Source: Cyclobacteriaceae bacterium
Lineage (GTDB): Bacteria > Bacteroidota > Bacteroidia > Cytophagales > Cyclobacteriaceae
Assembly (NCBI GenBank): GCA_016787605.1
Contig: JAEUUE010000138.1
Coordinates: forward strand, 1-64,000
Direction of reading: 5' to 3'
Length of the DNA: 64,000 nt
A program made the translations under genes and the position numbers. Under the pieces are notes generated by a model that did not search any database, was not told the origin of the DNA, and saw nothing but the letters and a program-made list of their open reading frames with translations. The stretch's first letter is position 1, and every line of letters starts with the position of its first letter. Shown piece after piece: positions 1 through 64,000 of the stretch.

Positions 1-863
1 TCTAAACGCACAGCCCGAAACCCATAATACCCTGCTTTATGGTGTTTCTCTTGAGTAAAGACCACTCCATTAAATGAATACATGAGAGCAGAATCCTTTG
101 AAGCATTGGCTGTCCACCAATAAATGATGGGTGAATGCGAATTCCACAACGGAGGTTCTTTATCGGGAGTAATCTTAAATTGTGTTTTCTTTGATTCAGG
201 ATACCAGGTGCCTGGCATGGGCTTTCCATGGTAATGGGTGGAGACAACGATTTCTTCAACTGTGGGCAAACGCCAAAGACCTACTATTGTGTCGGAAACA
301 TATTGACCATCGGGTGAGAGGTGCAGGCAAATTTCATTGGCTTCATTCCAGTTTGTCGCAGCACTGGGCCAACCCGGACCGGGAGGTGCCCAATTCAATT
401 TCTGTTTGTTAACCAGTGTTGTGAAGGGTTCACTAATATTTGCATTGTATCGTGTTGCTACCCTATAGGCAGGCTGGGCTCCTGAAACAATGAGTGTTAC
501 TATGGGCAACCCTAACACCATAAGCAAACTTATTTTTTTTGAAGGAAGTTCTGAAGCCCACCCTAAACCAGCTATTGCGAATAGGGGAATAAAAAAGAAC
601 CATTGTGAGAAGTAGTAGGCGATTGTAATTCCAAGGACTATAAATATTATGGTCCCAATTTTTTTGTAGTGTATTGAAATGGTACCCGGAATTAAAAGAA
701 TCCATACTGGAAGTAAATAGCGTGAGACAGTCAGCCAACAATTGTCGATAAAGGAAGTAAAGTACCAGCCTTCATAAAAGGATTCTACAATTCCCCAGAA
801 TGCCCAAAATGAAATGAGACTTGTTAGTATTGCTAGAAATAACCAACCAAGAATTTTTCTCAT
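1..863 (-). CDS. Membrane protein with C-terminal DUF1566-like domain (3' end outside window)
   Basis: The frame is open from the ATG at 863-861 to the window edge, 287 codons without a stop. The first 130 residues hold about five hydrophobic segments. The rest is polar and resembles the DUF1566 (Legionella Lcl C-terminal) domain: GLWRLPTVEE, then YWWTANAS, then FNGVV and GYYGFRAVRL. That family is found at bacterial surfaces and its function is poorly known. A membrane anchor carrying an outward-facing DUF1566 domain is an inference. The gene is 92 bases behind the DUF4350-like gene at 956-1870 and has a long palindrome in front of its start. Base composition is AT-rich like its neighbours. 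Confidence 0.75.
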   Translation of the reverse strand, partial: MRKILGWLFLAILTSLISFWAFWGIVESFYEGWYFTSFIDNCWLTVSRYLLPVWILLIPGTISIHYKKIGTIIFIVLGITIAYYFSQWFFFIPLFAIAGLGWASELPSKKISLLMVLGLPIVTLIVSGAQPAYRVATRYNANISEPFTTLVNKQKLNWAPPGPGWPSAATNWNEANEICLHLSPDGQYVSDTIVGLWRLPTVEEIVVSTHYHGKPMPGTWYPESKKTQFKITPDKEPPLWNSHSPIIYWWTANASKDSALMYSFNGVVFTQEKHHKAGYYGFRAVRL

Positions 864-924
864 GACATGAAATATGCCACCTTATGTGAAACTTGTAAAT
901 GACTTTGAGCAGGTTGAGGATTTA

Positions 925-947
925 TTTGATGAAATCATTTCATCAAA
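925..947. promoter_or_regulatory. Perfect 23-bp palindrome upstream of the DUF1566-like gene
   Basis: The 11-base arms TTTGATGAAAT and ATTTCATCAAA flank one central base. It lies between the stop of the gene at 956-1870 and the start of the gene at 1-863. No T-run follows on either strand, so a dimeric-regulator operator fits better than a terminator. The function is inferred. Confidence 0.5.
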
Positions 948-955
948 CAATTATG

Positions 956-1870
956 CTAATTTGTTAGCCAATGCATAATATTTAGCAGCAATTGTTTATT
1001 ATCAGTGATGCCGTAGTTCATTCCAAATTTTTGGTTTTCATGAATTTGGGCTGTTAGCATAGCAGCCTCACCCAGTATAACCACTTTACCTTGACCATGT
1101 TTAAGGGCAAGCCCTTGGCAAAGGCCATATGTTGAAACGTGATCTTGAAAACGAGCATTTGTAGATTTAAATACCCAAAAACCCGTATCCCAAATTGAAT
1201 CAGGCCTGGATTCAACGGATTGCTCTCCCAGTTTCAATAGTACTTCAGCCCCCGCAGGTACGGACAGGGACTGCCCAGTAAACGTCATTACCTTATCTAC
1301 TCCAGCGGTTATTTCATGTTCTGCCAACAATCCATTCTTCTTTGTAAAAAGGAGTTGGTCTTTCCAACCCGACTCTTGGTCGTAATGATTCGGATCAGAA
1401 TCCTCTACGGTACCTTCGCCCATGAATACGCCAAATTTTGCAGCCAAAGATTTTGTAGCCGTGCCTACCGGATAGTGATCGGTAACTAGCAGCAAGGAAC
1501 CTCCTTCACTAACCCACTTTTCAATCGTGTTGCATTCTGCATCATCAAAAGCAGGTTTATATTTATCGTTAATGCTTCCACCCATGGGATTTACGATAAC
1601 CAAAATTTGGTTCGTTTCTAACCGCGATTTTGTAATTGGAGAGCTATTGATGCTGAATTGGTATCCATCATTCTGCAGAATGTCTCTGAATGGACTATAC
1701 GTTTTATCCAGATGATGAATGTTGTTGTGACCTTCATCGTACAGAATGCTAATTGATCTGTCCTTTGCAAAGGGTGACGGAACCGTTGTATCAAATGTGG
1801 CATCCGGCTTTTGATCGTTACAATCAAAGAGAATAATTGAGGACAGAAATAGTACATACTTACTTTTCAT
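956..1870 (-). CDS. Secreted DUF4350-like (GATase-like fold) protein, paralogue 1
   Basis: 304 residues with a hydrophobic N-terminus ending in a cysteine at residue 17. The lipobox is imperfect (LFDC), so either a lipoprotein or an ordinary secreted protein is possible. The body follows the DUF4350/GIFT pattern: YDEGHNN near residue 44, a buried strand ending in VNPMGG, WVSEGGSLLLVTDHYP, and a C-terminal GKVVILGEAAMLTAQ then NKQLLLNIMHWL. It is clearly paralogous to the gene at 3296-4240, with an S41 protease between them. Members of this fold are thought to bind ligands rather than act as amidotransferases, and no catalytic Cys-His pair is evident. Its role in the envelope is unknown. Confidence 0.75.
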   Translation of the reverse strand: MKSKYVLFLSSIILFDCNDQKPDATFDTTVPSPFAKDRSISILYDEGHNNIHHLDKTYSPFRDILQNDGYQFSINSSPITKSRLETNQILVIVNPMGGSINDKYKPAFDDAECNTIEKWVSEGGSLLLVTDHYPVGTATKSLAAKFGVFMGEGTVEDSDPNHYDQESGWKDQLLFTKKNGLLAEHEITAGVDKVMTFTGQSLSVPAGAEVLLKLGEQSVESRPDSIWDTGFWVFKSTNARFQDHVSTYGLCQGLALKHGQGKVVILGEAAMLTAQIHENQKFGMNYGITDNKQLLLNIMHWLTN

Positions 1871-1935
1871 GATGGTAATTGTTTGTAACAGGTATTGTAA
1901 ACTCAGCAGGTGATAGCCAATATTTGGTTTATCCT

Positions 1936-3276
1936 CTATTTGTTCACTCTGTTTACCTTTTGGGGTTTTCCGCCATCATCCCAAATCCATTCAAAATAGG
2001 ACACTGGTTTGGAAGTAGTTGGCATTGTTAGTCTTAAAAAGCTTTTTTCCGTATTTTGAAATATACCCTTACCCATGTATTCAAGCTTCTCCTTTCCACC
2101 TTGACTATTGACATATACAATGCCGGAATTTTCGTAAAGTACTTTTCGGCCATCTTCATAGTTACCGATGAGTGCATTTATAATATTTTCAGTTAAAGGC
2201 TCCGGACTTAGTTCATTTTGTAAATATGGAATCTGCCATTCATAGATGAGTTTAAGTTCCTTCACATTGGTTCTTGAGGATAATGTTTTGCAGATTTCAA
2301 GCTTTGCCATTGGAAGCGCTTTTGAGGATGCAACTTGGATATCGGGCGTTACTCCTACTCCATCTATGGATTTTTTGGAAACGGGATTTATACTTTCAAT
2401 GGTAGGAATCATAATATAAAGTATGTCATTAATGGCAAATAGCTGGCCGGGATTTCCCTCACCTTTTGTTTGCTCACCGACAATGACTGCTCTTTTATAT
2501 TGTTGTAGTGTATAAGCAAATCCTTCTGCTGCAGAGGCAGTCTTGTTACTCACCAGGATATAAACCGGAGTTTGAGTTTGGATTTTATTGATCACATCAT
2601 CCTTAACAGTGAAGTTTTTTTCAATTCTATTCTCTTTTCTGAATCTCATTTCCGAGATCTGAGTAGAGTCTTGCAGGAAATAACTGAGTAGGAAGTTCAT
2701 CGTTTCTGAGTTACCACCTCCGTTATTTCTCAGGTCAATTATTACAGCAGATGAAAATCGAATAAAATTCATGGCCCCAACAAGAGTTGGTTTAGCGGGT
2801 TCAAGGGGTGGAAAATTCAAGAAGTTGAGATATCCAATGTTTCCATCCAAGCGCTCTACTTTTCTTATTCTGAAATTTTCAAAATGAAGTCTTTCCAACC
2901 ACTCGGGTGTGATTTCTTCCTTTTTACCATTCTTTTCATTTTCATTGTCAGAAACTATTTGTTTTACCCTTTCAGGTGAAAGGCCCATGCCGAGGTGAGT
3001 GTCGTTTCCTCGTTGTTGAATGTCTCGCTCAAAAACTTCAAGAAAATTAATTATACGAGACAACGAATCATATCCACCTGACTTTAGTTTCTCGTGAACG
3101 TATTTTTCGATTTGCTGTGCACGATCCGGAAAAATGTAGTTTTGTTGTATCAAGTCAACCGTTTTATCGATAATCTCAATTTTCTCTTTGTTTGAAATGC
3201 TCGCGTTTTTTTGCGCTGTTAATGTGCCGCACGTGAGGATAGCAAGACTCAATACCAGTGCTATTTTCATTTTCAT
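1936..3276 (-). CDS. S41 family serine peptidase (tail-specific/IRBP-like)
   Basis: 446 residues with a signal peptide ending near LTAQ (residues 1-22). An IRBP-like helical N-domain (about 25-110) is followed by the S41 core. The core shows VIIDLRNNGGGNSETM near residue 178, the nucleophile region NKTASAAEGFA with Ser248, and VGEQTKGEGNPGQ. There is no PDZ domain between them, as in the IRBP-like branch. It should cleave exported substrates in the periplasm. It lies 19 bases after one DUF4350-like gene and 65 bases before the other, in what looks like one operon starting at the LytTR gene. The substrate is unknown, but the flanking paralogues are natural partner candidates. Confidence 0.85.
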   Translation of the reverse strand: MKMKIALVLSLAILTCGTLTAQKNASISNKEKIEIIDKTVDLIQQNYIFPDRAQQIEKYVHEKLKSGGYDSLSRIINFLEVFERDIQQRGNDTHLGMGLSPERVKQIVSDNENEKNGKKEEITPEWLERLHFENFRIRKVERLDGNIGYLNFLNFPPLEPAKPTLVGAMNFIRFSSAVIIDLRNNGGGNSETMNFLLSYFLQDSTQISEMRFRKENRIEKNFTVKDDVINKIQTQTPVYILVSNKTASAAEGFAYTLQQYKRAVIVGEQTKGEGNPGQLFAINDILYIMIPTIESINPVSKKSIDGVGVTPDIQVASSKALPMAKLEICKTLSSRTNVKELKLIYEWQIPYLQNELSPEPLTENIINALIGNYEDGRKVLYENSGIVYVNSQGGKEKLEYMGKGIFQNTEKSFLRLTMPTTSKPVSYFEWIWDDGGKPQKVNRVNK

Positions 3277-3295
3277 AATTGAAGTTGGATTAGTT

Positions 3296-4240
3296 TTATA
3301 ATTTTCGAGATAGCCAGTGCATGATGTTCAAGGCAAACTGCTTATTGTGATTATTGCCCGCATTCATTCCTTGCTTTTGTCCTTCTACTACCAGCGCTGT
3401 AAGCATATTACCATCACCCAGAAATACTACTCTACCTTTACCTAGCTCAAAGGCAAGTGCCTGGCTTAAACCGGCAACCGATACGGGATCTACAAAGCGT
3501 ACATAGGTTTGTTTGAACAAGCCTTTGCCCGTAGTCCACGTAGAATCCGGCTTTGATTCTTTAGCGTACTCACTAAATTTTAGCAGATTGCTATATTCAT
3601 TATTGATTGATTTTAGAGAAGTGCCACTAAATGAACTCACCGTGGACACTGATTCATTCTTATCCTTTCCCTTTAAAATGATATGCTCAGCCAATAAGTT
3701 ATTCTCTTTACTGAATAAAAGGTTTTCTCTTCGCATTGAGGCTTTGTCATAGTTTTTGGAATCTGTAACCACGCCTCCACCGACTTTTACACCAAGTAAA
3801 TCTGTTACGTTCTTAGACGCTGATGAGGAATAGTAGTTATCTATAATTAGGAGGAGAGAACCTCCATTCTTGATCCAATTGATTAGGTGGGTACACTCCT
3901 GACTTTGAAAGATTACTTTTTCTTTATCCATATACCTTCCACCTCGCGGATTGATGATGATCATGGTGTTAACTCCTTGTAAGGCAGAAGAGGAAATTTC
4001 ACTAGAAGTAAAACTAAGTGTATATCCATCTGCTCTTAACAGTTTAAAAAGAGGCTCATAACTATCATCATTTGATAAATTGTAATGAGCTTCATCTACC
4101 ATAATTTTCTGACCATTATTGGTATAAGCAGGAGAACTGACTGTTACGTTAAATTCTTTGTCAACATCCTGCGCCAATGAAACAATTGAAGCGATTAAGA
4201 ATAGTGAACTACAACTTATAATGAGTACATTCAGATTCAT
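3296..4240 (-). CDS. Secreted DUF4350-like protein, paralogue 2
   Basis: 314 residues with a signal peptide ending about SLAQ (residue 24). It shares with the gene at 956-1870 the blocks VDEAHYN, LRADGYT, IINPRGG, WIKNGGSLLLIIDNY, GKGRVVFLGDGNMLTA and NKQFALNIMHWL, so a tandem duplication with divergence is likely. Its ATG overlaps the stop of the small membrane protein gene (ATGA, 4237-4240), implying translational coupling. It belongs to the same GATase-like fold group, has no visible catalytic centre and is predicted to be periplasmic. The function is unknown. Confidence 0.75.
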   Translation of the reverse strand: MNLNVLIISCSSLFLIASIVSLAQDVDKEFNVTVSSPAYTNNGQKIMVDEAHYNLSNDDSYEPLFKLLRADGYTLSFTSSEISSSALQGVNTMIIINPRGGRYMDKEKVIFQSQECTHLINWIKNGGSLLLIIDNYYSSSASKNVTDLLGVKVGGGVVTDSKNYDKASMRRENLLFSKENNLLAEHIILKGKDKNESVSTVSSFSGTSLKSINNEYSNLLKFSEYAKESKPDSTWTTGKGLFKQTYVRFVDPVSVAGLSQALAFELGKGRVVFLGDGNMLTALVVEGQKQGMNAGNNHNKQFALNIMHWLSRKL

Positions 4241-4641
4241 TCTTTTTTGTTTGGTTGGAGACGAAGAATTATATAGTAGGCTAAAAAAGAAATTGAGAGC
4301 AGGGAAAATATTATCAATAGAAAGACATTATCCGACTCTGGGATACCCAGTATGGGAGCATGCTGGATTAGGGTGAACGAAAGTGCAAGCGAAGCAAAAA
4401 TGAGGCACCATTTAAGTGGAGTTTTTTTTTGCTGATTAGTGGCTAGGAGAAAAGCCTTCATGCCATTTTCTTCCTGTGCCCTTTCCATCATTTTCATTTG
4501 CACCCGAAAATCTAATCTTGCTTTAAAGGCCGAAACCAGTGTTTGCAGTATCATTATTAAGAGTGACATGACGCTGATGATTTCTATCACTTTATCGGAC
4601 AATATTTTGCTGGTTGTTGATATAGCCTGAATGTCATCCAT
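4237..4641 (-). CDS. Small membrane protein (DUF6249-like), paralogue 1
   Basis: 134 residues with three hydrophobic segments, near 18-38, 78-97 and 105-126. A charged helix (RLDFRVQMKMMERAQEENG) lies between the first two. It shares SDKVIE, LQTLV, PLKW and the C-terminal FLAYYIIL pattern with the protein at 7482-7925. Small membrane proteins of this shape (DUF6249-like, my recollection, unconfirmed) occur beside sigma factors in Bacteroidota. It sits between the LytTR gene (8-base gap) and the DUF4350-like gene (4-base overlap). A role as membrane sensor or anti-regulator is only an inference. Confidence 0.65.
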   Translation of the reverse strand: MDDIQAISTTSKILSDKVIEIISVMSLLIMILQTLVSAFKARLDFRVQMKMMERAQEENGMKAFLLATNQQKKTPLKWCLIFASLALSFTLIQHAPILGIPESDNVFLLIIFSLLSISFLAYYIILRLQPNKKE

Positions 4642-4649
4642 ATTGCTGC

Positions 4650-4988
4650 TTATTTAGTAGCCAGGGCATTCTTTACGTACCTTTTAAAAGTCTTCCCAAT
4701 GGGAATTTTTAATTGATTCTGGAGTTGAATTGCGTCCTCATCCACTCTTTCAATTTTTGAGATGTTTATAATGAAGGATTTATGAACCCGAATGAATAAA
4801 TCGGCTGGCAGTGAATGCTCCATTTCACTTGTAGTTGCTTTTGTAATTAATGTCTCTTTGTCTGTGATGATCTTTACATAATTTCCAAAACTTTGAAAGT
4901 GGCTAATTTTATTAACCTGGATAGGTACACCCTGACCATCAATGTTTAATGTGATTTCTTCAAATGCCACCATTTCCTGCAAATCCAT
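4650..4988 (-). CDS. Stand-alone LytTR DNA-binding protein
   Basis: 112 residues that are almost entirely a LytTR domain: ISHFQSFGNYVKIITD, then DLFIRVHKSFIINISKIERV, then PIGKTFKRYV. No receiver domain precedes it, so it cannot be controlled by phosphotransfer to itself. The same blocks recur in the full response regulator at 61297-61989. It is the first gene of a leftward operon leading to the small membrane protein, the DUF4350-like pair and the S41 protease. An ECF-type promoter (4998-5025) ends ten bases before its ATG. It probably activates or represses envelope genes. Its targets are unknown. Confidence 0.85.
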   Translation of the reverse strand: MDLQEMVAFEEITLNIDGQGVPIQVNKISHFQSFGNYVKIITDKETLITKATTSEMEHSLPADLFIRVHKSFIINISKIERVDEDAIQLQNQLKIPIGKTFKRYVKNALATK

Positions 4989-4997
4989 TTGATGCCA

Positions 4998-5025
4998 TTG
5001 GACAGGGGCATGGTTAAAAAGTTGC
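4998..5025 (-). promoter_or_regulatory. ECF-type promoter for the LytTR operon
   Basis: On the minus strand GCAACTTT (5025-5018) is followed by 14 bases and GTCCAA (5003-4998), ten bases before the ATG. ECF sigma factors typically read an AAC-containing -35 and a GTC-containing -10. The same spacing and bases recur at 5050-5077 and 8014-8041. Confidence 0.65.
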
Positions 5026-5049
5026 GGAAGAATAGATTTTTTTTGATCT

Positions 5050-5077
5050 GCAACTTTCGCTAAAGGATTTGGTCTAA
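5050..5077 (+). promoter_or_regulatory. ECF-type promoter for the FtsX-type permease gene
   Basis: GCAACTTT (5050-5057), 14 bases, then GTCTAA (5072-5077). The expected start of transcription falls within a base or two of the ATG at 5084, so the message would be nearly leaderless. The -35 boxes of this and the divergent LytTR promoter form an inverted pair 24 bases apart. Confidence 0.65.
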
Positions 5078-5083
5078 TTCCGC

Positions 5084-7480
5084 ATGTTAAAAAGCATATT
5101 CATTACAGCAATCCGGAATATTTTGCGGAACAAGGCATTATCCATCATCAATTTATTGGGGCTTACGATCAGTATGTCACTGAGTCTATTGATAATCATT
5201 ATAGTCAGAGGTCAGTTTACTTATGACAATTTTCATCGGGATTCTGATTTGATATTTCGCGTGAACACACTGGCTTTGCGAATGGATGGTGGCGAGGAAG
5301 CGTATGCCTCCGTGCCCCTAGCGGTACCTACCGCACTGGTAGAGGAATATGATTATGTGGAGACTTTGGTGAGGATTGACAGACAAATGAATGGCGATAT
5401 TCTGTATAAGAACAGTAAACTACCGGTACTTGGAGTTTTCGTGGACCAACAATTTTTTGAGGTGTTCAATTTTGAACTTGAAAGTGGAAATGTACACGAG
5501 GTATTAACTCAACCCAATACAGCTGTGCTCACACATGCGGCTGCATTAAAATTGTTTGGAACTGACAATGCCCTGGGTGAGATTATCAATTTTGGAAGAT
5601 TTGGAGAGTTCAAAGTGACAGGTGTACTCAAGCCATTTCAAGGTAAATCACATTTTGATGAATTTGAAATTTATGCTTCGTTTGCTTCGGTACCTTTGTT
5701 GGAGAAAGAACATTCCCTTGAGCCTACCACCCTTAATTGGAATAATTATTATACGGGAAGTGCTTACATCAAATTAAAGAAAAACGTGAACCCCTGGCAG
5801 GTTGAAAAGGCGTTGGATAATATTTACAGAAAGAACTATGCAGACATTGAGTATGAGACCAGAGACCGAGGCTACAAGTTTTATCTTCAGAATTTGGATG
5901 AGATTACACCCGGCCCGCTACTATCCAATAGTTATGGCAGGGGAATGCCATTATTACTAATCATTCTTCTTGGCGCATTGGCAGGTATTGTTATGATTAT
6001 GGCTTGCTTTAATTATACGCAATTAATGATTGCGAAATCCCTGACACGGGCCAAGGAGGTAGGTGTACGGAAAATTAATGGGGGGAATCGTGTTCAGATT
6101 TTTGTACAGTTCATTGGTGAGTCTGTATTGCTTTCACTCGTATCCCTGGTGGTGGCTTTTTTCATTCTTCAACTATTGAAATATCAATTTTCGCAACTAT
6201 ACATGACCCGGGATTTTGCAGTTGGGTTAAGTGAAGGTTATGCAGAATGGATCTATTTTTTCCTCTTTGCAGTACTCACAGGAGTATTAGCAGGTCTTTT
6301 CCCCGCCTTATATATTTCTTCTTTTAATCCCCTTAATGTTTTACGTGCTCAGGGTAATTTAAAGCTTTCGTCAAGATTAACATTCAGAAAAGTCCTGCTT
6401 ATTACACAATTCGCATTTTCATTGATTTTTGTCATGTCTATCATAGCTATACGGGAACAAGCTAATTATTTAGTAAAAGCTGATTATGGATTTAGTCAAG
6501 AAGGTTTACTCAACATCCGTTTACACGGAGTTAATAGAACTCAATTGATGAACAAAATTGCCGGACTTAGTGGTGTTGTGCGTGTTGGCAGTATTTCTCA
6601 TAGCCTTGGGACATGGGAAGATGGCGTCAGCGATTGGAAAATAGATATTGGGGATAATGCATTTACGATGCGGGATTTCAGGGTGGACGAAAATTATCTT
6701 AAAAATATAGACGCCCGATTCATAGCTGGAAAGGGATTCGAACAAGGATCCGTCAGGCAGGTGGTGCTGAATGCGCTTGCATTGAAACGGTTTGGATTCA
6801 CCGGCCCTCATGAAGCTATAGGTGAGACAATATATTACAGAGACACTACTGCCTTAACGATTGCTGGTATTATTAATGATTTTCATATCCGGCCTCTAAC
6901 AGCGGGCATGGAGCCAGTTGCTTTTATATATGATCCTGAGCGCACTTACCTGGTTTCTGTAAAATATGTTGGTGACCCTGTTTCATTAATTGAACAGATA
7001 CAGGGTATTTGGAAGGATCTTGAAACCAGGCCACTGGATTATCGATTCATGACAGAAGAGATTGATAATGCCTATCAATCGGCAGGGTTGTTTGATCTCC
7101 TGATCATCGTGGGTTACTGCGGATTACTAACGATTACTTTGGCTTGTTTAGGTGTTCTTGGAATGGCTATGTCAAATTCACAAGCCAAGCGAAAGGAAGT
7201 GGCTATCCGAAAAATAACCGGTGCCAGTAATTTTGAAATAGTGCACTATCTAACAAAATCCTTCCTGATAATTTTAGTAACAGCTACGATCATTGGTTTA
7301 CCTCTTAGTTATATTTTAATAGACCAGTTTCTCAGCATGTATGCATATAAGGCTGATCTTTCAATATTCTCTTATCTGGCTGGGGTTGGTTTTCTTTTTA
7401 TTTCAGGTTTACTGATTGTAAGTACCCAAACAGTCTCCGTTGCAACCGGGCATTTGGTTGATTCATTGCGCAGGGAATGA
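5084..7480 (+). CDS. ABC transporter permease, MacB/FtsX type
   Basis: 798 residues in the usual Bacteroidota layout of two MacB-type halves. There is an N-terminal membrane helix (about 18-40), a long extracytoplasmic domain, three helices with the FtsX motif (TRAKEVGVRKINGG near 325), a second extracytoplasmic domain, and a C-terminal FtsX set (QAKRKEVAIRKITGAS). Such proteins need a separate ATPase and usually act in mechanotransmission or efflux, not import. No ATPase gene is adjacent, so one must be borrowed. An ECF-type promoter lies immediately upstream. The AT-rich composition sets it apart from the GC-rich permeases at 27458-32390. Confidence 0.88.
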   Translation: MLKSIFITAIRNILRNKALSIINLLGLTISMSLSLLIIIIVRGQFTYDNFHRDSDLIFRVNTLALRMDGGEEAYASVPLAVPTALVEEYDYVETLVRIDRQMNGDILYKNSKLPVLGVFVDQQFFEVFNFELESGNVHEVLTQPNTAVLTHAAALKLFGTDNALGEIINFGRFGEFKVTGVLKPFQGKSHFDEFEIYASFASVPLLEKEHSLEPTTLNWNNYYTGSAYIKLKKNVNPWQVEKALDNIYRKNYADIEYETRDRGYKFYLQNLDEITPGPLLSNSYGRGMPLLLIILLGALAGIVMIMACFNYTQLMIAKSLTRAKEVGVRKINGGNRVQIFVQFIGESVLLSLVSLVVAFFILQLLKYQFSQLYMTRDFAVGLSEGYAEWIYFFLFAVLTGVLAGLFPALYISSFNPLNVLRAQGNLKLSSRLTFRKVLLITQFAFSLIFVMSIIAIREQANYLVKADYGFSQEGLLNIRLHGVNRTQLMNKIAGLSGVVRVGSISHSLGTWEDGVSDWKIDIGDNAFTMRDFRVDENYLKNIDARFIAGKGFEQGSVRQVVLNALALKRFGFTGPHEAIGETIYYRDTTALTIAGIINDFHIRPLTAGMEPVAFIYDPERTYLVSVKYVGDPVSLIEQIQGIWKDLETRPLDYRFMTEEIDNAYQSAGLFDLLIIVGYCGLLTITLACLGVLGMAMSNSQAKRKEVAIRKITGASNFEIVHYLTKSFLIILVTATIIGLPLSYILIDQFLSMYAYKADLSIFSYLAGVGFLFISGLLIVSTQTVSVATGHLVDSLRRE

Positions 7481-7481
7481 T

Positions 7482-7925
7482 TTATTTTTTTCTGTTGAGA
7501 ATGAGATAATAGGCAAGAAAGGCCAGAGACATTAGTATAAATACTATTGAAAGACTCAGTAATTCAGATATAGGTGATGATTCGTTTATTGATAATATGG
7601 TAAAGAATGAGACCGCCAGAGCCATGGTGAGGAACGCCCATTTAAGCGGTTCAAGTTTTGTGATTCTTTCCGTTTCATTAAACAATTTGAACATCGCTTC
7701 GTGATTACCTTCTTTCTCAAGAATTCTCTCCTTGAGTTTTTGATTCGCTCGTATTTTAATTATAGTGACCAGGGCTTGGAGCACCATTGTAATTATAAAC
7801 ATGGGAACCGCAAATTCTATAATCTTGTCCGAGAGCATCCAAGGTCTCGGAGGTGCTTCCTCCTGCGCGACAGTGTCCAAAGGCAAAATGAAAAGGAAAA
7901 AGAACAGGTATGCTAAAGTTTTCAT
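7482..7925 (-). CDS. Small membrane protein (DUF6249-like), paralogue 2
   Basis: 147 residues with a signal-like first helix (residues 1-20, ending VAQE) and three further hydrophobic segments. It is paralogous to the protein at 4237-4641: SDKIIE, LQALV, a charged helix, PLKW and SLAFLAYYLIL match in order. It ends one base after the permease stop, convergent with it, and is divergent from the ECF sigma gene. I saw no copy of the GCAACTTT promoter in front of it. The function is unknown; a membrane partner for the sigma/anti-sigma or permease system is plausible. Confidence 0.65.
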   Translation of the reverse strand: MKTLAYLFFFLFILPLDTVAQEEAPPRPWMLSDKIIEFAVPMFIITMVLQALVTIIKIRANQKLKERILEKEGNHEAMFKLFNETERITKLEPLKWAFLTMALAVSFFTILSINESSPISELLSLSIVFILMSLAFLAYYLILNRKK

Positions 7926-8013
7926 TTTAAAATATGTCTTGCCACATTGTTTGTTATAGCCAAATTACGGTAATTGTTCAGGGTGTAACAAGGCTTTAAG
8001 TAAATCGAAAGCT

Positions 8014-8041
8014 GCAACTTTTAACAAAAGAGGTTGTCAAA
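8014..8041 (+). promoter_or_regulatory. ECF-type promoter for the sigma factor gene (autoregulation)
   Basis: GCAACTTT (8014-8021), 14 bases, then GTCAAA (8036-8041). The -10 element overlaps a possible TTG start at 8034, which argues for translation from the ATG at 8061. A sigma gene behind its own type of promoter implies autoregulation. Confidence 0.65.
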
Positions 8042-8060
8042 TATCGATTCGGCATTGACA

Positions 8061-8606
8061 ATGGGTCCAGAACAAGAAAAAGAGTTAGTGGAGGCCGTTT
8101 TGAATAACGACAAAAGAGCATTCGAAGTGCTTGTCGGTCAATATGAGCGGCTGATACTGCATATCATTTTTCCTGTAATTAAAAGTAATGAGGACAGAAA
8201 GGACTTATTGCAGGAAGTGCTGATTAGGATCTATCAAAATCTTGGCATGTTCAGATTCAAGTCGAAATTATCAACATGGATTGGCAATATTGCCTACAAT
8301 GCAACGATCAATTACGTCAAGAAAAAGAAACTGCCATTGGCAAGCCCTGAAAACCTGAATCAGTCTGAAGATTGGGTAATAGAACGCTTAAATCCGGAGC
8401 AAGAATTTATAGCGCGGGAACTGGAAGCAACAGTATTCGGAGTAATGGGCAAATTACCACCAATACAGCAAATGGTCTTACGATTGTTTCATCATGATGA
8501 GATGACACTTGATGAGATTTGTGAAGTAACAAAGCTTCCTGTCAATACCGTTAAGAGTCACTTATTCAGAGGAAGGTTAGCAATCAAAAATTCAATTCAA
8601 CAATAA
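8061..8606 (+). CDS. ECF RNA polymerase sigma factor
   Basis: 181 residues from the ATG at 8061. Region 2 shows the DRKDLLQEVLIRIYQNL core-binding segment and FKSKLSTWIGNIAYNATINYVKKKK. Region 4 shows PPIQQMVLRLFHHDEMTLDEICEV followed by the helix-turn-helix PVNTVKSHLFRGRLAIK. The usual ECF length is about 170-200 residues. It is followed after five bases by a zinc-motif anti-sigma gene. A TTG at 8034 would add nine residues but lies inside the promoter. It most likely directs the three GCAACTTT-N14-GTC promoters in this zone. Confidence 0.92.
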   Translation: MGPEQEKELVEAVLNNDKRAFEVLVGQYERLILHIIFPVIKSNEDRKDLLQEVLIRIYQNLGMFRFKSKLSTWIGNIAYNATINYVKKKKLPLASPENLNQSEDWVIERLNPEQEFIARELEATVFGVMGKLPPIQQMVLRLFHHDEMTLDEICEVTKLPVNTVKSHLFRGRLAIKNSIQQ

Positions 8607-8611
8607 ATTAA

Positions 8612-9037
8612 ATGAGTATGGAAAAGCGTAATCACTATACAGATACAGAGTTTCAAGAAGTTTTGAATGGAACTTACAATGGAAATATCGATGAACTCCA
8701 CGCCCATTTAGAAAGATGTGTTGAGTGTAGAAGCCAATCTGAAGTCTATCAAATAATAGGTAAAGTATTAAGAAGTGAACGTGTTCAGTTTACCGAAACC
8801 CCCAAAGTTGTCAATCAAGCCTGGGAGCATGTTCAACGCAATCGACTTTCATCAAGTATTGACGAGATTCAATTTTGGTCCATTGTTATTGCTTGCAGTG
8901 TTGTAGTATTAGTTTGCCTTGGTTATCTGATTTCAATCGGAACCAGCAAAACTATTGTGATTGCTGTAATTGGACTTATTGGTGTTTACCTTTTTTCATC
9001 CATGAAGGAGATACGCCTATTGGCTGGAAATCATTGA
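8612..9037 (+). CDS. Zinc-motif anti-sigma factor
   Basis: 141 residues. The N-terminal half carries the HxxxCxxC pattern of zinc-type anti-sigma domains (HAHLERCVECRSQ near residue 30). The C-terminal half has two closely spaced hydrophobic segments (about 90-110 and 112-128), placing the sigma-binding domain on the cytoplasmic face. It directly follows the ECF sigma gene, the classical arrangement. The periplasmic part is very short, so any signal probably comes from a partner membrane protein; the two small membrane proteins nearby are candidates. The partner assignment is an inference from position. Confidence 0.8.
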   Translation: MSMEKRNHYTDTEFQEVLNGTYNGNIDELHAHLERCVECRSQSEVYQIIGKVLRSERVQFTETPKVVNQAWEHVQRNRLSSSIDEIQFWSIVIACSVVVLVCLGYLISIGTSKTIVIAVIGLIGVYLFSSMKEIRLLAGNH

Positions 9038-9082
9038 TTGGTCAACTGATTCTGATTTTCTATCAATAATCCAAAATTGGGA

Positions 9083-9373
9083 TCATTCAGACGAAAACGT
9101 ATTGATATTATTCATATATTTCATTTGCTGAATTTTTCTGCCCAAGAGTCCTAATTTGGCCTTGAGTTGGCTCATATCCTCACTTACCTTAATATCAAGA
9201 GTTTTTGCATAATGCTGAGTAGTCTTTAAATTCTTATGGCATAACATTCTGCTAACCGTTTCCAATAGGACTCCATTTGTAAGCGTTACCGTTGTGGCAA
9301 ATGTGTGAGGCGCTGTATGAGTTGTCCTTTTCTTTAGAATATCGCATGCGTCCGCTATTGTATTCCCCAGGAC
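9083..9373 (-). pseudogene. 3' remnant of a tyrosine recombinase (integrase)
   Basis: About 96 codons remain of the catalytic C-terminus: IADACDILKK, then HTAPHTFATTVTLTNG, then METVSRMLCHKNLKTTQHYAKTLDIKVSEDM-like text (first codon here TTG). In active Bacteroidota integrases the segment reads HxxRHTFATT. Here the arginine is proline, so a catalytic residue is lost as well as the whole N-terminal two thirds. The frame meets a stop at 9376-9374. The remnant marks the edge between the AT-rich and GC-rich zones. Confidence 0.8.
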
Positions 9374-9566
9374 TTACAAAATGGGCTACGATGCGACTCG
9401 GACGGAGCGGTACAAACTCATCAAATACCGGGACCTGGAGGGAATGGATGAACTGTACGACCTGGAAAAAGATCCATACGAACTGAACAATGTGATCAGC
9501 TCCTCTGAACTGGAGACGGTAAGAAGGTCTTTGGCGGAATTACTCGCTCAGGCCATCCGACGCTGA
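9372..9566 (+). pseudogene. 3' remnant of a sulfatase
   Basis: The last 60 or so codons of a sulfatase: YDATRTERYKLIKY, then DELYDLEKDPYELNNV, the common C-terminal signature of the alkaline phosphatase-like sulfatases. The catalytic N-terminus with its C/S-x-P-S-R site is absent and no start fits. The composition is GC-rich, like everything to the right. The break with the integrase remnant lies between about 9360 and 9375; the exact base cannot be fixed by eye. Confidence 0.75.
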
Positions 9567-9651
9567 GTCCACAAGGTATAGGACCAGATTGACCGATTCA
9601 GTATCTTACCTGCACCTATTGGCGTATCATCCACCTCCAGACAACAGTCCT

Positions 9652-10239
9652 ATGGCATCACTTCGATTTATCCTCCTCTGTATCGTTCTGCTAAGCCCTG
9701 CCCTCGTTCGGGCGCAATCCATGGAAGACCTGGACGAGCTGGCCCAGGCCACCTGCAACTGCATTTCCTCAAAGAAGATCGACATGAGCAACCGAAACGA
9801 GCTGCAGGCGCAACTGGGCATCTGCATGCTGGAATCGGCCGGGGCGATGAACATGAAATTTGACGGGTGGTCTACGGATGAATTCCGCCAGTTTGGCGAA
9901 AAAGTCGGCCTCCGCATGGCCACCAAATGCCCGAGCGTGTTTGAGTCGTTTGCCAAGAGCGCCATCGAAGAGAAATCTGAAAACAGCGAAGTCAGCGGAA
10001 AGATCAAGTCCGTCAAGCTCACCGACCCCACCACCGTAGTCCTGCGGGAGGAAGAAGGCAAGGAACACAGCTTGTTATGGATCGACTACTTTGGCGGTTC
10101 TGATGACTATGCGGGCAACCCCGAGTCGCTCGTCAACCGCAGCGTCGTGATTGAATACCGGCTTTCAGAAATCTATTCGGCCAAATCAAAGGGTTATATC
10201 ACCTCGAAAGTGATCACCAAACTGACGGTGAAGCCCTGA
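9652..10239 (+). CDS. Secreted hypothetical protein
   Basis: 195 residues from the ATG at 9652, chosen because a clean signal peptide (residues 1-22, ending VRAQ) follows it; an upstream TTG at 9589 would bury that peptide. The mature part has four cysteines (ATCNCI, GICML, KCPSV) and then a beta-rich C-terminal half from about residue 120 (GKIKSVKLTDPTTVVLREEEG). I do not recognise a family. It lies just inside the GC-rich zone, upstream of the TIR protein gene, with 133 bases between. Confidence 0.65.
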   Translation: MASLRFILLCIVLLSPALVRAQSMEDLDELAQATCNCISSKKIDMSNRNELQAQLGICMLESAGAMNMKFDGWSTDEFRQFGEKVGLRMATKCPSVFESFAKSAIEEKSENSEVSGKIKSVKLTDPTTVVLREEEGKEHSLLWIDYFGGSDDYAGNPESLVNRSVVIEYRLSEIYSAKSKGYITSKVITKLTVKP

Positions 10240-10272
10240 ACAACCGGGCTTCCCAAGAGCAAGCCAAGTTTG

Positions 10273-10280
10273 TATCTTTG
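10273..10280 (+). promoter_or_regulatory. Bacteroidota -7 box (TATCTTTG)
   Basis: TATCTTTG matches TAnnTTTG and lies 92 bases before the TIR protein ATG. No convincing -33 TTG is seen at the usual distance. Confidence 0.4.
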
Positions 10281-10372
10281 ATAATGGGCTTGCCCCTCCC
10301 CGGAAACGAATACCACGGCTCCGCTGACGCTGCATCGGGGCAGGCGATATCAATCCCCATTGCGTTTAAGCT

Positions 10373-12499
10373 ATGGCCTCATTGATACCTGGATTCGAGT
10401 ATGACATCTTTATCTCCTACCGCCAGAAAGACAACAAGGGCGAGCGGTGGGTGACGGAATTCGTGCAGGCGCTAAAGACCGAACTGGAGGCGACGTTTAA
10501 AGAAGATATCTCCATCTACTTTGACCAGAACCCAAACGACGGACTACTCGAATCCCACCACGTGGACAAGAGCCTGGAAGGGAAGCTGAATTGCCTTGTC
10601 TTCATTCCTATTCTCTCCAAAACCTATTGCGATCCAAAATCCTTTGCCTGGCAACATGAATTCTGTGCCTTTAACCGGATGGCGCAAGGGGATTCCATGG
10701 GCCGGGACATCAAGCTTGGTACCGGCAACGTTTCGAGCCGGATATTGCCCATAACAATACATGATCTGGACGCCGAAGACAGGAGCACCATTGAAGCGGA
10801 AATCGGTGGCGCCATTCGTGGCATTGAGTTTATCTACAAGGAACCCGGGGTTAACCGGGCACTGAGGCAGACCGACAGCAAGACCGACAACCTGAACAGG
10901 ACAGACTACCGGAATCAGATCAACAAAGTGGCGCTGGCGATCAGGGACATCCTGCTTGCGCTGCAAAGGAGAGCGCCCGCCCCTCTTCAATCCATGGAAG
11001 CTCCCAAGATTGCCACGCAAAAGTCCTGGGCACGATTTGCCCTGCCCATCATGTTGGTGGCTGCCCTTATGGCGATCGTCTATGTGATCAAGGTTCAACT
11101 TGCCAGGCCGGAACAGGTCAACCAAAAATCCATTGCTGTCCTGCCGTTTACAGATCTCACTCCCGATCACAGCATGGAGTATTTCAGTGACGGCATTGCC
11201 GATGAGATCATCAATTCCCTCACCACGATCAAGGACCTGAATGTTTCCGGCCGCACCTCTTCCTTCCAATTCAAGAATGAAAAGGTTGATATCCGCACGG
11301 TCGGTACCAAGCTCCAGGTGGCTTTCGTGCTTGAGGGCAGCGTTCAGAAATACGAAGACAATTTCAGGATCACCGCCCAACTCGTTCGCACCAGCGACAA
11401 CTTCCACGCCTGGTCACAGCGCTTTGATCTTAACGAAGTGAACATTTTCAAAATCCAGGACGCCATAGCATCCTCCATTGTGGAAAAGCTGAAAGTGACC
11501 CTTTCCGATTTTGAGCGGCAACAATTGCCGAGAAAGGAAACCAAACCGGAGGCTTACACGGAATACCTGAAGGGCATGCACCAGTTTAAGGAAGCCCGCT
11601 TCCGAACCTCTATCTCCTATTTCGAAAAGGCCATTAGACTGGACCCTGAATATGCGCCGCCCTACGCTTTCATGGGAATGTCTGTTGTCCGGTCGATCGA
11701 TCGGTCCAAGCGCGATTCGGTTGATTATGCTGTTGGCTTGGCTCAGCGTGCCATCGCCTTGGATCAGGGGCTTCCGGAAGCATACTCTGCCATGGGGCTG
11801 ATTGGTTGGATGGGCCTCAGGGATTTTGCGATCGCCCAGGAGAACTTTGAAAAGTCCATTGAACTCAATCCCTCATCATCACTGACCAAGAACCGCTATG
11901 GCTACTTCCTCACCTGGATGGGCGATTTCAAGAAGTCAACCCGGATGGCAATCGAGGCTTTGCAGATGGACCCGGCGGACTACAACGGATATTATCTCTT
12001 GTTCCTTGCGGCCCTCTGTCAAAACGAGCTGAGTAAAGCGGACAGCATCCTCACCGAATATGAGAGGGTTCTCGGCAGGGCGAACCCTTGGCAAGAACTG
12101 AAAATTACCCTGGACATCGCCACGAACCCTCAGCAAGCCCTTCGCTTGCTCGACTCAGCATCAAATTCCGGGAGCCGCGATTTGACTTCCCTGGTTAGCC
12201 TCGGCAAATGTTACTACCTGACCGGCCGTAAGAAGGAGTCCGACCGCATCATGGAAATTATCCGGAAGTACCCACCAACTGAACCCGATTACTACTATCA
12301 GCGAGCCTGTCTGTATGCCGTTCAGGGAAATGCTGACTCCTGTCTCCATGATCTCGAGCGTTCAGCCCGTCGCTACGAAACCGCTGTCGTCAGTATGAAG
12401 GTGGATCCAGACTTCGAAAAGTTGAAAAACCATCCAAAGTACCTTAAACTCTACCGGATGCTTGGGTACGACAGGTACCGGTTTTCTGGCGAAAAATGA
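10373..12499 (+). CDS. TIR domain / TM / TolB-like / TPR protein
   Basis: 708 residues. An N-terminal TIR domain spans residues 9-150 (YDIFISYRQKD; YCDPKSFAWQHEF with Glu96 at the position of the NADase glutamate). A single membrane helix follows at about 220-240, then a FlgO/TolB-like domain at 253-390 (SIAVLPFTDLTPD, FSDGIADEIINSL). The rest, about 395-700, is TPR repeats. This order is known in Bacteroidota, but its role is not settled: signalling or defence by NAD cleavage are both possible. It is translationally coupled (ATGA) to a hydrolase gene. The domains are seen; enzyme activity is inferred. Confidence 0.88.
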   Translation: MASLIPGFEYDIFISYRQKDNKGERWVTEFVQALKTELEATFKEDISIYFDQNPNDGLLESHHVDKSLEGKLNCLVFIPILSKTYCDPKSFAWQHEFCAFNRMAQGDSMGRDIKLGTGNVSSRILPITIHDLDAEDRSTIEAEIGGAIRGIEFIYKEPGVNRALRQTDSKTDNLNRTDYRNQINKVALAIRDILLALQRRAPAPLQSMEAPKIATQKSWARFALPIMLVAALMAIVYVIKVQLARPEQVNQKSIAVLPFTDLTPDHSMEYFSDGIADEIINSLTTIKDLNVSGRTSSFQFKNEKVDIRTVGTKLQVAFVLEGSVQKYEDNFRITAQLVRTSDNFHAWSQRFDLNEVNIFKIQDAIASSIVEKLKVTLSDFERQQLPRKETKPEAYTEYLKGMHQFKEARFRTSISYFEKAIRLDPEYAPPYAFMGMSVVRSIDRSKRDSVDYAVGLAQRAIALDQGLPEAYSAMGLIGWMGLRDFAIAQENFEKSIELNPSSSLTKNRYGYFLTWMGDFKKSTRMAIEALQMDPADYNGYYLLFLAALCQNELSKADSILTEYERVLGRANPWQELKITLDIATNPQQALRLLDSASNSGSRDLTSLVSLGKCYYLTGRKKESDRIMEIIRKYPPTEPDYYYQRACLYAVQGNADSCLHDLERSARRYETAVVSMKVDPDFEKLKNHPKYLKLYRMLGYDRYRFSGEK

Positions 12500-13476
12500 A
12501 CAGCCTCAACACCAATTGGGATACAGGGACCACAGGTCGTCAATTCTTGTTTTCAACCTTCGGATTGATCCTGGCCTTCAGTTGCCTGTCGCCAACTGCG
12601 GCATGTCAGACCACGGCCCCGCCAAAGGTTTGGCTGAATATGGACCAGGCCGAGCTCGACGCGGCCTACTCCCAACGGAATTGGGCACCGAATGCGGCCG
12701 AAGTGCTGGCACGATACAAGTCGGCGAGCGAGAAATTTCGCGCTTCCCGAAAACCACCGCTTCGATTGAAGTACGGTCCTTCCGACATCCAGGCTTTGGA
12801 TATCTGGGCGCCGGAGAAACCGAATGGAAAGATCCTCATCTTCATCCATGGAGGCGCCTGGTCCGGAGGAAGCGCAGCGGAGTATTCCTTCCTGGCACAG
12901 CCTTTTCTTGATGCCGGGATCATGGTCGTCATTCCCGACTTCACCACCATACAAGAGGTGAATGGTAGTTTGGAACCGATGGCCGCACAGGTTCGCAATG
13001 CGATCGCGTTTATGTTCCGGATGGCTGGATCACTTGGCGCGAATCCAAAGAAGATTTACCTCGCGGGCCACTCTTCCGGCGCCCACCTGGCGGCCGTTGC
13101 CCTTACTACCGATTGGTCGGCGCTGGACATAAAATCAGATGTGGTGAAAGGCGCCATTCTCTGCAGCGGCATGTACGATTTAAAGCCCGTCAGGCTCTCC
13201 TCCAGGAGCAAGTATATTAACTTTACTGACGGGATGGAGGAGTCGATGAGCCCCCAGCGAAACCTCAAACACTTTTCTGCTCCTGTTACGTTGGCCTACG
13301 GCTTGAAAGAGTCGCCGGAATTCAAACGCCAGTCCATTGATTTTGCCGCTGCCCTGCGCCAAGAAAAGGTAAAAGTGGAAGTAATCACCGAAGACCTCAA
13401 TCACTTCGAAATCCTGGAGACCTTGGCGAATCCGCGATCGGTGCTCTGCCAGGCCGCCCTGAGGATGATAAAATAA
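12496..13476 (+). CDS. Alpha/beta hydrolase, kynurenine formamidase-like
   Basis: 326 residues with an N-terminal hydrophobic stretch at 17-37 ending in AACQ, so it is probably exported. The oxyanion motif HGGAW (118-122), the nucleophile elbow GHSSGAH with Ser193, and a late His (LNHFEI) are all present. The N-terminal text DAAYSQRNWAPNAAEVLARY is typical of the bacterial arylformamidase-like branch of the BD-FAE esterases. Its start overlaps the stop of the TIR protein gene. A plain carboxylesterase is the alternative, and no tryptophan-to-kynurenine genes accompany it. Confidence 0.75.
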   Translation: MNSLNTNWDTGTTGRQFLFSTFGLILAFSCLSPTAACQTTAPPKVWLNMDQAELDAAYSQRNWAPNAAEVLARYKSASEKFRASRKPPLRLKYGPSDIQALDIWAPEKPNGKILIFIHGGAWSGGSAAEYSFLAQPFLDAGIMVVIPDFTTIQEVNGSLEPMAAQVRNAIAFMFRMAGSLGANPKKIYLAGHSSGAHLAAVALTTDWSALDIKSDVVKGAILCSGMYDLKPVRLSSRSKYINFTDGMEESMSPQRNLKHFSAPVTLAYGLKESPEFKRQSIDFAAALRQEKVKVEVITEDLNHFEILETLANPRSVLCQAALRMIK

Positions 13477-13504
13477 GGATTAGTGACTCTGGCCCGAATG
13501 ACTC

Positions 13505-13987
13505 TCAAATGATGAAGTGAGATCTCCGAATGGCATCAAGATATCTTTGAAACATCTCCCCAGTCAACTCCAACGACGCCGTATTCCGGTTCGGATGAAA
13601 ATGGACCAACGGCGCTTCCATAACTTCCCGATCAATCCACAACTCCACGTCCCCCTCTGTGTTGTTCAATAACCCGAACGGCGAAACGGCCCCTGGCTCC
13701 ACGCCGAGTTTCTTCATCAGGGTCTCCGGGTTAACGAAAGACAATTTCTTGTCTCCTACCTGTTCGGCCAGCTTTCTCAAGTCAGTCCTCTGAGCCGCCG
13801 GCAACACCACCAGCAAATAACGGGTCTTCTTCTGGTCTCGCAGGAAAAGGTTCTTGCACGGCAATCCCGGCACCCCATGCTGCGCCAGCTCCTCACAGGT
13901 CTGCACGGGGGGATGCTCATGAGCCTTAAACTCAATCCCGTGCTGGGTCAGATAGTCTTCTACGCCCCCCAATGTTACACAGTTCAA
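13505..13987 (-). CDS. Prolyl-tRNA editing protein (ProXp/YbaK-like)
   Basis: About 160 residues. The YbaK/ProRS-associated domain is clear: HEHPPVQTCEEL, then CKNLFLRDQKKTRYLLVVLP, then GVEPGAVSPFGLLN, then DREVMEAPLVHFHPN. Such free-standing proteins deacylate Ala-tRNA(Pro) or related mischarged tRNAs in the cytoplasm. No ATG is available in frame. Translation must start at a TTG, either 13987 or the better-placed 13972, which would leave about 155 residues. An 8-base repeat touches the 5' end. It is read in the same direction as the tyrosine phenol-lyase-like gene, 81 bases away. Confidence 0.85.
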   Translation of the reverse strand: MNCVTLGGVEDYLTQHGIEFKAHEHPPVQTCEELAQHGVPGLPCKNLFLRDQKKTRYLLVVLPAAQRTDLRKLAEQVGDKKLSFVNPETLMKKLGVEPGAVSPFGLLNNTEGDVELWIDREVMEAPLVHFHPNRNTASLELTGEMFQRYLDAIRRSHFII

Positions 13988-14006
13988 TAGTTCAAAGATT
14001 CAGGTT
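13983..14006. repeat. Three 8-base units, TTCAATAG type
   Basis: TTCAATAG, TTCAAAGA and TTCAGGTT follow each other at the start region of the prolyl-tRNA editing gene. This is a short degenerate array of the kind seen in many spacers of the GC-rich zone. Confidence 0.4.
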
Positions 14007-14037
14007 CCTATGTTTCTGAAAATACACAACCCACCAG

Positions 14038-15556
<1,519 letters not shown>

Positions 15557-15617
15557 TCATGGGCAAGGCCATCCAAACTTTTTAACTCGAACCTCAGGTA
15601 CCTACCGTACCCCTACC

Positions 15618-17255
15618 ATGACAGACCGCGTGCACGACATCGTGAAGGATATGGACCCCCGCTCCGTGGAGTCCGTGACCCAGGCCCTGGACAAGGCCAA
15701 GCTCCTCGAAGACCTTACCCTGGATGAAAAGACCTGCCTGGCGGAAGCCTTTTTCGAAGTATTCAACCACGCCCACCATACGCACTCCTCGTCGATGCCC
15801 AAGGTGGCAGTCAGGGCGGGGAAACGGATCGCCAAATTTGGCCCTGAACTTATCCCGCTCCTGTTCCGGCACCTCGTGGAGTCAGACAGCGAGACCGCGG
15901 TGTATTATGGCAAGGCACTGGCCCGGAACGGCAACGTGGGGTTGGCCTACCTGGTTCCCAAGCTGAACGAATACCGCGAAAAGGACCACGACCTCATCAA
16001 CCTCATCCAGGCACTTTCCTATTTCAAGATTCCGGAGGCGTCCGCCACGGTGCCGTTTGTGCTCAGCGTTTCGCAGCATGTGAATCACCAGGTGACCTCC
16101 ATGGCCCTGTATACCGCCGGCAGGCTGGCGGAAAAACTCCCGACCTCCGCGTTCAGCGAGGAACTCAGGCACTTCATTTTCAATACCTCCTTTCGGTTCC
16201 TGTCGCACGCCCAGGTGCTGGTGCGCAAGAATGCTGCACGCACCCTGGGCAAAATGATGCGCCGGGGACTGCTCTCCGAAGAGGATGAGAAGAAGGTGTA
16301 CAAGGCCTTTCTCGCCATTACCGGCCGCGACGACCACCACAACTGGGACCGCGCGTTCATCGTTCGTCGTGAGGCCGAGGGATTTCTGCCCTACTTTCAT
16401 CAGCAGTCCCCGCCCGTCCGCCGGTACACGCAATCCTACAAGATCGTCTCCAAGCGGCTGCTTTGCACGAATACCTACCACTTCACCCTCGACACTCCGC
16501 TGATCGCGCGAAAGATTGAAGCCGGTCAGTTTGTAATCGTCCGCCCGCATATTTTCAGTGAACGGATACCCCTGTCGATCTGCAATTGGGACCGGGAAAA
16601 GGGAACCATCGACATTATCGTCTCTGCGGTGGGTAAAACCACCACGGAGATCAACGCCATGATGGTGGGCGACTCCTTCGAAGACGTGGTCGGACCGCTG
16701 GGAGAACGTTCTGTACTGCCCACCGCCTCCGGCACTTGTGTCGTCATTGGTGGAGGGTACGGCACCGGCGCCATTATTCCCACCGCCCGCGATGTCAAGG
16801 CGATGGGCAACAAGGTGATTGGCATTGTGGGCGCACGCAACAAGGACAGCCTGATCATGGTTCAGGAATTGCAGGATGCTTGCACCGAAGTGATCCTCAC
16901 GACCAATGATGGTTCGGCAGGTATCGGCGGCATGGTCACGGATGCCCTGCGCGAAGTGCTGCTGCGCGAACCTGTCGTCTATGTCCTGGCCATCGGCCCC
17001 GTGCCCATGATGAAAGCCATCAGTGACATGACCCGCCCTCACCACATCGCCACCTATGTGTCGCTCAACGCCATTATGGTGGACGGCACCGGCATGTGCG
17101 GGGCCTGCCGTGTGACGGTAGGCGGCGAAACCAAATTCGCCTGCTTCCATGGCCCGGATTTCGATGGTCACAAGGTGGACTTTGAAAACCTGATGAAACG
17201 TCAGAAGATGTTTGTGAAAGAAGAGAAGGTAGCGTTTGAGCGAATGAAGCTATGA
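15618..17255 (+). CDS. Helical-repeat / FAD-NAD [2Fe-2S] fusion, NfnA/SudB-like subunit
   Basis: 545 residues. Residues 1 to about 270 are an all-helical, HEAT-like region (for example LIPLLFRHLVESDSETAVYYGKAL-type helices and VLVRKNAARTLGKMM). Residues 272-545 are a ferredoxin-NADP reductase-like electron transfer subunit, with FAD motif ERIPLSICNWD, nucleotide site VVIGGGYGTGAI, and an iron-sulfur site DGTGMCGACRV then FACFHGPDFDGHKVDF. The C-terminal part matches PyrK/SudB/NfnA in length by itself. The gene overlaps the next one by ATGA, giving an NfnAB/SudAB-type complex that moves electrons between NADPH, NADH and ferredoxin or polysulfide. The repeat extension is the oddity. Confidence 0.85.
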   Translation: MTDRVHDIVKDMDPRSVESVTQALDKAKLLEDLTLDEKTCLAEAFFEVFNHAHHTHSSSMPKVAVRAGKRIAKFGPELIPLLFRHLVESDSETAVYYGKALARNGNVGLAYLVPKLNEYREKDHDLINLIQALSYFKIPEASATVPFVLSVSQHVNHQVTSMALYTAGRLAEKLPTSAFSEELRHFIFNTSFRFLSHAQVLVRKNAARTLGKMMRRGLLSEEDEKKVYKAFLAITGRDDHHNWDRAFIVRREAEGFLPYFHQQSPPVRRYTQSYKIVSKRLLCTNTYHFTLDTPLIARKIEAGQFVIVRPHIFSERIPLSICNWDREKGTIDIIVSAVGKTTTEINAMMVGDSFEDVVGPLGERSVLPTASGTCVVIGGGYGTGAIIPTARDVKAMGNKVIGIVGARNKDSLIMVQELQDACTEVILTTNDGSAGIGGMVTDALREVLLREPVVYVLAIGPVPMMKAISDMTRPHHIATYVSLNAIMVDGTGMCGACRVTVGGETKFACFHGPDFDGHKVDFENLMKRQKMFVKEEKVAFERMKL

Positions 17256-18736
17256 GTGAAGTGATTACCCCTACCACACCGGCACCACGGCCGCTCAGCA
17301 ACAAGGAGCGGATGGGATTGCCGCACCAGGAGATGCCCCTCCATGATGCCGAAGCCCGGGTCAAGACCTTTGACGAGGTTCCCATCGGGTATTCCGAAGA
17401 GATGGCGCGGGCCGAAGCCATGCGATGCCTGCAATGCAAGAAACCTGCGTGCATCGGGGCGTGCCCGGTGGGCATCAACATCCCGGCATTCATCAAGCTG
17501 ATTGAACAGGGCGAGTTTGGCGCTGCCGCCAAGAAGATTCGGGAGACCAACTTCCTGCCCGCGGTCTGCGGCCGCGTGTGCCCACAGGACAAACAATGCC
17601 AGGCCGTGTGTGTGGTCGGCCGCAAGAATATCCCCGTCGGCATCGGTAACCTTGAACGGTTTGCCGCCGATTACGAACGCAACCATCACCTGCAGGAGAT
17701 TCCGCAGGTAGGAGAACCTACCGGCAAACGGGTAGCAGTGATTGGATCTGGACCTGCCGGCCTGGCGGCCGCTTACGAACTCTCCATTCGAGGACACGAA
17801 GTAGTCGTGTTCGAAGCCTCTCATCGGGCCGGTGGCGTGATGGTCTATGGAATCCCCAGATTCCGGCTGCCCCTCAAAATCGTCGACGAAGACATCCGCT
17901 TTCTCACCCGGCTGGGTGTGCGTTTCGTCTACAACATGGTCATCGGCAAAGTTCTCACCATCGAAGACTTGCTCAAGCATGAAGGTTTCGATGCCGTCAT
18001 GATCGGCACTGGCGCAGGGTTACCACGCATGCTCGACGTGCCCGGTTCCAACGCCAACGGCGTCTATTCGGCCAACGAATACCTCACCCGCATCTACCTG
18101 ATGGATGCCCATCACTTTCCGAAGTACAGCACGCCGATCTCCGCCGGCAAGAAGATAGGCGTGATCGGCGCCGGAAATACTGCCATGGACGTTATGCGCA
18201 CTGCCAAGCGCCTCGGTGCCGAAGTCACTTGTTATTACCGTCGCTCCCATGACGAAGCGCCGGCACGCTCGGAAGAATTGAAGCATGCCGAACAGGAGGG
18301 AATCAACTGGCGGTGGCTGTCCAACCCGGTCGAATTTCTCGTGGACGAGAACAACTTCGTCCAGAAGATCAAGTGTGAACGCATGACCCTCTCGGAGCCC
18401 GACGAAACCGGGCGCCGAAAACCGGTACCCACCGGGGAGTTTTTTGTCGAGGACTGCGACACGGTAGTGATGTCGCTGGGATGCAGCGTGAACCCGATTA
18501 TCCCGTCGACCGACTCCGACATCCATGTGAACAAATGGGGCGTCATTGTTGTCGACACGGAAACCTGCCAGACCAGCAAGAAGGGAGTCTTCGCGGCCGG
18601 AGACGCCATCACCGGCGGATCGACGGTTATTCTGGCCATGGGCCAGGCCAAGAAAGCAGCCGCCGGAATTCATGCCTACCTGATGGGACAACAAGAGGCG
18701 GTGAGCGCCACCAGCACCACTCAAATATCGGGTTGA
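17252..18736 (+). CDS. GltD-like NADPH oxidoreductase, NfnB/SudA-like subunit
   Basis: 494 residues. An N-terminal double iron-sulfur helical domain has cysteines in MRCLQCKKPACIGACPVGI and CGRVCPQDKQCQAVC. FAD and NADPH Rossmann motifs follow, VAVIGSGPAGLAAAYELS near residue 160 and IGVIGAGNTAMDVMRTAKRLGA near 300, and the family end AAGDAITGGSTVILAMGQAKKAA. It belongs to the glutamate synthase small-chain group, but no glutamate synthase large subunit is adjacent. With the coupled upstream gene it forms the NfnAB/SudAB pair. The exact electron partners are not decided by sequence. Confidence 0.88.
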   Translation: MSEVITPTTPAPRPLSNKERMGLPHQEMPLHDAEARVKTFDEVPIGYSEEMARAEAMRCLQCKKPACIGACPVGINIPAFIKLIEQGEFGAAAKKIRETNFLPAVCGRVCPQDKQCQAVCVVGRKNIPVGIGNLERFAADYERNHHLQEIPQVGEPTGKRVAVIGSGPAGLAAAYELSIRGHEVVVFEASHRAGGVMVYGIPRFRLPLKIVDEDIRFLTRLGVRFVYNMVIGKVLTIEDLLKHEGFDAVMIGTGAGLPRMLDVPGSNANGVYSANEYLTRIYLMDAHHFPKYSTPISAGKKIGVIGAGNTAMDVMRTAKRLGAEVTCYYRRSHDEAPARSEELKHAEQEGINWRWLSNPVEFLVDENNFVQKIKCERMTLSEPDETGRRKPVPTGEFFVEDCDTVVMSLGCSVNPIIPSTDSDIHVNKWGVIVVDTETCQTSKKGVFAAGDAITGGSTVILAMGQAKKAAAGIHAYLMGQQEAVSATSTTQISG

Positions 18737-18775
18737 TCCAAACGATCAAGGACAAGGATTGCCTACCTTGTAGAT

Positions 18776-20503
18776 ATGGACGGCGGTCATCATGTAGCCC
18801 GGGTTCTCCGGGAGGAAGGGATTCAGTTCCTGTTTACACTCTGCGGAGGCCACATCTCGCCCATTCTCGTTGCGGCCAAGCACTCCGGCATTCGGGTGAT
18901 CGATACACGCCATGAGGTCAACGCGGTCTTTGCCGCCGATGCCACGGCCAGAATCACCGGCACTCCAGGGGTGGCTGCGGTCACGGCAGGTCCGGGCATC
19001 ACGAATACCATCACCGCCATCAAGAATGCCCTGCTTGCTCAATCCCCGGTAGTACTGCTGGGTGGGGCGGCCCCCACCTTGCTTAAGGGTCGTGGAGCAT
19101 TGCAAGACATCGACCAGATGGCGCTCATGAAGCCTAACGTGAAATGGGCGGCAGCCGTGCGATCGGTTGGCTCCATCTATCCGACCCTCAAGAAAGCCTT
19201 CCGGATCGCTCGTGAAGGTGTTCCCGGACCTGTGTTTGTTGAATTGCCACTGGATATTCTTTACGACGAACAGGTCGTGCGGGCTGGTTTTGAGAAAACG
19301 CTGCAGAATTCCGTTACCATTCCCCAGCGAATCACCGCCTGGTACATCAAGCGACACCTGGACAAGGTGTTCAAACCCCAGGAGATTTCCAGCGAGTCAA
19401 GCCCTGCTCCAACCGCACCCACTCACCGCAGCACCGACATCGATCGTGCGGTTAAGTTAATCCAAGCTTCGGCGCGGCCGGTGGCCGTAATCGGCAGCGG
19501 CGCACTGATGTTGCCCACGGAAGCCGGCGCCCTTTCGGAGAGCCTGCTGAAAATGGATATACCCGTGTATCTCTCCGGCATGGCTCGTGGAGTATTGGGC
19601 AGCCAGAGCCCGGTGCAGTTCCGCCATCATAGAAAAGAAGCCCTTCGGGAGGCAGACCTGGTGATCCTGGCCGGCGTGCCGTGTGATTTCCGGCTGGAGT
19701 ATGGAAGACATATCCATTCGCGGGCTAACGTCATCTCCATCAACCGCAGCCAGTCCGACCTGACAAAAAACCGGAGGCCCACATTAGGTGTACTGGCTGA
19801 CCCACTGCGGTTTCTCGTTGCGCTATCCAAAGATGCTGGTGTGTCTTCGTCCCGTTGGGAAAACTGGAAAAAGACACTCCGCGACCGGGAGCAATCACGG
19901 GAGGATTCCATACGCCAAACAGGAAGCCAGGCGTCGGATGGCCTTCACCCGGTAGCCCTCTTCCTTGAACTCGAGAAGCAGCTGGACAGCCAGGCACTCT
20001 TTGTCGCCGACGGCGGAGACTTTGTTGGAACCGCCTCGTACATCGTACGGCCGCGAACACCGTTGTCGTGGCTGGACCCCGGGGTGTTCGGCACACTGGG
20101 CATCGGCGGCGGATTCGCCGTGGGCGCCAAACTCTGCCGGCCTGAAAACGAAGTCGTGATTATCTATGGCGACGGCAGCGCGGCCTATAGCCTGGCAGAG
20201 TTCGATACATTTGTGCGGCACCGCCTTCCGGTAATTGCCATTGTGGGGAACGATGCGAGCTGGTCGCAGATCGCGCGTGACCAGGTCGATATTCTCAAAG
20301 ACGACTGCGGCACGGTGCTCGCCCATTCCGACTATGAGAAGGTAGCCGAGGCGTTCGGCGGAAAGGGCCGGCGGGTGACCACCGTGGAAGAGTTCAATTC
20401 AGCCCTGGAAGAAGCCCGACGCTCCGTGCGCCAGGGAATTCCGTTCCTGATCAACGCCATTCTTCAGAAGTCCGATTTTCGCAAAGGATCACTCTCGATG
20501 TAG
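18776..20503 (+). CDS. TPP-dependent 2-hydroxyacyl-CoA lyase/acetolactate synthase-like (HACL2/ILVBL-like)
   Basis: 575 residues. The catalytic glutamate lies in [20 protein letters not shown], and the TPP/metal motif is GDGSAAYS followed by VGNDASW. Blocks such as [40 protein letters not shown] and [13 protein letters not shown] are closer to the ILVBL/HACL2 branch than to biosynthetic IlvB, and no IlvN small subunit follows. A lyase cleaving 2-hydroxyacyl-CoA is therefore favoured, though acetolactate synthase-type chemistry cannot be excluded. It starts 40 bases after the NfnB/SudA-like gene and may be cotranscribed with it. Confidence 0.82.
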
Positions 20504-20588
20504 AAACCATAGGGTGGCCAGGCTACGGCCTGAAAAAGAAAAATCACCCCCTTTCTGAACAATTCTCAAGGTTTGCCGTTGTTCAGGT

Positions 20589-20777
20589 ATGTTTAGAATT
20601 TTCGAAAAAGACCCCTTGAAAAACCTTCAAAAGAAGCGGAATCGGCTTCTCGAGGAGGCCATGTTGACGCAGCGATCCGGAAACCTGAGGCTGTACGCCG
20701 AGAGGATGGTGGAGATCGAGAATCTTGAAAAAGAAATTGAGCGCCTCCAGCCTGCCTCTGCTGAAAAGGTGGGTTGA
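20589..20777 (+). CDS. Small helical protein, DUF6435-like
   Basis: 62 residues. The opening MFRIFEKDPLKNLQKKRNRLLEEAM is followed by QRSGNLRLYAERMVEIENLEKEIERL, strongly charged and coiled-coil-like. This is the pattern of the small DUF6435 family of Bacteroidota and others, whose role is unknown. Its last 53 bases overlap the apparent start of the photolyase gene in another frame, so the two are likely coupled. It opens a rightward photoprotection operon. Confidence 0.7.
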   Translation: MFRIFEKDPLKNLQKKRNRLLEEAMLTQRSGNLRLYAERMVEIENLEKEIERLQPASAEKVG

Positions 20778-22065
20778 TTCCTCAACTACCCTGTTCTGGT
20801 TCCGGCGCGACCTTCGCCTGGAAGACAATGCCGGCTTGTTTCATGCCCTGAAGGAACAAGGTAACGTCCTCCCGATCTTCATCTTTGATACGGAAATCCT
20901 AGGCCGGCTCGACGATCCATCCGATGCCCGCGTGACCTTTATCCATGACAGCCTGGCGAAGCTCAAGGCTGAATTGGAGGAGGCGGGATCCACCCTGCTG
21001 GTCGTTCATGGCAAGCCGGCAGAAGTCTTCGAGAATATTCAACCGAAGGCGGTCTACACCAACCACGACTACGAACCGTACGGCAAGTCACGCGATGCCC
21101 ACGTTGCAGAAATCCTGGCCGCGAAAGGCGCCGGCTTCCATTCCTTCAAAGACATCGTGATCTTCGAAAAGGGTGAGGTCCTTAAGCCGGATGGAACCCC
21201 CTACACCGTCTTCACCCCGTACAGCCGAAAGTGGAAAGAGACCTTCACGGAGGCCAGCATCCGGCCCTTAAAAAGCAAAGATCTGCTCGACCGACTCAAT
21301 CGCTGTGAACCGGCACCTCTCCCCACCCTGGAAGATATCGGCTTCACCCGAACTAGCCTAGATTTCCCTGAGCGCAAGGTTCCGCTTTCCATCATCGCCC
21401 ACTACGCCGAACGCCGCGACCTCCCTGGCATCGCCAGCACCACACGACTGGGCGTCCACTTGCGCTTTGGCACCGTAAGCATCCGCAGGCTGGTCAGCAT
21501 CGCACGCGAAAAGAGCGAAGTATGGCTGAACGAGCTCATCTGGCGGGAATTCTATCACATGATCCTCTGGCATTTTCCCCATGCGGCCACAGGGTCCTTC
21601 AAGCCCGCCTATGATCGGATCGCGTGGAGAAACGACCCGGAGGAATTCCGGAAATGGTGTGAAGGAAAGACCGGCTATCCCATCGTGGATGCCGGCATGC
21701 GGGAACTCAATACGACAGGTTTCATGCACAACCGCACGCGGATGATCGTGGCCAGTTTCCTCACCAAGCACCTCCTGGTCGACTGGCGCTGGGGGGAGGC
21801 TTATTTCGCCAAAAAGCTCCTTGATTTTGACCTGGCGGCAAACAACGGCGGGTGGCAGTGGGCCGCCGGCAGCGGATGTGATGCGGCGCCTTACTTCCGC
21901 GTCTTCAACCCCTACCTGCAGGCCGCAAAATTTGATCCCGACGGAGCGTATGTCCGAAAGTGGGTCCCTGAATTCGGCACGCCGGCTTACCCTCCGCCCA
22001 TGGTGGACCACGCCATGGCCAGGGAACGGGTCCTGCGATATTACCAGGAGGCGTTGGAATCGTAA
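20725..22065 (+). CDS. phr: Deoxyribodipyrimidine photolyase / cryptochrome family
   Basis: About 430-446 residues. The N-terminal DNA-photolyase domain opens STTLFWFRRDLRLEDNAGL. The FAD-binding domain shows NELIWREFYHMILW, NTTGFMHNRTRMIVASFLTKHLLVDWRWG, DLAANNGGWQWAAGSGCDAAPYFRVFNP, matching class I CPD photolyases, and repairs UV dimers with light. The start is unusual. No ATG or GTG precedes the conserved first strand, only TTG codons at 20725 and 20737, both inside the DUF6435-like gene. Frameshifting from that gene is an alternative. A SRPBCC gene and carotenoid genes follow. Confidence 0.9.
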   Translation: MKKKLSASSLPLLKRWVDSSTTLFWFRRDLRLEDNAGLFHALKEQGNVLPIFIFDTEILGRLDDPSDARVTFIHDSLAKLKAELEEAGSTLLVVHGKPAEVFENIQPKAVYTNHDYEPYGKSRDAHVAEILAAKGAGFHSFKDIVIFEKGEVLKPDGTPYTVFTPYSRKWKETFTEASIRPLKSKDLLDRLNRCEPAPLPTLEDIGFTRTSLDFPERKVPLSIIAHYAERRDLPGIASTTRLGVHLRFGTVSIRRLVSIAREKSEVWLNELIWREFYHMILWHFPHAATGSFKPAYDRIAWRNDPEEFRKWCEGKTGYPIVDAGMRELNTTGFMHNRTRMIVASFLTKHLLVDWRWGEAYFAKKLLDFDLAANNGGWQWAAGSGCDAAPYFRVFNPYLQAAKFDPDGAYVRKWVPEFGTPAYPPPMVDHAMARERVLRYYQEALES

Positions 22066-22097
22066 ACATTCCTGCCCCGGGGGTGTTTAGGTGATGC

Positions 22098-22562
22098 ATG
22101 AAGATCTATCGCCTTCACCGAAAACAGTTCCTCCCCATTTCCCTTCAGGAAGCGTGGGATTTCTTCTCCAGCCCCAGGAACCTGGGAAAAATCACGCCTT
22201 CCCATATGAACTTCGAAATCCTCTCGCAATCCGGCGGCGAAAAGATGCACGAAGGGCAGATCATCCGGTACAAAGTCACTGTACTTCCTTTCGTCCGGCT
22301 CACCTGGGTAACCGAAATAACGGGCGTCACGGAAGGAAAGAGCTTCACGGACGAGCAACGCAAGGGACCCTATCGTCTTTGGCGGCACACGCACACGTTT
22401 CACGAAGTGCCCGGCGGCGTGGAAATGACCGATGTCGTGGAATACAGCATCCCCCTCGGGCTGTTTGGGCGCCTGGCCCACTGGCTTTTTGTGGAGCGTG
22501 AAGTAAACCGTATTTTTGACTACCGATTTACGGTGCTCCAAACCTATTTTCACAAACCATGA
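22098..22562 (+). CDS. SRPBCC family (START-like) protein
   Basis: 154 residues with the START/Bet v1-like cyclase/dehydrase pattern: LPISLQEAWDFFSSPRNLGKITPSHMNF at the start, VTEITGVTEGKSFTDEQ in the middle, and HTFHEVPGGVEMTDVVEYSIPLG near residue 110. The fold binds hydrophobic ligands. Homologues often accompany photolyases or are annotated as cell-division inhibitor-like SulA relatives; the function is unproven. It is 32 bases after the photolyase stop and its own stop overlaps the crtZ start (ATGA), so it belongs to the carotenoid/photoprotection operon. Confidence 0.82.
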   Translation: MKIYRLHRKQFLPISLQEAWDFFSSPRNLGKITPSHMNFEILSQSGGEKMHEGQIIRYKVTVLPFVRLTWVTEITGVTEGKSFTDEQRKGPYRLWRHTHTFHEVPGGVEMTDVVEYSIPLGLFGRLAHWLFVEREVNRIFDYRFTVLQTYFHKP

Positions 22563-23062
22563 ACTCTGTTTCGGCCATCACCATCCTGGTGTGCAGCCTC
22601 ATCACCATCGGCACATTCCTCTTTTGGGAGTTCGTTGCCTGGTTTACCCACAAGTACATCATGCATGGCTTTCTCTGGGTATGGCACCGGTCGCATCACA
22701 CCGTGCATGACCATGCGCTGGAGCGCAATGACTGGTTTGCCGTAGTCTTCAGCATCCCTTCCATCGGCCTGTTTTATTACTACAGCCTGGTGGATTACAA
22801 CCCCAATGGCCTGGCCGTGGGGCTGGGCATCTTTTGCTATGGGGTGTTCTACCTGGTCTTTCACGACATCATCGTTCACCAGCGCATACATTGGCGGCCG
22901 GCCAAACGCAGCAAGTACTTGCAGCGGATGATCCACGCGCACTACATTCACCACAGCAAGCACACCAAAGAAGGATGCGAGGCCTTTGGGTTCCTGTATG
23001 CCCCGAAGAAGTACGAGCCTTCTTCCTTTACCTTCAGGAAAGACCGCCAGGAAACCCAATAG
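22559..23062 (+). CDS. crtZ: Beta-carotene hydroxylase
   Basis: 167 residues with four hydrophobic helices and the histidine clusters of the di-iron membrane hydroxylases: HKYIMHG, HRSHH, HDIIVHQRIHW and HYIHHS. CrtZ adds hydroxyl groups at C3 of the beta rings to give zeaxanthin. It is coupled to the SRPBCC gene by a four-base overlap and followed 12 bases later by a lycopene cyclase gene. The earlier pathway genes (crtE, crtB, crtI) are not in this window. Confidence 0.92.
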   Translation: MNSVSAITILVCSLITIGTFLFWEFVAWFTHKYIMHGFLWVWHRSHHTVHDHALERNDWFAVVFSIPSIGLFYYYSLVDYNPNGLAVGLGIFCYGVFYLVFHDIIVHQRIHWRPAKRSKYLQRMIHAHYIHHSKHTKEGCEAFGFLYAPKKYEPSSFTFRKDRQETQ

Positions 23063-23074
23063 GTCACCAGCGAC

Positions 23075-23788
23075 ATGCAGAAGTACCTCTACCTTGCCCT
23101 TGACCTGGGCTCCGTGCTGGTTCCGATTCTCTTCAGTTTCTATCCGAAGAAGCACTTTGCCTCCACCTGGAGAGCGTGGCTTCCTGCCATTGCAGCGCCG
23201 GCCGTTCTCTTCATCGTCTGGGATGAATGGTTCACCGCCATGCGCGTATGGGGCTTCAACTCCAACTACCTCACCGGCATTTCCTTCGGGCATCTCCCGC
23301 TCGAAGAGATCCTCTTCTTCCTTTGCATTCCCTACGCCTGCCTGTTCACCTATGTGGCCGTGAACTATCTCAAGAAAGAAGAACCGCTGCCCGACCGTGG
23401 TCTTCGGGTTACCTGGACACTCATTGTCGGATTGGTGGCGGTGGGTATAAAGAATTACGACCGGTGGTACACCATGGTGACCTTCTTCGGACTAGCGGCC
23501 TTCCTGCTCTACCTGATTCTTGTAATCAAGCCCAACTACCTCGGACGTTTTTATTTCAGCTACCTCTTCATCCTCATCCCCTTCTTCCTGGTCAACGGCG
23601 TGCTCACCGGTTCCTGGATCGAGCGACCGGTCGTCTGGTACAACGACGAAGAGAACCTGGGAATCCGGATGGGAACGATTCCTTTCGAGGACACCTTCTA
23701 CGGGATGCTGCTCATCCTGATGAATGTCGTCATCTATGAATGGCGGATGGCCAGGTTACCAGCCTCATCCGCACCACCCGCCCCATAG
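23075..23788 (+). CDS. Lycopene cyclase, fused CrtYc/CrtYd type
   Basis: 237 residues, seven or so membrane helices in two repeated halves. The first half shows WDEWFTAMRVWGFN then LPLEEILFFLCIPY, and the second has WYNDEENLGIRMGTIPFEDTFYGMLLILMNV. The PxEE and ED motifs are typical of the CrtYcd-type lycopene beta-cyclase domains, here both in one chain. It makes beta-carotene, the substrate of CrtZ next door. The operon ends here; the next gene is convergent, only eight bases away. Confidence 0.88.
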   Translation: MQKYLYLALDLGSVLVPILFSFYPKKHFASTWRAWLPAIAAPAVLFIVWDEWFTAMRVWGFNSNYLTGISFGHLPLEEILFFLCIPYACLFTYVAVNYLKKEEPLPDRGLRVTWTLIVGLVAVGIKNYDRWYTMVTFFGLAAFLLYLILVIKPNYLGRFYFSYLFILIPFFLVNGVLTGSWIERPVVWYNDEENLGIRMGTIPFEDTFYGMLLILMNVVIYEWRMARLPASSAPPAP

Positions 23789-23796
23789 GGTGAACG

Positions 23797-26700
23797 TCAC
23801 ATCTTCATCTTCTTCCACTCCGCATTCTGCTTGAGGAGGTTGTAGGCCTTCTCCACCTCCATCAACTGCTGCTGGGTGATCCCATACACTTCCAGTTGCT
23901 GATCGGTGGGCGGCGCGTCGGCACTGGATACCACACCCTCTTTCCCCATGGCCAGGAAACGTTCGAGGATCTGGGCACCGCTGCGGAAAATGTCCCAACG
24001 GGCGCCCGTCTGGTGAATATCAAACAACTGTGCCTCCAGCTTATAGATCTTGTCTTCCAGTGCCAAGGCAGCCTTGGCCTGCTTGGGATCCTTAGCCAGG
24101 GCGAACAAGGCCGAGCGGCGGCGCTCCATCTCGTCAATCAACCGAAGGGTGGCGCTGATGGAGTTGTACAATTGAACGCCTTGCGCAAACTGCTTCTCGA
24201 TGTCATCCATGGAGGATTTGGTCGCCGGATCCTTCAACACCTGCACGGTCTTGCGCAACTCTTTGCCGTGCGCCTTCAGGACAATGGTATACTCTCCGGG
24301 GGGTACCAGGGGCGGCGTTAGTCCCGGCCCGATATCCAGGTCGGGAATGAACAGGTCGCGGGTGCCGGCCGTATCCAGTGCCACCCAATCCTTGCCGCGG
24401 GGCTTTGTCCGCAGTCGGGGCATCTCAAAATCCTGGAGCCGCAAGTTCCAATACACGCGGTTGATGCCGGTCCGGTTCCTGCCTTTGATGGTCTGTACCG
24501 TCTCTCCCTTCCGGTTGAGCACAATTACCTGGACACTGTCCGTGGATTTCGACTTCAGGAAGTAGTTGATATCGGCGCCGTACGGGGGATTTTGCCCGTT
24601 CACAAAACTGCGTTCGGTCTTGATCCCGTCCTTGTCCTGGAAGCGGTACGCGGGACGAAGGTTGAAGAGGTGCGCATCCTGCTGCTGCACCGCGGCCGAG
24701 AATTCGCGTATCGGGGTGACATCATCGAGGATGTAAATGCCACGCCCGTAGGTGGCCAGCACCAGGTCGCGGAAATTGCGCTGGATGGTGATCCCGTAGA
24801 TCGGCACGGGGGGCAGATTGTTTTTCAACCGGATCCACTGACGGCCGTCGTCCGGGGAGAAATACAGCGCGTTGTCGGTCCCCAGCCACAGCAAGCCCTT
24901 CTTGTCAGGGTCCTCGATCAACTGATGTACTGCGTTGGAATTGGAGGGAGGCAAGTCGATGGTGAGACGTGTCCAGTTTTTGCCAAAGTCCGTTGTCTTG
25001 TAGGCGTACGTGCCAAAGTCGCCGTTCTGCATGGCATTCACGGACACATAAGCCGTCCCGGCATCATGATAAGAGGCGTCGATATGACGGATCGTTGACC
25101 ATTGAGGAAGTCCGGGCATGTTGCCTGCCACGTTGGTCCATGTCTTTCCGCCATCCTGCGTGATATGCAATTGGGCATCGTTGCTGCCGGCCCACAGGAC
25201 GCCTTCCTTGACCGGTGACTCAGCCATTGAATACAGCGTGCATCCGTCCCAGGTCATCAGGTTGTCGCTGGCCATGCCTCCGCTGTTCTGCTGGTGGCTC
25301 TTGTCGTTGGTGGTGAGGTCAGGGCTGATCACGCGCCAATTCTGACCGCGCGTAGTGGTCTCATGCACAAACTGGCTGCCCACCCACACTTTGCCGGGCG
25401 TATGTCGCGACAGTACCATGGGGAAATTCCAATGCCAGCGGTACTTGGCATTGGCCGGTGTGTTTCCGATCTGGGTCTGCGGCCAAACGCGCACATCGCG
25501 CATATGACGGGTGGTCAGATCGAAGACGTCGAGCCCGCCGTCATAACAGCCTGACCAGATCGTGTTGTTGTCAAAAGGATCGGGTTGCGCAAAACCGCTT
25601 TCACAGCCGCCCACCCCATGCCAGAGGCTAAGGGGTATCGACCAGCCTTCAAGGCTTCGGCTGGGGCCGCGGTACGACCAGGCATCCTGCCGGTTGGAAT
25701 ATACATAATAGGGCACCTGGTCATCCACGGCGATGTGGTACATCTGCGCGATGGGCACATTGATGTTGGTCCAGGTTTTACCTCCGTTGAAACTGAGATT
25801 GGCGCACCCGTCGTGGGCACACATCATCCGGTCAGGCATCTTCGGATCGAACCACATGTCATGGTTATCCCCGCCGGCCGCCCATTGATTGTAGTTCTTC
25901 ACAAAACTCTTTCCGCCGTCGATCGACTTCATGATCCCCACGGAAATCGTGTAGAGCTCATTCTCATCCCGGGTGGATACCCGCAGGCGGGTGTAATAAC
26001 CGGCCCGCTGGCCCATGCCATGGTGTTTCTGCATGAGCTTCCAGTTATCGCCTCCATCTTCCGAGCGGTAAAGACGTGGCTCTACATCTTCCACGAGGGC
26101 ATATACCACTTTCGGATTGGTATACGCCACGTCCACCGAAGTTTTGCCCACGGGATGACCCGGGCCGCTCTCCAGTCCCTTGCGCAAAGGCTCCCACGTT
26201 TTTCCTCCGTCCTTAGTACGGTAGATTCCGCTGCCCACGCCGCCACTCCTAAGGTTCCAGGTTTTGATTTCAACCTGCCACATAGCCGCAAAGAGGATAT
26301 CCGGGTTCTTTGAATCCATGGCCAGATCCGAACTGCCGGTATTTTCATTCACAAAGAGCACCTGTTCCCAGGTCTTGCCGCCGTCTGTTGTCTTGTAGAT
26401 GCCGCGCTCGCGGGAAGGACCGTGGGCATGCCCCATGGTGGCCACATAGACGATGTTGGTATCGGTTGGATGAACGATGATTCGGCTGACAATGAATGTC
26501 TTCTCCAATCCCATTTTCTTCCATGACTTGCCTGCATTGGATGACTTGTATACGCCATTACCTACTGCATGCGCCGGGCGGATAAGGAACGACTCGCCGG
26601 TTCCGGCCCACACCTGCTTTGGATTGGATGGCGCGATGGCCAGGGCCCCGATGGAAGAATCATCGGTTTGGTCGAAAACCGGTCGCCAGTGAAATCCCAT

Positions 26701-26904
26701 GTCTTCCGTCTTCCATATGCCGCCGGATGCCGCCCCGATATACGAGACTTGAGGGTTTCCCGGCTCGCCTACTACGGCGATGGCCCGGTTGCCGTCCGGG
26801 CCGATAAAGCGGAAGTTAAGCCGGCTGAAAGCCTGGGGATCAAGGTTCTGCGCCGAAGAAACCAGCGCGAACAGCAGGAACAAGGACAAGAATTGGTATT
26901 TCAT
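23797..26904 (-). CDS. Large secreted BNR/VPS10 (sortilin-like) repeat protein
   Basis: 1035 residues with a signal peptide ending VSSAQ (residues 1-19). The first 700 or so residues are a beta-propeller built of BNR/Asp-box repeats of the type SxDGGxTW (for example KTTDGGKTW, YRSEDGGDNW, HITQDGGKTW). The C-terminal 300 residues are a beta-sandwich then a helical tail (IYKLEAQLFDIHQTGARWDIF). Bacteroidota carry many such proteins annotated as VPS10-domain or glycosyl hydrolase, usually without a proven substrate. No sialidase or protease site is evident. A weak promoter lies upstream at 26922-26950. Confidence 0.85.
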   Translation of the reverse strand: MKYQFLSLFLLFALVSSAQNLDPQAFSRLNFRFIGPDGNRAIAVVGEPGNPQVSYIGAASGGIWKTEDMGFHWRPVFDQTDDSSIGALAIAPSNPKQVWAGTGESFLIRPAHAVGNGVYKSSNAGKSWKKMGLEKTFIVSRIIVHPTDTNIVYVATMGHAHGPSRERGIYKTTDGGKTWEQVLFVNENTGSSDLAMDSKNPDILFAAMWQVEIKTWNLRSGGVGSGIYRTKDGGKTWEPLRKGLESGPGHPVGKTSVDVAYTNPKVVYALVEDVEPRLYRSEDGGDNWKLMQKHHGMGQRAGYYTRLRVSTRDENELYTISVGIMKSIDGGKSFVKNYNQWAAGGDNHDMWFDPKMPDRMMCAHDGCANLSFNGGKTWTNINVPIAQMYHIAVDDQVPYYVYSNRQDAWSYRGPSRSLEGWSIPLSLWHGVGGCESGFAQPDPFDNNTIWSGCYDGGLDVFDLTTRHMRDVRVWPQTQIGNTPANAKYRWHWNFPMVLSRHTPGKVWVGSQFVHETTTRGQNWRVISPDLTTNDKSHQQNSGGMASDNLMTWDGCTLYSMAESPVKEGVLWAGSNDAQLHITQDGGKTWTNVAGNMPGLPQWSTIRHIDASYHDAGTAYVSVNAMQNGDFGTYAYKTTDFGKNWTRLTIDLPPSNSNAVHQLIEDPDKKGLLWLGTDNALYFSPDDGRQWIRLKNNLPPVPIYGITIQRNFRDLVLATYGRGIYILDDVTPIREFSAAVQQQDAHLFNLRPAYRFQDKDGIKTERSFVNGQNPPYGADINYFLKSKSTDSVQVIVLNRKGETVQTIKGRNRTGINRVYWNLRLQDFEMPRLRTKPRGKDWVALDTAGTRDLFIPDLDIGPGLTPPLVPPGEYTIVLKAHGKELRKTVQVLKDPATKSSMDDIEKQFAQGVQLYNSISATLRLIDEMERRRSALFALAKDPKQAKAALALEDKIYKLEAQLFDIHQTGARWDIFRSGAQILERFLAMGKEGVVSSADAPPTDQQLEVYGITQQQLMEVEKAYNLLKQNAEWKKMKM

Positions 26905-26921
26905 GGTGCGGATTGAATGAA

Positions 26922-26950
26922 GTAAGATAGTGAGGGCTTATGGAACCAAA
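26922..26950 (-). promoter_or_regulatory. Possible -33/-7 promoter for the BNR protein gene
   Basis: On the minus strand TTG is followed by 17 bases and TATCTTAC, an imperfect TAnnTTTG box, about 18 bases before the ATG at 26904. Confidence 0.3.
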
Positions 26951-26992
26951 AAGCGATTTGGGGTGACGAGCCCGGGAGCCCTGCGGACGGTC

Positions 26993-27024
26993 CAAAAACA
27001 GAAGCCGGCTGTTGGGCCGGCTTC
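26993..27024 (-). terminator. Intrinsic terminator of the small basic protein gene
   Basis: GAAGCCGGC and GCCGGCTTC form a perfect 9-bp stem with a six-base loop (27001-27024). On the minus strand TGTTTTTGG follows it. Confidence 0.75.
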
Positions 27025-27060
27025 CTTCACCTTTAACTAACTATGACGCTTAATGCTTGT

Positions 27061-27312
27061 TCAGGCGACCTGGGCTACCTTCTGGGGCTCCAGCTTTGCC
27101 TTTCTGGGTTTGCTGCGCTTCATCTCCTTCTTCAGGAGAGAAGAAAACTCATTGGCCATCTTCTTGGCAGTCCGGCTGATCAGTTTCTTTACCTTCTTGT
27201 TGGGCTCGGGCAACTCCAGTGAAGTGATGGACCGTTGAACGGAGTCCTTCAGCAGGTTGCGCAGAGCCTTCTTAGAAACGCGCTTGGCAGGTTTTTCGGC
27301 CTTCTTTTCCAT
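27061..27312 (-). CDS. Small basic, lysine-rich protein
   Basis: 83 residues from the ATG at 27312, with about a third Lys/Arg: MEKKAEKPAKRVSKKALRN at the start and KKEMKRSKPRKAKLEPQ near the end. A central amphipathic stretch (SITSLELPEPNKKVKKLISRTAKK) lies between. The basic tails recall histone-like or nucleic-acid-binding proteins but I recognise no family. It is a single-gene unit with its own -7 box (27339-27346) and a strong terminator, which supports it as a real gene. Confidence 0.65.
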   Translation of the reverse strand: MEKKAEKPAKRVSKKALRNLLKDSVQRSITSLELPEPNKKVKKLISRTAKKMANEFSSLLKKEMKRSKPRKAKLEPQKVAQVA

Positions 27313-27338
27313 GGGGGTAGTGTTTGTAGTCGCTATTT

Positions 27339-27346
27339 CAAAGCTA
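27339..27346 (-). promoter_or_regulatory. Bacteroidota -7 box (TAGCTTTG)
   Basis: On the minus strand TAGCTTTG matches TAnnTTTG exactly and lies 26 bases before the ATG of the small basic protein. Confidence 0.55.
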
Positions 27347-27457
27347 CTACCCGCGTTCCGAAACTCCCGTTTCCGGGAGGGCCAAGAAGTAAACAATCTG
27401 TCAACATGTGCAAGATGCTATTTATCAGCATGTTACAAGCCCATTGTGGATAAGTCC

Positions 27458-29869
27458 CTACTCGTACCGCAACGACTTTACGGGATCCACGGAGGCTGCC
27501 CGTATGGCCTGGTAGGATACCGTCGCCCAGGCGATGACGATGGCCAGCAACCCGCACCCGACAAATATCAACGGGGAAAGAGTGATCCGGTAGGAGAATG
27601 AGCTCAGCCACCAGTTGGCCACATACCACCCGCCGGCAATGGCCGGAACAATGGCGATAAGCACCAGGCGAGTAAATTCCTTCGACAGCAGGAAGGTGAG
27701 GCTGAATACGGAGGCCCCCATTGCCTTGCGCACCCCAATTTCCTTGGTGCGTTGTTCGGTGGTGAACGCCGCCAGCGCAAACAAGCCCAGGGAAGCGATG
27801 ACGATTGCCAGCAACGAGAATACCGTGAAGATATCGCGCAGCCGCATCTCCGACCGGAAGAGGGCATCAAATTCCTGGTCCATGAAGTTGTACTCAAACG
27901 GCTCCCCGGGGGCGATTTCCTTCCATTGCTTTTCCAGGGAGGCAATGACCGGCTTGGGGTCTCCCTCATAGCGGACCGAGAGTTCACGGCCGTCTTCCCC
28001 CAACCGGATCATCACAGGCCGGACCTTGTCCTTCAGGGATTCAAAGTTGAAATCTTTTATCACCCCGATGATTCGGTAATGGGTAGGCGTCTCGCCGCCA
28101 AAATCAGTGAGCTCATGAGCCAGCGGATCAGTAAACCCGAATTCACGCACGGTGGCCTCATTGACCAGGCAGGACAAACTGTCTCCCGCGTTATCGCGGC
28201 TGAAATTACGCCCTTGTATAATTTCCATCTTCATCACGTCGACATGGTCCCAGTCGGCGGAATACGTACCCAGGATATGATCCACCTCCTTATTCTTCTC
28301 CCGGACCAGGTTCGTGTTGTTCGTTCCCGGGAAACTGTTGCCGGTATAGCTGGCCGCAACGACGCCGGGAATTTCCGTTGCCGACGTCTTGAACACCCTG
28401 GCGTTGGTTCCCAGGCGGCGCACACCGGTCACCGAAATGACATTCTCCTTATCCATGCCAAGGTTCTTGGACTGCATGAAGTTCAGTTGTTGGAACACCA
28501 CGGCGGTGGCAATAATCAGGAACGTGGAGACAGCAAACTGAAAGACCACCAGCGAACTCCGGATTCCTTTGCTCTTCACGCCCGCGCGAACTTTACCCTT
28601 GAGTACTTCCACGGCGCTGAAGGAGGTCATGTAGAACGCCGGGTAGCTTCCGGCCATCAGCCCCACGATAACCAGGAGGACGGCCACCGCGGCAAAGAAG
28701 GCCGGATTATAAAGCGTATCCAATGTCAGTTGCTTGCCCGCCAACTCGTTGAATGATGGCAGCAAGAGATAACTCAGGGCAATGGCGCCCACGATGGCGA
28801 GTCCGCTGTACACAAAGGACTCGGCCAGGAACTGCCCCATCATCTGCCCCCGCTGCGAGCCCAGCGTTTTGCGAAGGCCAACTTCCTTGGCTCGTCCCGC
28901 GGAACGGGCCGTGGAGAGGTTCATGAAGTTGACGCAGGCGATCAGCAGGATGAACAGGCCCACGCCGCTGAAAATGTAGACGTTGGTCAGGCTGCTCTTG
29001 GGCTCGAGATCGTCGGCGAGCGCCGACCGCAGGTGTGTATCCGTCATCGGGTAGAGGAAGTAGCTGTAGATCCCTCCCTGCTTCTTGAATTCCTCAAAAG
29101 AAATACCAAGCCCCTCTTCCAGTTCCTTGCCCATGTTCTTGGCCACAATATCGTCCAGTTGCCGGTTGATGTCGGCAATGGAGGTTTGCGGATTTACCCG
29201 GGTATAGGTCTGCCAGGCGTTGCCTCCCCAGCCGGCGTAATAGTCCTTTTCAACCGTGGCAAACGAAATGACCGCCTGGAAACGGAAATGAGAATTGGTC
29301 GGGGGCTCAGCGGCAATGCCCGTTACTTTAACTGCCTTCCGGTCGTTGCCCACCACGAGCATCTGGCCCAGGCAATCCGTCGTGCCAAAGTATTTCCGTG
29401 CCAGCGCTTCGGTAATGACGATGGTATTCGGCTCGTTGAGGACCGTACGTGCATCGCCCTGGAGCAACGGGAAAGAGAAAAAGGTGAAAAAGTTGGAATC
29501 TGCCAGTACGATTTTCTCCTCTGTGAAGATTTTCTCGCCGTTGCGCATGGCAAAACCGGCGCCTGCGGTGGCGTACTTCAGCCGAAGGACGCTTTCAATA
29601 CCCGGAACCTCGGCCTGCAAGGCTGGTCCGACAGGCAAACTGGAATTGCAGGTCTTGAAATCCTGGTCGCCGATGCGGCCATGCAGCCCGATGCGGTAGA
29701 CTTTCTCCGCTTCCCAGTGAAACCGGTCATAGCTGATCTCGTCCATCACGTAGATGAACAGGAGAAGGCAGCAGGCCATACCAATGGTCAGGCCGGCGAT
29801 ATTGATGAAGGAGAAGAATTTGTACTTCCGGATATTACGGAAGGCCACGGTGAGATAGTTTCTTAGCAT
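27458..29869 (-). CDS. ABC transporter permease, MacB/FtsX type
   Basis: 803 residues from the ATG at 29869 (MLRNYLTVAFRNIRKYK); a TTG at 29908 would only add a non-conserved leader. The layout is TM helix, MacB periplasmic domain, FtsX helices with AGRAKEVGLRKTLGSQ, second periplasmic domain, and FtsX helices with EQRTKEIGVRKAMGAS. It is the last gene of a leftward cluster: adaptor, ATPase, permease, permease. It should work with the ATPase at 32687-33376 to move an unknown compound or lipid across the envelope. Confidence 0.88.
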   Translation of the reverse strand: MLRNYLTVAFRNIRKYKFFSFINIAGLTIGMACCLLLFIYVMDEISYDRFHWEAEKVYRIGLHGRIGDQDFKTCNSSLPVGPALQAEVPGIESVLRLKYATAGAGFAMRNGEKIFTEEKIVLADSNFFTFFSFPLLQGDARTVLNEPNTIVITEALARKYFGTTDCLGQMLVVGNDRKAVKVTGIAAEPPTNSHFRFQAVISFATVEKDYYAGWGGNAWQTYTRVNPQTSIADINRQLDDIVAKNMGKELEEGLGISFEEFKKQGGIYSYFLYPMTDTHLRSALADDLEPKSSLTNVYIFSGVGLFILLIACVNFMNLSTARSAGRAKEVGLRKTLGSQRGQMMGQFLAESFVYSGLAIVGAIALSYLLLPSFNELAGKQLTLDTLYNPAFFAAVAVLLVIVGLMAGSYPAFYMTSFSAVEVLKGKVRAGVKSKGIRSSLVVFQFAVSTFLIIATAVVFQQLNFMQSKNLGMDKENVISVTGVRRLGTNARVFKTSATEIPGVVAASYTGNSFPGTNNTNLVREKNKEVDHILGTYSADWDHVDVMKMEIIQGRNFSRDNAGDSLSCLVNEATVREFGFTDPLAHELTDFGGETPTHYRIIGVIKDFNFESLKDKVRPVMIRLGEDGRELSVRYEGDPKPVIASLEKQWKEIAPGEPFEYNFMDQEFDALFRSEMRLRDIFTVFSLLAIVIASLGLFALAAFTTEQRTKEIGVRKAMGASVFSLTFLLSKEFTRLVLIAIVPAIAGGWYVANWWLSSFSYRITLSPLIFVGCGLLAIVIAWATVSYQAIRAASVDPVKSLRYE

Positions 29870-29996
29870 ATCGCTACTGTTTTGGGTAAAGCAGTCCTGC
29901 TCGCACATACGGCGAGGAGTAACTGCTCACGGGGTTAGGGATTTGAAGCTTAGACGCCGGCGCGGGGGAAGATGTTGCAGCTCATCCGAACATTTT

Positions 29997-32390
29997 TTAC
30001 TCGTCCCGCAGCACATGGGCGGGGTTCAGACGGGTGGTACTATACACCTTATAGCCCACGGAGACCGCCGAAACCACGAAGAGAATCAAGGCAGAGACGA
30101 TCATGGTCACGGCGCTGGCATCGAGGTAGTACCTCCAGATGCTCTTCATCAGCATGCCCGCCATCCAGGAACCGGCAAAGGCGCCCAGGACCGAAGCAAT
30201 CACCAGGATGATGGCGAACTCCAGGTTGATCACCCTGGCGAGGTTGGCGACGGATGCCCCCAGCACCTTGCGAACCCCGATCTCTTTCATCTTCTTGATG
30301 ATGTTGAGGGAGACCAGCGTAAACAGCCCGGTTGCCGACAATAGCAGGGCCACCGTTCCCAGGAAGATGAACATCACCACAATGTTGTTGTTCACCGTAT
30401 TCGCCTCCACGATTTCCTCATCCATATAGCGACCGTTATACATCCGGTCCGGGAACAGTTCTTTCCACTTCGACTCCATATATTCATTCACCGACTTCAG
30501 CTTATCGGACGGTGCTTTGACCAACAGGTGATTGACACGGTCCTTCGATCCATAGCGGAACATGCACGGTGACATCTTTTCCCAAAGCCCACGGTTATAA
30601 ATGTCTTTAACTACTCCCACGATGAAGTAATGGACCGTATCCATCCAGATGATCTCCTTGCCCAGCGGCTCGGCCAGTCCGAGTTCTTTCGCCAATCCCT
30701 CGGTCACGATGACTGATTCTTTGCGATCGGTCTCGCTGTCGGCAGTGAAATTGCGACCCTGGAGGAGGGTCAAACCCACCGTGGGGACATAGTCCTCCCC
30801 TACATCCAGGATGTCGACTTCGATCTCCTTGTCTTCGTGCTTGATCGGGTCGTTGAAGGAAGAGGAATAAACATGATGCTGTGACCCGGCAATGGAAATG
30901 ATATCCCTGTTGTCGGCCAAAGCGTTTCGGAGCGTTTCATACTCCGCCCGGCCATTGACATAGGTAAATACCAGCCCCTCTTTGTTGAATCCCAGGTCAA
31001 ATTCCCGCTGGAATTTTGCGTTATCGGTAAAGGCAAAGCTGCACACAATGCCAATGAGGGATATGGCAAACTGCATGGTCAGCAGGAATCGTGTGAAATA
31101 ATTGGTCCCCCCGAACTTCAGTTTGCCCTTCAAAATGCTGGTCGGCTGAAACTTGCTGATGTAGAAGGCCGGGTAGCTGCCGGCGAGGAGACTGGTAAAT
31201 AACAGCGCAGCTCCCATGAAAATCAGGAAATTGGGCCGGCCGAAATAGTCGGGCTCCAGTTTCAGGTCAGGCCACAGGTCGTTGAAAGCCGGAATCAGCA
31301 GCCACTCGCCGATCGCGATGCCCAGCAGCAGGGCCAGGAGGCAGGTCAGCGTGGTCTCGCCAATAAATTGGAATATGAGGTGCTTTCGCGTGCTTCCCAT
31401 GACTTTCCGGATGCCAATTTCCTTTAGCCTCCGCGAACTAATGGCCACCGCCGTATTGGTCAGGTTAAAGCACGCGATCAGCAGCACGAAAATGCCCATG
31501 ACGCCTACCCCCACTACCGCCGCGATGGGAGATCCTTCACGGGTCCAGGTACCCGGACGCTCGTTGTAACTGTCGTCGACGGCCATGCCGACAAATGACT
31601 GCAACTTGAATTCACGAATAATGAAGTCTTCCCGGATCTTGTTGTTGTTCTCCGTGTACGGCTTCAACTGCGCTTCGATGGAGGCGATGCGGGAAGGGTT
31701 CTTCACCTGGACAAACAGCGTATTGCGGAAATACCAGCTATTCTCGTTGTAGGCGCGATCGCCCACAAACTGCTGGGCATTGAACTGATTGTCATACAGG
31801 GAGAAGGCCCGGTCCGGGAAACTCGAATTCGTAGGCTGCTTGCGGAAGACACCGGTCACGGTAAATTCCTTGGTCTTGCCGCTGTCCAGTACCTGCACCA
31901 TCGTCTTGCCCAAGGCACTCTCCTTTCCAAAATACTTTTCGGCAAGTTCCTGGTGAATGATGATCTGGCTCTTGTTCTTGAGCACCCCGTCGCCCTCCAG
32001 AAACTCAAAGGAGAACAGGTCGAAAAAGGCGGGGTCAACATTGGTAACGCTGGTCTGAAAAAGATCATCGCCGATCCGGAAATTCCCTCCCCCGGGAGAG
32101 TAGCGGACTACGGCGTCGATGTCTGACACATTCTGACGGATGGCATTACCCAGCGCGATCGGCACATGGCCAAAGGTGGTCTGGTTTCCCTGGAACTCCC
32201 GCACGGTGTTGACCCGGTAAATGGTGGGCGCATTGACATGATGAGTGTCAAAGGCGACGTTGAAATCGTAGTTGAAATAACCGACAATGCAGCAGGCGAT
32301 GGCGATGGCCATTCCCAGGATGTTGATCGACAAGAAGAGCTTGTTCTTCGACATGCTCCTGAGCGTAATCAGCAGGTAATTCTTGATCAT
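29997..32390 (-). CDS. ABC transporter permease, MacB/FtsX type
   Basis: 797 residues, the same two-half layout as its neighbour: MIKNYLLITLRSMSKNKLFLSINILG at the start, SRRLKEIGIRKVMGSTRKHL in the first FtsX set, IIKKMKEIGVRKVLGAS in the second. It has 127 bases to the next permease gene and about 300 bases to the ATPase gene. That gap contains a terminator and a sigma-54-like box, so this gene may have its own promoter. Substrate unknown. Confidence 0.88.
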   Translation of the reverse strand: MIKNYLLITLRSMSKNKLFLSINILGMAIAIACCIVGYFNYDFNVAFDTHHVNAPTIYRVNTVREFQGNQTTFGHVPIALGNAIRQNVSDIDAVVRYSPGGGNFRIGDDLFQTSVTNVDPAFFDLFSFEFLEGDGVLKNKSQIIIHQELAEKYFGKESALGKTMVQVLDSGKTKEFTVTGVFRKQPTNSSFPDRAFSLYDNQFNAQQFVGDRAYNENSWYFRNTLFVQVKNPSRIASIEAQLKPYTENNNKIREDFIIREFKLQSFVGMAVDDSYNERPGTWTREGSPIAAVVGVGVMGIFVLLIACFNLTNTAVAISSRRLKEIGIRKVMGSTRKHLIFQFIGETTLTCLLALLLGIAIGEWLLIPAFNDLWPDLKLEPDYFGRPNFLIFMGAALLFTSLLAGSYPAFYISKFQPTSILKGKLKFGGTNYFTRFLLTMQFAISLIGIVCSFAFTDNAKFQREFDLGFNKEGLVFTYVNGRAEYETLRNALADNRDIISIAGSQHHVYSSSFNDPIKHEDKEIEVDILDVGEDYVPTVGLTLLQGRNFTADSETDRKESVIVTEGLAKELGLAEPLGKEIIWMDTVHYFIVGVVKDIYNRGLWEKMSPCMFRYGSKDRVNHLLVKAPSDKLKSVNEYMESKWKELFPDRMYNGRYMDEEIVEANTVNNNIVVMFIFLGTVALLLSATGLFTLVSLNIIKKMKEIGVRKVLGASVANLARVINLEFAIILVIASVLGAFAGSWMAGMLMKSIWRYYLDASAVTMIVSALILFVVSAVSVGYKVYSTTRLNPAHVLRDE

Positions 32391-32449
32391 CGGCGAAGGG
32401 GTAATGGTGTATAGACTGTAAATACAGGGAAAAGGTTGCGCGCAGTATG

Positions 32450-32465
32450 TTCAATTCGCATGCCA
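32450..32465 (-). promoter_or_regulatory. Sigma-54-like promoter, permease gene
   Basis: On the minus strand TGGCAT, five bases, TTGAA matches the -24/-12 layout TGGCAC-N5-TTGCA with two mismatches and correct spacing, about 60 bases before the ATG at 32390. Confidence 0.35.
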
Positions 32466-32556
32466 GTGCTCCAGTTTAGACCCGTTCGACTATTCCCAGG
32501 GCCCGGTGTTCACTAGCGTACAGCAGATTGTTCGCTTACAGGTCACACCAAACAGA

Positions 32557-32595
32557 AAACCCACCCTCACTCAGCAGGCTGAAGAGGATGGGTTT
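32557..32595 (-). terminator. Intrinsic terminator after the ABC ATPase gene
   Basis: AAACCCACCCTC pairs with GAGGATGGGTTT with one mismatch, and the inside TCAGC pairs with GCTGA. On the minus strand a TTTTCTGTTT stretch follows. It separates the adaptor/ATPase unit from the two permease genes. Confidence 0.65.
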
Positions 32596-32686
32596 ATCTA
32601 ACCTAAACCTAAAACTATGAAGAACGCATCAGGTCAACTAAGTGCCTGAACTCTTTCGGAGGATCCGCTAAACGGATGGGTCTCCG

Positions 32687-33376
<690 letters not shown>

Positions 33377-33489
33377 AGTATTTCGGTGTTAAGGGTTAGA
33401 TGCAGTTTATAGTGGAATAGTTTTGTTGAATACTGTCTTTTTTCGCGATCGTTACAGGCATTAGACGCTATCTTACTCAAATAGTTGCA

Positions 33490-34743
33490 CTACTTCAGGA
33501 TTAAAACTTCGTTGGTTCCAAAGTTCTCATAGGAAGAAGTGATCACGCGGTCGCCAGGTTTAAGGCCTTCCAGCACTTCAAAATACTCGGAACCCATCTT
33601 CCGTCCCAGCCGCACGTCGCGCTTCACGGCCCGGTCATCACTCTCCAGGATGAACACCCAGTTGCCGCCGGTGTCTTTATAGAATCCGCCCATGGGCAGG
33701 AGAAGCTCTTCCGACGGCTGGCCCAGCTCAATGCGGAGCCGGAGCGACTGACCACGGCGAAGCCCTTGCGGGGTCTCACCCTGAAAATTCATATCCACTT
33801 CAAAACGTCCGCCCACGATGTTGGGATAGACATACGTGATCACGAGCGTATACGTCTTCCCGGCAAAATCCGTCGTGGCCGTCAATCCCGTGCTGATGCG
33901 CGGCAAGTACAATTCGTCTATCGGAACCCGGACTTTATAGGAGCCAATGATATCCACTTGGCCGAGCCGCTGGCCGGTGTTGATGGCCTGCCCGACTTCC
34001 CAGTGGGTCTGGGTAGACAACTGGCCATCGATCGGCGCCTTAATATTCAGGTTCTCCAGGATGGTGCGCACGGCAATGAGGTTCTGCCTCATCCGGTTTT
34101 CAGAAGCATCAATATCCTTCAGTTGCTCCATGCGATTGATTGAATCGCGGCGGTAGGCCTCATAGGTGAACAACCTACGGTCCATATTGTACTTGTAATC
34201 TGCTTCTGTGCGCTCAAAATCCTGTTTGGCAATCAATTTCTTATCGAACAATACTTTCTGTCGTTCATATTGAGGCCTGAGGATAGCCAACTGGTTATCG
34301 ACGAAGGCCAATTGCTGACGCTGGTCAAGATCGTTCCGCAGGATTCCGAGCCGCGTATCGCGCGAACGGTTGATGCTCTCGACGAGCTGGGCCTCCTGCT
34401 GCAACACGGCGATCTCCCGATTGAGATTGGAAATCTCCATGATCAAGTCCCCCTTGTGGACCATGGAGCCACTTTCGCGGACCACGCGCTTGACGTTTCC
34501 GCCTTCGAGGGCATCCAGGTAGACCGTCCTGCTCGGCTGAACTTCACCGGTCTGCGGGATATATTCCTTGAATTGTCCCATCCGGATCTCCGAAATGGTG
34601 ATTTTCTCCTTTTCAATCACTAACCGCGACCGGCGGTCGGCAAATATGAACTGGTAGGCAACAAAGAGCACGAGCAGGGAAATACCGCCGTAGGTAGCGA
34701 TCCGCTTCAGCGTCCAGGTCTTCTTGGCAATCTTCTTATCCAT
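33490..34743 (-). CDS. HlyD/MacA-type periplasmic adaptor
   Basis: 417 residues. A short cytoplasmic start, a membrane helix at about 14-31 (ATYGGISLLVLFVAYQFIFA), a lipoyl half-motif, a long coiled-coil hairpin (EISNLNREIAVLQQEAQLVES to MRQNLIAVRTILENL), the second half-motif ending NIKAPIDGQL, then beta-barrel and MP domains. It links an inner-membrane permease to an outer-membrane channel, which is not encoded here. It is the first gene of the cluster, with a sigma-54-like box 40 bases upstream, and is divergent from a sigma-54 activator gene. Confidence 0.9.
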   Translation of the reverse strand: MDKKIAKKTWTLKRIATYGGISLLVLFVAYQFIFADRRSRLVIEKEKITISEIRMGQFKEYIPQTGEVQPSRTVYLDALEGGNVKRVVRESGSMVHKGDLIMEISNLNREIAVLQQEAQLVESINRSRDTRLGILRNDLDQRQQLAFVDNQLAILRPQYERQKVLFDKKLIAKQDFERTEADYKYNMDRRLFTYEAYRRDSINRMEQLKDIDASENRMRQNLIAVRTILENLNIKAPIDGQLSTQTHWEVGQAINTGQRLGQVDIIGSYKVRVPIDELYLPRISTGLTATTDFAGKTYTLVITYVYPNIVGGRFEVDMNFQGETPQGLRRGQSLRLRIELGQPSEELLLPMGGFYKDTGGNWVFILESDDRAVKRDVRLGRKMGSEYFEVLEGLKPGDRVITSSYENFGTNEVLILK

Positions 34744-34783
34744 CCAAATGCTTTTTTTGGGCTTGGCCCAGGCTATAGCCCTT

Positions 34784-34800
34784 TGCCAACTACCGTGCCA
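34784..34800 (-). promoter_or_regulatory. Sigma-54-like (-24/-12) promoter for the adaptor/ABC unit
   Basis: On the minus strand TGGCACGGTAGTTGGCA: a perfect TGGCACG -24 element and TTG at the right distance, with GC of the -12 element shifted by one base. It is about 40 bases before the ATG at 34743. Confidence 0.5.
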
Positions 34801-34841
34801 ACGGGGAAATGCGCGAAAAGGTTATCCTTTTTCGAAATTCT

Positions 34842-34859
34842 ACGTTCATACCTGAACGT
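34842..34859. promoter_or_regulatory. Perfect inverted repeat, candidate activator site
   Basis: ACGTTCA, four bases, TGAACGT. It lies 42 bases upstream of the sigma-54-like box in the spacer shared by the adaptor gene and the NtrC-type regulator gene, a suitable position for a dimeric activator. Confidence 0.5.
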
Positions 34860-34914
34860 TAGTGTCCGATTGCGGACGAAGATTGGATGCCCTTGAACAC
34901 CAACCCGGCTGCAC

Positions 34915-34928
34915 CCCCTCTGGAGGGG
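34915..34928. repeat. GC-rich hairpin in the regulator leader
   Basis: CCCCTC, TG, GAGGGG, followed closely by another CCTGCAGGGGG. It resembles small REP-like hairpins. Its role is unknown. Confidence 0.3.
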
Positions 34929-34990
34929 CCTGCAGGGGGTTCGGTACCAACTTTGCCCGCTACGGAGAACAGCGCCCAAAACAGGACCCT

Positions 34991-36376
34991 ATGACTGAAC
35001 CCAAACGAGGAAAAATTCTCATCGTCGACGACAACGAGGACTTGCTCAAGGCGGCCAAAATGTACCTGAAGCGGTATTTCGCCCAGGTTGACGTCGAAAA
35101 GAACCCGGAGGCGATACCGGCCCTGCTCGGCAATGAAGACTACGACGTCATCCTGCTGGACATGAACTTTACCAAGGACGTCAGCAGCGGCAGCGAGGGG
35201 TATTACTGGCTCGAAAAAATCCTCCAGATCGATCCCTCGGCCGTGGTCGTGCTCATCACGGCGTATGGCGATGTCCAGATGGCCGTCAAAGCCATCAAGG
35301 CCGGGGCTACCGACTTTGTGCTGAAGCCCTGGGAGAACGAAAAACTTCTTGCGACGCTCTACTCTTCCATGAGGCTCCGGGAAACCCGTGATGAGGTGGA
35401 AAACCTCAAGATCAAGAACCAGGAAATTAACCAGGCGATCAACAGCAAGTACCTGGACATCATCGGTCAAAGCGCGGCCATGCAACGGATCTTCCAGACC
35501 ATCGACCGGGTGGCACATACCGATGCCAACGTGCTCATCCTCGGCGAAAACGGAACCGGGAAGGAACTGGTGGCGCGGGCCATCCATCGCCATTCCCGCC
35601 GCGGCCAGGAGACTTTTGTCGGCGTCGACCTGGGTTCGATCACGGAAACACTCTTTGAAAGTGAGTTGTTCGGGCATAAGAAAGGTTCCTTCACCGACGC
35701 CAAGGAAGACCGCCCAGGCCGCTTCGAGCTTGCCAACAAGGGCACGCTCTTTTTGGACGAAATCGGCAATCTATCCATGCCCCTGCAGGCCAAGCTGCTT
35801 ACCGTGCTGCAAAACCGGAAAGTGAGCCGGGTAGGATCCAACAAAGACACCCCCATCGATATCCGGCTCATCTGCGCGACCAACATGCCGTTGTATGACA
35901 TGGTCAAGGAGAACCGCTTCCGCCAGGACCTGCTCTACCGGATCAACACCATCGAAATCGAAATTCCCTCGTTGCGCGACCGGATGGAAGATATCCCGCT
36001 GCTATCCGCCCATTTCCTCAAGTACTACGCGGAGAAATACGGAAAAAACATTTCCAAGATCAGCGAAGCCGCCATGGCGAGGATGAACAAGCATCCCTGG
36101 CCCGGCAATATCCGTGAACTCCAGCACGCCATCGAGCGCGCCGTCATTCTGTCCAACAGCTCCGTGCTTCAGCCCGAGGACTTCACCTTCAATGTGACTT
36201 CCGGCAAGGAGAGCGAACAACCCCTGAACCTGGATCAGTTCAACCTCGACGAAGTGGAGAAGTTGCTGATCCGGAAAGTGCTGAAGAAATACAACGGCAA
36301 CATCACCCAGGCGGCTGCCGAATTGGGCCTCACCCGCTCTTCGCTGTATCGACGGCTCGAAAAACACGGCCTGTAA
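34991..36376 (+). CDS. Sigma-54-dependent response regulator, NtrC/AtoC family
   Basis: 461 residues from the ATG at 34991 (MTEPKRGKILIVDDNEDLL); an upstream TTG/other start at 34862 would add a non-conserved leader. The receiver has LLDMNFTKD with the phosphorylatable Asp. The AAA+ domain has GENGTGKE, the sigma-54 contact loop as GSFTDA instead of GAFTGA, and GTLFLDEIGNL. A Fis-type HTH (ITQAAAELGLTRSSLYRRLEKH) ends the protein. It is followed by a histidine kinase gene and is divergent from the adaptor/ABC operon, which it most likely activates. Confidence 0.93.
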   Translation: MTEPKRGKILIVDDNEDLLKAAKMYLKRYFAQVDVEKNPEAIPALLGNEDYDVILLDMNFTKDVSSGSEGYYWLEKILQIDPSAVVVLITAYGDVQMAVKAIKAGATDFVLKPWENEKLLATLYSSMRLRETRDEVENLKIKNQEINQAINSKYLDIIGQSAAMQRIFQTIDRVAHTDANVLILGENGTGKELVARAIHRHSRRGQETFVGVDLGSITETLFESELFGHKKGSFTDAKEDRPGRFELANKGTLFLDEIGNLSMPLQAKLLTVLQNRKVSRVGSNKDTPIDIRLICATNMPLYDMVKENRFRQDLLYRINTIEIEIPSLRDRMEDIPLLSAHFLKYYAEKYGKNISKISEAAMARMNKHPWPGNIRELQHAIERAVILSNSSVLQPEDFTFNVTSGKESEQPLNLDQFNLDEVEKLLIRKVLKKYNGNITQAAAELGLTRSSLYRRLEKHGL

Positions 36377-36412
36377 CCGGAAAACCGGAACAAATCCGGT
36401 ACTTTGGTGGGT

Positions 36413-37762
36413 ATGAAATTTCTTCGCGACTTTCGGTTTCGCGTAGCCCTCCGTGTTGTCCTCATCGGGCTGGTCATGTCCCTGTTTGTGTACATGATCA
36501 ACCATGCCCACATGATCTTCGCGGCAATCCTGACCGGCCTGATCATCGTGGGGCAACTCATCGAACTGTATCACTTTACCTCGCAGACCAACCGCAAACT
36601 CACCCGATTCCTGGAATCGGTCAAGTATTCCGATTTCATCTCCGGGTTCACCGCAGACAATAAACTGGGCGCCAGTTTCCGCGACCTGAATGCAGAATTC
36701 AATGAAGTGCTCGAAGCCTTCCGCCGCGCCCGCTCCGAAAAGGAGGAACACTGGCAATACCTCAACACCGTGGTCCAGCAGGTGCGGACCGGTATCCTCT
36801 CGTTCGACCCGGAGGGCAATGTGCAACTTATCAACGCCAATGCCCGCAAGTTTATGGGGGTGACCAACATCAAGAACATTGAAGAGCTGCGCGAAAAGAA
36901 TCCCACCCTCCTGCAGGCCCTCCGCGAAGTCGAGACCGGGAAAAGCCTGCTGTTCAAATCAGGTCCCGACGTACTGCTCACGCTCCAGGCCACCGAGTTG
37001 CGCATCCGGGGCAATACCATGAAGCTGCTGACGCTCCAGAATATCCAGAGCGAATTGCAGCAACAGGAAATCGAAGCCTGGCAAAACCTCACCAGGGTGC
37101 TTCGTCATGAAATCATGAACTCGATTACCCCGATCTCTTCACTGACCTCGACGTTGCGTGAGATCCTCGACCATGACATGATCCGCAAGAACGCGCACTA
37201 CGAACTTCGGGAAGAGGGGGCCGACGATCTCCGCGAAGGCCTCACGACCATCGAAAACCGGAGCAAGGGTCTCATCAAGTTTATCGACGCCTACCGCGAA
37301 TACACCTCCCTGCCTCAACCCCGGTTAAAGACCGTCAACGTAAAATCATTCATTGAGCGGGTGGTCCAACTACTCCGGCCGGAAATCAGGAAAACCCCGG
37401 TAGAGATAGTCTGGTCCTGTGAATCCGACTTCCTGGCCATCCAGGCCGACGAAGAAATGATCGAGCAGGTGCTCATCAACCTGATCAAGAATTCGTGGGA
37501 GGCGCTGGCCGACACCCCCGGCGGACTCATCGAAGTACGCGGCTACTACATCTCCAATCACGTCGTCATCGACGTTTCCGACAACGGTCCCGGGATCATC
37601 CAGGAAGCCCTCAACAAAATCTTCGTCCCGTTCTTTACCACCAAGAAATCAGGATCCGGCATCGGGCTCAGCCTATCCCGTCAGATCATGCAGATGCACA
37701 ACGGCGCCCTGACCGTGATGTCAGCGCCAGGCGTGAAAACGACCTTTACCATGAAATTCTGA
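36413..37762 (+). CDS. Sensor histidine kinase, NtrY-like
   Basis: 449 residues from the ATG at 36413 (MKFLRDFRFR). Two membrane helices (about 14-55), a PAS-like region, the phosphoacceptor helix RVLRHEIMNSITPISSLTSTL, N-box NLIKNSWEAL, G1 DNGPGI and G2 SGSGIGLSLSRQIMQMHNG are all present. There is almost no periplasmic loop between the helices, so the signal is probably sensed in the membrane or cytoplasm. It lies 36 bases behind the NtrC-type regulator and forms a two-component pair with it. Confidence 0.92.
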   Translation: MKFLRDFRFRVALRVVLIGLVMSLFVYMINHAHMIFAAILTGLIIVGQLIELYHFTSQTNRKLTRFLESVKYSDFISGFTADNKLGASFRDLNAEFNEVLEAFRRARSEKEEHWQYLNTVVQQVRTGILSFDPEGNVQLINANARKFMGVTNIKNIEELREKNPTLLQALREVETGKSLLFKSGPDVLLTLQATELRIRGNTMKLLTLQNIQSELQQQEIEAWQNLTRVLRHEIMNSITPISSLTSTLREILDHDMIRKNAHYELREEGADDLREGLTTIENRSKGLIKFIDAYREYTSLPQPRLKTVNVKSFIERVVQLLRPEIRKTPVEIVWSCESDFLAIQADEEMIEQVLINLIKNSWEALADTPGGLIEVRGYYISNHVVIDVSDNGPGIIQEALNKIFVPFFTTKKSGSGIGLSLSRQIMQMHNGALTVMSAPGVKTTFTMKF

Positions 37763-37771
37763 TCCTGGGGG

Positions 37772-38317
37772 TCATTGCCCGGTCAGGTGCAGGGTGACTC
37801 CTACGCTCACCTGGAAGGTGGGTGAAAACGTCATGGAGGTTGCATCGTTACCTCCTGTCGGCTGGCTGAGGAATCCGATATCCAGGAAGGGCTTCACCTT
37901 TTCGCCCTGGTATTCGAACACTCCGGAGAGGTTGACGGCAAGCGCCTGTCCTGCCTCGTTGCCGTAGCCGCGGTATCCCACATAGACGGGAACCTTGATC
38001 AGCATTTTTTCACCCGCTTTGAACCGCCCCTTCAGCACAAAGCCGACTTCATACATACTGACGTTCCCGAATGCCCAGTAGTAGGGGTTGGCATAAGAAA
38101 CGTAGCCGCCTACACCGAAATAGTCTGAAAAGTACCCGGTATAGTCAGCACGCAACAGCACCGTCTCCCCGTAAGATCCATATACATTGGGAATCCAGAC
38201 ATAGACTTCCCCTTCCGTCAGGTACCCGAGGCTGACACTTAACTCTGACTTCGGCAACTCTTGCCCCATGGCCGACAGGGATACGACCAGCAGCCATGCC
38301 ACGAATGACTTTTTCAT
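37772..38317 (-). CDS. Outer-membrane beta-barrel-like protein
   Basis: 181 residues from the ATG at 38317, with a signal peptide ending LSAMGQ (1-19). The mature part alternates polar and aromatic residues in strands (SVSLGYLTEGEVYVWIPNVYGSYG; YFGVGGYVSYANPYYWAF; LDIGFLSQPTGG) and ends in a beta strand, VSVGVTLHLTGQ. Eight to ten strands would make a small barrel. I do not recognise a named family. It is convergent with the histidine kinase gene with nine bases between. Confidence 0.65.
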   Translation of the reverse strand: MKKSFVAWLLVVSLSAMGQELPKSELSVSLGYLTEGEVYVWIPNVYGSYGETVLLRADYTGYFSDYFGVGGYVSYANPYYWAFGNVSMYEVGFVLKGRFKAGEKMLIKVPVYVGYRGYGNEAGQALAVNLSGVFEYQGEKVKPFLDIGFLSQPTGGNDATSMTFSPTFQVSVGVTLHLTGQ

Positions 38318-38405
38318 ACGCTGTTGTTTATTTAAAATGAGCGAATACCTATTCAAAGGTTAGCCGTACTACCCCGAAATATCAATGACGTGCGTCACGC
38401 TTGGC

Positions 38406-38900
38406 TTACGCCAGGAACTCATCCCATTCCTTCTGGTTCATTCCGGACAAGTCGCGGAGAAAGAGGGTATAGGAAGGCTTGAAAGGATTCTGCCGCATGG
38501 TCATTTCGGCTTCCTCCGGGGTAAAATCACCCTTGCGTGTATTGCAGCGCTTGCAGGCGGTGACCAGGTTGGTCCACGAATGGGCGCCGCCGCGTGAGCT
38601 GGGAATTACATGGTCCAGGGTAAGGTCGCGGCGGGTGCCGCAATAAACGCATTCAAAATTGTCGCGCTTGAAAACATTCTGCCGGGTAAGGGTCACGCCC
38701 TTGTAGGGAGCGTGCACATACCGGTTGAGCCGGATGACCGAAGGCATCGGGAAACTCCTCGTGATGCTGCGCAGCTGGTGGCCGTTCGCCGTGCGGATCA
38801 TCTCGCTCTTGTTCAGGTACACCAGCACGAAGGCTCGCTCGACCGAGCAGACCATGAGCGGGCTGTAGTCCTGGTTCAAGACCAATACACGGCTATCCAT
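38406..38900 (-). CDS. HNH endonuclease family protein
   Basis: 164 residues. The HNH core is FKRDNFECVYCGTRRDLTLDHVIPSSRGGAHSWTNLVTACKRCNTRKGD, with CxxC pairs at both ends binding zinc (shown here by its key parts: CVYC, LDHVIP, CKRC). The N-terminal VLNQDYSPLMVCSVERAFVLVYL type opening is common in this widespread chromosomal family, whose cellular substrate is unknown. It follows the NlpC/P60-like gene by 51 bases and ends a five-gene leftward run beginning at tsaD. Confidence 0.88.
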   Translation of the reverse strand: MDSRVLVLNQDYSPLMVCSVERAFVLVYLNKSEMIRTANGHQLRSITRSFPMPSVIRLNRYVHAPYKGVTLTRQNVFKRDNFECVYCGTRRDLTLDHVIPSSRGGAHSWTNLVTACKRCNTRKGDFTPEEAEMTMRQNPFKPSYTLFLRDLSGMNQKEWDEFLA

Positions 38901-38951
38901 GGTGAAAAGATAACCGCAATCCCATCATGAAGCAAGGGGGGCCGGGCCGGG

Positions 38952-39740
38952 TCAGGTCATAACCCGCCGGACGGAATGCAGAAAATGGGTGTAAATCTTC
39001 GTCTCCGGCACCAGGATTCCCTCCTCGTTCAGGCTATCGGCCCGCACCTGGCCAAAGGCATGGATCACTTTGCTGTCATCCGCAATCAACCCCACGTGAG
39101 AAGGCGTGGCGCCTTTCGTGGTGAAGAAGGCCAGGTCACCCGGATGAGCTTCCGCGATGGAATCCAGTTTCCTTCCATAGGCCGCCTGCAACTTCAATGT
39201 CCGTGGCAACGCGTAACCCGAAATCCGGAAGATCATCTGGATCAGGGCCGGGGCATCGATGCCGAAGGGAGATTTGCCGCCCCATTGAAAAGGTGAGCCG
39301 AGATACTTCTTAGCCGTCTGCAAAACGAATTCCACATCACGGCGCTGGCCAAGACTCTTTGCCTCCCCGTTGAAGGCAAATTGCTCTTCCACTTTGAACA
39401 ACTCCGAGCTGGAGACCGGGACAATGCTACCCATGACGATGGTGAGCGGCGCCTTCTTGTAAAGGACGGGCGTGGCGATATCGGTCGTGATCTTGTACTC
39501 GGTCTTATTGATCTGCTGGAAATACTCCTCCGAAATGGCGTGATGCTGACGCAAGTCGATCCACCCCTCCGCCTGGTCGGTATACACGCGGATCAGCGCC
39601 CACAACTTGTCAGGTGAAAGGCGCAAGACCTCGTAGTGATCCCCGAACAACAACTGCGTCACCTGCTCGGCCGCGTGGTCAGGATCGGTGCGTACCGGGA
39701 TAATGGAAAGTCTGCTTATGCCGTAATAGACGCCAGCCAT
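38952..39740 (-). CDS. NlpC/P60-like protein lacking the catalytic cysteine
   Basis: 262 residues from the ATG at 39740; a TTG at 39749 is less likely. An N-terminal SH3-like region (ISRLSIIPVRTDPD; VLRLSPDKLWALIRV) precedes an NlpC/P60 domain. At the active site the family reads GIDCSGF, whereas here it is GIDAPAL. The cysteine is Ala163 (codon GCC at 39254-39252). The histidine segment PSHVGLIADD is retained. A hydrolase acting on cell-wall peptides is therefore unlikely; binding of peptidoglycan is a better guess. It lies 15 bases behind smpB in the tsaD operon. Confidence 0.85.
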   Translation of the reverse strand: MAGVYYGISRLSIIPVRTDPDHAAEQVTQLLFGDHYEVLRLSPDKLWALIRVYTDQAEGWIDLRQHHAISEEYFQQINKTEYKITTDIATPVLYKKAPLTIVMGSIVPVSSSELFKVEEQFAFNGEAKSLGQRRDVEFVLQTAKKYLGSPFQWGGKSPFGIDAPALIQMIFRISGYALPRTLKLQAAYGRKLDSIAEAHPGDLAFFTTKGATPSHVGLIADDSKVIHAFGQVRADSLNEEGILVPETKIYTHFLHSVRRVMT

Positions 39741-39755
39741 GAATCCCAAACTAGG

Positions 39756-40217
39756 TTAAAATTTTGTCCGCTGCAATTCGCGTTTCACCTCGCGTTCCTT
39801 GATGCTCTCCCGTTTATCGTGCAGCTTCTTGCCCCGAGCCAGCGCAATTTCCAATTTGGCAAAACCGCGATCATTGATGAACAACCGCGTGGGCACGATG
39901 GTAAGCCCCTTCTCCTCCGATTTGGCGCGAAGGCGTTTCAACTCACTCTTCTTCAGGAGCAGTTTCCGGTCACGGGCGGCTTCATGGTTATAATGCGTCC
40001 CCTGGGAAAACGGGCTGATGTTTATTCCTTTCACAAACGCTTCATCCTTGTTAAAGTACACATAGCCGTCCGTGAGGTTGACCTTGCCCTCCCTCACCGA
40101 CTTGATCTCTGTTCCTTTCAGGACAATTCCTGAGACGTAATGATCCAGCAACTCGTACCCGAATGACGCCTGCTTGTTGCGAATATTGACTGTTTTGGCA
40201 AATCGTTCAGAGGGCAT
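39756..40217 (-). CDS. smpB: SsrA-binding protein
   Basis: 153 residues, the normal SmpB length. Core motifs are NKQASFGYELLDHYVSGIVL, GTEIKSVREGKVNLTDGYV and RKLLLKKSELKRL, and a basic C-terminal tail (GKKLHDKRESIKEREVKREL) enters the ribosomal A-site. It delivers tmRNA to stalled ribosomes. Its ATG is one base after the stop of the hotdog thioesterase gene, within the tsaD run. The tmRNA gene itself was not seen in this window. Confidence 0.95.
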   Translation of the reverse strand: MPSERFAKTVNIRNKQASFGYELLDHYVSGIVLKGTEIKSVREGKVNLTDGYVYFNKDEAFVKGINISPFSQGTHYNHEAARDRKLLLKKSELKRLRAKSEEKGLTIVPTRLFINDRGFAKLEIALARGKKLHDKRESIKEREVKRELQRTKF

Positions 40218-40218
40218 A

Positions 40219-40608
40219 TCAGTTCTTTTTAAGCAAGGTACTCAGCCTGTCCTTCTTCAGCATCCGCTGACCCGTCATTCCGTCGGCAATCAGCCGGTCG
40301 CCTACGCGGGCCTCTATCCGGCAGAGCAATTCATTGCCCTCAATCTTATCGACGGTCGCCGTAATGATCACCTCCTCACCGGCAAATGCCGGATTCCGGT
40401 GGTTGATCTGCAGGTGGGTACCCACACCCTCTTCGTCTTCCTCTTTCATGTCAATAAAGAAAAGCCGTGATGACCATTCAAAGTCGCGGGCCAGGGCATA
40501 GGTAGAATAGACGGGGTGCAGCACCTCGCCATGAAAAGCCGCGAGGTCGTCGGACGTCACCGTCTTGCGATACACTTTTTGGTCACCCCGAGAGAAAATC
40601 AGCTTCAT
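40219..40608 (-). CDS. Hotdog-fold thioesterase, FlK-like
   Basis: 129 residues. The pattern SDDLAAFHGEVLHPVYSTYALARDFEWSSR is followed by GVGTHLQINHRNPAFAGEEVIITATVDKIEGNELLCRIEA, close to the fluoroacetyl-CoA thioesterase-like hotdog family (motifs THLQINHRNPAFAGE and ARVGDRLIADG). Such proteins hydrolyse short acyl-CoA or serve as acyl-ACP thioesterases. It lies two bases behind tsaD and one base before smpB, so it is cotranscribed with translation-related genes. The substrate is unknown. Confidence 0.75.
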   Translation of the reverse strand: MKLIFSRGDQKVYRKTVTSDDLAAFHGEVLHPVYSTYALARDFEWSSRLFFIDMKEEDEEGVGTHLQINHRNPAFAGEEVIITATVDKIEGNELLCRIEARVGDRLIADGMTGQRMLKKDRLSTLLKKN

Positions 40609-40610
40609 GA

Positions 40611-41621
40611 TCAGTCTGCAAAATGAAGGTTAGGCACCGGGGCAATATCTTCGGGAGCGAATTCGCCCTGGAGAAACTTGAAATGAGCCGCCATGGCAAT
40701 CATCGCCGCGTTGTCCGTACAAAATTCAGGTTTTGGAATATAGCAATTCCATCCTTCCCGCTGACCCTGCTCCCGCACCGCGGCACGCAGCGCTGAATTG
40801 GCCGACACGCCACCGGCCAGGGCAACCTCCCGGATTCCGGTTTGGCGCGCGGCGCGCACCAGGCGATTCATCAGCATGTTGACCAGTGACGATTGAAGAC
40901 TCGCACAAATGTCGGCGAGGTTGGCCTGCACAAAATCCGCATCGGCCTTCACCGCGTCCCGGATAAAGTACAAGAATGCCGTCTTCACACCGCTGAAGGA
41001 GAAATCGAGACCCGGCATGTCGGAATCCGGGAATCGAAAGCGGTTCGGGTCGCCGCCTTCGGCATACCGGTCAATGAGCGGGCCGCCGGGATAAGGCAGC
41101 CCCACTATTTTCGCCGCTTTGTCAAACGCCTCTCCCACCGCGTCGTCCTGCGTCTCTCCGATCACATCCATGTCGAGGTAATCCTTGACCACGACGAGTT
41201 GGGTATGTCCGCCACTCACCGTCAGACAGAGAAACGGAAACGACGGAGCCGGCGACTCGATGAAATGAGCCAGGATGTGGGCCTGCATGTGATCGACGGC
41301 GATGAGCGGCACACCGGTGGCCCAGGCCATCCCTTTGGCGAAGGAGCCTCCCACGAGCAGGGCGCCCATCAGGCCGGGTCCGCGGGTGAACGCGATGGCA
41401 TCCAGGTCGGCGGGTCTTTTGTTTGCGGTCCTCATTGCCTCGTCCACCACATCGGTGATCTGTCGCTGGTGCGCGCGGGAAGCCAGTTCGGGCACTACGC
41501 CGCCGTATTTGTGGTGCACATTTTGCGAGGCTATAATATTATTGAGTACCTTGCCGTTGCTGATTACGGAGGCAGACGTTTCGTCGCACGATGATTCGAT
41601 GGCAAGGATCGTTGGCCGCAT
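40611..41621 (-). CDS. tsaD: tRNA N6-adenosine threonylcarbamoyltransferase
   Basis: 336 residues from the ATG at 41621; a TTG at 41642 would run into the divergent tamB start. The metal site is HMQAHILAHF, with the family blocks TILAIESSCDETS, GPGLMGALLVG, TVSGGHTQLV, GEAFDKAAKIVGLPYPGGP and VALAGGVSANSALR. It forms t6A37 in tRNAs that read ANN codons, with TsaB, TsaC and TsaE. It heads a leftward operon (thioesterase, smpB, NlpC-like, HNH). Only nine bases separate its start from that of tamB. Confidence 0.95.
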   Translation of the reverse strand: MRPTILAIESSCDETSASVISNGKVLNNIIASQNVHHKYGGVVPELASRAHQRQITDVVDEAMRTANKRPADLDAIAFTRGPGLMGALLVGGSFAKGMAWATGVPLIAVDHMQAHILAHFIESPAPSFPFLCLTVSGGHTQLVVVKDYLDMDVIGETQDDAVGEAFDKAAKIVGLPYPGGPLIDRYAEGGDPNRFRFPDSDMPGLDFSFSGVKTAFLYFIRDAVKADADFVQANLADICASLQSSLVNMLMNRLVRAARQTGIREVALAGGVSANSALRAAVREQGQREGWNCYIPKPEFCTDNAAMIAMAAHFKFLQGEFAPEDIAPVPNLHFAD

Positions 41622-41630
41622 ATACCTGAA

Positions 41631-44600
41631 ATGGCTTGGCAAGTTATTAAAATTAAGGTACTGCAGTGGGCCAGGCGTATCGTCCTCTACGGCGCCTACC
41701 TCATCCTCGTTTTCTTCTTTCTCGGCTTCGGCTTGTTACAGATACCCGCCGTTCAGCGGGCGCTGGTCTCGCGCATTACCGACAGGTTTTCAGGAGTATC
41801 CGGTTTCCACATCGAGTACGACAGTTTCTACCTGCTCTGGTATGACCGCCTGGAGATTACAGGGCTGAAGATCGTCGACCCGCAGCAGAACACCCTCATC
41901 GAAGCCGGGCGCTTGTACGTCAACTTCACGCTCGCCACCGTCTACCAGCGCAAGAACATCAACATAGACGCGGTCGAACTTCAGGAGGGCACGGTCAACC
42001 TGGTCACCATTCCCTACGAAGGAAAACTGGAACTCAATATCGACGTCTTCATTGCAGAAATCGGCAAGCAACTGTCTTCCGGTAAACCAAAAACCGAGGG
42101 GGCCAGTGGCGCCAAATTGAATATCGGCGAGGTACTGATCGAACAGTCGCAATTCTCCCTCCACCAGAGCGACGCCGATTCCCTGGCCCGCGGTTTCGAT
42201 CCCAACCACTTCCGGCTACTGGTCGACGATGGCAACCTCAACGATTTCGAGGTCATCGGCGACACCATCCAGTTCAACCTCACGTCCCTCCGGGTCAAGG
42301 AGACCAAAACCAATCTCGACATCTCCAGCCTTCGCACCTACTTCCGCATCAGCCAGAAGTCCATGGAGTTCCTGGGCATCGACCTGAACTGCAACCAGAG
42401 CCATGTTTCGGATACCGTCATTCTCACCTACAACAGCCAGCGCGACCTGAGCGACTTTGTCAACCTGGTCAATCTCGATGTACGGCTGAAGGATACGCGG
42501 CTTCACCCGGAAGATATCGCGCACTTTGCCCGGGGACTGGACACCTGGAAGAAAACCGTCACCCTGAACGGGCACTTCAGGGGAAAGATCAGCCGCTTCA
42601 GTTTCAAACCCATGGAAGTGAACGTGGGATCGACCACCATCGCCGGAAGCCTGGAGATGGATGGGTTGCCCTCTATCGCGGAGACGTTCATTAACGTGAA
42701 GCTGAAACCCTCGGTGGCCTACGGAAGCGACCTGGCCTTCTTGTTCCCTGAAAACATCAACAACGTGCTGATCCCGCTGGGGCGCATCCAACTCAACGGA
42801 AACTTCCTGGGTTTCACCAACGACTTCGTGGCCGATGGTGAGTTCCTGACCAAACTGGGGCGCATCTCTTCAGACATCAACTACAAGATCAGCGCCGACA
42901 ACCTCCGTCTTTCGGCGTACCGCGGAAACCTGGCCCTCACCGACTTCCACCTGGGTCAATTCTTCCAGGACACGGTCAACTTCCAGGAAGTGACCCTACG
43001 GGGCAACATCAACGGGAAAGGGTTCACCAAGGAGTCGGCCGACTTTGTCCTGAACGGGGAAATTTCGTCCTTCGGAATCCGGGGTTACGATTACCAGAAC
43101 ATCCGCTCCAATGCGAGGTTTGCCAACCAGTTTTTCAACGGTTCAATTGATATCGACGATCCCAACCTGCAGTTCAGCATGGAGGGTTCCATCGACCTGC
43201 GGGAAAACAAAGACCTGATCAAAGTAAAGGCCCGGCTGGATACGGCAAGGCTCCGCCCCATTAACCTCAGCACCCAGCACATCTTTATCCGGAGCGACCT
43301 GGAAATCGACAGCCGCGGACTGGAAATCGACTCCATCGTCGGAACGGTACTTTTCAAGAACGCTTTCTTTCAGTTTGCGGACGAGTCCATCAAGCTGGAT
43401 TCCATCCATCTCATTTCGGAAAAACACAAAGATGGCCGGGCGCTGACCCTCCGAAGCTCGGTGGCCGATGGGGCGCTCACGGGCAACTTCTATTACTCCA
43501 CGATGTTCAACGACATCCAGCGCCTCGTGCAGGAGTTTATGCTCAACCTGCGGAACGACCCTGCCGCCATCCAGGCCTACTACAGCAAGAAGCCGGCCGC
43601 CGAGCAACGGTACAAGGCGGCGATCAACGTGATGATCCACGATGCCAACCCCCTGCTCGACATCTTTGATCTCAACCTCTATGTTTCGCCGGAGACCGCC
43701 ATCACCGGGGAATTCTCCAACAGCACCACGTCCCGGCTCCATGTCCTCTCACGAATCGACAGCGTGGCCATCGGGAGCACGGGCTTTCTTGACAATGAAA
43801 TTGAATTCAACGGATCCAAAATACGGGACAGCACGCAGGTCCTGGCTCAACTGACCATCACCTCCGAACAACAGCAGTTATCCAAAAACCTGACCACCAA
43901 AAACCTTTTCATGGAAGGCATCTGGAACCTGGATCACATTGACTTCCGGCTGGATGCCGACCAGGCCGGATACGACAACCGCGCGCGGCTTAACGCAGAG
44001 ATCGATTTCCTGGAAGACAGCACGCGCCTCAAGCTACTTCCGTCGGTCATCCGCATCCTGGGCGACGACTGGGAAACCAACCGCAACAACTTTGTGCTCA
44101 TGAAGGGAAAGGAATGGCGTGTCCACCAGGTGGGCCTTTCCCATGCCCAACAATCGATTCTGGTGGATGGCGAAATCTCACGTGACTCGACCCGGGCCTT
44201 GACCATCGATATCAAGGACCTCAACTTGTCGTTGCTCAATTCGTTCAGTCGCGAAAACTTTGGGGGGCTGCTGAACGCGAAAATCATCCAGAAAGACATG
44301 TACGACGACCTGTTCATCGAAAACAACCTGACGATCGACTCCCTGACGGTGAACCGGTTTCTCGTCGGCGAAGTGCGCGGCAACAACATGCTGGATCCTG
44401 CCACCGGCCTGTTCAACATCGACCTCAAGGTGGACCGGCTGGAGAACCGGATCGTCAACATTGAAGGGTACTACAACCCGGACGACAAGATCAGCCCCCT
44501 GCATGCCAAGGCCATCCTTGCCAAAGCCAACGTGAAGCTGATCGAGCCGGTCGTACGCGACCTTTTTTCACAACTCGATGGTACGCTGTCCGGCGAATAC

Positions 44601-46211
44601 GACATCCGCGGGACATTCGCGCAGCCGAGCATCTCGGGAGAAGCCAAACTGGAGAACGGGCAACTGATGATCAATTACCTGAAAACCCTTTACAATGTGA
44701 CCGGCACCATCGGGATGACACCCACCGAAATCCAGTTCAAGACGTTTACGCTCACCGATGTCTTCAAGAACACCGGGCGCCTCGAAGGGAAGATCACCCA
44801 CCGGGAGTTCCGCCGCATGGCCGTCGATCTCAATGCCACGTTCGCCAACTTCCAGGTACTCAACACCAACATCAAGGATAACGACCTTTTCTATGGGCAG
44901 GCCTTTGGCACCGGCACTCTGAACATATCCGGCCCGGTCAACAACCTGCGCATCTCGGCCACCGCCCAGACCAACCGCAACACCAGGCTTTCACTTCCCC
45001 TTGGCGGCGGCACCAGCTCGCAGGAGAAGAAAGAGTTTATCCAGTTCGTCTCCTTCACCCAGGAAACGAAAACCAAGAAGCGAGCCGCGGCGCCGAAGAA
45101 GCGTGAACTTTCGGGCATCACCCTGGACCTGAACGTCGACGTCACCCCCGATGCCTACGCGGAGATCATTTTCGACATCAAGTCGGGCGACATTATCCGG
45201 GGACGGGGACGGGGCGACTTGCGCCTGCAGGTCGACACCAAGGGCGAATTCAACATGTTCGGCCGCGTCGACTTTACCGAAGGCGCCTACAACTTCACCC
45301 TGTACGACGTCATCAACAAGGAGTTCCAGATCAAGCCGGGCAGCAACATCGCCTGGTACGGCGACCCCTACGAAGCGCAGATGAACATTACGGCGAGCTA
45401 TCGCCAGACGACCTCGATGGCGCCCATCCTGCAGGACCAGTCGGTTGTATCGGACCCCGTCATCCGGCGCAAATACCCCGTGGAGGTGCTGCTCAAGCTT
45501 GAAGGGCTGATGATGACCCCGCAACTGAACTTCGACCTGTCGGCGCGCGACCTGCCCGACAACGTGCTGACCGCCGACGGCAAATCGGTACGCCTCAAGT
45601 TCGAATTTGATGCCTTCAAGAGCAAACTCGACGAACAGGAACTGAAACTCCAGGTGTTCAGCCTGATCGTGCTGCGCAAGCTTTCACCTCCCAATGCCTT
45701 TGTCACGAGCGCCAGCGGATCGACACTTTACAACAGCGTGAGCGAACTCCTCTCCAACCAGCTCAGCTACTGGCTCAGCCAGGTGGATGAAAACCTGGAA
45801 ATTGACCTCGACCTGGGAACCCTGGATGCGGAAGCCTTCAACACCTTCCAGCTCCGCCTCTCCTACTCCTTCCTCGGCGGACGTTTACGGGTGAGCAAGG
45901 ATGGGACGTATGGCGGCAACCAGCCCAACCGCTCGGAGCTGGCCACCATTGCCGGCGACTGGACGGTGGACTACCTGCTCACCCCGGACGGGAAATTCAA
46001 GGTGAAGATGTACAGCCGGTCGAACGTTAACCAGATACAGAGTTCGCTCAACACGCAGACTGCCCCGGTCACCACAGGCACCAGCCTGCTTTACACGGAG
46101 AACTTCAATACGTTCAGCGAGCTGCTGATGTCGGCCCGCGAACGGAGACGGCGTGAGCTCGAAAAGAATCCGGAGTTGGCCGACGACAACGAAGAGCCGA
46201 AAGGAAACTGA
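41631..46211 (+). CDS. tamB: Translocation/assembly module TamB-type protein
   Basis: 1526 residues. An N-terminal membrane anchor at about 16-38 (LYGAYLILVFFFLGFGLLQ) is followed by a very long beta-helical AsmA-like body and the conserved C-terminal TamB domain (from about residue 1060: GRGRGDLRLQVDTKGEFNMFG, PGSNIAWYGDPYEAQMNI, NQLSYWLSQVDENLEIDLDLG). TamB proteins bridge the periplasm, carrying lipids or helping outer-membrane assembly with a TamA partner, absent here. The C-terminal tail is charged (ERRRRELEKNPELADDNEE). Its promoter must lie inside tsaD. Confidence 0.93.
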   Translation: MAWQVIKIKVLQWARRIVLYGAYLILVFFFLGFGLLQIPAVQRALVSRITDRFSGVSGFHIEYDSFYLLWYDRLEITGLKIVDPQQNTLIEAGRLYVNFTLATVYQRKNINIDAVELQEGTVNLVTIPYEGKLELNIDVFIAEIGKQLSSGKPKTEGASGAKLNIGEVLIEQSQFSLHQSDADSLARGFDPNHFRLLVDDGNLNDFEVIGDTIQFNLTSLRVKETKTNLDISSLRTYFRISQKSMEFLGIDLNCNQSHVSDTVILTYNSQRDLSDFVNLVNLDVRLKDTRLHPEDIAHFARGLDTWKKTVTLNGHFRGKISRFSFKPMEVNVGSTTIAGSLEMDGLPSIAETFINVKLKPSVAYGSDLAFLFPENINNVLIPLGRIQLNGNFLGFTNDFVADGEFLTKLGRISSDINYKISADNLRLSAYRGNLALTDFHLGQFFQDTVNFQEVTLRGNINGKGFTKESADFVLNGEISSFGIRGYDYQNIRSNARFANQFFNGSIDIDDPNLQFSMEGSIDLRENKDLIKVKARLDTARLRPINLSTQHIFIRSDLEIDSRGLEIDSIVGTVLFKNAFFQFADESIKLDSIHLISEKHKDGRALTLRSSVADGALTGNFYYSTMFNDIQRLVQEFMLNLRNDPAAIQAYYSKKPAAEQRYKAAINVMIHDANPLLDIFDLNLYVSPETAITGEFSNSTTSRLHVLSRIDSVAIGSTGFLDNEIEFNGSKIRDSTQVLAQLTITSEQQQLSKNLTTKNLFMEGIWNLDHIDFRLDADQAGYDNRARLNAEIDFLEDSTRLKLLPSVIRILGDDWETNRNNFVLMKGKEWRVHQVGLSHAQQSILVDGEISRDSTRALTIDIKDLNLSLLNSFSRENFGGLLNAKIIQKDMYDDLFIENNLTIDSLTVNRFLVGEVRGNNMLDPATGLFNIDLKVDRLENRIVNIEGYYNPDDKISPLHAKAILAKANVKLIEPVVRDLFSQLDGTLSGEYDIRGTFAQPSISGEAKLENGQLMINYLKTLYNVTGTIGMTPTEIQFKTFTLTDVFKNTGRLEGKITHREFRRMAVDLNATFANFQVLNTNIKDNDLFYGQAFGTGTLNISGPVNNLRISATAQTNRNTRLSLPLGGGTSSQEKKEFIQFVSFTQETKTKKRAAAPKKRELSGITLDLNVDVTPDAYAEIIFDIKSGDIIRGRGRGDLRLQVDTKGEFNMFGRVDFTEGAYNFTLYDVINKEFQIKPGSNIAWYGDPYEAQMNITASYRQTTSMAPILQDQSVVSDPVIRRKYPVEVLLKLEGLMMTPQLNFDLSARDLPDNVLTADGKSVRLKFEFDAFKSKLDEQELKLQVFSLIVLRKLSPPNAFVTSASGSTLYNSVSELLSNQLSYWLSQVDENLEIDLDLGTLDAEAFNTFQLRLSYSFLGGRLRVSKDGTYGGNQPNRSELATIAGDWTVDYLLTPDGKFKVKMYSRSNVNQIQSSLNTQTAPVTTGTSLLYTENFNTFSELLMSARERRRRELEKNPELADDNEEPKGN

Positions 46212-46214
46212 CCC

Positions 46215-47030
46215 GTGACGGATCCCAAAGACCCATCCTCGTCCAAAAGGCGGCTTCGCCTGGTGTGGATGCTGTCGTCCGGGATCTACGGGCTCCTCAT
46301 GCTCGCCCTGGGCTACGCCTGGTATTCTCCTCAATGGATTTCTTCCTTTCATTTCTTCGACGACCTGCCCGAATGGCAGCAGTTGGATAAGGTCGCCCAT
46401 CTCTTCTGGACCTTCCAGGTGGCCGTGCTGGCCACCCGCTTGTTCCGGTGGGCGAAGGTGGAGGAAAGTAAGGCCGTCCGAAACGGGGCATGGCTGGCCT
46501 TCAGTCTCGTCTCCGGGATCGAAATCTTCGATGGGTTTTCGACCGCCTACGGAGCTTCCGTTTATGATATTGCCGCCAATGCAGCGGGTGCCGCGGCCTT
46601 TGTCGGCCAGTCGCTTCTCTGGAAACGCATTCTTGTGTGGCCCAAGTTCTCTTTCCATCCCACCGTCTTTGCCCCGATGCGCCCGGAAGTTCTTGGTGAC
46701 GGCCTGCTCGAGGAAATCCTGAAGGATTACAACGGGCAGACGTTCTGGTACAGTTTCCGGTTGCCCTGGATACCCCTGCCGCGTTGGCTGACCCTGGCTG
46801 TGGGCATCGGCGGCGAGGGAATGATCTACGGACGGGTCGCCCAAAACGAAGCCGTCAATCTTCACCCCGAGCGGCGTTACATCCTCTCGGTGGACCTAGA
46901 TCTCCGCCACGTGAAGACCGACTCCCGACTGCTGAAGGCCCTTCTCTACATCCCGAACATCATCAAGGTTCCCGCGCCAGCCCTGGAAATCTCCGCTCGG
47001 GGAATCCGGTTTCATGCGTTGTACTTCTGA
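46215..47030 (+). CDS. DUF2279 family membrane protein
   Basis: 271 residues with a GTG start three bases after tamB. A membrane helix at about 17-37, then FFDDLPEWQQLDKVAHLFWTFQ, NGAWLAFSLVSGIEIFDGFSTAYGASVYDIAANAAGAAAF, the pattern of the DUF2279/YfiM family. A conserved region for a basic/aromatic second half follows (NGQTFWYSFRLPWIP; GEGMIYGR). The function is unknown; a lipid- or envelope-related role is suggested only by its coupling to tamB. A downstream GCAAAG-type repeat separates it from the next gene. Confidence 0.82.
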   Translation: MTDPKDPSSSKRRLRLVWMLSSGIYGLLMLALGYAWYSPQWISSFHFFDDLPEWQQLDKVAHLFWTFQVAVLATRLFRWAKVEESKAVRNGAWLAFSLVSGIEIFDGFSTAYGASVYDIAANAAGAAAFVGQSLLWKRILVWPKFSFHPTVFAPMRPEVLGDGLLEEILKDYNGQTFWYSFRLPWIPLPRWLTLAVGIGGEGMIYGRVAQNEAVNLHPERRYILSVDLDLRHVKTDSRLLKALLYIPNIIKVPAPALEISARGIRFHALYF

Positions 47031-47044
47031 CCCGGAGGGTTTCA

Positions 47045-47078
47045 CGCAAGGGCGCAAAGACGCAATAAGGCGCGAAGG
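47045..47078. repeat. Degenerate 8-base array, CGCAAxxx type
   Basis: CGCAAGGG, CGCAAAGA, CGCAATAAGG and CGCGAAGG follow the DUF2279 gene. Inverted copies of the same word (GCGCCTTTATGGCG, GCTTTGCG) come 20 to 75 bases later, up to about 47154, so the whole spacer may fold. Confidence 0.55.
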
Positions 47079-47211
47079 AGTACACTCAACCAACTTAGCG
47101 CCTTTATGGCGACCCTTCGGCGAAGCTCAGGACTGGCTTGGCGAGCTTTGCGTAAAATCTCCAACTCTCCCCGTTTTTCACTAAATTCAAGTCGTTGAAT
47201 CAAGCACACCT

Positions 47212-47610
47212 ATGGATCTTACCGCCTTCATGAAACGCTACGCCGAGGAAATCCGCGGCCAGTATATTGAATACACCCAAACGCTTTCCGTCATCATTAT
47301 CCCGGTGTCCGGCAACCGGTTTCAGACCGTGATGGGCACCATCAAGCAAAGCAGTCTCTACAACCGGAAGGTGATCATTTTCACCTCGAAGGTTTGTCCC
47401 TTAAAGAATGACATCGACTACAAGATGCTGCTGGAGCAGACCGCCTATTTCAACTACTGCCGGTTCATGATCGCCGAAAACTACCTGCAGGTCGAAGCCG
47501 TCTCCTCCCTGGCCGGCGTGGATGAGGGCGATATCAAGGAGATGCTCCAGGAAGTGGCCAACATCGCCGACCAGTACGAGATGAAGCTGTCGGGCACAGA
47601 CGTGCACTAG
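47212..47610 (+). CDS. Conserved hypothetical, secretion-chaperone-like/YbjN-like fold
   Basis: 132 residues, no signal peptide. It opens MDLTAFMKRYAEEIRGQYIEYT, with strands LSVIIIPVSGNRFQTVMGTI and KVIIFTSKVCPLKN, and ends in helices. The alternation is like small type III secretion chaperone or YbjN-type alpha/beta domains, but the match is too loose to name. It lies upstream of rnpB, with a 7-base repeat array starting four bases after its stop codon. Confidence 0.6.
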   Translation: MDLTAFMKRYAEEIRGQYIEYTQTLSVIIIPVSGNRFQTVMGTIKQSSLYNRKVIIFTSKVCPLKNDIDYKMLLEQTAYFNYCRFMIAENYLQVEAVSSLAGVDEGDIKEMLQEVANIADQYEMKLSGTDVH

Positions 47611-47613
47611 CGG

Positions 47614-47648
47614 CTCGCTTCTCGTTACTCGCGTCTCGCTTCTAGCCA
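47614..47648. repeat. Five 7-base units, CTCGCTT type
   Basis: CTCGCTT, CTCGTTA, CTCGCGT, CTCGCTT and CTAGCCA in exact 7-base register, beginning right after the stop at 47608-47610 and ending 18 bases before the rnpB -7 box. Confidence 0.7.
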
Positions 47649-47666
47649 CGAGTAATGAGTTTTCAC

Positions 47667-47675
47667 TACCTTTGC
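47667..47675 (+). promoter_or_regulatory. -7 box of the rnpB promoter (TACCTTTGC)
   Basis: TACCTTTGC matches TAnnTTTG exactly and lies four bases before the first base of the P1 helix of the RNase P RNA. Confidence 0.65.
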
Positions 47676-47678
47676 CCC

Positions 47679-48082
47679 GCAAGCTATCCTATCGCGCGGG
47701 TTTGTGGCGAAAGCTGCAGATCCGGGAGGAAAGTCCGGGCAACACAGAGCATCGTACTTCCTAACAGGAAGGACCCCGGTGTCAAAGCCGGGGGCCAGAG
47801 AGTGCCACAGAAAACAGACTACCCTGTTCCGATTCTATCGGGACGGGAAAAGGTGAAAAGGTGGGGTAAGAGCCCACCGCCCCGGTGGCGACACCGGGGG
47901 CATGGCAAACCTTACGAGTTGAAAGGCCAAACAGCCCCGATAGGAACTGCTCGTTCCTACGTTCGACTTGTCGAACGTATCGGGGTGGGTAGGCTGATTG
48001 AGCTCGTCAGTGATGACGACGCCAGATAAATGATAGGAGCCCCGATTGCGATCGGGGAACAGAACCCGGCTTACAGGCTTGC
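47679..48082 (+). ncRNA. rnpB: RNase P RNA (class A-like)
   Basis: The P1 ends GCAAGC (47679-47684) and GCTTGC (48077-48082) pair. Universal blocks are in order: GAGGAAAGTCCGGGC at 47726-47740, GCCACAGAAAAC at 47804-47815, GGGTAAGAGCCCACC near 47864, AGATAAATGATAG near 48024 and ACAGAACCCGGCTTACAG at 48059-48076. A long variable helix lies at about 47935-47985 (CCCCGATA ... TATCGGGG with a TTCGACTTGTCGAA inner hairpin). It is the catalytic RNA that matures tRNA 5' ends. A run of seven T follows at once. Apparent reading frames across it are not genes. Confidence 0.95.
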
Positions 48083-48096
48083 TTTTTTTAACATGG

Positions 48097-48135
48097 AACC
48101 TGCTGCGTGAAAGCGCGGCAGGTTTCGCTATTTTT
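48097..48135 (+). terminator. Intrinsic terminator after rnpB
   Basis: AACCTGCTGCG (48097-48107) pairs with CGCGGCAGGTT (48114-48124) including one G-T pair, followed by TCGCTATTTTT. The T-run overlaps a -7 box for the next gene. Confidence 0.6.
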
Positions 48136-48137
48136 GC
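48129..48137 (+). promoter_or_regulatory. -7 box directly before a start codon (TATTTTTGC)
   Basis: TATTTTTGC matches TAnnTTTG and ends two bases before the ATG at 48140. If used, the message of the regulator would be leaderless. Confidence 0.4.
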
Positions 48138-48139
48138 CC

Positions 48140-49300
48140 ATGCCCAAAATCCTGATCATCGAAGACGAGGCGACGATCCGCGCCGTACTCAAGGATATTC
48201 TCCTGGACCAGAAGGAACTCAAACTCGAAGTAGACGAGGCGCGCGACGGCGCCGAAGGACTGCAAATGCTGGAGGCCAATGTCTATGACCTGGCGTTCTG
48301 CGATATCAAAATGCCGAAGATGGACGGCATGGAAGTCCTTGAAAAAGCAAAAGCCAAAGGCGTGACGTGCCCGTTTGTCATGATCTCCGCCCACGGCACA
48401 ACCGAAATGGCGGTGGATGCCCTGCGGATGGGCGCCTATGACTTTCTCCAGAAGCCGCCCGATCTCAACCGCCTGCTCATCACCGTGCGCAATGCCCTCG
48501 ACCGGCAGTCCCTGATTCGTGAAACCAAAACCCTTCGGAAGAAAGTCTCCCGCAAGTACGAGATGATCGGCCAATCAGCCGCCCTCGAACGCGTCCGGGA
48601 AATGGTCGACAAGGTAGCCCTCACCGACGCCCGCGTGCTCATCACGGGCCCCAACGGCAGCGGCAAGGAACTCGTGGCCCGTGCCATCCATGAAAAGAGC
48701 CATCGCAGCGGCGGACCGTTTGTCGAAGTGAACTGTGCGTCGATCCCCAGCGAGCTTATCGAGAGCGAACTCTTCGGCCATGAAAAGGGGTCGTTCACTT
48801 CCGCGGTGAAACAGCGCATAGGCAAGTTCGAGCAGGCCGAAGGCGGAACCCTCTTCCTGGATGAAATCGGCGACATGAGCCTGGCGGCGCAGGCGAAAGT
48901 GCTCAGGGCCCTGCAGGAGAACAAGATCACCCGGGTGGGTGGCGAAAAAGACATCCCGGTGAACGTCCGGGTTTTGGCGGCCACCAATAAAGACCTGAAA
49001 AAGGAAATTGCTGAAAACCGGTTCCGCGAGGACCTCTATCACCGCTTGGGTGTCATTCTCATCGCGGTCCCTTCGTTGGCTGAACGCAAGGAAGACATCG
49101 CCTTGCTGGCGGATAAGTTTTTAACGGACTTGTCGGAAGAATATGGGTCGAAGAAGAAGAAACTGGACCCGAAGGCAGAGAAGCTATTGGAAGATTATCC
49201 GTGGACAGGAAACATCCGCGAACTCCGGAACGTCATCGAACGGCTGGTCATCATGGCCGGCGACACGATCAAAGCCGAGGACGTAAAAAAATACGCCTGA
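48140..49300 (+). CDS. NtrC-type response regulator without DNA-binding domain
   Basis: 386 residues from the ATG at 48140 (MPKILIIEDEATIR). The receiver (Asp in LAFCDIKMPKMDG), the AAA+ domain with Walker A GPNGSGKE, contact loop GSFTSA (canonical GAFTGA), GTLFLDEIGDM and arginine-rich sensor II end PWTGNIRELRNVIERLVIMAG are intact. The protein stops at IKAEDVKKYA, about 60 residues short of the usual Fis HTH. It could act from solution or on another activator. No kinase gene is adjacent. It follows rnpB. Confidence 0.9.
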   Translation: MPKILIIEDEATIRAVLKDILLDQKELKLEVDEARDGAEGLQMLEANVYDLAFCDIKMPKMDGMEVLEKAKAKGVTCPFVMISAHGTTEMAVDALRMGAYDFLQKPPDLNRLLITVRNALDRQSLIRETKTLRKKVSRKYEMIGQSAALERVREMVDKVALTDARVLITGPNGSGKELVARAIHEKSHRSGGPFVEVNCASIPSELIESELFGHEKGSFTSAVKQRIGKFEQAEGGTLFLDEIGDMSLAAQAKVLRALQENKITRVGGEKDIPVNVRVLAATNKDLKKEIAENRFREDLYHRLGVILIAVPSLAERKEDIALLADKFLTDLSEEYGSKKKKLDPKAEKLLEDYPWTGNIRELRNVIERLVIMAGDTIKAEDVKKYA

Positions 49301-49304
49301 AGGC

Positions 49305-49421
49305 CTAGATGCGGTTCTCAACCGGCCGCTTCACCTCTTTCTTGCTGTAGGTGGGGCAGGTGTACTGGCTGCAGGAAGCCAGCAGAACGACAAGGGCGAG
49401 GAAGGCAAGTACTTTCTTCAT
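49305..49421 (-). CDS. Small lipoprotein (38 residues)
   Basis: ATG at 49421, TAG at 49307-49305. MKKVLAFLALVVLLASCSQ is a textbook lipoprotein signal with lipobox LASC (Cys17), followed by a short mature part YTCPTYSKKEVKRPVENRI. Similar tiny lipoproteins with a TCPTY-like motif are common and unexplained in Cytophagales-type genomes (my recollection). It is convergent with the NtrC-type regulator gene, four bases from its stop. Confidence 0.7.
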   Translation of the reverse strand: MKKVLAFLALVVLLASCSQYTCPTYSKKEVKRPVENRI

Positions 49422-49510
49422 ATTTCCGGGTTTACTTCAAGCAAAAATAGGGAACAATGACCTTAAACCAAATTCGACGTGATTTTTTGTCACTTTATCG
49501 TAAAAAACGC

Positions 49511-50494
49511 CTATTCGACCATTAAGTTACAGCCGCGGGCGTCGCTGGCGTCCATACGGCCAAGTACCTCAAAGTAACCACCCTCCCGGCTCCTACCTAA
49601 ATCCTGGGTTTCAATAAAAGCGCAGGAATGGGCGTTTGCGAGGTCTACAACATTTATCAGGCCAGATGTAATGTATTTGGCCGAAAACGGGTCGTTGACC
49701 TCCTTCAGGAGCACCCGCATGGAGGCCGGGCACCTGAAAATCCCCTCTCCGGGGGAATAGGCCTGGGACAGCAATTCTGTCATGCCGTATTCGGAATGCA
49801 CGTTTGGCAGGTTGAATGACTTTTTGAGCACCTCGTGCAGTTCCTCCCTGGTGATTTCCGGCCGCCGGCCCTTCATCCCCCCGGTCTCCATCACCACGCA
49901 GTGGCTAAGGTCCATGGGATAGTCTTCCGCCAGGTCCAACAGGGCAAACGTCACCCCGAGGAGCAAAACTCTCCTGGATCCTCTCAGCGACACCAGCCTT
50001 TCCGCCAGCCTGGCGAGGTCGTGGAGAAAGAATCCCGACTCGTCCGATGCGCTCTCCCGGATAAAATGATCGGCCATGAGTACCAGCGAAGAACCCGTTC
50101 GCTCGAGGTACGAGGGCAACAGGCATAACACATGGAAATCCCGAAGGGGTCCGTAAAACGACTCAAAAATCTTCTGGCTGTGCTGAAGATAGTGCACCCG
50201 GGAAGGAATGGAGTGACGACTAACGGACTGGCCTGTGGTGCCGCTGCTCATAAAGGTGAGCTCGGGCGACCAGTTACCTGTCCGGATGTCCTGGGTCTTA
50301 AAGAGTGAAATGGGTAAAAAGGGTATGTCCCTGACGTGAGCGATATCGGTTGGGACTACCCCCAGGCAGGCGAGATACCGGCGATATACGGGGTTGTGCT
50401 CGGCCTGGTATTGAAAGAGGCGCAACGCAATTTCATCAAACACCGCGTCGTTAGGAGGATATAAATCGCCGCCAAAGCTTTCAAAAGTCTGCAC
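49511..50494 (-). CDS. LuxE-like acyl-protein synthetase/acyltransferase
   Basis: 327 residues from a GTG at 50494, where the conserved text begins (VQTFESFGGDLYPPND). Longer starts would run over the divergent lipoprotein gene. Family blocks are FLPISLFKTQDI, FMSSGTTGQSVSRH (adenylate-binding P-loop-like), LLPSYLERTGSSLVLM, METGGMKGRRPEITREELH and VHSEYGMTELLSQAY. LuxE-type enzymes activate fatty acids; here without lux genes the role may be ligase or amide formation in lipid or natural-product metabolism. It is divergent from the lipoprotein gene at 50535. Confidence 0.82.
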   Translation of the reverse strand: MQTFESFGGDLYPPNDAVFDEIALRLFQYQAEHNPVYRRYLACLGVVPTDIAHVRDIPFLPISLFKTQDIRTGNWSPELTFMSSGTTGQSVSRHSIPSRVHYLQHSQKIFESFYGPLRDFHVLCLLPSYLERTGSSLVLMADHFIRESASDESGFFLHDLARLAERLVSLRGSRRVLLLGVTFALLDLAEDYPMDLSHCVVMETGGMKGRRPEITREELHEVLKKSFNLPNVHSEYGMTELLSQAYSPGEGIFRCPASMRVLLKEVNDPFSAKYITSGLINVVDLANAHSCAFIETQDLGRSREGGYFEVLGRMDASDARGCNLMVE

Positions 50495-50513
50495 GCGTGA
50501 TGAATTTTGCGGG

Positions 50514-50529
50514 GTTATAAAGGTATAAC
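50514..50529. promoter_or_regulatory. Inverted repeat GTTATA-N4-TATAAC
   Basis: A perfect 6-base inverted repeat in the 40-base spacer between the divergent LuxE-like and lipoprotein genes, six bases before the ATG at 50535. It could be an operator or chance in an AT-rich promoter. Confidence 0.3.
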
Positions 50530-50534
50530 ATATA

Positions 50535-51302
50535 ATGAAACGAGCAGGAACCAGGTTGTCATTGGCAGGCGTTTTGGCCCTGTTCCTGTTGTCGTGCTTC
50601 GACCCGCCCGAGTATTCCAATATCCCGGTTATCGAATTCGACAAGGTAACCTTCGTTGACGTGGCCAATACCTCCGACCCGGATTCGCTGATTGTCACCA
50701 TCCGGTTTAAGGACGGCGATGGCGACCTGGGACTGGATGCCAATGATCCCAACGATACCCTGTATCCCTTCCAGAGCCGCACTTTCTTCGACACCATCCC
50801 GAATAGCCCGGTGGGATACTATTACCCGGGCAACGAAGATGTCACCTACATCACGTATAGCACCCGGCGTACCAACCCGAACTACGACACCCTTCCCCCG
50901 TTTACCAAGCCTTACAACTGTATCAACTGGGAGATTCTGACCATCCGAAACGTGGTTGACACGTTCTATTTCCAGCGTAACCCCTACCACAATAACATCA
51001 CCGTAGACTTCCTGATCAAGAACGGGGATGGATCCTTCACGGAGTTCGACTGGACCAAGGAGTTCGCCTACCCGCAGTGCGGCATCACCTTCGATGGCCG
51101 TTTTCCCATCCTGTCGCGCGACCTGAGCCGCAGCGCCGCGCTCGACGGAAAAATCAGGTACGGGATGGCCTCCACCGGCTTCAACATCCTCTTCAGCATC
51201 AAGACGCTCAAACTGCGCATCACCATTTTCGATCGCGCGCTGAACCGGAGCAACACGGTGGAGACACCGGAGTTTACCCTGCAGCAAATCCGAAACAAGT
51301 AA
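50535..51302 (+). CDS. Lipoprotein of unknown function
   Basis: 255 residues with lipobox LLSC (Cys21). The mature part has a DGDGDLGLDANDPNDT calcium-loop-like acidic stretch near residue 55, beta-rich text afterwards (FFDTIPNSPVGYYYPGNEDVTYITY) and a C-terminal strand LKLRITIFDRALNRSNTVETPEF. It reads like the Bacteroidota lipoproteins with a single immunoglobulin-like domain; I recognise no named family. Its stop abuts the stop of the fused E1 gene with zero bases between. Confidence 0.7.
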   Translation: MKRAGTRLSLAGVLALFLLSCFDPPEYSNIPVIEFDKVTFVDVANTSDPDSLIVTIRFKDGDGDLGLDANDPNDTLYPFQSRTFFDTIPNSPVGYYYPGNEDVTYITYSTRRTNPNYDTLPPFTKPYNCINWEILTIRNVVDTFYFQRNPYHNNITVDFLIKNGDGSFTEFDWTKEFAYPQCGITFDGRFPILSRDLSRSAALDGKIRYGMASTGFNILFSIKTLKLRITIFDRALNRSNTVETPEFTLQQIRNK

Positions 51303-53714
51303 TCAGCGGGAACCGTACAGCGGAGGAAAACGCTCCGGGTCGGACTCATTCATCATCGCGTAAATGCGATCGACCATTTCCTCGGCATTCGGCTTGGAGA
51401 AGTAGTCGCCATCGCTGCCATAGGCAGGCCGGTGTTCCTTCGCCGTAATCGTCAGCGGTACGGCATCGAGGTAACGGAACCCGCCCTGTTTCTCCAGCAC
51501 CTGCTGCATCATGAACGCGGTGGCGCCGCCCGGCACATCTTCATCGGCAAAAACAACCCGGTTGGTCTTCCGGATCGACGCGGTGATGGCGTGATGGATA
51601 TCAAAAGGGAGGAGCGACTGCACGTCAATCACTTCGCAGGATACGCCCAGTTTTTCCAGGTCACGGGCAGCCTCCAGGGTGATGCGACACATCGAACCGT
51701 AGGTGACCACGGTGACGTCCGTTCCCTCCCGCAGCACTTCGGGAACGCCGAGCGGAACGGTGAACTCCCCGATGTTCTGAGGGAGTTGCTCCTTCAACCG
51801 GTAGCCGTTGAGACACTCCACGATCAACGCGGGGTCGTCTGACCGGAGCATGGTGTTGTAGAATCCTGCCGCACGCGTCATGTCGCGGGGCACCAGGACG
51901 TGGATGCCGCGCAGGCTTCCGAGGATCATGCCCATCGGGGAGCCTGCATGCCATACTCCTTCGAGGCGGTGACCGCGTGTACGCACAATCACCGGGGCTT
52001 TCTGCCCGCCCTTGGTACGGTACTGAAGGCAGGCCAGGTCATCCGACATGATCTGGATGGCGTAGAGCAAATAGTCTAGGTATTGAACTTCGGCGATCGG
52101 GCGCAAGCCGCGGAGTGCCAAGCCGATGCCCTGCCCGAGAATGGTGCACTCGCGGATACCCGTGTCGGTCACCCGCCACTCACCGAATTTCTCCTGGAGT
52201 CCGGCAAAGCCCTGGTTCACGTCACCGATTTTTCCAACGTCTTCGCCGAAGGCCAGCACCCTGGGGTCGCGCTCAAAGGCCGCCCGGAAGCAGGCTTGCA
52301 GCACTTCCCGTCCATCCACCAACGGAGATGATTCAGAAATTAACGGCTTGATCTCCTCCACCCGCAAGGCCGACTCGGCTGACTCGCTGAACAGGTGAGA
52401 GCTGAACCGCTCATAATTCTCGCGCTCGATGCGTTCTACCCAGCCAACCACTTTTTCACGCGCACCAATCGATTGGCCGCGCAGGAGCCAGGCAGCATGC
52501 TTAGCTGCTTTCACCGCGTCCATACGGAGCGGGTTTACCGTGGCAGTCAGGGCAGACTTGATTTCATTGATTTCCGGAACGGCTGCCGCCGCTTCATCCA
52601 GGTATCCCTCCAGCTCCCGCTGGTCGGCCTGAATTTCGGCATTGAATGACTTCCAGGCCGCCTCGCGCTCCGCTTTGGCAAAGGCCTTGGCTTCCTTCTC
52701 CAGCTCGTCGAGTTCGGCCGGCGTGCTCATTTCCTTTTCCAGGATCCACTCCCGCATCTTGCGAAGGCAATCGTGGTTCGTCTCCCAGGCCAGGCGCTCC
52801 TTGCTCTTGTATCGCTCATGGGATCCTGAGGTGGAGTGCCCCTGGGGCTGGGTCATTTCCGTGACATGAATCAGTACCGGTACGTGCTCGGTACGACAGA
52901 TTTGCTCAGCTTTCTCAAAAGTTTTGCAAAGCCCTTCGTAGTCCCAACCCCGGACGGTAAGGATCTCCATGCCTTTCTCGCCTTTGGCTCTCTGAAAGCC
53001 CGCGAGAATTTTGGAGATGCTTCCCTTGGTAGTCTGGTATTCAGCAGGAACAGAAATGCCATAGCCATCGTCCCACACCGCGGTGAGCATGGGAATCTGG
53101 AGGACACCGGCCGCGTTGATGGCCTCGAAAAACATGCCCTCCGATGTCGACGCGTTACCGATCGTGCCAAAAGCAATTTCATTGCCCTTGTTGGACAAAT
53201 GGGTGTATTCGCCAAGGCCCGGGTTGTTGCGAAAGAGTTTCGACGCGTAAGCCAGGCCTACGAGGCGAGGCATTTGCGACGCCGTGGGTGAAATGTCTGC
53301 GGAACTGTTCCTGAGCTCAGTCAGGTTCTTCAGGCTGCCGTCTTCGTTCAGCATCCGGGTGGCGAAGTGGCCGTTCATGAGCCTTCCGGCCGACATCGGG
53401 TCAGCTTGTACATCGGGGTGCGCATAGAGCTGGGCGAAATACTGCCTCAGCGTCATCTCCCCGATGGCGAGCATGAACGTCTGGTCGCGGTAATACCCTG
53501 ACCGGAAGTCGCCCGGGCGGAACACTTTGGCCATAGCGATCTGGGCCACTTCCTTTCCGTCGCCGAAGATGCCGAACTTGGCCTTGCCCATGAACACCTC
53601 TTTTCGTCCGATGAGACTGGCTTCGCGGCTGGCCACGGCCAACCGGTAGTCGTCAAGCACCATTTGGGCTTGCGCCGAAACAACGGACGAGGTGAGGGTA
53701 TTCGTTGGACTCAT
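51303..53714 (-). CDS. Fused E1 alpha/beta 2-oxoacid dehydrogenase component
   Basis: 803 residues from the ATG at 53714. The alpha half (about 25-480) has the TPP region as FGTIGNASTSEG and WDDGYGIS in place of the usual GDG...NN. The beta half (about 485-800) has LAFGEDVGKIGDVNQGFAGLQEKFG, QYLDYLLYAIQIMSDDLA, PMGMILGSLRGIHVLVPRDMTRAAGF, and EVIDVQSLLPFDIHHAI. Branched-chain or pyruvate-type oxidative decarboxylation is expected with E2 and E3 elsewhere. Fusion of alpha and beta is regular in Bacteroidota. Confidence 0.88.
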   Translation of the reverse strand: MSPTNTLTSSVVSAQAQMVLDDYRLAVASREASLIGRKEVFMGKAKFGIFGDGKEVAQIAMAKVFRPGDFRSGYYRDQTFMLAIGEMTLRQYFAQLYAHPDVQADPMSAGRLMNGHFATRMLNEDGSLKNLTELRNSSADISPTASQMPRLVGLAYASKLFRNNPGLGEYTHLSNKGNEIAFGTIGNASTSEGMFFEAINAAGVLQIPMLTAVWDDGYGISVPAEYQTTKGSISKILAGFQRAKGEKGMEILTVRGWDYEGLCKTFEKAEQICRTEHVPVLIHVTEMTQPQGHSTSGSHERYKSKERLAWETNHDCLRKMREWILEKEMSTPAELDELEKEAKAFAKAEREAAWKSFNAEIQADQRELEGYLDEAAAAVPEINEIKSALTATVNPLRMDAVKAAKHAAWLLRGQSIGAREKVVGWVERIERENYERFSSHLFSESAESALRVEEIKPLISESSPLVDGREVLQACFRAAFERDPRVLAFGEDVGKIGDVNQGFAGLQEKFGEWRVTDTGIRECTILGQGIGLALRGLRPIAEVQYLDYLLYAIQIMSDDLACLQYRTKGGQKAPVIVRTRGHRLEGVWHAGSPMGMILGSLRGIHVLVPRDMTRAAGFYNTMLRSDDPALIVECLNGYRLKEQLPQNIGEFTVPLGVPEVLREGTDVTVVTYGSMCRITLEAARDLEKLGVSCEVIDVQSLLPFDIHHAITASIRKTNRVVFADEDVPGGATAFMMQQVLEKQGGFRYLDAVPLTITAKEHRPAYGSDGDYFSKPNAEEMVDRIYAMMNESDPERFPPLYGSR

Positions 53715-53822
53715 GGCTCCGTTTTGGTGACAGAAAAAAACCCGGGGGATTCGATCAAAAATAGGCAAAATCGAAGGAGGCTTCAAACGATTGTTTGAGG
53801 TCGAAATAAAATACGGGGCGGC

Positions 53823-54191
53823 TTAACGCGAACCAAAGAATTTTACCCAATCGCCACCTTCCACCAAAGGTTCCGCTCCCGCGCTTTCAAAGAGATAAAT
53901 TCCCACCCGGAGGCCGCGCACCGTCACTTCATCATAGACATAACCGACGCCGACTTCCAGGTCGTGGATGGCGCGCTCGGTAGTCGGATCGAGAGCCCGG
54001 TGCACCTCCACGGTAATGATGTCCCCGGGGCTTCCTGTTTTCACCGCGTAGGGATATCCCGGAAGGGCATATAACCGGAATCCTGCGACAGATTCCGAAA
54101 ACAAGTATTCCAAGCCTTCCTTGTACCGGCGATGGTTGGACATACCCCTCCGCAGTGATCCATAAAAGGCATACAGGTGATCCCTGTTCAT
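53823..54191 (-). CDS. Gamma-glutamylcyclotransferase-like (AIG2/GGCT) protein
   Basis: 122 residues from the ATG at 54191 (MNRDHLYAFYGSLRRGMSNHRRY). The YGSLR motif, then GFRLYALPGYPYAVKTGSPGDIITVEVHRAL and LEVGVGYVYDEVTV are the GGCT/BtrG-like fold. A general base glutamate in the DLEVGVGY position is present. It may cleave gamma-glutamyl amines. It is alone, leftward, between the fused E1 gene and ald. Confidence 0.8.
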   Translation of the reverse strand: MNRDHLYAFYGSLRRGMSNHRRYKEGLEYLFSESVAGFRLYALPGYPYAVKTGSPGDIITVEVHRALDPTTERAIHDLEVGVGYVYDEVTVRGLRVGIYLFESAGAEPLVEGGDWVKFFGSR

Positions 54192-54238
54192 GACATTCAA
54201 ATTTGCCGTTCCTGCGGCTAAACTAGCCCGATTTCTCT

Positions 54239-54246
54239 TAACTTTG
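54239..54246 (+). promoter_or_regulatory. -7 box (TAACTTTG) upstream of ald
   Basis: TAACTTTG matches TAnnTTTG on the plus strand, 147 bases before the ald ATG. If used, the leader would contain the whole 8-base repeat array at 54310-54389. Confidence 0.45.
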
Positions 54247-54309
54247 GGCCCGCCTTTAAATCGGTAATCGGTAATCGCAGCCAGGTTGGAGCGACAACGA
54301 ATTATAAAG

Positions 54310-54389
54310 CACTTCAATACCTCAACACCTTAGCACTTCAATACCTCAACACCTTAGCACCTCAACACTTCAACACCTTAACACCTTAT
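54310..54389. repeat. Ten 8-base units in the ald leader
   Basis: CACTTCAA, TACCTCAA, CACCTTAG recur in order twice, followed by CACCTCAA, CACTTCAA, CACCTTAA and CACCTTAT, all in strict 8-base register, ending four bases before the ald ATG (a 24-base higher-order repeat). No ribosome site other than this is visible. Confidence 0.85.
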
Positions 54390-54393
54390 TCCC

Positions 54394-55509
54394 ATGATCG
54401 TCGGTGTACCCAAAGAAATCAAGAACAATGAGAATCGCGTGGCCCTCACTCCTGCCGGAGCGCAGGAACTGACCCGTCGCGGACATACCGTTTACATCCA
54501 GTCGACCGCCGGTGAAGGCAGCGGCTTCAGCGACGAAGAGTATGTGAAAGCTGGCGGCAAATTGTTGCCTACTGCGGCCGACATCTTCAACATCGCCGAG
54601 ATGATCATGAAGGTGAAGGAGCCGATTGAGCAGGAGTATAACCTGATCAAGAAAGACCAGCTGGTCTTCACGTACTTTCACTTTGCCTCCTACGAGCCAC
54701 TCACCCACGCGATGATCAAAACCGGTGCGGTGTGCCTGGCGTACGAAACCGTAGAGCGCGTCGACGGCAGCCTGCCGCTTCTCGTCCCGATGAGTGAGGT
54801 CGCCGGACGCATGGCGATCCAGGAAGGCGCGAAGTACCTCGAGAAGCCGCTGAAAGGGCGCGGCATCCTGCTCGGCGGTGTACCGGGCGTTATGCCAGCC
54901 AAAGTGCTGATCCTCGGCGGTGGCGTGGTGGGCACCAATGCCGCCAAGATCGCCGCCGGTATGGGCGCCGATGTCACCATCACCGACGTCAACATCAACC
55001 GTCTCCGTTACCTCGACGACGTCATGCCCAAGAACGTGCACACCATGGTCTCCAACGACTATGTGCTGCGCGACCTGGTCAAGACCCACGACCTCATCGT
55101 TGGCGCGGTACTGATCCCGGGTGCCAAGGCACCCAAGCTGATCACCAAAGACATGCTGAAGTCGATGCGGCCCGGCACCGTGCTGGTTGACGTGGCCGTC
55201 GACCAGGGTGGTTGCATCGAAACGTGCAAGCCTACCACCCACGAGAATCCGACCTACATCATCGATGATGTCGTGCACTACTGCGTGGCCAACATGCCCG
55301 GCGCCGTGCCCTACACGTCGACCCTCGCCCTCACCAACGCCACACTCCCCTACGCGATCAAACTCGCCGGCAACGGCTGGAAGAAAGCGTGCCAGGACAG
55401 CATGGAACTGCGCAGGGGATTGAATGTCATCGGCGGCAAGGTGGTTTACAAAGCCGTAGCGGAGGCGTTCAATCTGCCGTATACGGATGTGAAGGATTTT
55501 CTGGCGTAA
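54394..55509 (+). CDS. ald: Alanine dehydrogenase
   Basis: 371 residues, the usual length. Opening MIVGVPKEIKNNENRVALTP, catalytic Lys and His in KEPIEQEYNLIKKDQLVFTYFHFA, NAD site VLILGGGVVGTNAAKIAAGMGADVTITD, and family end DVAVDQGGCIETCKPTTHENPTY. It converts alanine, NAD and water to pyruvate, NADH and ammonia. An unusual tandem array forms its leader and a 7-base array follows its stop, so it sits in its own transcription unit. Confidence 0.95.
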   Translation: MIVGVPKEIKNNENRVALTPAGAQELTRRGHTVYIQSTAGEGSGFSDEEYVKAGGKLLPTAADIFNIAEMIMKVKEPIEQEYNLIKKDQLVFTYFHFASYEPLTHAMIKTGAVCLAYETVERVDGSLPLLVPMSEVAGRMAIQEGAKYLEKPLKGRGILLGGVPGVMPAKVLILGGGVVGTNAAKIAAGMGADVTITDVNINRLRYLDDVMPKNVHTMVSNDYVLRDLVKTHDLIVGAVLIPGAKAPKLITKDMLKSMRPGTVLVDVAVDQGGCIETCKPTTHENPTYIIDDVVHYCVANMPGAVPYTSTLALTNATLPYAIKLAGNGWKKACQDSMELRRGLNVIGGKVVYKAVAEAFNLPYTDVKDFLA

Positions 55510-55511
55510 AA

Positions 55512-55546
55512 GTCGATGGTCCATAGTCCATGGTCGATGGTCCATG
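55512..55546. repeat. Five 7-base units, GTCxATG type
   Basis: GTCGATG, GTCCATA, GTCCATG, GTCGATG and GTCCATG in exact 7-base register, beginning two bases after the ald stop codon. It contains CCATGG palindromes. Confidence 0.75.
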
Positions 55547-55597
55547 GCAAGGGTACCGTGCTTTAAGGCAGTCCGGGAAATTTGTTAACTTTTGTCT

Positions 55598-56035
55598 ATG
55601 CAGAAGATCACGACCTTTCTGTGGTTTAATGACCAAGCCAGGGAGGCGGCCGCCTTTTACTGCAGCCTTTTCAAGAACTCGCGCATCGTGACCGACACCC
55701 CGATGGTCGTCGTTTTTGAATTGGAAGGCCAGCAATTCATGGCGCTCAACGGAGGCCCTCGTTTCCCGTTCACCGAAGCGATTTCCCTGTATGTCGACTG
55801 TGAAACACAGGAAGAAGTAGACACGCTGTGGAACAAGCTCACGGCTAACGGAGGCGCTGAATCCATGTGCGGCTGGTGCAAAGACAAGTACGGGCTCTCC
55901 TGGCAGATTATTCCCAAAACCCTCATACGGCTGATGAATGATCCCGACAAGGAAAAGTCGCAGCGGGTGATGGAAGCCATGCTCCAGATGAGGAAGATCG
56001 ACATCAGGAAACTGGAAGATGCGTGGAGGGGCTAA
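55598..56035 (+). CDS. VOC family protein, PhnB-like
   Basis: 145 residues from the ATG at 55598; the TTG two codons earlier is not needed. Opening [25 protein letters not shown] is the PhnB/glyoxalase-like start; then [33 protein letters not shown], and [16 protein letters not shown]. Such single-domain VOC proteins bind a metal and act on small molecules; the substrate is unknown. A compact gene flanked on both sides by 7-base repeat arrays. Confidence 0.88.
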
Positions 56036-56044
56036 AGCTCAATG

Positions 56045-56134
56045 CCAAAGGCTAAAGGCTTAAAGCTTAAGGCTATAAGCCAGTAACCATTCCTGAAGAT
56101 CTCCAGCTTTTAGCCTTCAGCCTTTTGCTTCTCG
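56045..56134. repeat. Two facing 7-base arrays forming an inverted repeat
   Basis: CCAAAGG, CTAAAGG, CTTAAAG, CTTAAGG, CTATAAG (56045-56079) and, after a 27-base gap, CTTTTAG, CCTTCAG, CCTTTTG, CTTCTCG (56107-56134). The second set is largely the complement of the first (19 of 21 bases in the best arm). It fills most of the spacer between the VOC and RidA-like genes. Confidence 0.7.
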
Positions 56135-56183
56135 ACGAAACCCACGATGGCGAAATCCGTTTTCACTGGCAAAGTCCTTTGCC

Positions 56184-56609
56184 ATGAAAATCATACTCGC
56201 TGCACTGATCCTCCTCTCCACTTTCGCTTGCGGTCAATCCATCCAGAAAGACAAATGGCACTGGGATGACCCGTTGAAGCAAGACACCACGGCCGGGTAT
56301 GTCCAAGTTGTCAAGGTGGACAATGTACTTTACATCTCGGGAGCCGTATCCCTGGAGATCACCCCGCAGGGGATCACCCGCGTGTACAGGGCACTGGAAC
56401 GTTCGCTCAAATCACACGGTGCCACGTTCCAGAATGTCGTCAAGGAAAACCTGTACACCACCGACATCGAGGCGATGAAGAAACACAATGCTGCCCGCAA
56501 GGCGTTCTACCAGGGTGACTTCCCGGCAGCCACATGGGTGCAGATCACCCGGCTGTATATGCCGGAAGCCAAACTGGAAGTCGAACTCGTCGCTCACCTG
56601 CCGAAGTAA
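56184..56609 (+). CDS. RidA family protein with signal sequence
   Basis: 141 residues. The first 19 residues are a signal with lipobox-like FACGQ (Cys16), unusual because most RidA proteins are cytoplasmic. Then the YjgF/RidA pattern: VVKVDNVLYISGAVSL, ALERSLKSHGATFQNVVKENLYTTDI and PAATWVQITRLYMPEAKLEVELVAHL, with the key Arg of the enamine/imine deaminase in ITRL. An exported RidA-type protein may act on a periplasmic imine. It is preceded by an inverted 7-base array. Confidence 0.8.
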   Translation: MKIILAALILLSTFACGQSIQKDKWHWDDPLKQDTTAGYVQVVKVDNVLYISGAVSLEITPQGITRVYRALERSLKSHGATFQNVVKENLYTTDIEAMKKHNAARKAFYQGDFPAATWVQITRLYMPEAKLEVELVAHLPK

Positions 56610-56674
56610 TACAAAGCTCCAGGAATTCTTGCTGCCGTCCTTCTCGGCTTCGCATTGTTCTGTAACTTGAGGGC

Positions 56675-58276
56675 ATGATCCACGCGTACCTGCTGCTCAC
56701 CATCTCTCTCCTGTTTGCCGTCTTGCTGCTGGTGATGGTGGGCGAGCGACTCAAAATCAGCTACCCCATCTTCCTGGTCATCGGCGGCCTGCTCATCAGT
56801 TTTGTACCGGGCATCCCGTCCGTTGCCATCGACCCCGACCTTGTCTTTCTCATTTTCCTTCCCCCCATTCTTTACGCAGCGGCCTGGTACACGTCGTGGC
56901 ACGACTTCTGGAAATGGAAGCGACCGATCGGGCTCCTGGCCGTGGGGCTGGTTATCCTCACCTCTGCGATTGTCGCATACCTCACCGAATGGATGATCCC
57001 CGGGTTCCCGCTCGCCGCGGGGTTCCTGCTGGGCGGCATCATCTCGCCGCCCGATGCCGTCGCCGCCACGTCCGTACTGCGGGGAACGGCTATCCCCAAA
57101 CGCGCCATCATCATCCTTGAAGGGGAAAGCCTCATCAATGACGCGTCAAGCCTGATCGTCTTCAAGTTTGCCCTCGCGGCGATCCTTACGCATTCCTTCG
57201 TCCTGCAGGAAGCCGTAGGAACCTTCTTCCTCATGGCCGGTATGGGCATCGTGGTCGGCCTCCTGGTGGGCATGGCCGCCTATCAGCTCCACCGGTTGCT
57301 ACCCACCACACCGAGCATCGACATCGCCCTCACGTTGATCACTCCTTATGTGATGTATATCGGCGCGGAATACTTCCATTTCTCAGGCGTCCTCGCCGTG
57401 GTGAGCGGCGGGCTGTTTCTCTCCTACCGGTCGCACAAATTCCTAAGCTCACAGTCGCGCCTGCAGGCTACGGTGGTATGGCAGACGCTGATCTTTCTCC
57501 TCAACGGTACGGTCTTCATTCTCATCGGCCTCGATCTCCCGGTCATCGTCAACGGGTTGCAGGAAGTCTCGCAGTGGGAAGCCATCACCTATGGGCTGAT
57601 CATCTCGATGGCCATTATTGTCATCCGGGTCATCTGGACCTACACGATGACGTTCATTCCCCGGTTCCTGTTCCGTTCCATCCGCGAGACCGAGAAGAGT
57701 CCCGGGTGGAAGGGGCCTTTTGTGGTGAGCTTCGCCGCCATGCGCGGAGTAGTCTCGCTGGCGGCAGCGTTCTCCATACCCCTCCTGCTTCCCGGCGGCG
57801 AGGCATTTCCCTATCGCAACCTGATTCTCTTCCTCACCTTTGTCGTCATCCTCGTCACGCTGGTCGGCCAGGGACTCCTGCTGCCCTGGATCATCCGCTG
57901 GATCAAGGTGGAAGAAATTGATGATCACCGTCCCGAGGGGGAGCAGGAAGCCGAGCTGCAACTGTATCTCAAGCAGGCCTCATTGAAGGTTCTTACCACA
58001 AAGCATGCGCAGTACATCGAACGGAATCCGCTGGTGGCCAACCTGAGGTCGCAGCTGGAAAGCGATATCGCCCTCACGAGCCAGCGCATCGACTCCTTTG
58101 ACTGCAACACACGCGAACAGGAAAACTACCGGAGGGTGCTTACCGATATCCTGAACGAGCAACGGGAGGAGTTGGTAAAGCTTCGGGACGCGCGCCTGTT
58201 TTCGGAAGAAGTGCTTCGCAAGCAGGCGGCGCAGTTGGATTTGGATGAGGCGAGGGTAAGGGGTGGGTTGGAATGA
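56675..58276 (+). CDS. Na+/H+ antiporter, CPA1 family
   Basis: 533 residues with about 12 membrane helices in the first 420 residues. The CPA1 motifs are PPDAVAATSVLRG, EGESLINDASSLIVFKFALA with the Asp of the ion site, and GMRGVVSLAAAF-like AMRGVVSLAAAF. The cytoplasmic C-terminal 110 residues (QLYLKQASLKVLTTKHAQY and an acidic helical tail) resemble NhaP/YjcE-like proteins. It exchanges Na+ (or K+) for H+ and helps pH and salt homeostasis. Confidence 0.92.
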   Translation: MIHAYLLLTISLLFAVLLLVMVGERLKISYPIFLVIGGLLISFVPGIPSVAIDPDLVFLIFLPPILYAAAWYTSWHDFWKWKRPIGLLAVGLVILTSAIVAYLTEWMIPGFPLAAGFLLGGIISPPDAVAATSVLRGTAIPKRAIIILEGESLINDASSLIVFKFALAAILTHSFVLQEAVGTFFLMAGMGIVVGLLVGMAAYQLHRLLPTTPSIDIALTLITPYVMYIGAEYFHFSGVLAVVSGGLFLSYRSHKFLSSQSRLQATVVWQTLIFLLNGTVFILIGLDLPVIVNGLQEVSQWEAITYGLIISMAIIVIRVIWTYTMTFIPRFLFRSIRETEKSPGWKGPFVVSFAAMRGVVSLAAAFSIPLLLPGGEAFPYRNLILFLTFVVILVTLVGQGLLLPWIIRWIKVEEIDDHRPEGEQEAELQLYLKQASLKVLTTKHAQYIERNPLVANLRSQLESDIALTSQRIDSFDCNTREQENYRRVLTDILNEQREELVKLRDARLFSEEVLRKQAAQLDLDEARVRGGLE

Positions 58277-58309
58277 AAAGTGAAAAATGAAAAATCAAAA
58301 ATGATGAAT
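58275..58309. repeat. Five 7-base units, GAAAAAT type
   Basis: GAAAAGT, GAAAAAT, GAAAAAT, CAAAAAT, GATGAAT in exact 7-base register, starting inside the antiporter stop codon. Confidence 0.65.
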
Positions 58310-58364
58310 CATTTGGGAGGCAGAAATTGGATAATGGGAGCCACCTTCGTTTAATGTCGTTATC

Positions 58365-58703
58365 ATGGATTCTCCTGGAAGAAAACTTCTGTTCATCAAG
58401 TTGTTGCACACCGCCATTTGGGTCTTCTTCAATGTGGTCATTTTTTACATGCTGTACGCCGTAACGCTGGGCAGCATCGACAAGTGGTTGTGGATTGGGT
58501 ATGGCCTTATTGGGGCTGAAACGCTGACACTCCTTTTGTTCAAGTTCTATTGCCCCCTCACTGTCTGGGCCCGTCGTTATTCGGACTCCCCGGCGGCGAA
58601 TTTTGACATCTTTCTGCCGGAGTGGCTGGCGAAATACAATAAGCAGATTTACACGGCGATCATGGTTGTCATCCTGGTACTCACGGCATACCGGGTTCTT
58701 TAA
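58365..58703 (+). CDS. Small membrane protein of unknown function
   Basis: 112 residues with three hydrophobic helices, about 15-36, 41-62 and 95-111. A polar loop (FKFYCPLTVWARRYSDSPAANFDIFLPEWLAKYNKQ) lies between the second and third; parts read LTVWARRY and DIFLPEWLAKYN. Conserved WxR and FLP pieces suggest a family I do not recognise. It lies between two 7-base repeat arrays, 88 bases after the antiporter gene, and may be cotranscribed with it. Confidence 0.65.
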   Translation: MDSPGRKLLFIKLLHTAIWVFFNVVIFYMLYAVTLGSIDKWLWIGYGLIGAETLTLLLFKFYCPLTVWARRYSDSPAANFDIFLPEWLAKYNKQIYTAIMVVILVLTAYRVL

Positions 58704-58704
58704 T

Positions 58705-58774
58705 AGAAGCTAGAATCTAGAAGCAAGAATCTAGAAGGGTAATACGGAGTTCAGAATTCAGAATGCAGAATTTG
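58705..58774. repeat. Two successive 7-base arrays, TAGAAxC and GAATxCA types
   Basis: TAGAAGC, TAGAATC, TAGAAGC, AAGAATC, TAGAAGG (58705-58739), then GAGTTCA, GAATTCA, GAATGCA, GAATTTG (58747-58774), each in 7-base register. The first begins one base after the stop codon at 58703. Confidence 0.7.
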
Positions 58775-59107
58775 GATCTTTTTCACGGGTCTGGTAACCT
58801 TCGCGAAGGTGGCTGCAAACTGATGGTTGGCAGGATGGCTTGTGTGAGATAGTCAATGACTCCATACACCGGTGGCGGCACCTACGATAAAGGAGATTTT
58901 GGGTAAAGAGGTACTGGAAATGATGAACGGCATTCATCCGGTATCAGGGATGGCCTGAATGCCCTATACTTGCAAGGAAAGGCATGGCTGGGAAATGAGA
59001 AGTCAAAGATCATGCAGTGCTTAATCCTACCGGGTACATCAAGTATAAGCAACTCACTGGCATACCCTGGAGGTTGTGGAATTTTTGAAAAGCTAAGGTC
59101 TTGAGAA
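58775..59107. other. Spacer without a recognisable gene
   Basis: About 330 bases between the repeat arrays and the hydrolase gene at 59108. I see no frame with family character on either strand. TATACTTGC at 58965-58973 is an imperfect -7 box, too far from the ATG to be convincing. The rest looks like decayed sequence. Confidence 0.5.
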
Positions 59108-60028
59108 ATGAAACGGTATTGCCTGAGCGTCTTCGTGCTTTTCTGCTTTCAAGGGGTGGCCCAGCCATCTTTCGAAGGCCTCTTGCGGATAAACAAGTAT
59201 GATACCTACGTTCGGGTAATTGGCAAAGGAGACCCGATCATCCTTATCCACGGCGGCCCGGGAATGGACCACTCCTATTTCCTTCCTTATATGGACGCGT
59301 TGTCCGACCAGTACAAGCTAATCTATTACGATTCACGCGGGATGGGTCGCTCTTCCATTGATATTGACAGCACGCGATTCTCATTCAAGCTCCTGGTGGA
59401 TGACATTGAGGCACTACGGAAAGAGCTCAAGCTTTCCAAAGTAACGGTATTGGGGCACTCCTGGGGTGGCTTGCTCGCCATGAATTATGCCATTCAGTAT
59501 CCGGACCATCTGAAGTCGCTCATATTGCTCAACTCGAACTCGGCCAGCAAGGAGTTCGATGCCACGATCGCAAAGAACATGAGTGCACGCTGGACCAAAG
59601 AGGACCTGGAGAAAAGAAGCCAACTGGTGAGTTCTCCTGAGTTTCGGAACGGTAATCCAACACTAATGGAGCAATTAATGAGGCTCTCCTTTAAGCATAC
59701 CTTCCATGATAAACGCCTTTCCGATAGCCTTCAACTCTTCTTCCCTCCCGATTATAAACTCCGAGCCGGCCTGCTGCGCTTTCTGGCAAAGGACCTGGCC
59801 GCCTATGACTTTCACGCTGATCTTCAGAAGATAACTGCTCCAACGCTGATTATTCATGGTGAGGATGACATCATCCCCGTTGAATCCGACACCAAACTCC
59901 ATCAATCCATTAGCGCCTCCAGGCTGGTGATCATGAGCGAATGCGGGCATTTCCCCTTCATCGAGAAACCCAGGGAATTCAAGAGAATCATATCGGAATT
60001 TCTACGGCGGCAGAAAGCGTCTCCATGA
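59108..60028 (+). CDS. Alpha/beta hydrolase, proline iminopeptidase-like
   Basis: 306 residues with a signal peptide ending GVAQ (1-19). The oxyanion loop HGGPGMDHSYF, elbow GHSWGG (nucleophile Ser near 119), Asp in HGEDDIIPVES, and His in ECGHFPFIEKP complete the triad. The HGGPG and GHSWGG pair is the mark of the prolyl iminopeptidase/S33 group, though export and the short lid make a general hydrolase possible. It stands alone between long spacers, before a LytS/LytTR pair. Confidence 0.85.
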   Translation: MKRYCLSVFVLFCFQGVAQPSFEGLLRINKYDTYVRVIGKGDPIILIHGGPGMDHSYFLPYMDALSDQYKLIYYDSRGMGRSSIDIDSTRFSFKLLVDDIEALRKELKLSKVTVLGHSWGGLLAMNYAIQYPDHLKSLILLNSNSASKEFDATIAKNMSARWTKEDLEKRSQLVSSPEFRNGNPTLMEQLMRLSFKHTFHDKRLSDSLQLFFPPDYKLRAGLLRFLAKDLAAYDFHADLQKITAPTLIIHGEDDIIPVESDTKLHQSISASRLVIMSECGHFPFIEKPREFKRIISEFLRRQKASP

Positions 60029-60279
60029 TCCGTCACCAGGACCCTCAGGTCGAGCCAGTGGTGTTACAACTCCTCCCGGCTCTCGTCCACCGGTTGCCCC
60101 TGGTCTTTTGCGCACACCCGTCGATTGATCGCCAACCGTGGCTCCCCGAGCGGATCACCCTTGAGTATTGCGGATTAATGGCTAAATTAAAAGCAGCCCC
60201 CATTTATTTATTCACGTTATCAATCACGGGCTAATTCCATCGGATGGTTGCTGGTCAAAGATCAAGGTTAGGGCAAGGC

Positions 60280-61281
60280 ATGGACTTCAGAAATCAGTCC
60301 ATCTTCAAGAGGAAGGGGGTCATTGAACTGGCCATATTCTCCCTCTACTTCACTTTTGTTCTCTATGAAACCTACAGCATGCTCTCCCGCTATACGGGGG
60401 AAGACAAGTACAAGCTCCTCTTTCTGCTGACCGGGCTATGGTCAGGGTGGGCTTACTTCTATACCCGCATTATTGTGGATTCGTTTCTCCTGAAAGGCAA
60501 AATTCCGTGGTTCATCCTCCAGGTGATCCTGGGGATACTGGCCATAGCGGTGATTCAACATACCGTCTTGACGGGGACCACTATTGCCGAACGTAATGAT
60601 TTCACGCAGATCCTGATCAGTGATACCATTTTTACCATACTCACTACCTTGGTGTATCTGGGGGCAAAGTACTTGTTGAAGAGTAAAGAGTTCTTCGAAC
60701 TCGAAGCCGTAAAAAAGGAAGTGGAGCTGAACCAGTTAAAGAACCAGCTCAATCCCCACTTCCTCTTCAATGCGCTAAACAATATTTATAGCTACGGCCT
60801 TGAAAACAACCAATATGGCCACGACTTAGTCATGAAGCTCGGTCAACTGATGCGCTTTGTACTGGATGCCAACAAGTCCGAGTTAATCCCCCTGGGAGAC
60901 GAAGTCAACTTCATCGACAATTATATCGCCTTCGAACAGGAGCGACTGGGGTATCGATGCCGGATTAACTTTTCAAAGGAAATAACCGACCCTGGCCAGT
61001 TAATTCCTCCCTTCCTGCTCTTTCCGCTGATTGAAAACGCCTTCAAGCACGGAACCAATTCCGTTTACCCTACCACCATCGACATTCACCTGGTTAGCAA
61101 CCAGGAATCCGTTCAACTGATGGTGAAAAACGAAAAACTAAAGCAAAGCCACCCTTCCACCCAAACCGGTTTAAGCAATCTTACCCGAAGGCTTCAGCTT
61201 CTCTATCCTGCCCAACATCAACTTACCATCTCAGAGACCGAGAGTCATTTCCATACCTCCCTCAGCATTTCCTTTCCATGA
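60280..61281 (+). CDS. LytS/YehU-type sensor histidine kinase
   Basis: 333 residues from the ATG at 60280 (MDFRNQSIFKRKGVIELAIF); an ATG at 60244 would add 12 residues. Four membrane helices lie within the first 135 residues. The His_kinase domain has NQLKNQLNPHFLFNALNNIYS with the phosphoacceptor His, then LSLSISF-like HATPase end (PPFLLFPLIENAFKHGTN). There is no HisKA of the classical type. It is 15 bases before a LytTR response regulator, its partner. No local target is obvious. Confidence 0.92.
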   Translation: MDFRNQSIFKRKGVIELAIFSLYFTFVLYETYSMLSRYTGEDKYKLLFLLTGLWSGWAYFYTRIIVDSFLLKGKIPWFILQVILGILAIAVIQHTVLTGTTIAERNDFTQILISDTIFTILTTLVYLGAKYLLKSKEFFELEAVKKEVELNQLKNQLNPHFLFNALNNIYSYGLENNQYGHDLVMKLGQLMRFVLDANKSELIPLGDEVNFIDNYIAFEQERLGYRCRINFSKEITDPGQLIPPFLLFPLIENAFKHGTNSVYPTTIDIHLVSNQESVQLMVKNEKLKQSHPSTQTGLSNLTRRLQLLYPAQHQLTISETESHFHTSLSISFP

Positions 61282-61296
61282 ACAAACTCCTGGACA

Positions 61297-61989
61297 ATGA
61301 AACTCAGAACCGTTTTGATTGATGATGAGCCCAGGGCTCACGTCATCCTTGAAAATTATGCCTCAAGGACCAACCAGATTGAGTTAGTCGGGAAATTTCT
61401 CAATGCCGCGAGTGCGTTGGAGTTCATGCAGAATCATGAGGTTGACCTGATCCTGCTGGACATCACGATGCCGGTGATGGATGGCTTCAGTTTTCTGTCC
61501 AAACTTTCCAAACCGCCGATGGTGATCTTCACCACGGCCTATGCCGAATTTGCACTGGAGAGCTACGAGTTCAATGCCCTGGATTATTTAAGAAAGCCAA
61601 TCCCATACGAACGATTCGCGAAAGCCATTGAAAAGGCGAAGGCCCGAATCCTGGGTACCGATCGAACCCGGCACCTCCCTACCTCCATTACTTTGAAAAT
61701 AGATAACAAGGATGTCCAGCTTCCATTCGACACCATTAGTTACTTTCAGAGCTTTGGCAACTATGTCAAGATCTTTACTGCCGGCAAAGTCCTTATTACT
61801 CAAATTACAACCAAGGAAATCGAGGAGCATCTCCCGATCCAGACCTTTGTGAGAATCCATAAGTCCTTCATCGTGAATCGACTCAAGATTCAAAGCATAA
61901 ACGACTCATTCATTACCCTGGACGGGAAGCAACTGCCCATCGGCAAAACGTTCAAAGTCTATTTCAAAACCTCTGTTACCGATCAATAG
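61297..61989 (+). CDS. LytTR response regulator
   Basis: 230 residues. The receiver has the conserved LIDDEPRA and phosphorylation Asp in LILLDITMPVMDG (about 55), then Thr-Thr-Ala in VIFTTAYAEFAL and Lys in YLRKPI. The LytTR domain from about 130 shows YFQSFGNYVKIF, FVRIHKSFIVNRL and PIGKTFKVYF, closely like the stand-alone domain at 4650-4988. It pairs with the LytS-type kinase upstream. Confidence 0.93.
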   Translation: MKLRTVLIDDEPRAHVILENYASRTNQIELVGKFLNAASALEFMQNHEVDLILLDITMPVMDGFSFLSKLSKPPMVIFTTAYAEFALESYEFNALDYLRKPIPYERFAKAIEKAKARILGTDRTRHLPTSITLKIDNKDVQLPFDTISYFQSFGNYVKIFTAGKVLITQITTKEIEEHLPIQTFVRIHKSFIVNRLKIQSINDSFITLDGKQLPIGKTFKVYFKTSVTDQ

Positions 61990-62109
61990 GCAAGGTCATC
62001 CGGCACCTGCTGCTGCCTGAATCACTGCCGGCCGGCGTTTGCCCAAGCACAGGAGGATTTCGACCCGCGGAGTTCGCTTTGACGAGCTTTTGCAACCCCC
62101 GCCCGGAAA

Positions 62110-62161
62110 AAATGACAAGGGTATTTCGTCATTTACCTGAAAAAGCCGTTACGCTTTTTCA
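62110..62161. terminator. Two adjacent hairpins, probable terminator
   Basis: AAATGAC ... GTCATTT (62110-62134, 7-bp stem, 11-base loop) and TGAAAAAGC ... GCTTTTTCA (62138-62161, perfect 9-bp stem, 6-base loop). The second has the shape of a bidirectional terminator. They lie between the LytTR gene and the hydrolase-like gene. Confidence 0.5.
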
Positions 62162-62213
62162 ATCCCTGGTCCCATGTTTCCGTTGTTTGACTTGATCGCC
62201 AAAATTCAACACG

Positions 62214-63215
62214 ATGCACTTCAAAGCCATATGTATTCTCCTGTTGCTCTTCCAGGCAGCACTCGCCCAGGACACAACCCCGAAAGACTCCGTCAACAAC
62301 TTGGTACTACCCCGCGGTACCATGACCTGCATGCTGGGCTCCATTCCCTCATTTACCATGAGCGGAATGGGGAAGCAGAGTATGATCCTTATTCACGGCA
62401 TTGGCTTCGATGGGTCCGTCTTCAATGACTTCCCGCTGTCCCCCTTGAAACGGTACAGAATATACACGGTTACTATCCCGGGATTCGGAGGGACCTCATC
62501 CCCTCCTCTTCCCGCAGCCGGAACAAGCTATGGAGAACAGGTTTGGAGTCACGGCGCCGTGGAGGGAATCAGAAAACTGATCCAGAAGGAGAACCTTTCA
62601 AAACCGGTGTTGGTTGGTCACTTTACCATGGGTGTTCAACTCGCCATGCGGTTTGCCCTGCTACATCCCGACTTGATTGGCGGGGTGATTTTGATTGGCG
62701 GCCCCTCCAAATTCATCTCCGTTCAGAATGGCAAAGCGATGGAATATTCCTTGGACTTCAGGATTAAGGCCATTGATGGCTATATGGCCCCCAAATTTTA
62801 CAAGACCATAAGAAAGGAAGTTTTCGACGAAAACAACTACTTGCCTGACTTGTACTCCAACCGCAAAGAACTAGCCCGGGAACTATGGATTCAGCCCACT
62901 AAAGTTCTGCTTCCGGTGATGATCCAATATCTCTGCGAATTCTTTGCCTCCGACCTTACGGGCGACTTCTCGAAGACAAGCGTCCCCGCCCTGGTGATCC
63001 GACCCGGCTTTACCAGGGAGCTGCTCTCCCAGCCCGATAACCCCAATGTCAATTATATCCGGCCCCAGTTCATTGACGGTTGGGACGTACTCAAAGGGAA
63101 GAACGAACATATTACGATCCAGGACATTGAACAGTCCGGAGTATTTGCCTGGAAAGATCAACCGGAAAAACTCAACCAAATGGTAATCGACTTCTTAAAA
63201 AGGCTAAAGCGGTAA
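62214..63215 (+). CDS. Alpha/beta hydrolase-fold protein without catalytic triad
   Basis: 333 residues with a signal peptide ending LAQ (1-19). The fold is evident: MILIHGIGFDGSVF, TVTIPGFGGTSSPP, FALLHPDLIGGVILIGGP. The nucleophile elbow, however, is VGHFTMGVQLA (135-140) with no serine, and the C-terminal histidine position, usually GHFxxxxxPE, is SGVFAWKDQPE with Val310. Two of three triad residues are missing while the fold is intact, so binding or regulation is more likely than hydrolysis. It follows the paired hairpins and precedes a Gfo/Idh/MocA gene on the other strand. Confidence 0.8.
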   Translation: MHFKAICILLLLFQAALAQDTTPKDSVNNLVLPRGTMTCMLGSIPSFTMSGMGKQSMILIHGIGFDGSVFNDFPLSPLKRYRIYTVTIPGFGGTSSPPLPAAGTSYGEQVWSHGAVEGIRKLIQKENLSKPVLVGHFTMGVQLAMRFALLHPDLIGGVILIGGPSKFISVQNGKAMEYSLDFRIKAIDGYMAPKFYKTIRKEVFDENNYLPDLYSNRKELARELWIQPTKVLLPVMIQYLCEFFASDLTGDFSKTSVPALVIRPGFTRELLSQPDNPNVNYIRPQFIDGWDVLKGKNEHITIQDIEQSGVFAWKDQPEKLNQMVIDFLKRLKR

Positions 63216-63264
63216 AATCTGTCTCCGTGCCCTGGCTGCCGACTCCTGGTCCCTGGCCCGTACG

Positions 63265-64000
63265 CTACACCTTCGGCACCACATACCCATTCTGATACCG
63301 TGCCTTTTTCAACTCGTTGGCCTCCTTCTCATTGAACGCATCCTTCTCCGTGTTCCACGACACCTTGCCTCCCACTTTGTACGAGATGTTGCCCATCTGG
63401 CAGACGACAGCTACGTGCGAGCCAGCCTGGATCGGCGCGGTGAGGTCTTCAAACTTCCTGCTCTTCACCACATCAATAAAATTCCTGGTGTGCGGGTCAA
63501 GGCCGGAACCATTGGGCTTTTGCAGGGGTATGGCTTCCATCCGCTTTTCGTCGGGGATCACTTCCCAACCGCCGCGGTGCAGCACGAGGGTTCCGTTGTT
63601 GCCGATGTAGCTGATGCCATGGTCGAGGCCGTAGTTCCCGTTGCTGATGCCCTGGGCGTGCTCCCAGATCATGTTGTAGCCATCAAACTCATAAATCGCC
63701 GCCAGCGTGTCGGGGGTCTCCTGTGCTCCGTCCGGGTAGGCAAACTGTCCGCCCGAGGCGATCACGCTCTTCGGAAATTTTGCATCCATTCCCAGCAGAG
63801 CATAGTCCACCAGGTGGACACCCCAGTCGGTCATGAGGCCACCGGCATAGTCCCAGAACCAGCGGAAGTTGAAGTGAAAACGGTTGGGGTTAAACGGCCG
63901 CTTCGTCGCCGGGCCGAGCCAGCGCTCGTAGTCTACGCCTGCAGGAACGGGGCCGTCGGGTTTCTTTTCAATGTTCGTCATCCATCCCTGGTAGGCCCAG
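63265..64000 (-). CDS. Gfo/Idh/MocA family oxidoreductase, C-terminal part (5' end outside window)
   Basis: At least 245 codons, open to the right edge (the frame continues as WAYQGWMTNIEKKPDG beyond the ATG at 63981). This is the substrate-binding domain of the secreted-type Gfo/Idh/MocA branch: RFHFNFRWFWDYAGGLMTDWGVHLVDYALLGMD with its MTDWGVH motif, GGQFAYPDGAQETPDTL, and the C-terminal GNISYKVGGKVSW. The NAD-binding N-domain and any Tat signal are outside. Such proteins act on sugars or sugar acids. Confidence 0.9.
   Translation of the reverse strand, partial: WAYQGWMTNIEKKPDGPVPAGVDYERWLGPATKRPFNPNRFHFNFRWFWDYAGGLMTDWGVHLVDYALLGMDAKFPKSVIASGGQFAYPDGAQETPDTLAAIYEFDGYNMIWEHAQGISNGNYGLDHGISYIGNNGTLVLHRGGWEVIPDEKRMEAIPLQKPNGSGLDPHTRNFIDVVKSRKFEDLTAPIQAGSHVAVVCQMGNISYKVGGKVSWNTEKDAFNEKEANELKKARYQNGYVVPKV

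Follow-up and report, generated by a model that had tools for sequence, protein, structure and literature searches.

The closest described counterparts of the locus analysed here are the RpoE-RseA system of E. coli and the SigW-RsiW system of Bacillus, with which it shares a protein of sigma2 and sigma4 domains, an adjoining anti-sigma factor related by profile to RseA and RsiW, and an AAC/GTC-type promoter before the sigma gene itself. One survey reports that class I anti-sigma domains adjoin only 6% of Bacteroidetes ECF sigma factors, compared with 32% on average (PMC7406223). We identified a gene module of this type within a 64,000-nucleotide stretch of Cyclobacteriaceae DNA (the window). 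We interpret it, with a probability of roughly 0.8, as an autoregulated ECF sigma/anti-sigma module, probably acquired, whose sigma factor would read its own promoter, that of a permease gene and that of a LytTR operon.

The sigma/anti-sigma pair and three promoter copies

The sigma gene (8061..8606, plus strand) encodes an RpoE/SigW/AlgU-like ECF factor of 181 aa, identified through Pfam, NCBIfam and PDB profile matches. It contains sigma2 and sigma4 domains only, with PF04542 and PF08281 both above cut-off, as is characteristic of group IV sigma factors. A second gene (8612..9037, plus strand) begins after a gap of 5 nt and carries an HxxxCxxC motif. A profile of 22 anti-sigma sequences, including the window's own, matched RseA (1or7_C, E=6.5e-8) and RsiW (5wuq_C, E=4.6e-5). 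By this profile, and by its position adjoining the sigma gene, the protein is a class I anti-sigma factor, and is predicted to bind and inhibit the sigma factor. Its C-terminus forms two long helices, apparently hydrophobic in sequence, in a model with a mean pLDDT of 82. Pfam returned no match for 8612..9037 at 0.001, zf-HC2 matched four of the 22 anti-sigma proteins scanned, and a Foldseek search with the model gave nothing significant (best E=0.47, to ChrR). That Pfam misses most of these anti-sigma factors bears on the puzzle, raised in the survey cited above (PMC7406223), of why Bacteroidetes have so few of class I.

The motif GCAACTTT-N14-GTCNAA has exactly three exact matches in the window, at 4998-5025 (minus), 5050-5077 (plus) and 8014-8041 (plus), and none elsewhere in the genome to which the window belongs (G000; 3.98 Mb in 191 contigs). 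The preliminary description had placed three copies of fixed spacing here, before the LytTR operon, the FtsX-type permease and the ECF sigma gene, and had considered chance improbable; all of this held, as the sites are intergenic and directed at the LytTR, permease and sigma genes, and no exact match arose when the window was shuffled 100 times with its dinucleotides preserved. A chance origin of the three sites could be argued from the reversed control string, which occurs exactly once in this genome, and from the one-mismatch class, which lies at chance level because it comprises six motif matches against 10 for the control. Given the empty shuffles, the placement of every site before a gene and the recurrence in relatives described below, we consider chance extremely improbable. 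In other genomes the exact string told us little, since 46 of 291 genomes of the order hold the motif (55 listed matches) and the reversed control was commoner (about 119).

We trained a weight matrix on 43 sigma promoters from other loci, with the own-genome paralog included and the window's sites excluded; across the 64 kb it ranked the three motif sites 1st, 3rd (level with the 2nd) and 4th. The putative sigma promoter (8014..8041, plus strand; TGCAACTTT..TGTCAAA) had the window's best score and the permease promoter (5050..5077, plus strand) scored 19.8, so that these are two of the window's three top scores (24.3, 19.8 and 19.8), all above the highest score among 30 block shuffles (17.4). 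The candidate promoter of the LytTR operon (4998..5025, minus strand), which lies head to head with that of the permease, scored 15.2, within the shuffle range, and begins with C where relatives have T. A general scan of positions 1-9400 remained near shuffle level for promoters (33 vs 26.1, sd 4.5) and terminators (8 vs 7.3, sd 3.2), and no conclusion here draws on it. ECF promoters before their own sigma genes carry AAC in the -35 box and GTC or CGT in the -10 box; site 8014-8041 has AAC and GTC in this arrangement, which recurs in relatives.

Promoter recurrence, DUF6249 genes and the LytTR operon

Of 51 homologous sigma genes, 43 have GCAAC-N17/18-GTC just upstream and the remaining eight have near variants there; a promoter of the same kind precedes all 29 family homologs, and the base following AAC varies among relatives. 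In a larger set, the strict form was absent from 13 of 82 Bacteroidota loci, of which several have TGTAAC or TGAAAC variants, one is truncated where its contig ends and one (L157) has no evident promoter site. A second copy of the motif precedes DUF6249-type genes in 65 distinct relative loci, counted after motif and size filters, and PF19762 matched 56 of the 58 proteins scanned behind it, DUF6249 being the usual target in relatives. From sequence, we regard the promoter copies, the gene families and this recurrence before relatives' sigma and DUF6249 genes as established. DUF6249, a family of unknown function, thereby gains a regulatory context in Bacteroidota and some other phyla.

A profile built from the relatives' target genes, with the window left out, found exactly two of the 60 window ORFs, 7482..7925 (minus strand; E=7e-20) and 4237..4641 (minus strand; E=1.6e-17). 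The former, divergent from the sigma gene, encodes a small membrane protein whose N-terminus resembles a signal peptide; neither a motif copy nor any matrix site above 9 precedes the gene. The latter, whose product is 32% identical to its 147-aa paralog, lies within the LytTR operon. Their predicted kinship with DUF6249 rests on this profile of relatives: 7482-7925 scored below the PF19762 cut-off (26.6 bits vs 33), 4237-4641 gave no PF19762 match at 0.001, and a structure search with the DUF6249 model returned nothing significant. The small membrane protein previously listed in the regulon is the product of 4237-4641; its kinship with a conserved target family, like that of 7482-7925, had been missed.

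The first gene of the minus-strand operon (4650..4988) encodes a stand-alone LytTR DNA-binding protein (PF04397, E=2.6e-19), in which Pfam detected no receiver domain. Beyond the DUF6249-like gene follow, all on the minus strand, a GIFT/DUF4350-like protein (3296..4240; matches to PF14258 and PF03345 fell below cut-off) whose N-terminus looks like that of an exported protein, an S41 peptidase (1936..3276; PF03572, E=4.5e-28), a second GIFT/DUF4350-like protein (956..1870) 46% identical to the first, and a reading frame that runs off the contig end (1..863) and may continue the operon. We infer that these genes form one operon, which may extend beyond the contig. On the plus strand, the FtsX/MacB-type permease (5084..7480; 798 aa) matched PF12704 and PF02687 above the Pfam cut-off and fell below that of NCBIfam for ADOP-type permeases (TIGR03434; 196 bits vs 622); the island genes that we scanned included no ATPase.

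LytTR proteins bind spaced repeats, and one motif copy precedes the LytTR gene, so that the repeated sequence could be the binding site of another protein, such as this regulator, rather than a sigma promoter. However, the two halves of the motif are dissimilar and correspond to ECF -35 and -10 boxes, and it recurs before relatives' sigma genes. In 40 relative loci, no stand-alone LytTR gene was seen behind a motif copy; LytTR matches were confined to L098 and L099, where the proteins are longer (238-266 aa) and lie 4-6 kb away. We therefore consider such a binding site very improbable.

Extent of the regulon and origin of the island

The pattern TGCAACNT..TGTCNHA had 26 sites in 12 whole genomes, of which 18 fall at the sigma locus by our count, and the eight elsewhere compare with seven control matches. 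The wholly local regulon that this first pattern suggested for relatives was an appearance due to the pattern itself, as a wider one revealed a second, dispersed class of 60 sites, against 14 for the control, in 12 genomes. Its form TGCAAC-N-GCGTCTWA has 18 matches in eight genomes of the genus and none for the control. Forty distinct wider-class sites were inspected, a subset of the matches and many of them mutual orthologs, and 28 precede MacB/FtsX permeases (11), ABC ATPases (13) or PadR genes (4). Searching around four dispersed-class sites for the responsible sigma factor, we found none at three; at the fourth (L314), a distant sigma-like gene (22%) lies about 3 kb away and has no such promoter.

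Within the window, three sites before MacB-type genes (29950-29979, 32411-32440 and 33461-33489, all minus), 22-28 kb from the island, are like its motif in their -35 box, their GTC and their spacing; two are members of a native promoter class of the genus. The permease's nearest relatives (six in the genus and two in its own genome, 42-50% identity) have no DUF6249 gene that we could find around them, and TGCAAC-N-CGTC sites stand before two of them, one from the window's genome (45%) and one from G844 (47%). One relative (L309) comes directly after a gene for an ECF-type sigma of low identity (26%), and another (L304) has an ECF-type sigma gene (28%) about 7 kb upstream, itself preceded by a TGCAAC..TGTC site.

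A resident host sigma, either the genome's own paralog (contig C5) or one serving the dispersed class, might read the permease and LytTR promoters, alone or with the island sigma, making the regulon open and shared. The native paralog (C5:44415) has two promoters built in the same way, and the dispersed class and the sites before the permease's relatives accord with this. The sequences differ, however: the island sites have TTT after AAC, TGTC or GGTC, and a spacing of 17, whereas the two C5 sites have ATT or ATC and a spacing of 18, and the dispersed class has CGTC. The simplest partner is the sigma gene beside its own promoter, and we judge a resident sigma unlikely. That the island sigma reads all three promoters, as first proposed, is well supported by comparison, through their recurrence before sigma and DUF6249 genes. 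The term "closed" was withdrawn because the wider pattern revealed the dispersed class; a closed regulon is plausible, though related MacB-gene sites and a possible run-off of the operon count against it.

The module occupies a 36-41% GC stretch adjoining DNA of mostly 52-60% GC, and the gene block was probably acquired. In the tree, the window's sigma groups with five Pseudomonadota rows at 99/88, on a long branch (1.05) without close kin, and its place is unsure. Because of this, promoter specificity is transferred from proteins at most 42% identical. A search with the first GIFT protein for a sister island matched nine of 395 genomes, counting the window's own; among the loci given, only the window itself and the C153 pair had window-like neighbours in their 1.5-kb flanks.

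Promoter recurrence, the DUF6249 genes and the anti-sigma profile together suggest a DUF6249-linked, seemingly autoregulated ECF module with permease and LytTR branches. At rest, the membrane-bound RseA/RsiW-like anti-sigma factor would hold the sigma factor, which a presumed envelope signal would free through a release step, itself likewise presumed. Sigma-RNA polymerase would then read GCAACTTT-N14-GTC before its own operon, giving positive feedback, and would also transcribe the FtsX/MacB permease and the LytTR operon, with its DUF6249-like membrane protein, S41 peptidase and two GIFT/DUF4350-like proteins. The LytTR protein may act as a second-tier DNA-binding regulator, and the module as a whole presumably serves the cell envelope.

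Start-codon spacing and comparison with known modules

Of 61 loci in Bacteroidota relatives, 58 place the ATG of the sigma gene 10-14 nt downstream of the -10 box, and leaderless sigma mRNAs are therefore predicted; DUF6249 genes lie 19-55 nt from the box in 59 of 65. The window reverses this spacing, with short distances from GTC at the permease (ATG 5084, 9 nt) and LytTR gene (ATG 4988, 12 nt) and a longer one at the sigma gene (ATG 8061, 22 nt). We tentatively suggest, with somewhat less than even confidence, that translation mode is a built-in layer of control in the Bacteroidota clade, with leaderless sigma mRNA and ordinary leaders on DUF6249 targets, and that in the acquired island permease and LytTR mRNAs are leaderless and sigma has a short leader. 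The phylum is one in which leaderless transcripts are reported as rare, at 5.5% in F. psychrophilum (PMC9723704), with about 3.7% of 5' UTRs below 10 nt in B. thetaiotaomicron (PMC7366714), and ordinary 5'-end mapping could check the prediction.

The paralogous module of the same genome (L085; G000:C5:41378-45300) shares with the window a sigma gene followed by an anti-sigma-like gene, head-to-head promoters, a DUF6249 gene and an FtsX permease. It differs in its sigma (34-35% identical to the window's), its -35 box (TGCAACAT), a spacing of 18 and the absence of HxxxCxxC, and no LytTR, S41 or GIFT match lies within 7 kb. The ZAS-type modules of Ferruginibacter (L154), Sediminibacterium (L147), Lacihabitans (L166) and loci L106-L108, with sigma factors up to 42% identical to the window's, share the HxxxCxxC anti-sigma, a DUF6249 protein with a signal-peptide-like start and the spacing of 17. 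Their DUF6249 gene, unlike the window's, lies downstream in the same direction, and no FtsX or LytTR genes were seen in the short stretches of L106-L108. Compared with RpoE-RseA and SigW-RsiW, the window's target set is apparently small and local, comprising DUF6249, FtsX/MacB and LytTR genes, and the Bacteroidota relatives are set apart by a sigma start codon at the expected transcription start.

The motif and its probable island

The preliminary description proposed a motif, GCAACTTT-N14-GTCNAA, in three copies directed at a LytTR gene (4998-5025, minus strand), a permease (5050-5077, plus strand) and an ECF sigma factor gene (8014-8041, plus strand). This was borne out exactly: all three copies are intergenic and face the genes named, and none of 100 shuffles held a copy. 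We found no further copy in the whole 3,976,415-base genome, in which the reversed control string occurs once. A weight matrix trained on 43 sigma promoters identified six window sites scoring above 9, each upstream of a gene, at 8013 (24.3), 29979 (19.8), 5049 (19.8), 5026 (15.2), 33489 (14.4) and 32440 (13.3). Since 30 shuffles in 500-base blocks gave a mean of 4.3 such sites and a top score of 17.4, only the top three are exceptional by score alone.

The sigma protein (8061-8606) contains sigma2 and sigma4 and no other Pfam domains, and a profile of 40 sequences, its own included, best matched sigma-H/AlgU, SigW and RpoE chains in the PDB. The following gene (8612-9037) had no Pfam match at 0.001; a profile of 22 sequences, including this one, matched RseA (E=6.5e-8) and RsiW (4.6e-5), and the window protein carries HLERCVEC, an HxxxCxxC motif. 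The permease (5084-7480) combines MacB_PCD with FtsX domains. Products of the minus-strand row are a LytTR domain that stands alone, a small membrane protein, an S41 peptidase and a pair of GIFT/DUF4350-like proteins with 46% mutual identity; the row is truncated, as the window forms the left end of its 122,086-base contig.

Positions 1 to about 9350 have a GC content of 36-41%, versus 52-60% across 10-58 kb, and at the border lie a truncated sulfatase C-terminus (9381-9566, PF16347) and a short frame resembling a recombinase end (9083-9265), judged a remnant by its appearance, with no Pfam match. The stretch 1-9350 is probably an acquired island with its border near the features at 9083-9566. 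The window sigma sits on a long branch (1.05), outside the pair of large clades, of 19 and 63 rows, in which the Bacteroidota rows fall. Sequences from Cyclobacteriaceae records are placed in the tree among those of the same genus, which suggests a host in Cytophagales.

We additionally identified relatives of island genes elsewhere. The LytTR domain of a response regulator at 61297-61989 (plus strand) is 50% identical over 98 amino acids to the stand-alone one, and the two could possibly have binding sites in common. A GIFT/DUF4350-like paralog on another contig of this genome (L306, 3477-5024; 29% identity to the window protein) is convergent with a different ECF sigma gene, constituting a second such neighbourhood. 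ECF-type sigma genes of other kinds occur directly in front of a window-permease relative in another genus genome (L309, 7179-10394), and about 7 kb upstream of one in a second genus genome (L304, 5034-5632), there with its own TGCAAC..TGTC site.

Promoters and targets at homologous sigma loci

GCAAC-N-GTC lies directly upstream of the sigma gene in all 29 same-family loci (35-42% identity). Across 51 loci, comprising 40 fetched stretches (the own-genome paralog included) and 11 from a class search, and containing 28 of those 29, the strict form precedes sigma in 43, with an AAC-to-GTC gap of 17 bases in 10 and 18 bases in 33; the other eight have TGCAAC with GAC for GTC (seven) or TGTAAC with GTC (one). 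Such a sigma is present in 12 of 395 class genomes, this one included (E<=1e-25). In the pooled set with duplicates removed, GCAAC-N-G(T/A)C was found at 69 of 82 Bacteroidota loci, the remaining 13 including several TGTAAC or TGAAAC variants and one truncated by a contig end. Among the best 80 loci listed from named genomes, records from Calditrichota, KSB1 and Zixibacteria also contain the motif, and CGTC is present in several relatives from Bacillota.

A second motif copy recurs near homologous sigma genes. Of the copies followed by a reading frame, 106 in all, the motif filter kept 72, and 65 distinct sites precede frames of 101-159 amino acids. DUF6249 (PF19762), a small membrane-protein family, was matched by 56 of 58 proteins scanned (56 from loci, two from the window; Pfam, E<=0.01). 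The DUF6249 gene is mostly divergent from sigma; ZAS-type loci (for example L106-L108, L147, L154 and L166) have it roughly 1 kb downstream of sigma and co-oriented with it. An FtsX-type gene is found within 7 kb of sigma at 15 of 40 loci. Of 60 window ORFs, a target profile built with the window left out matched exactly two: 7482-7925 (E=7e-20) and 4237-4641 (1.6e-17). Through the latter, the presumed LytTR operon includes a protein from the family that recurs as a target. DUF6249 matches are not confined to this sigma, occurring at 28 places in 12 whole genomes (E<=0.01).

Among anti-sigma loci (L066-L105 and L145-L180), HxxxCxxC was present in 18 of 86, all outside the 63-row Bacteroidota clade (support 100/98), where none has it and two loci had no anti-sigma frame found. 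Only four of 22 anti-sigmas scanned matched zf-HC2, and this weak Pfam detection may partly explain the apparent rarity of anti-sigmas in Bacteroidota.

Sites away from the sigma loci

The pattern TGCAACNT-N14/15-TGTCNHA gave 26 sites in 12 genomes versus seven control matches, 18 being assigned by coordinates to a sigma locus and eight elsewhere. A wider pattern, allowing either T or C ahead of GTC, yielded 60 sites versus 14, and the GCGTCTWA form 18 sites in eight genus genomes versus none. We examined 40 distinct sites, namely these 18 and picks from the 60, many of them orthologous to one another. They lie upstream of 11 MacB/FtsX permeases, 13 ABC ATPases, four PadR genes, five DUF4097-like genes, four other exported proteins and one another gene, two having no clear gene (identities by Pfam for 10 representatives, otherwise by look of sequence). 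Two fall within a called frame: one is among those with no clear gene, and the other lies where its own PadR frame extends upstream. We searched stretches around four sites of this dispersed TGCAAC-N-GTC class for its sigma factor, and none was identified.

Two members lie inside the window, at 33461-33489 and 29950-29979 (both minus strand), and a third, weaker site (32411-32440, minus strand) lies upstream of the next permease. The first is conserved in all 11 genus relatives examined, taken from the 18 of 21 genus genomes that possess the adjacent gene. These TGCAAC- or CGCAAC-N-GTC-type sites are putative promoters in a native MacA/MacB-like row, in which three of four genes, the ATPase and two permeases, have one and the HlyD-type gene does not.

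Start-codon spacing and known systems

An in-frame ATG follows the site at 61 of the 69 Bacteroidota loci with GTC or GAC, at a distance of 10 (33 loci), 11 (11), 12 (9), 13 (3) or 14 (2) nucleotides, with single outliers at 16, 8 and 2; where two ATGs were possible (five loci), the one nearest 10 was chosen, which biases towards a leaderless reading. In five of the eight loci without ATG, GTG or TTG stands at 10-11. Of 49 loci from outside Bacteroidota, 16 have the site and seven an ATG, at 4-35 nucleotides. For DUF6249-type targets, a few of them non-Bacteroidota, the distance to the first ATG that begins a frame of 80 or more codons is 19-55 nucleotides in 59 of 65, 70-73 in two and 2 in four. 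In E. coli sigma-E promoters GTC occupies -12 to -10. If the same holds here, the first transcribed base would lie about 9 nucleotides past GTC, and in the relatives' sigma mRNA at or adjoining the ATG. Window distances (permease 9, LytTR 12, sigma 22 nucleotides) reverse the order seen in relatives, the LytTR and sigma starts being uncertain.

A literature search for DUF6249 returned nothing relevant, its sole match being unrelated, and no description of the module was found in titles and abstract openings on ECF with FtsX/MacB, Bacteroidota/Cytophagales, GCAAC, classification and genomic context, or leaderless transcription and autoregulation. The sigma clade may have a group number in the existing ECF classification. 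The original defining ECF traits, as set out in PMC8103513, are AAC/CGT boxes, a co-transcribed anti-sigma and autoregulation, and the general design of the module is therefore already known.
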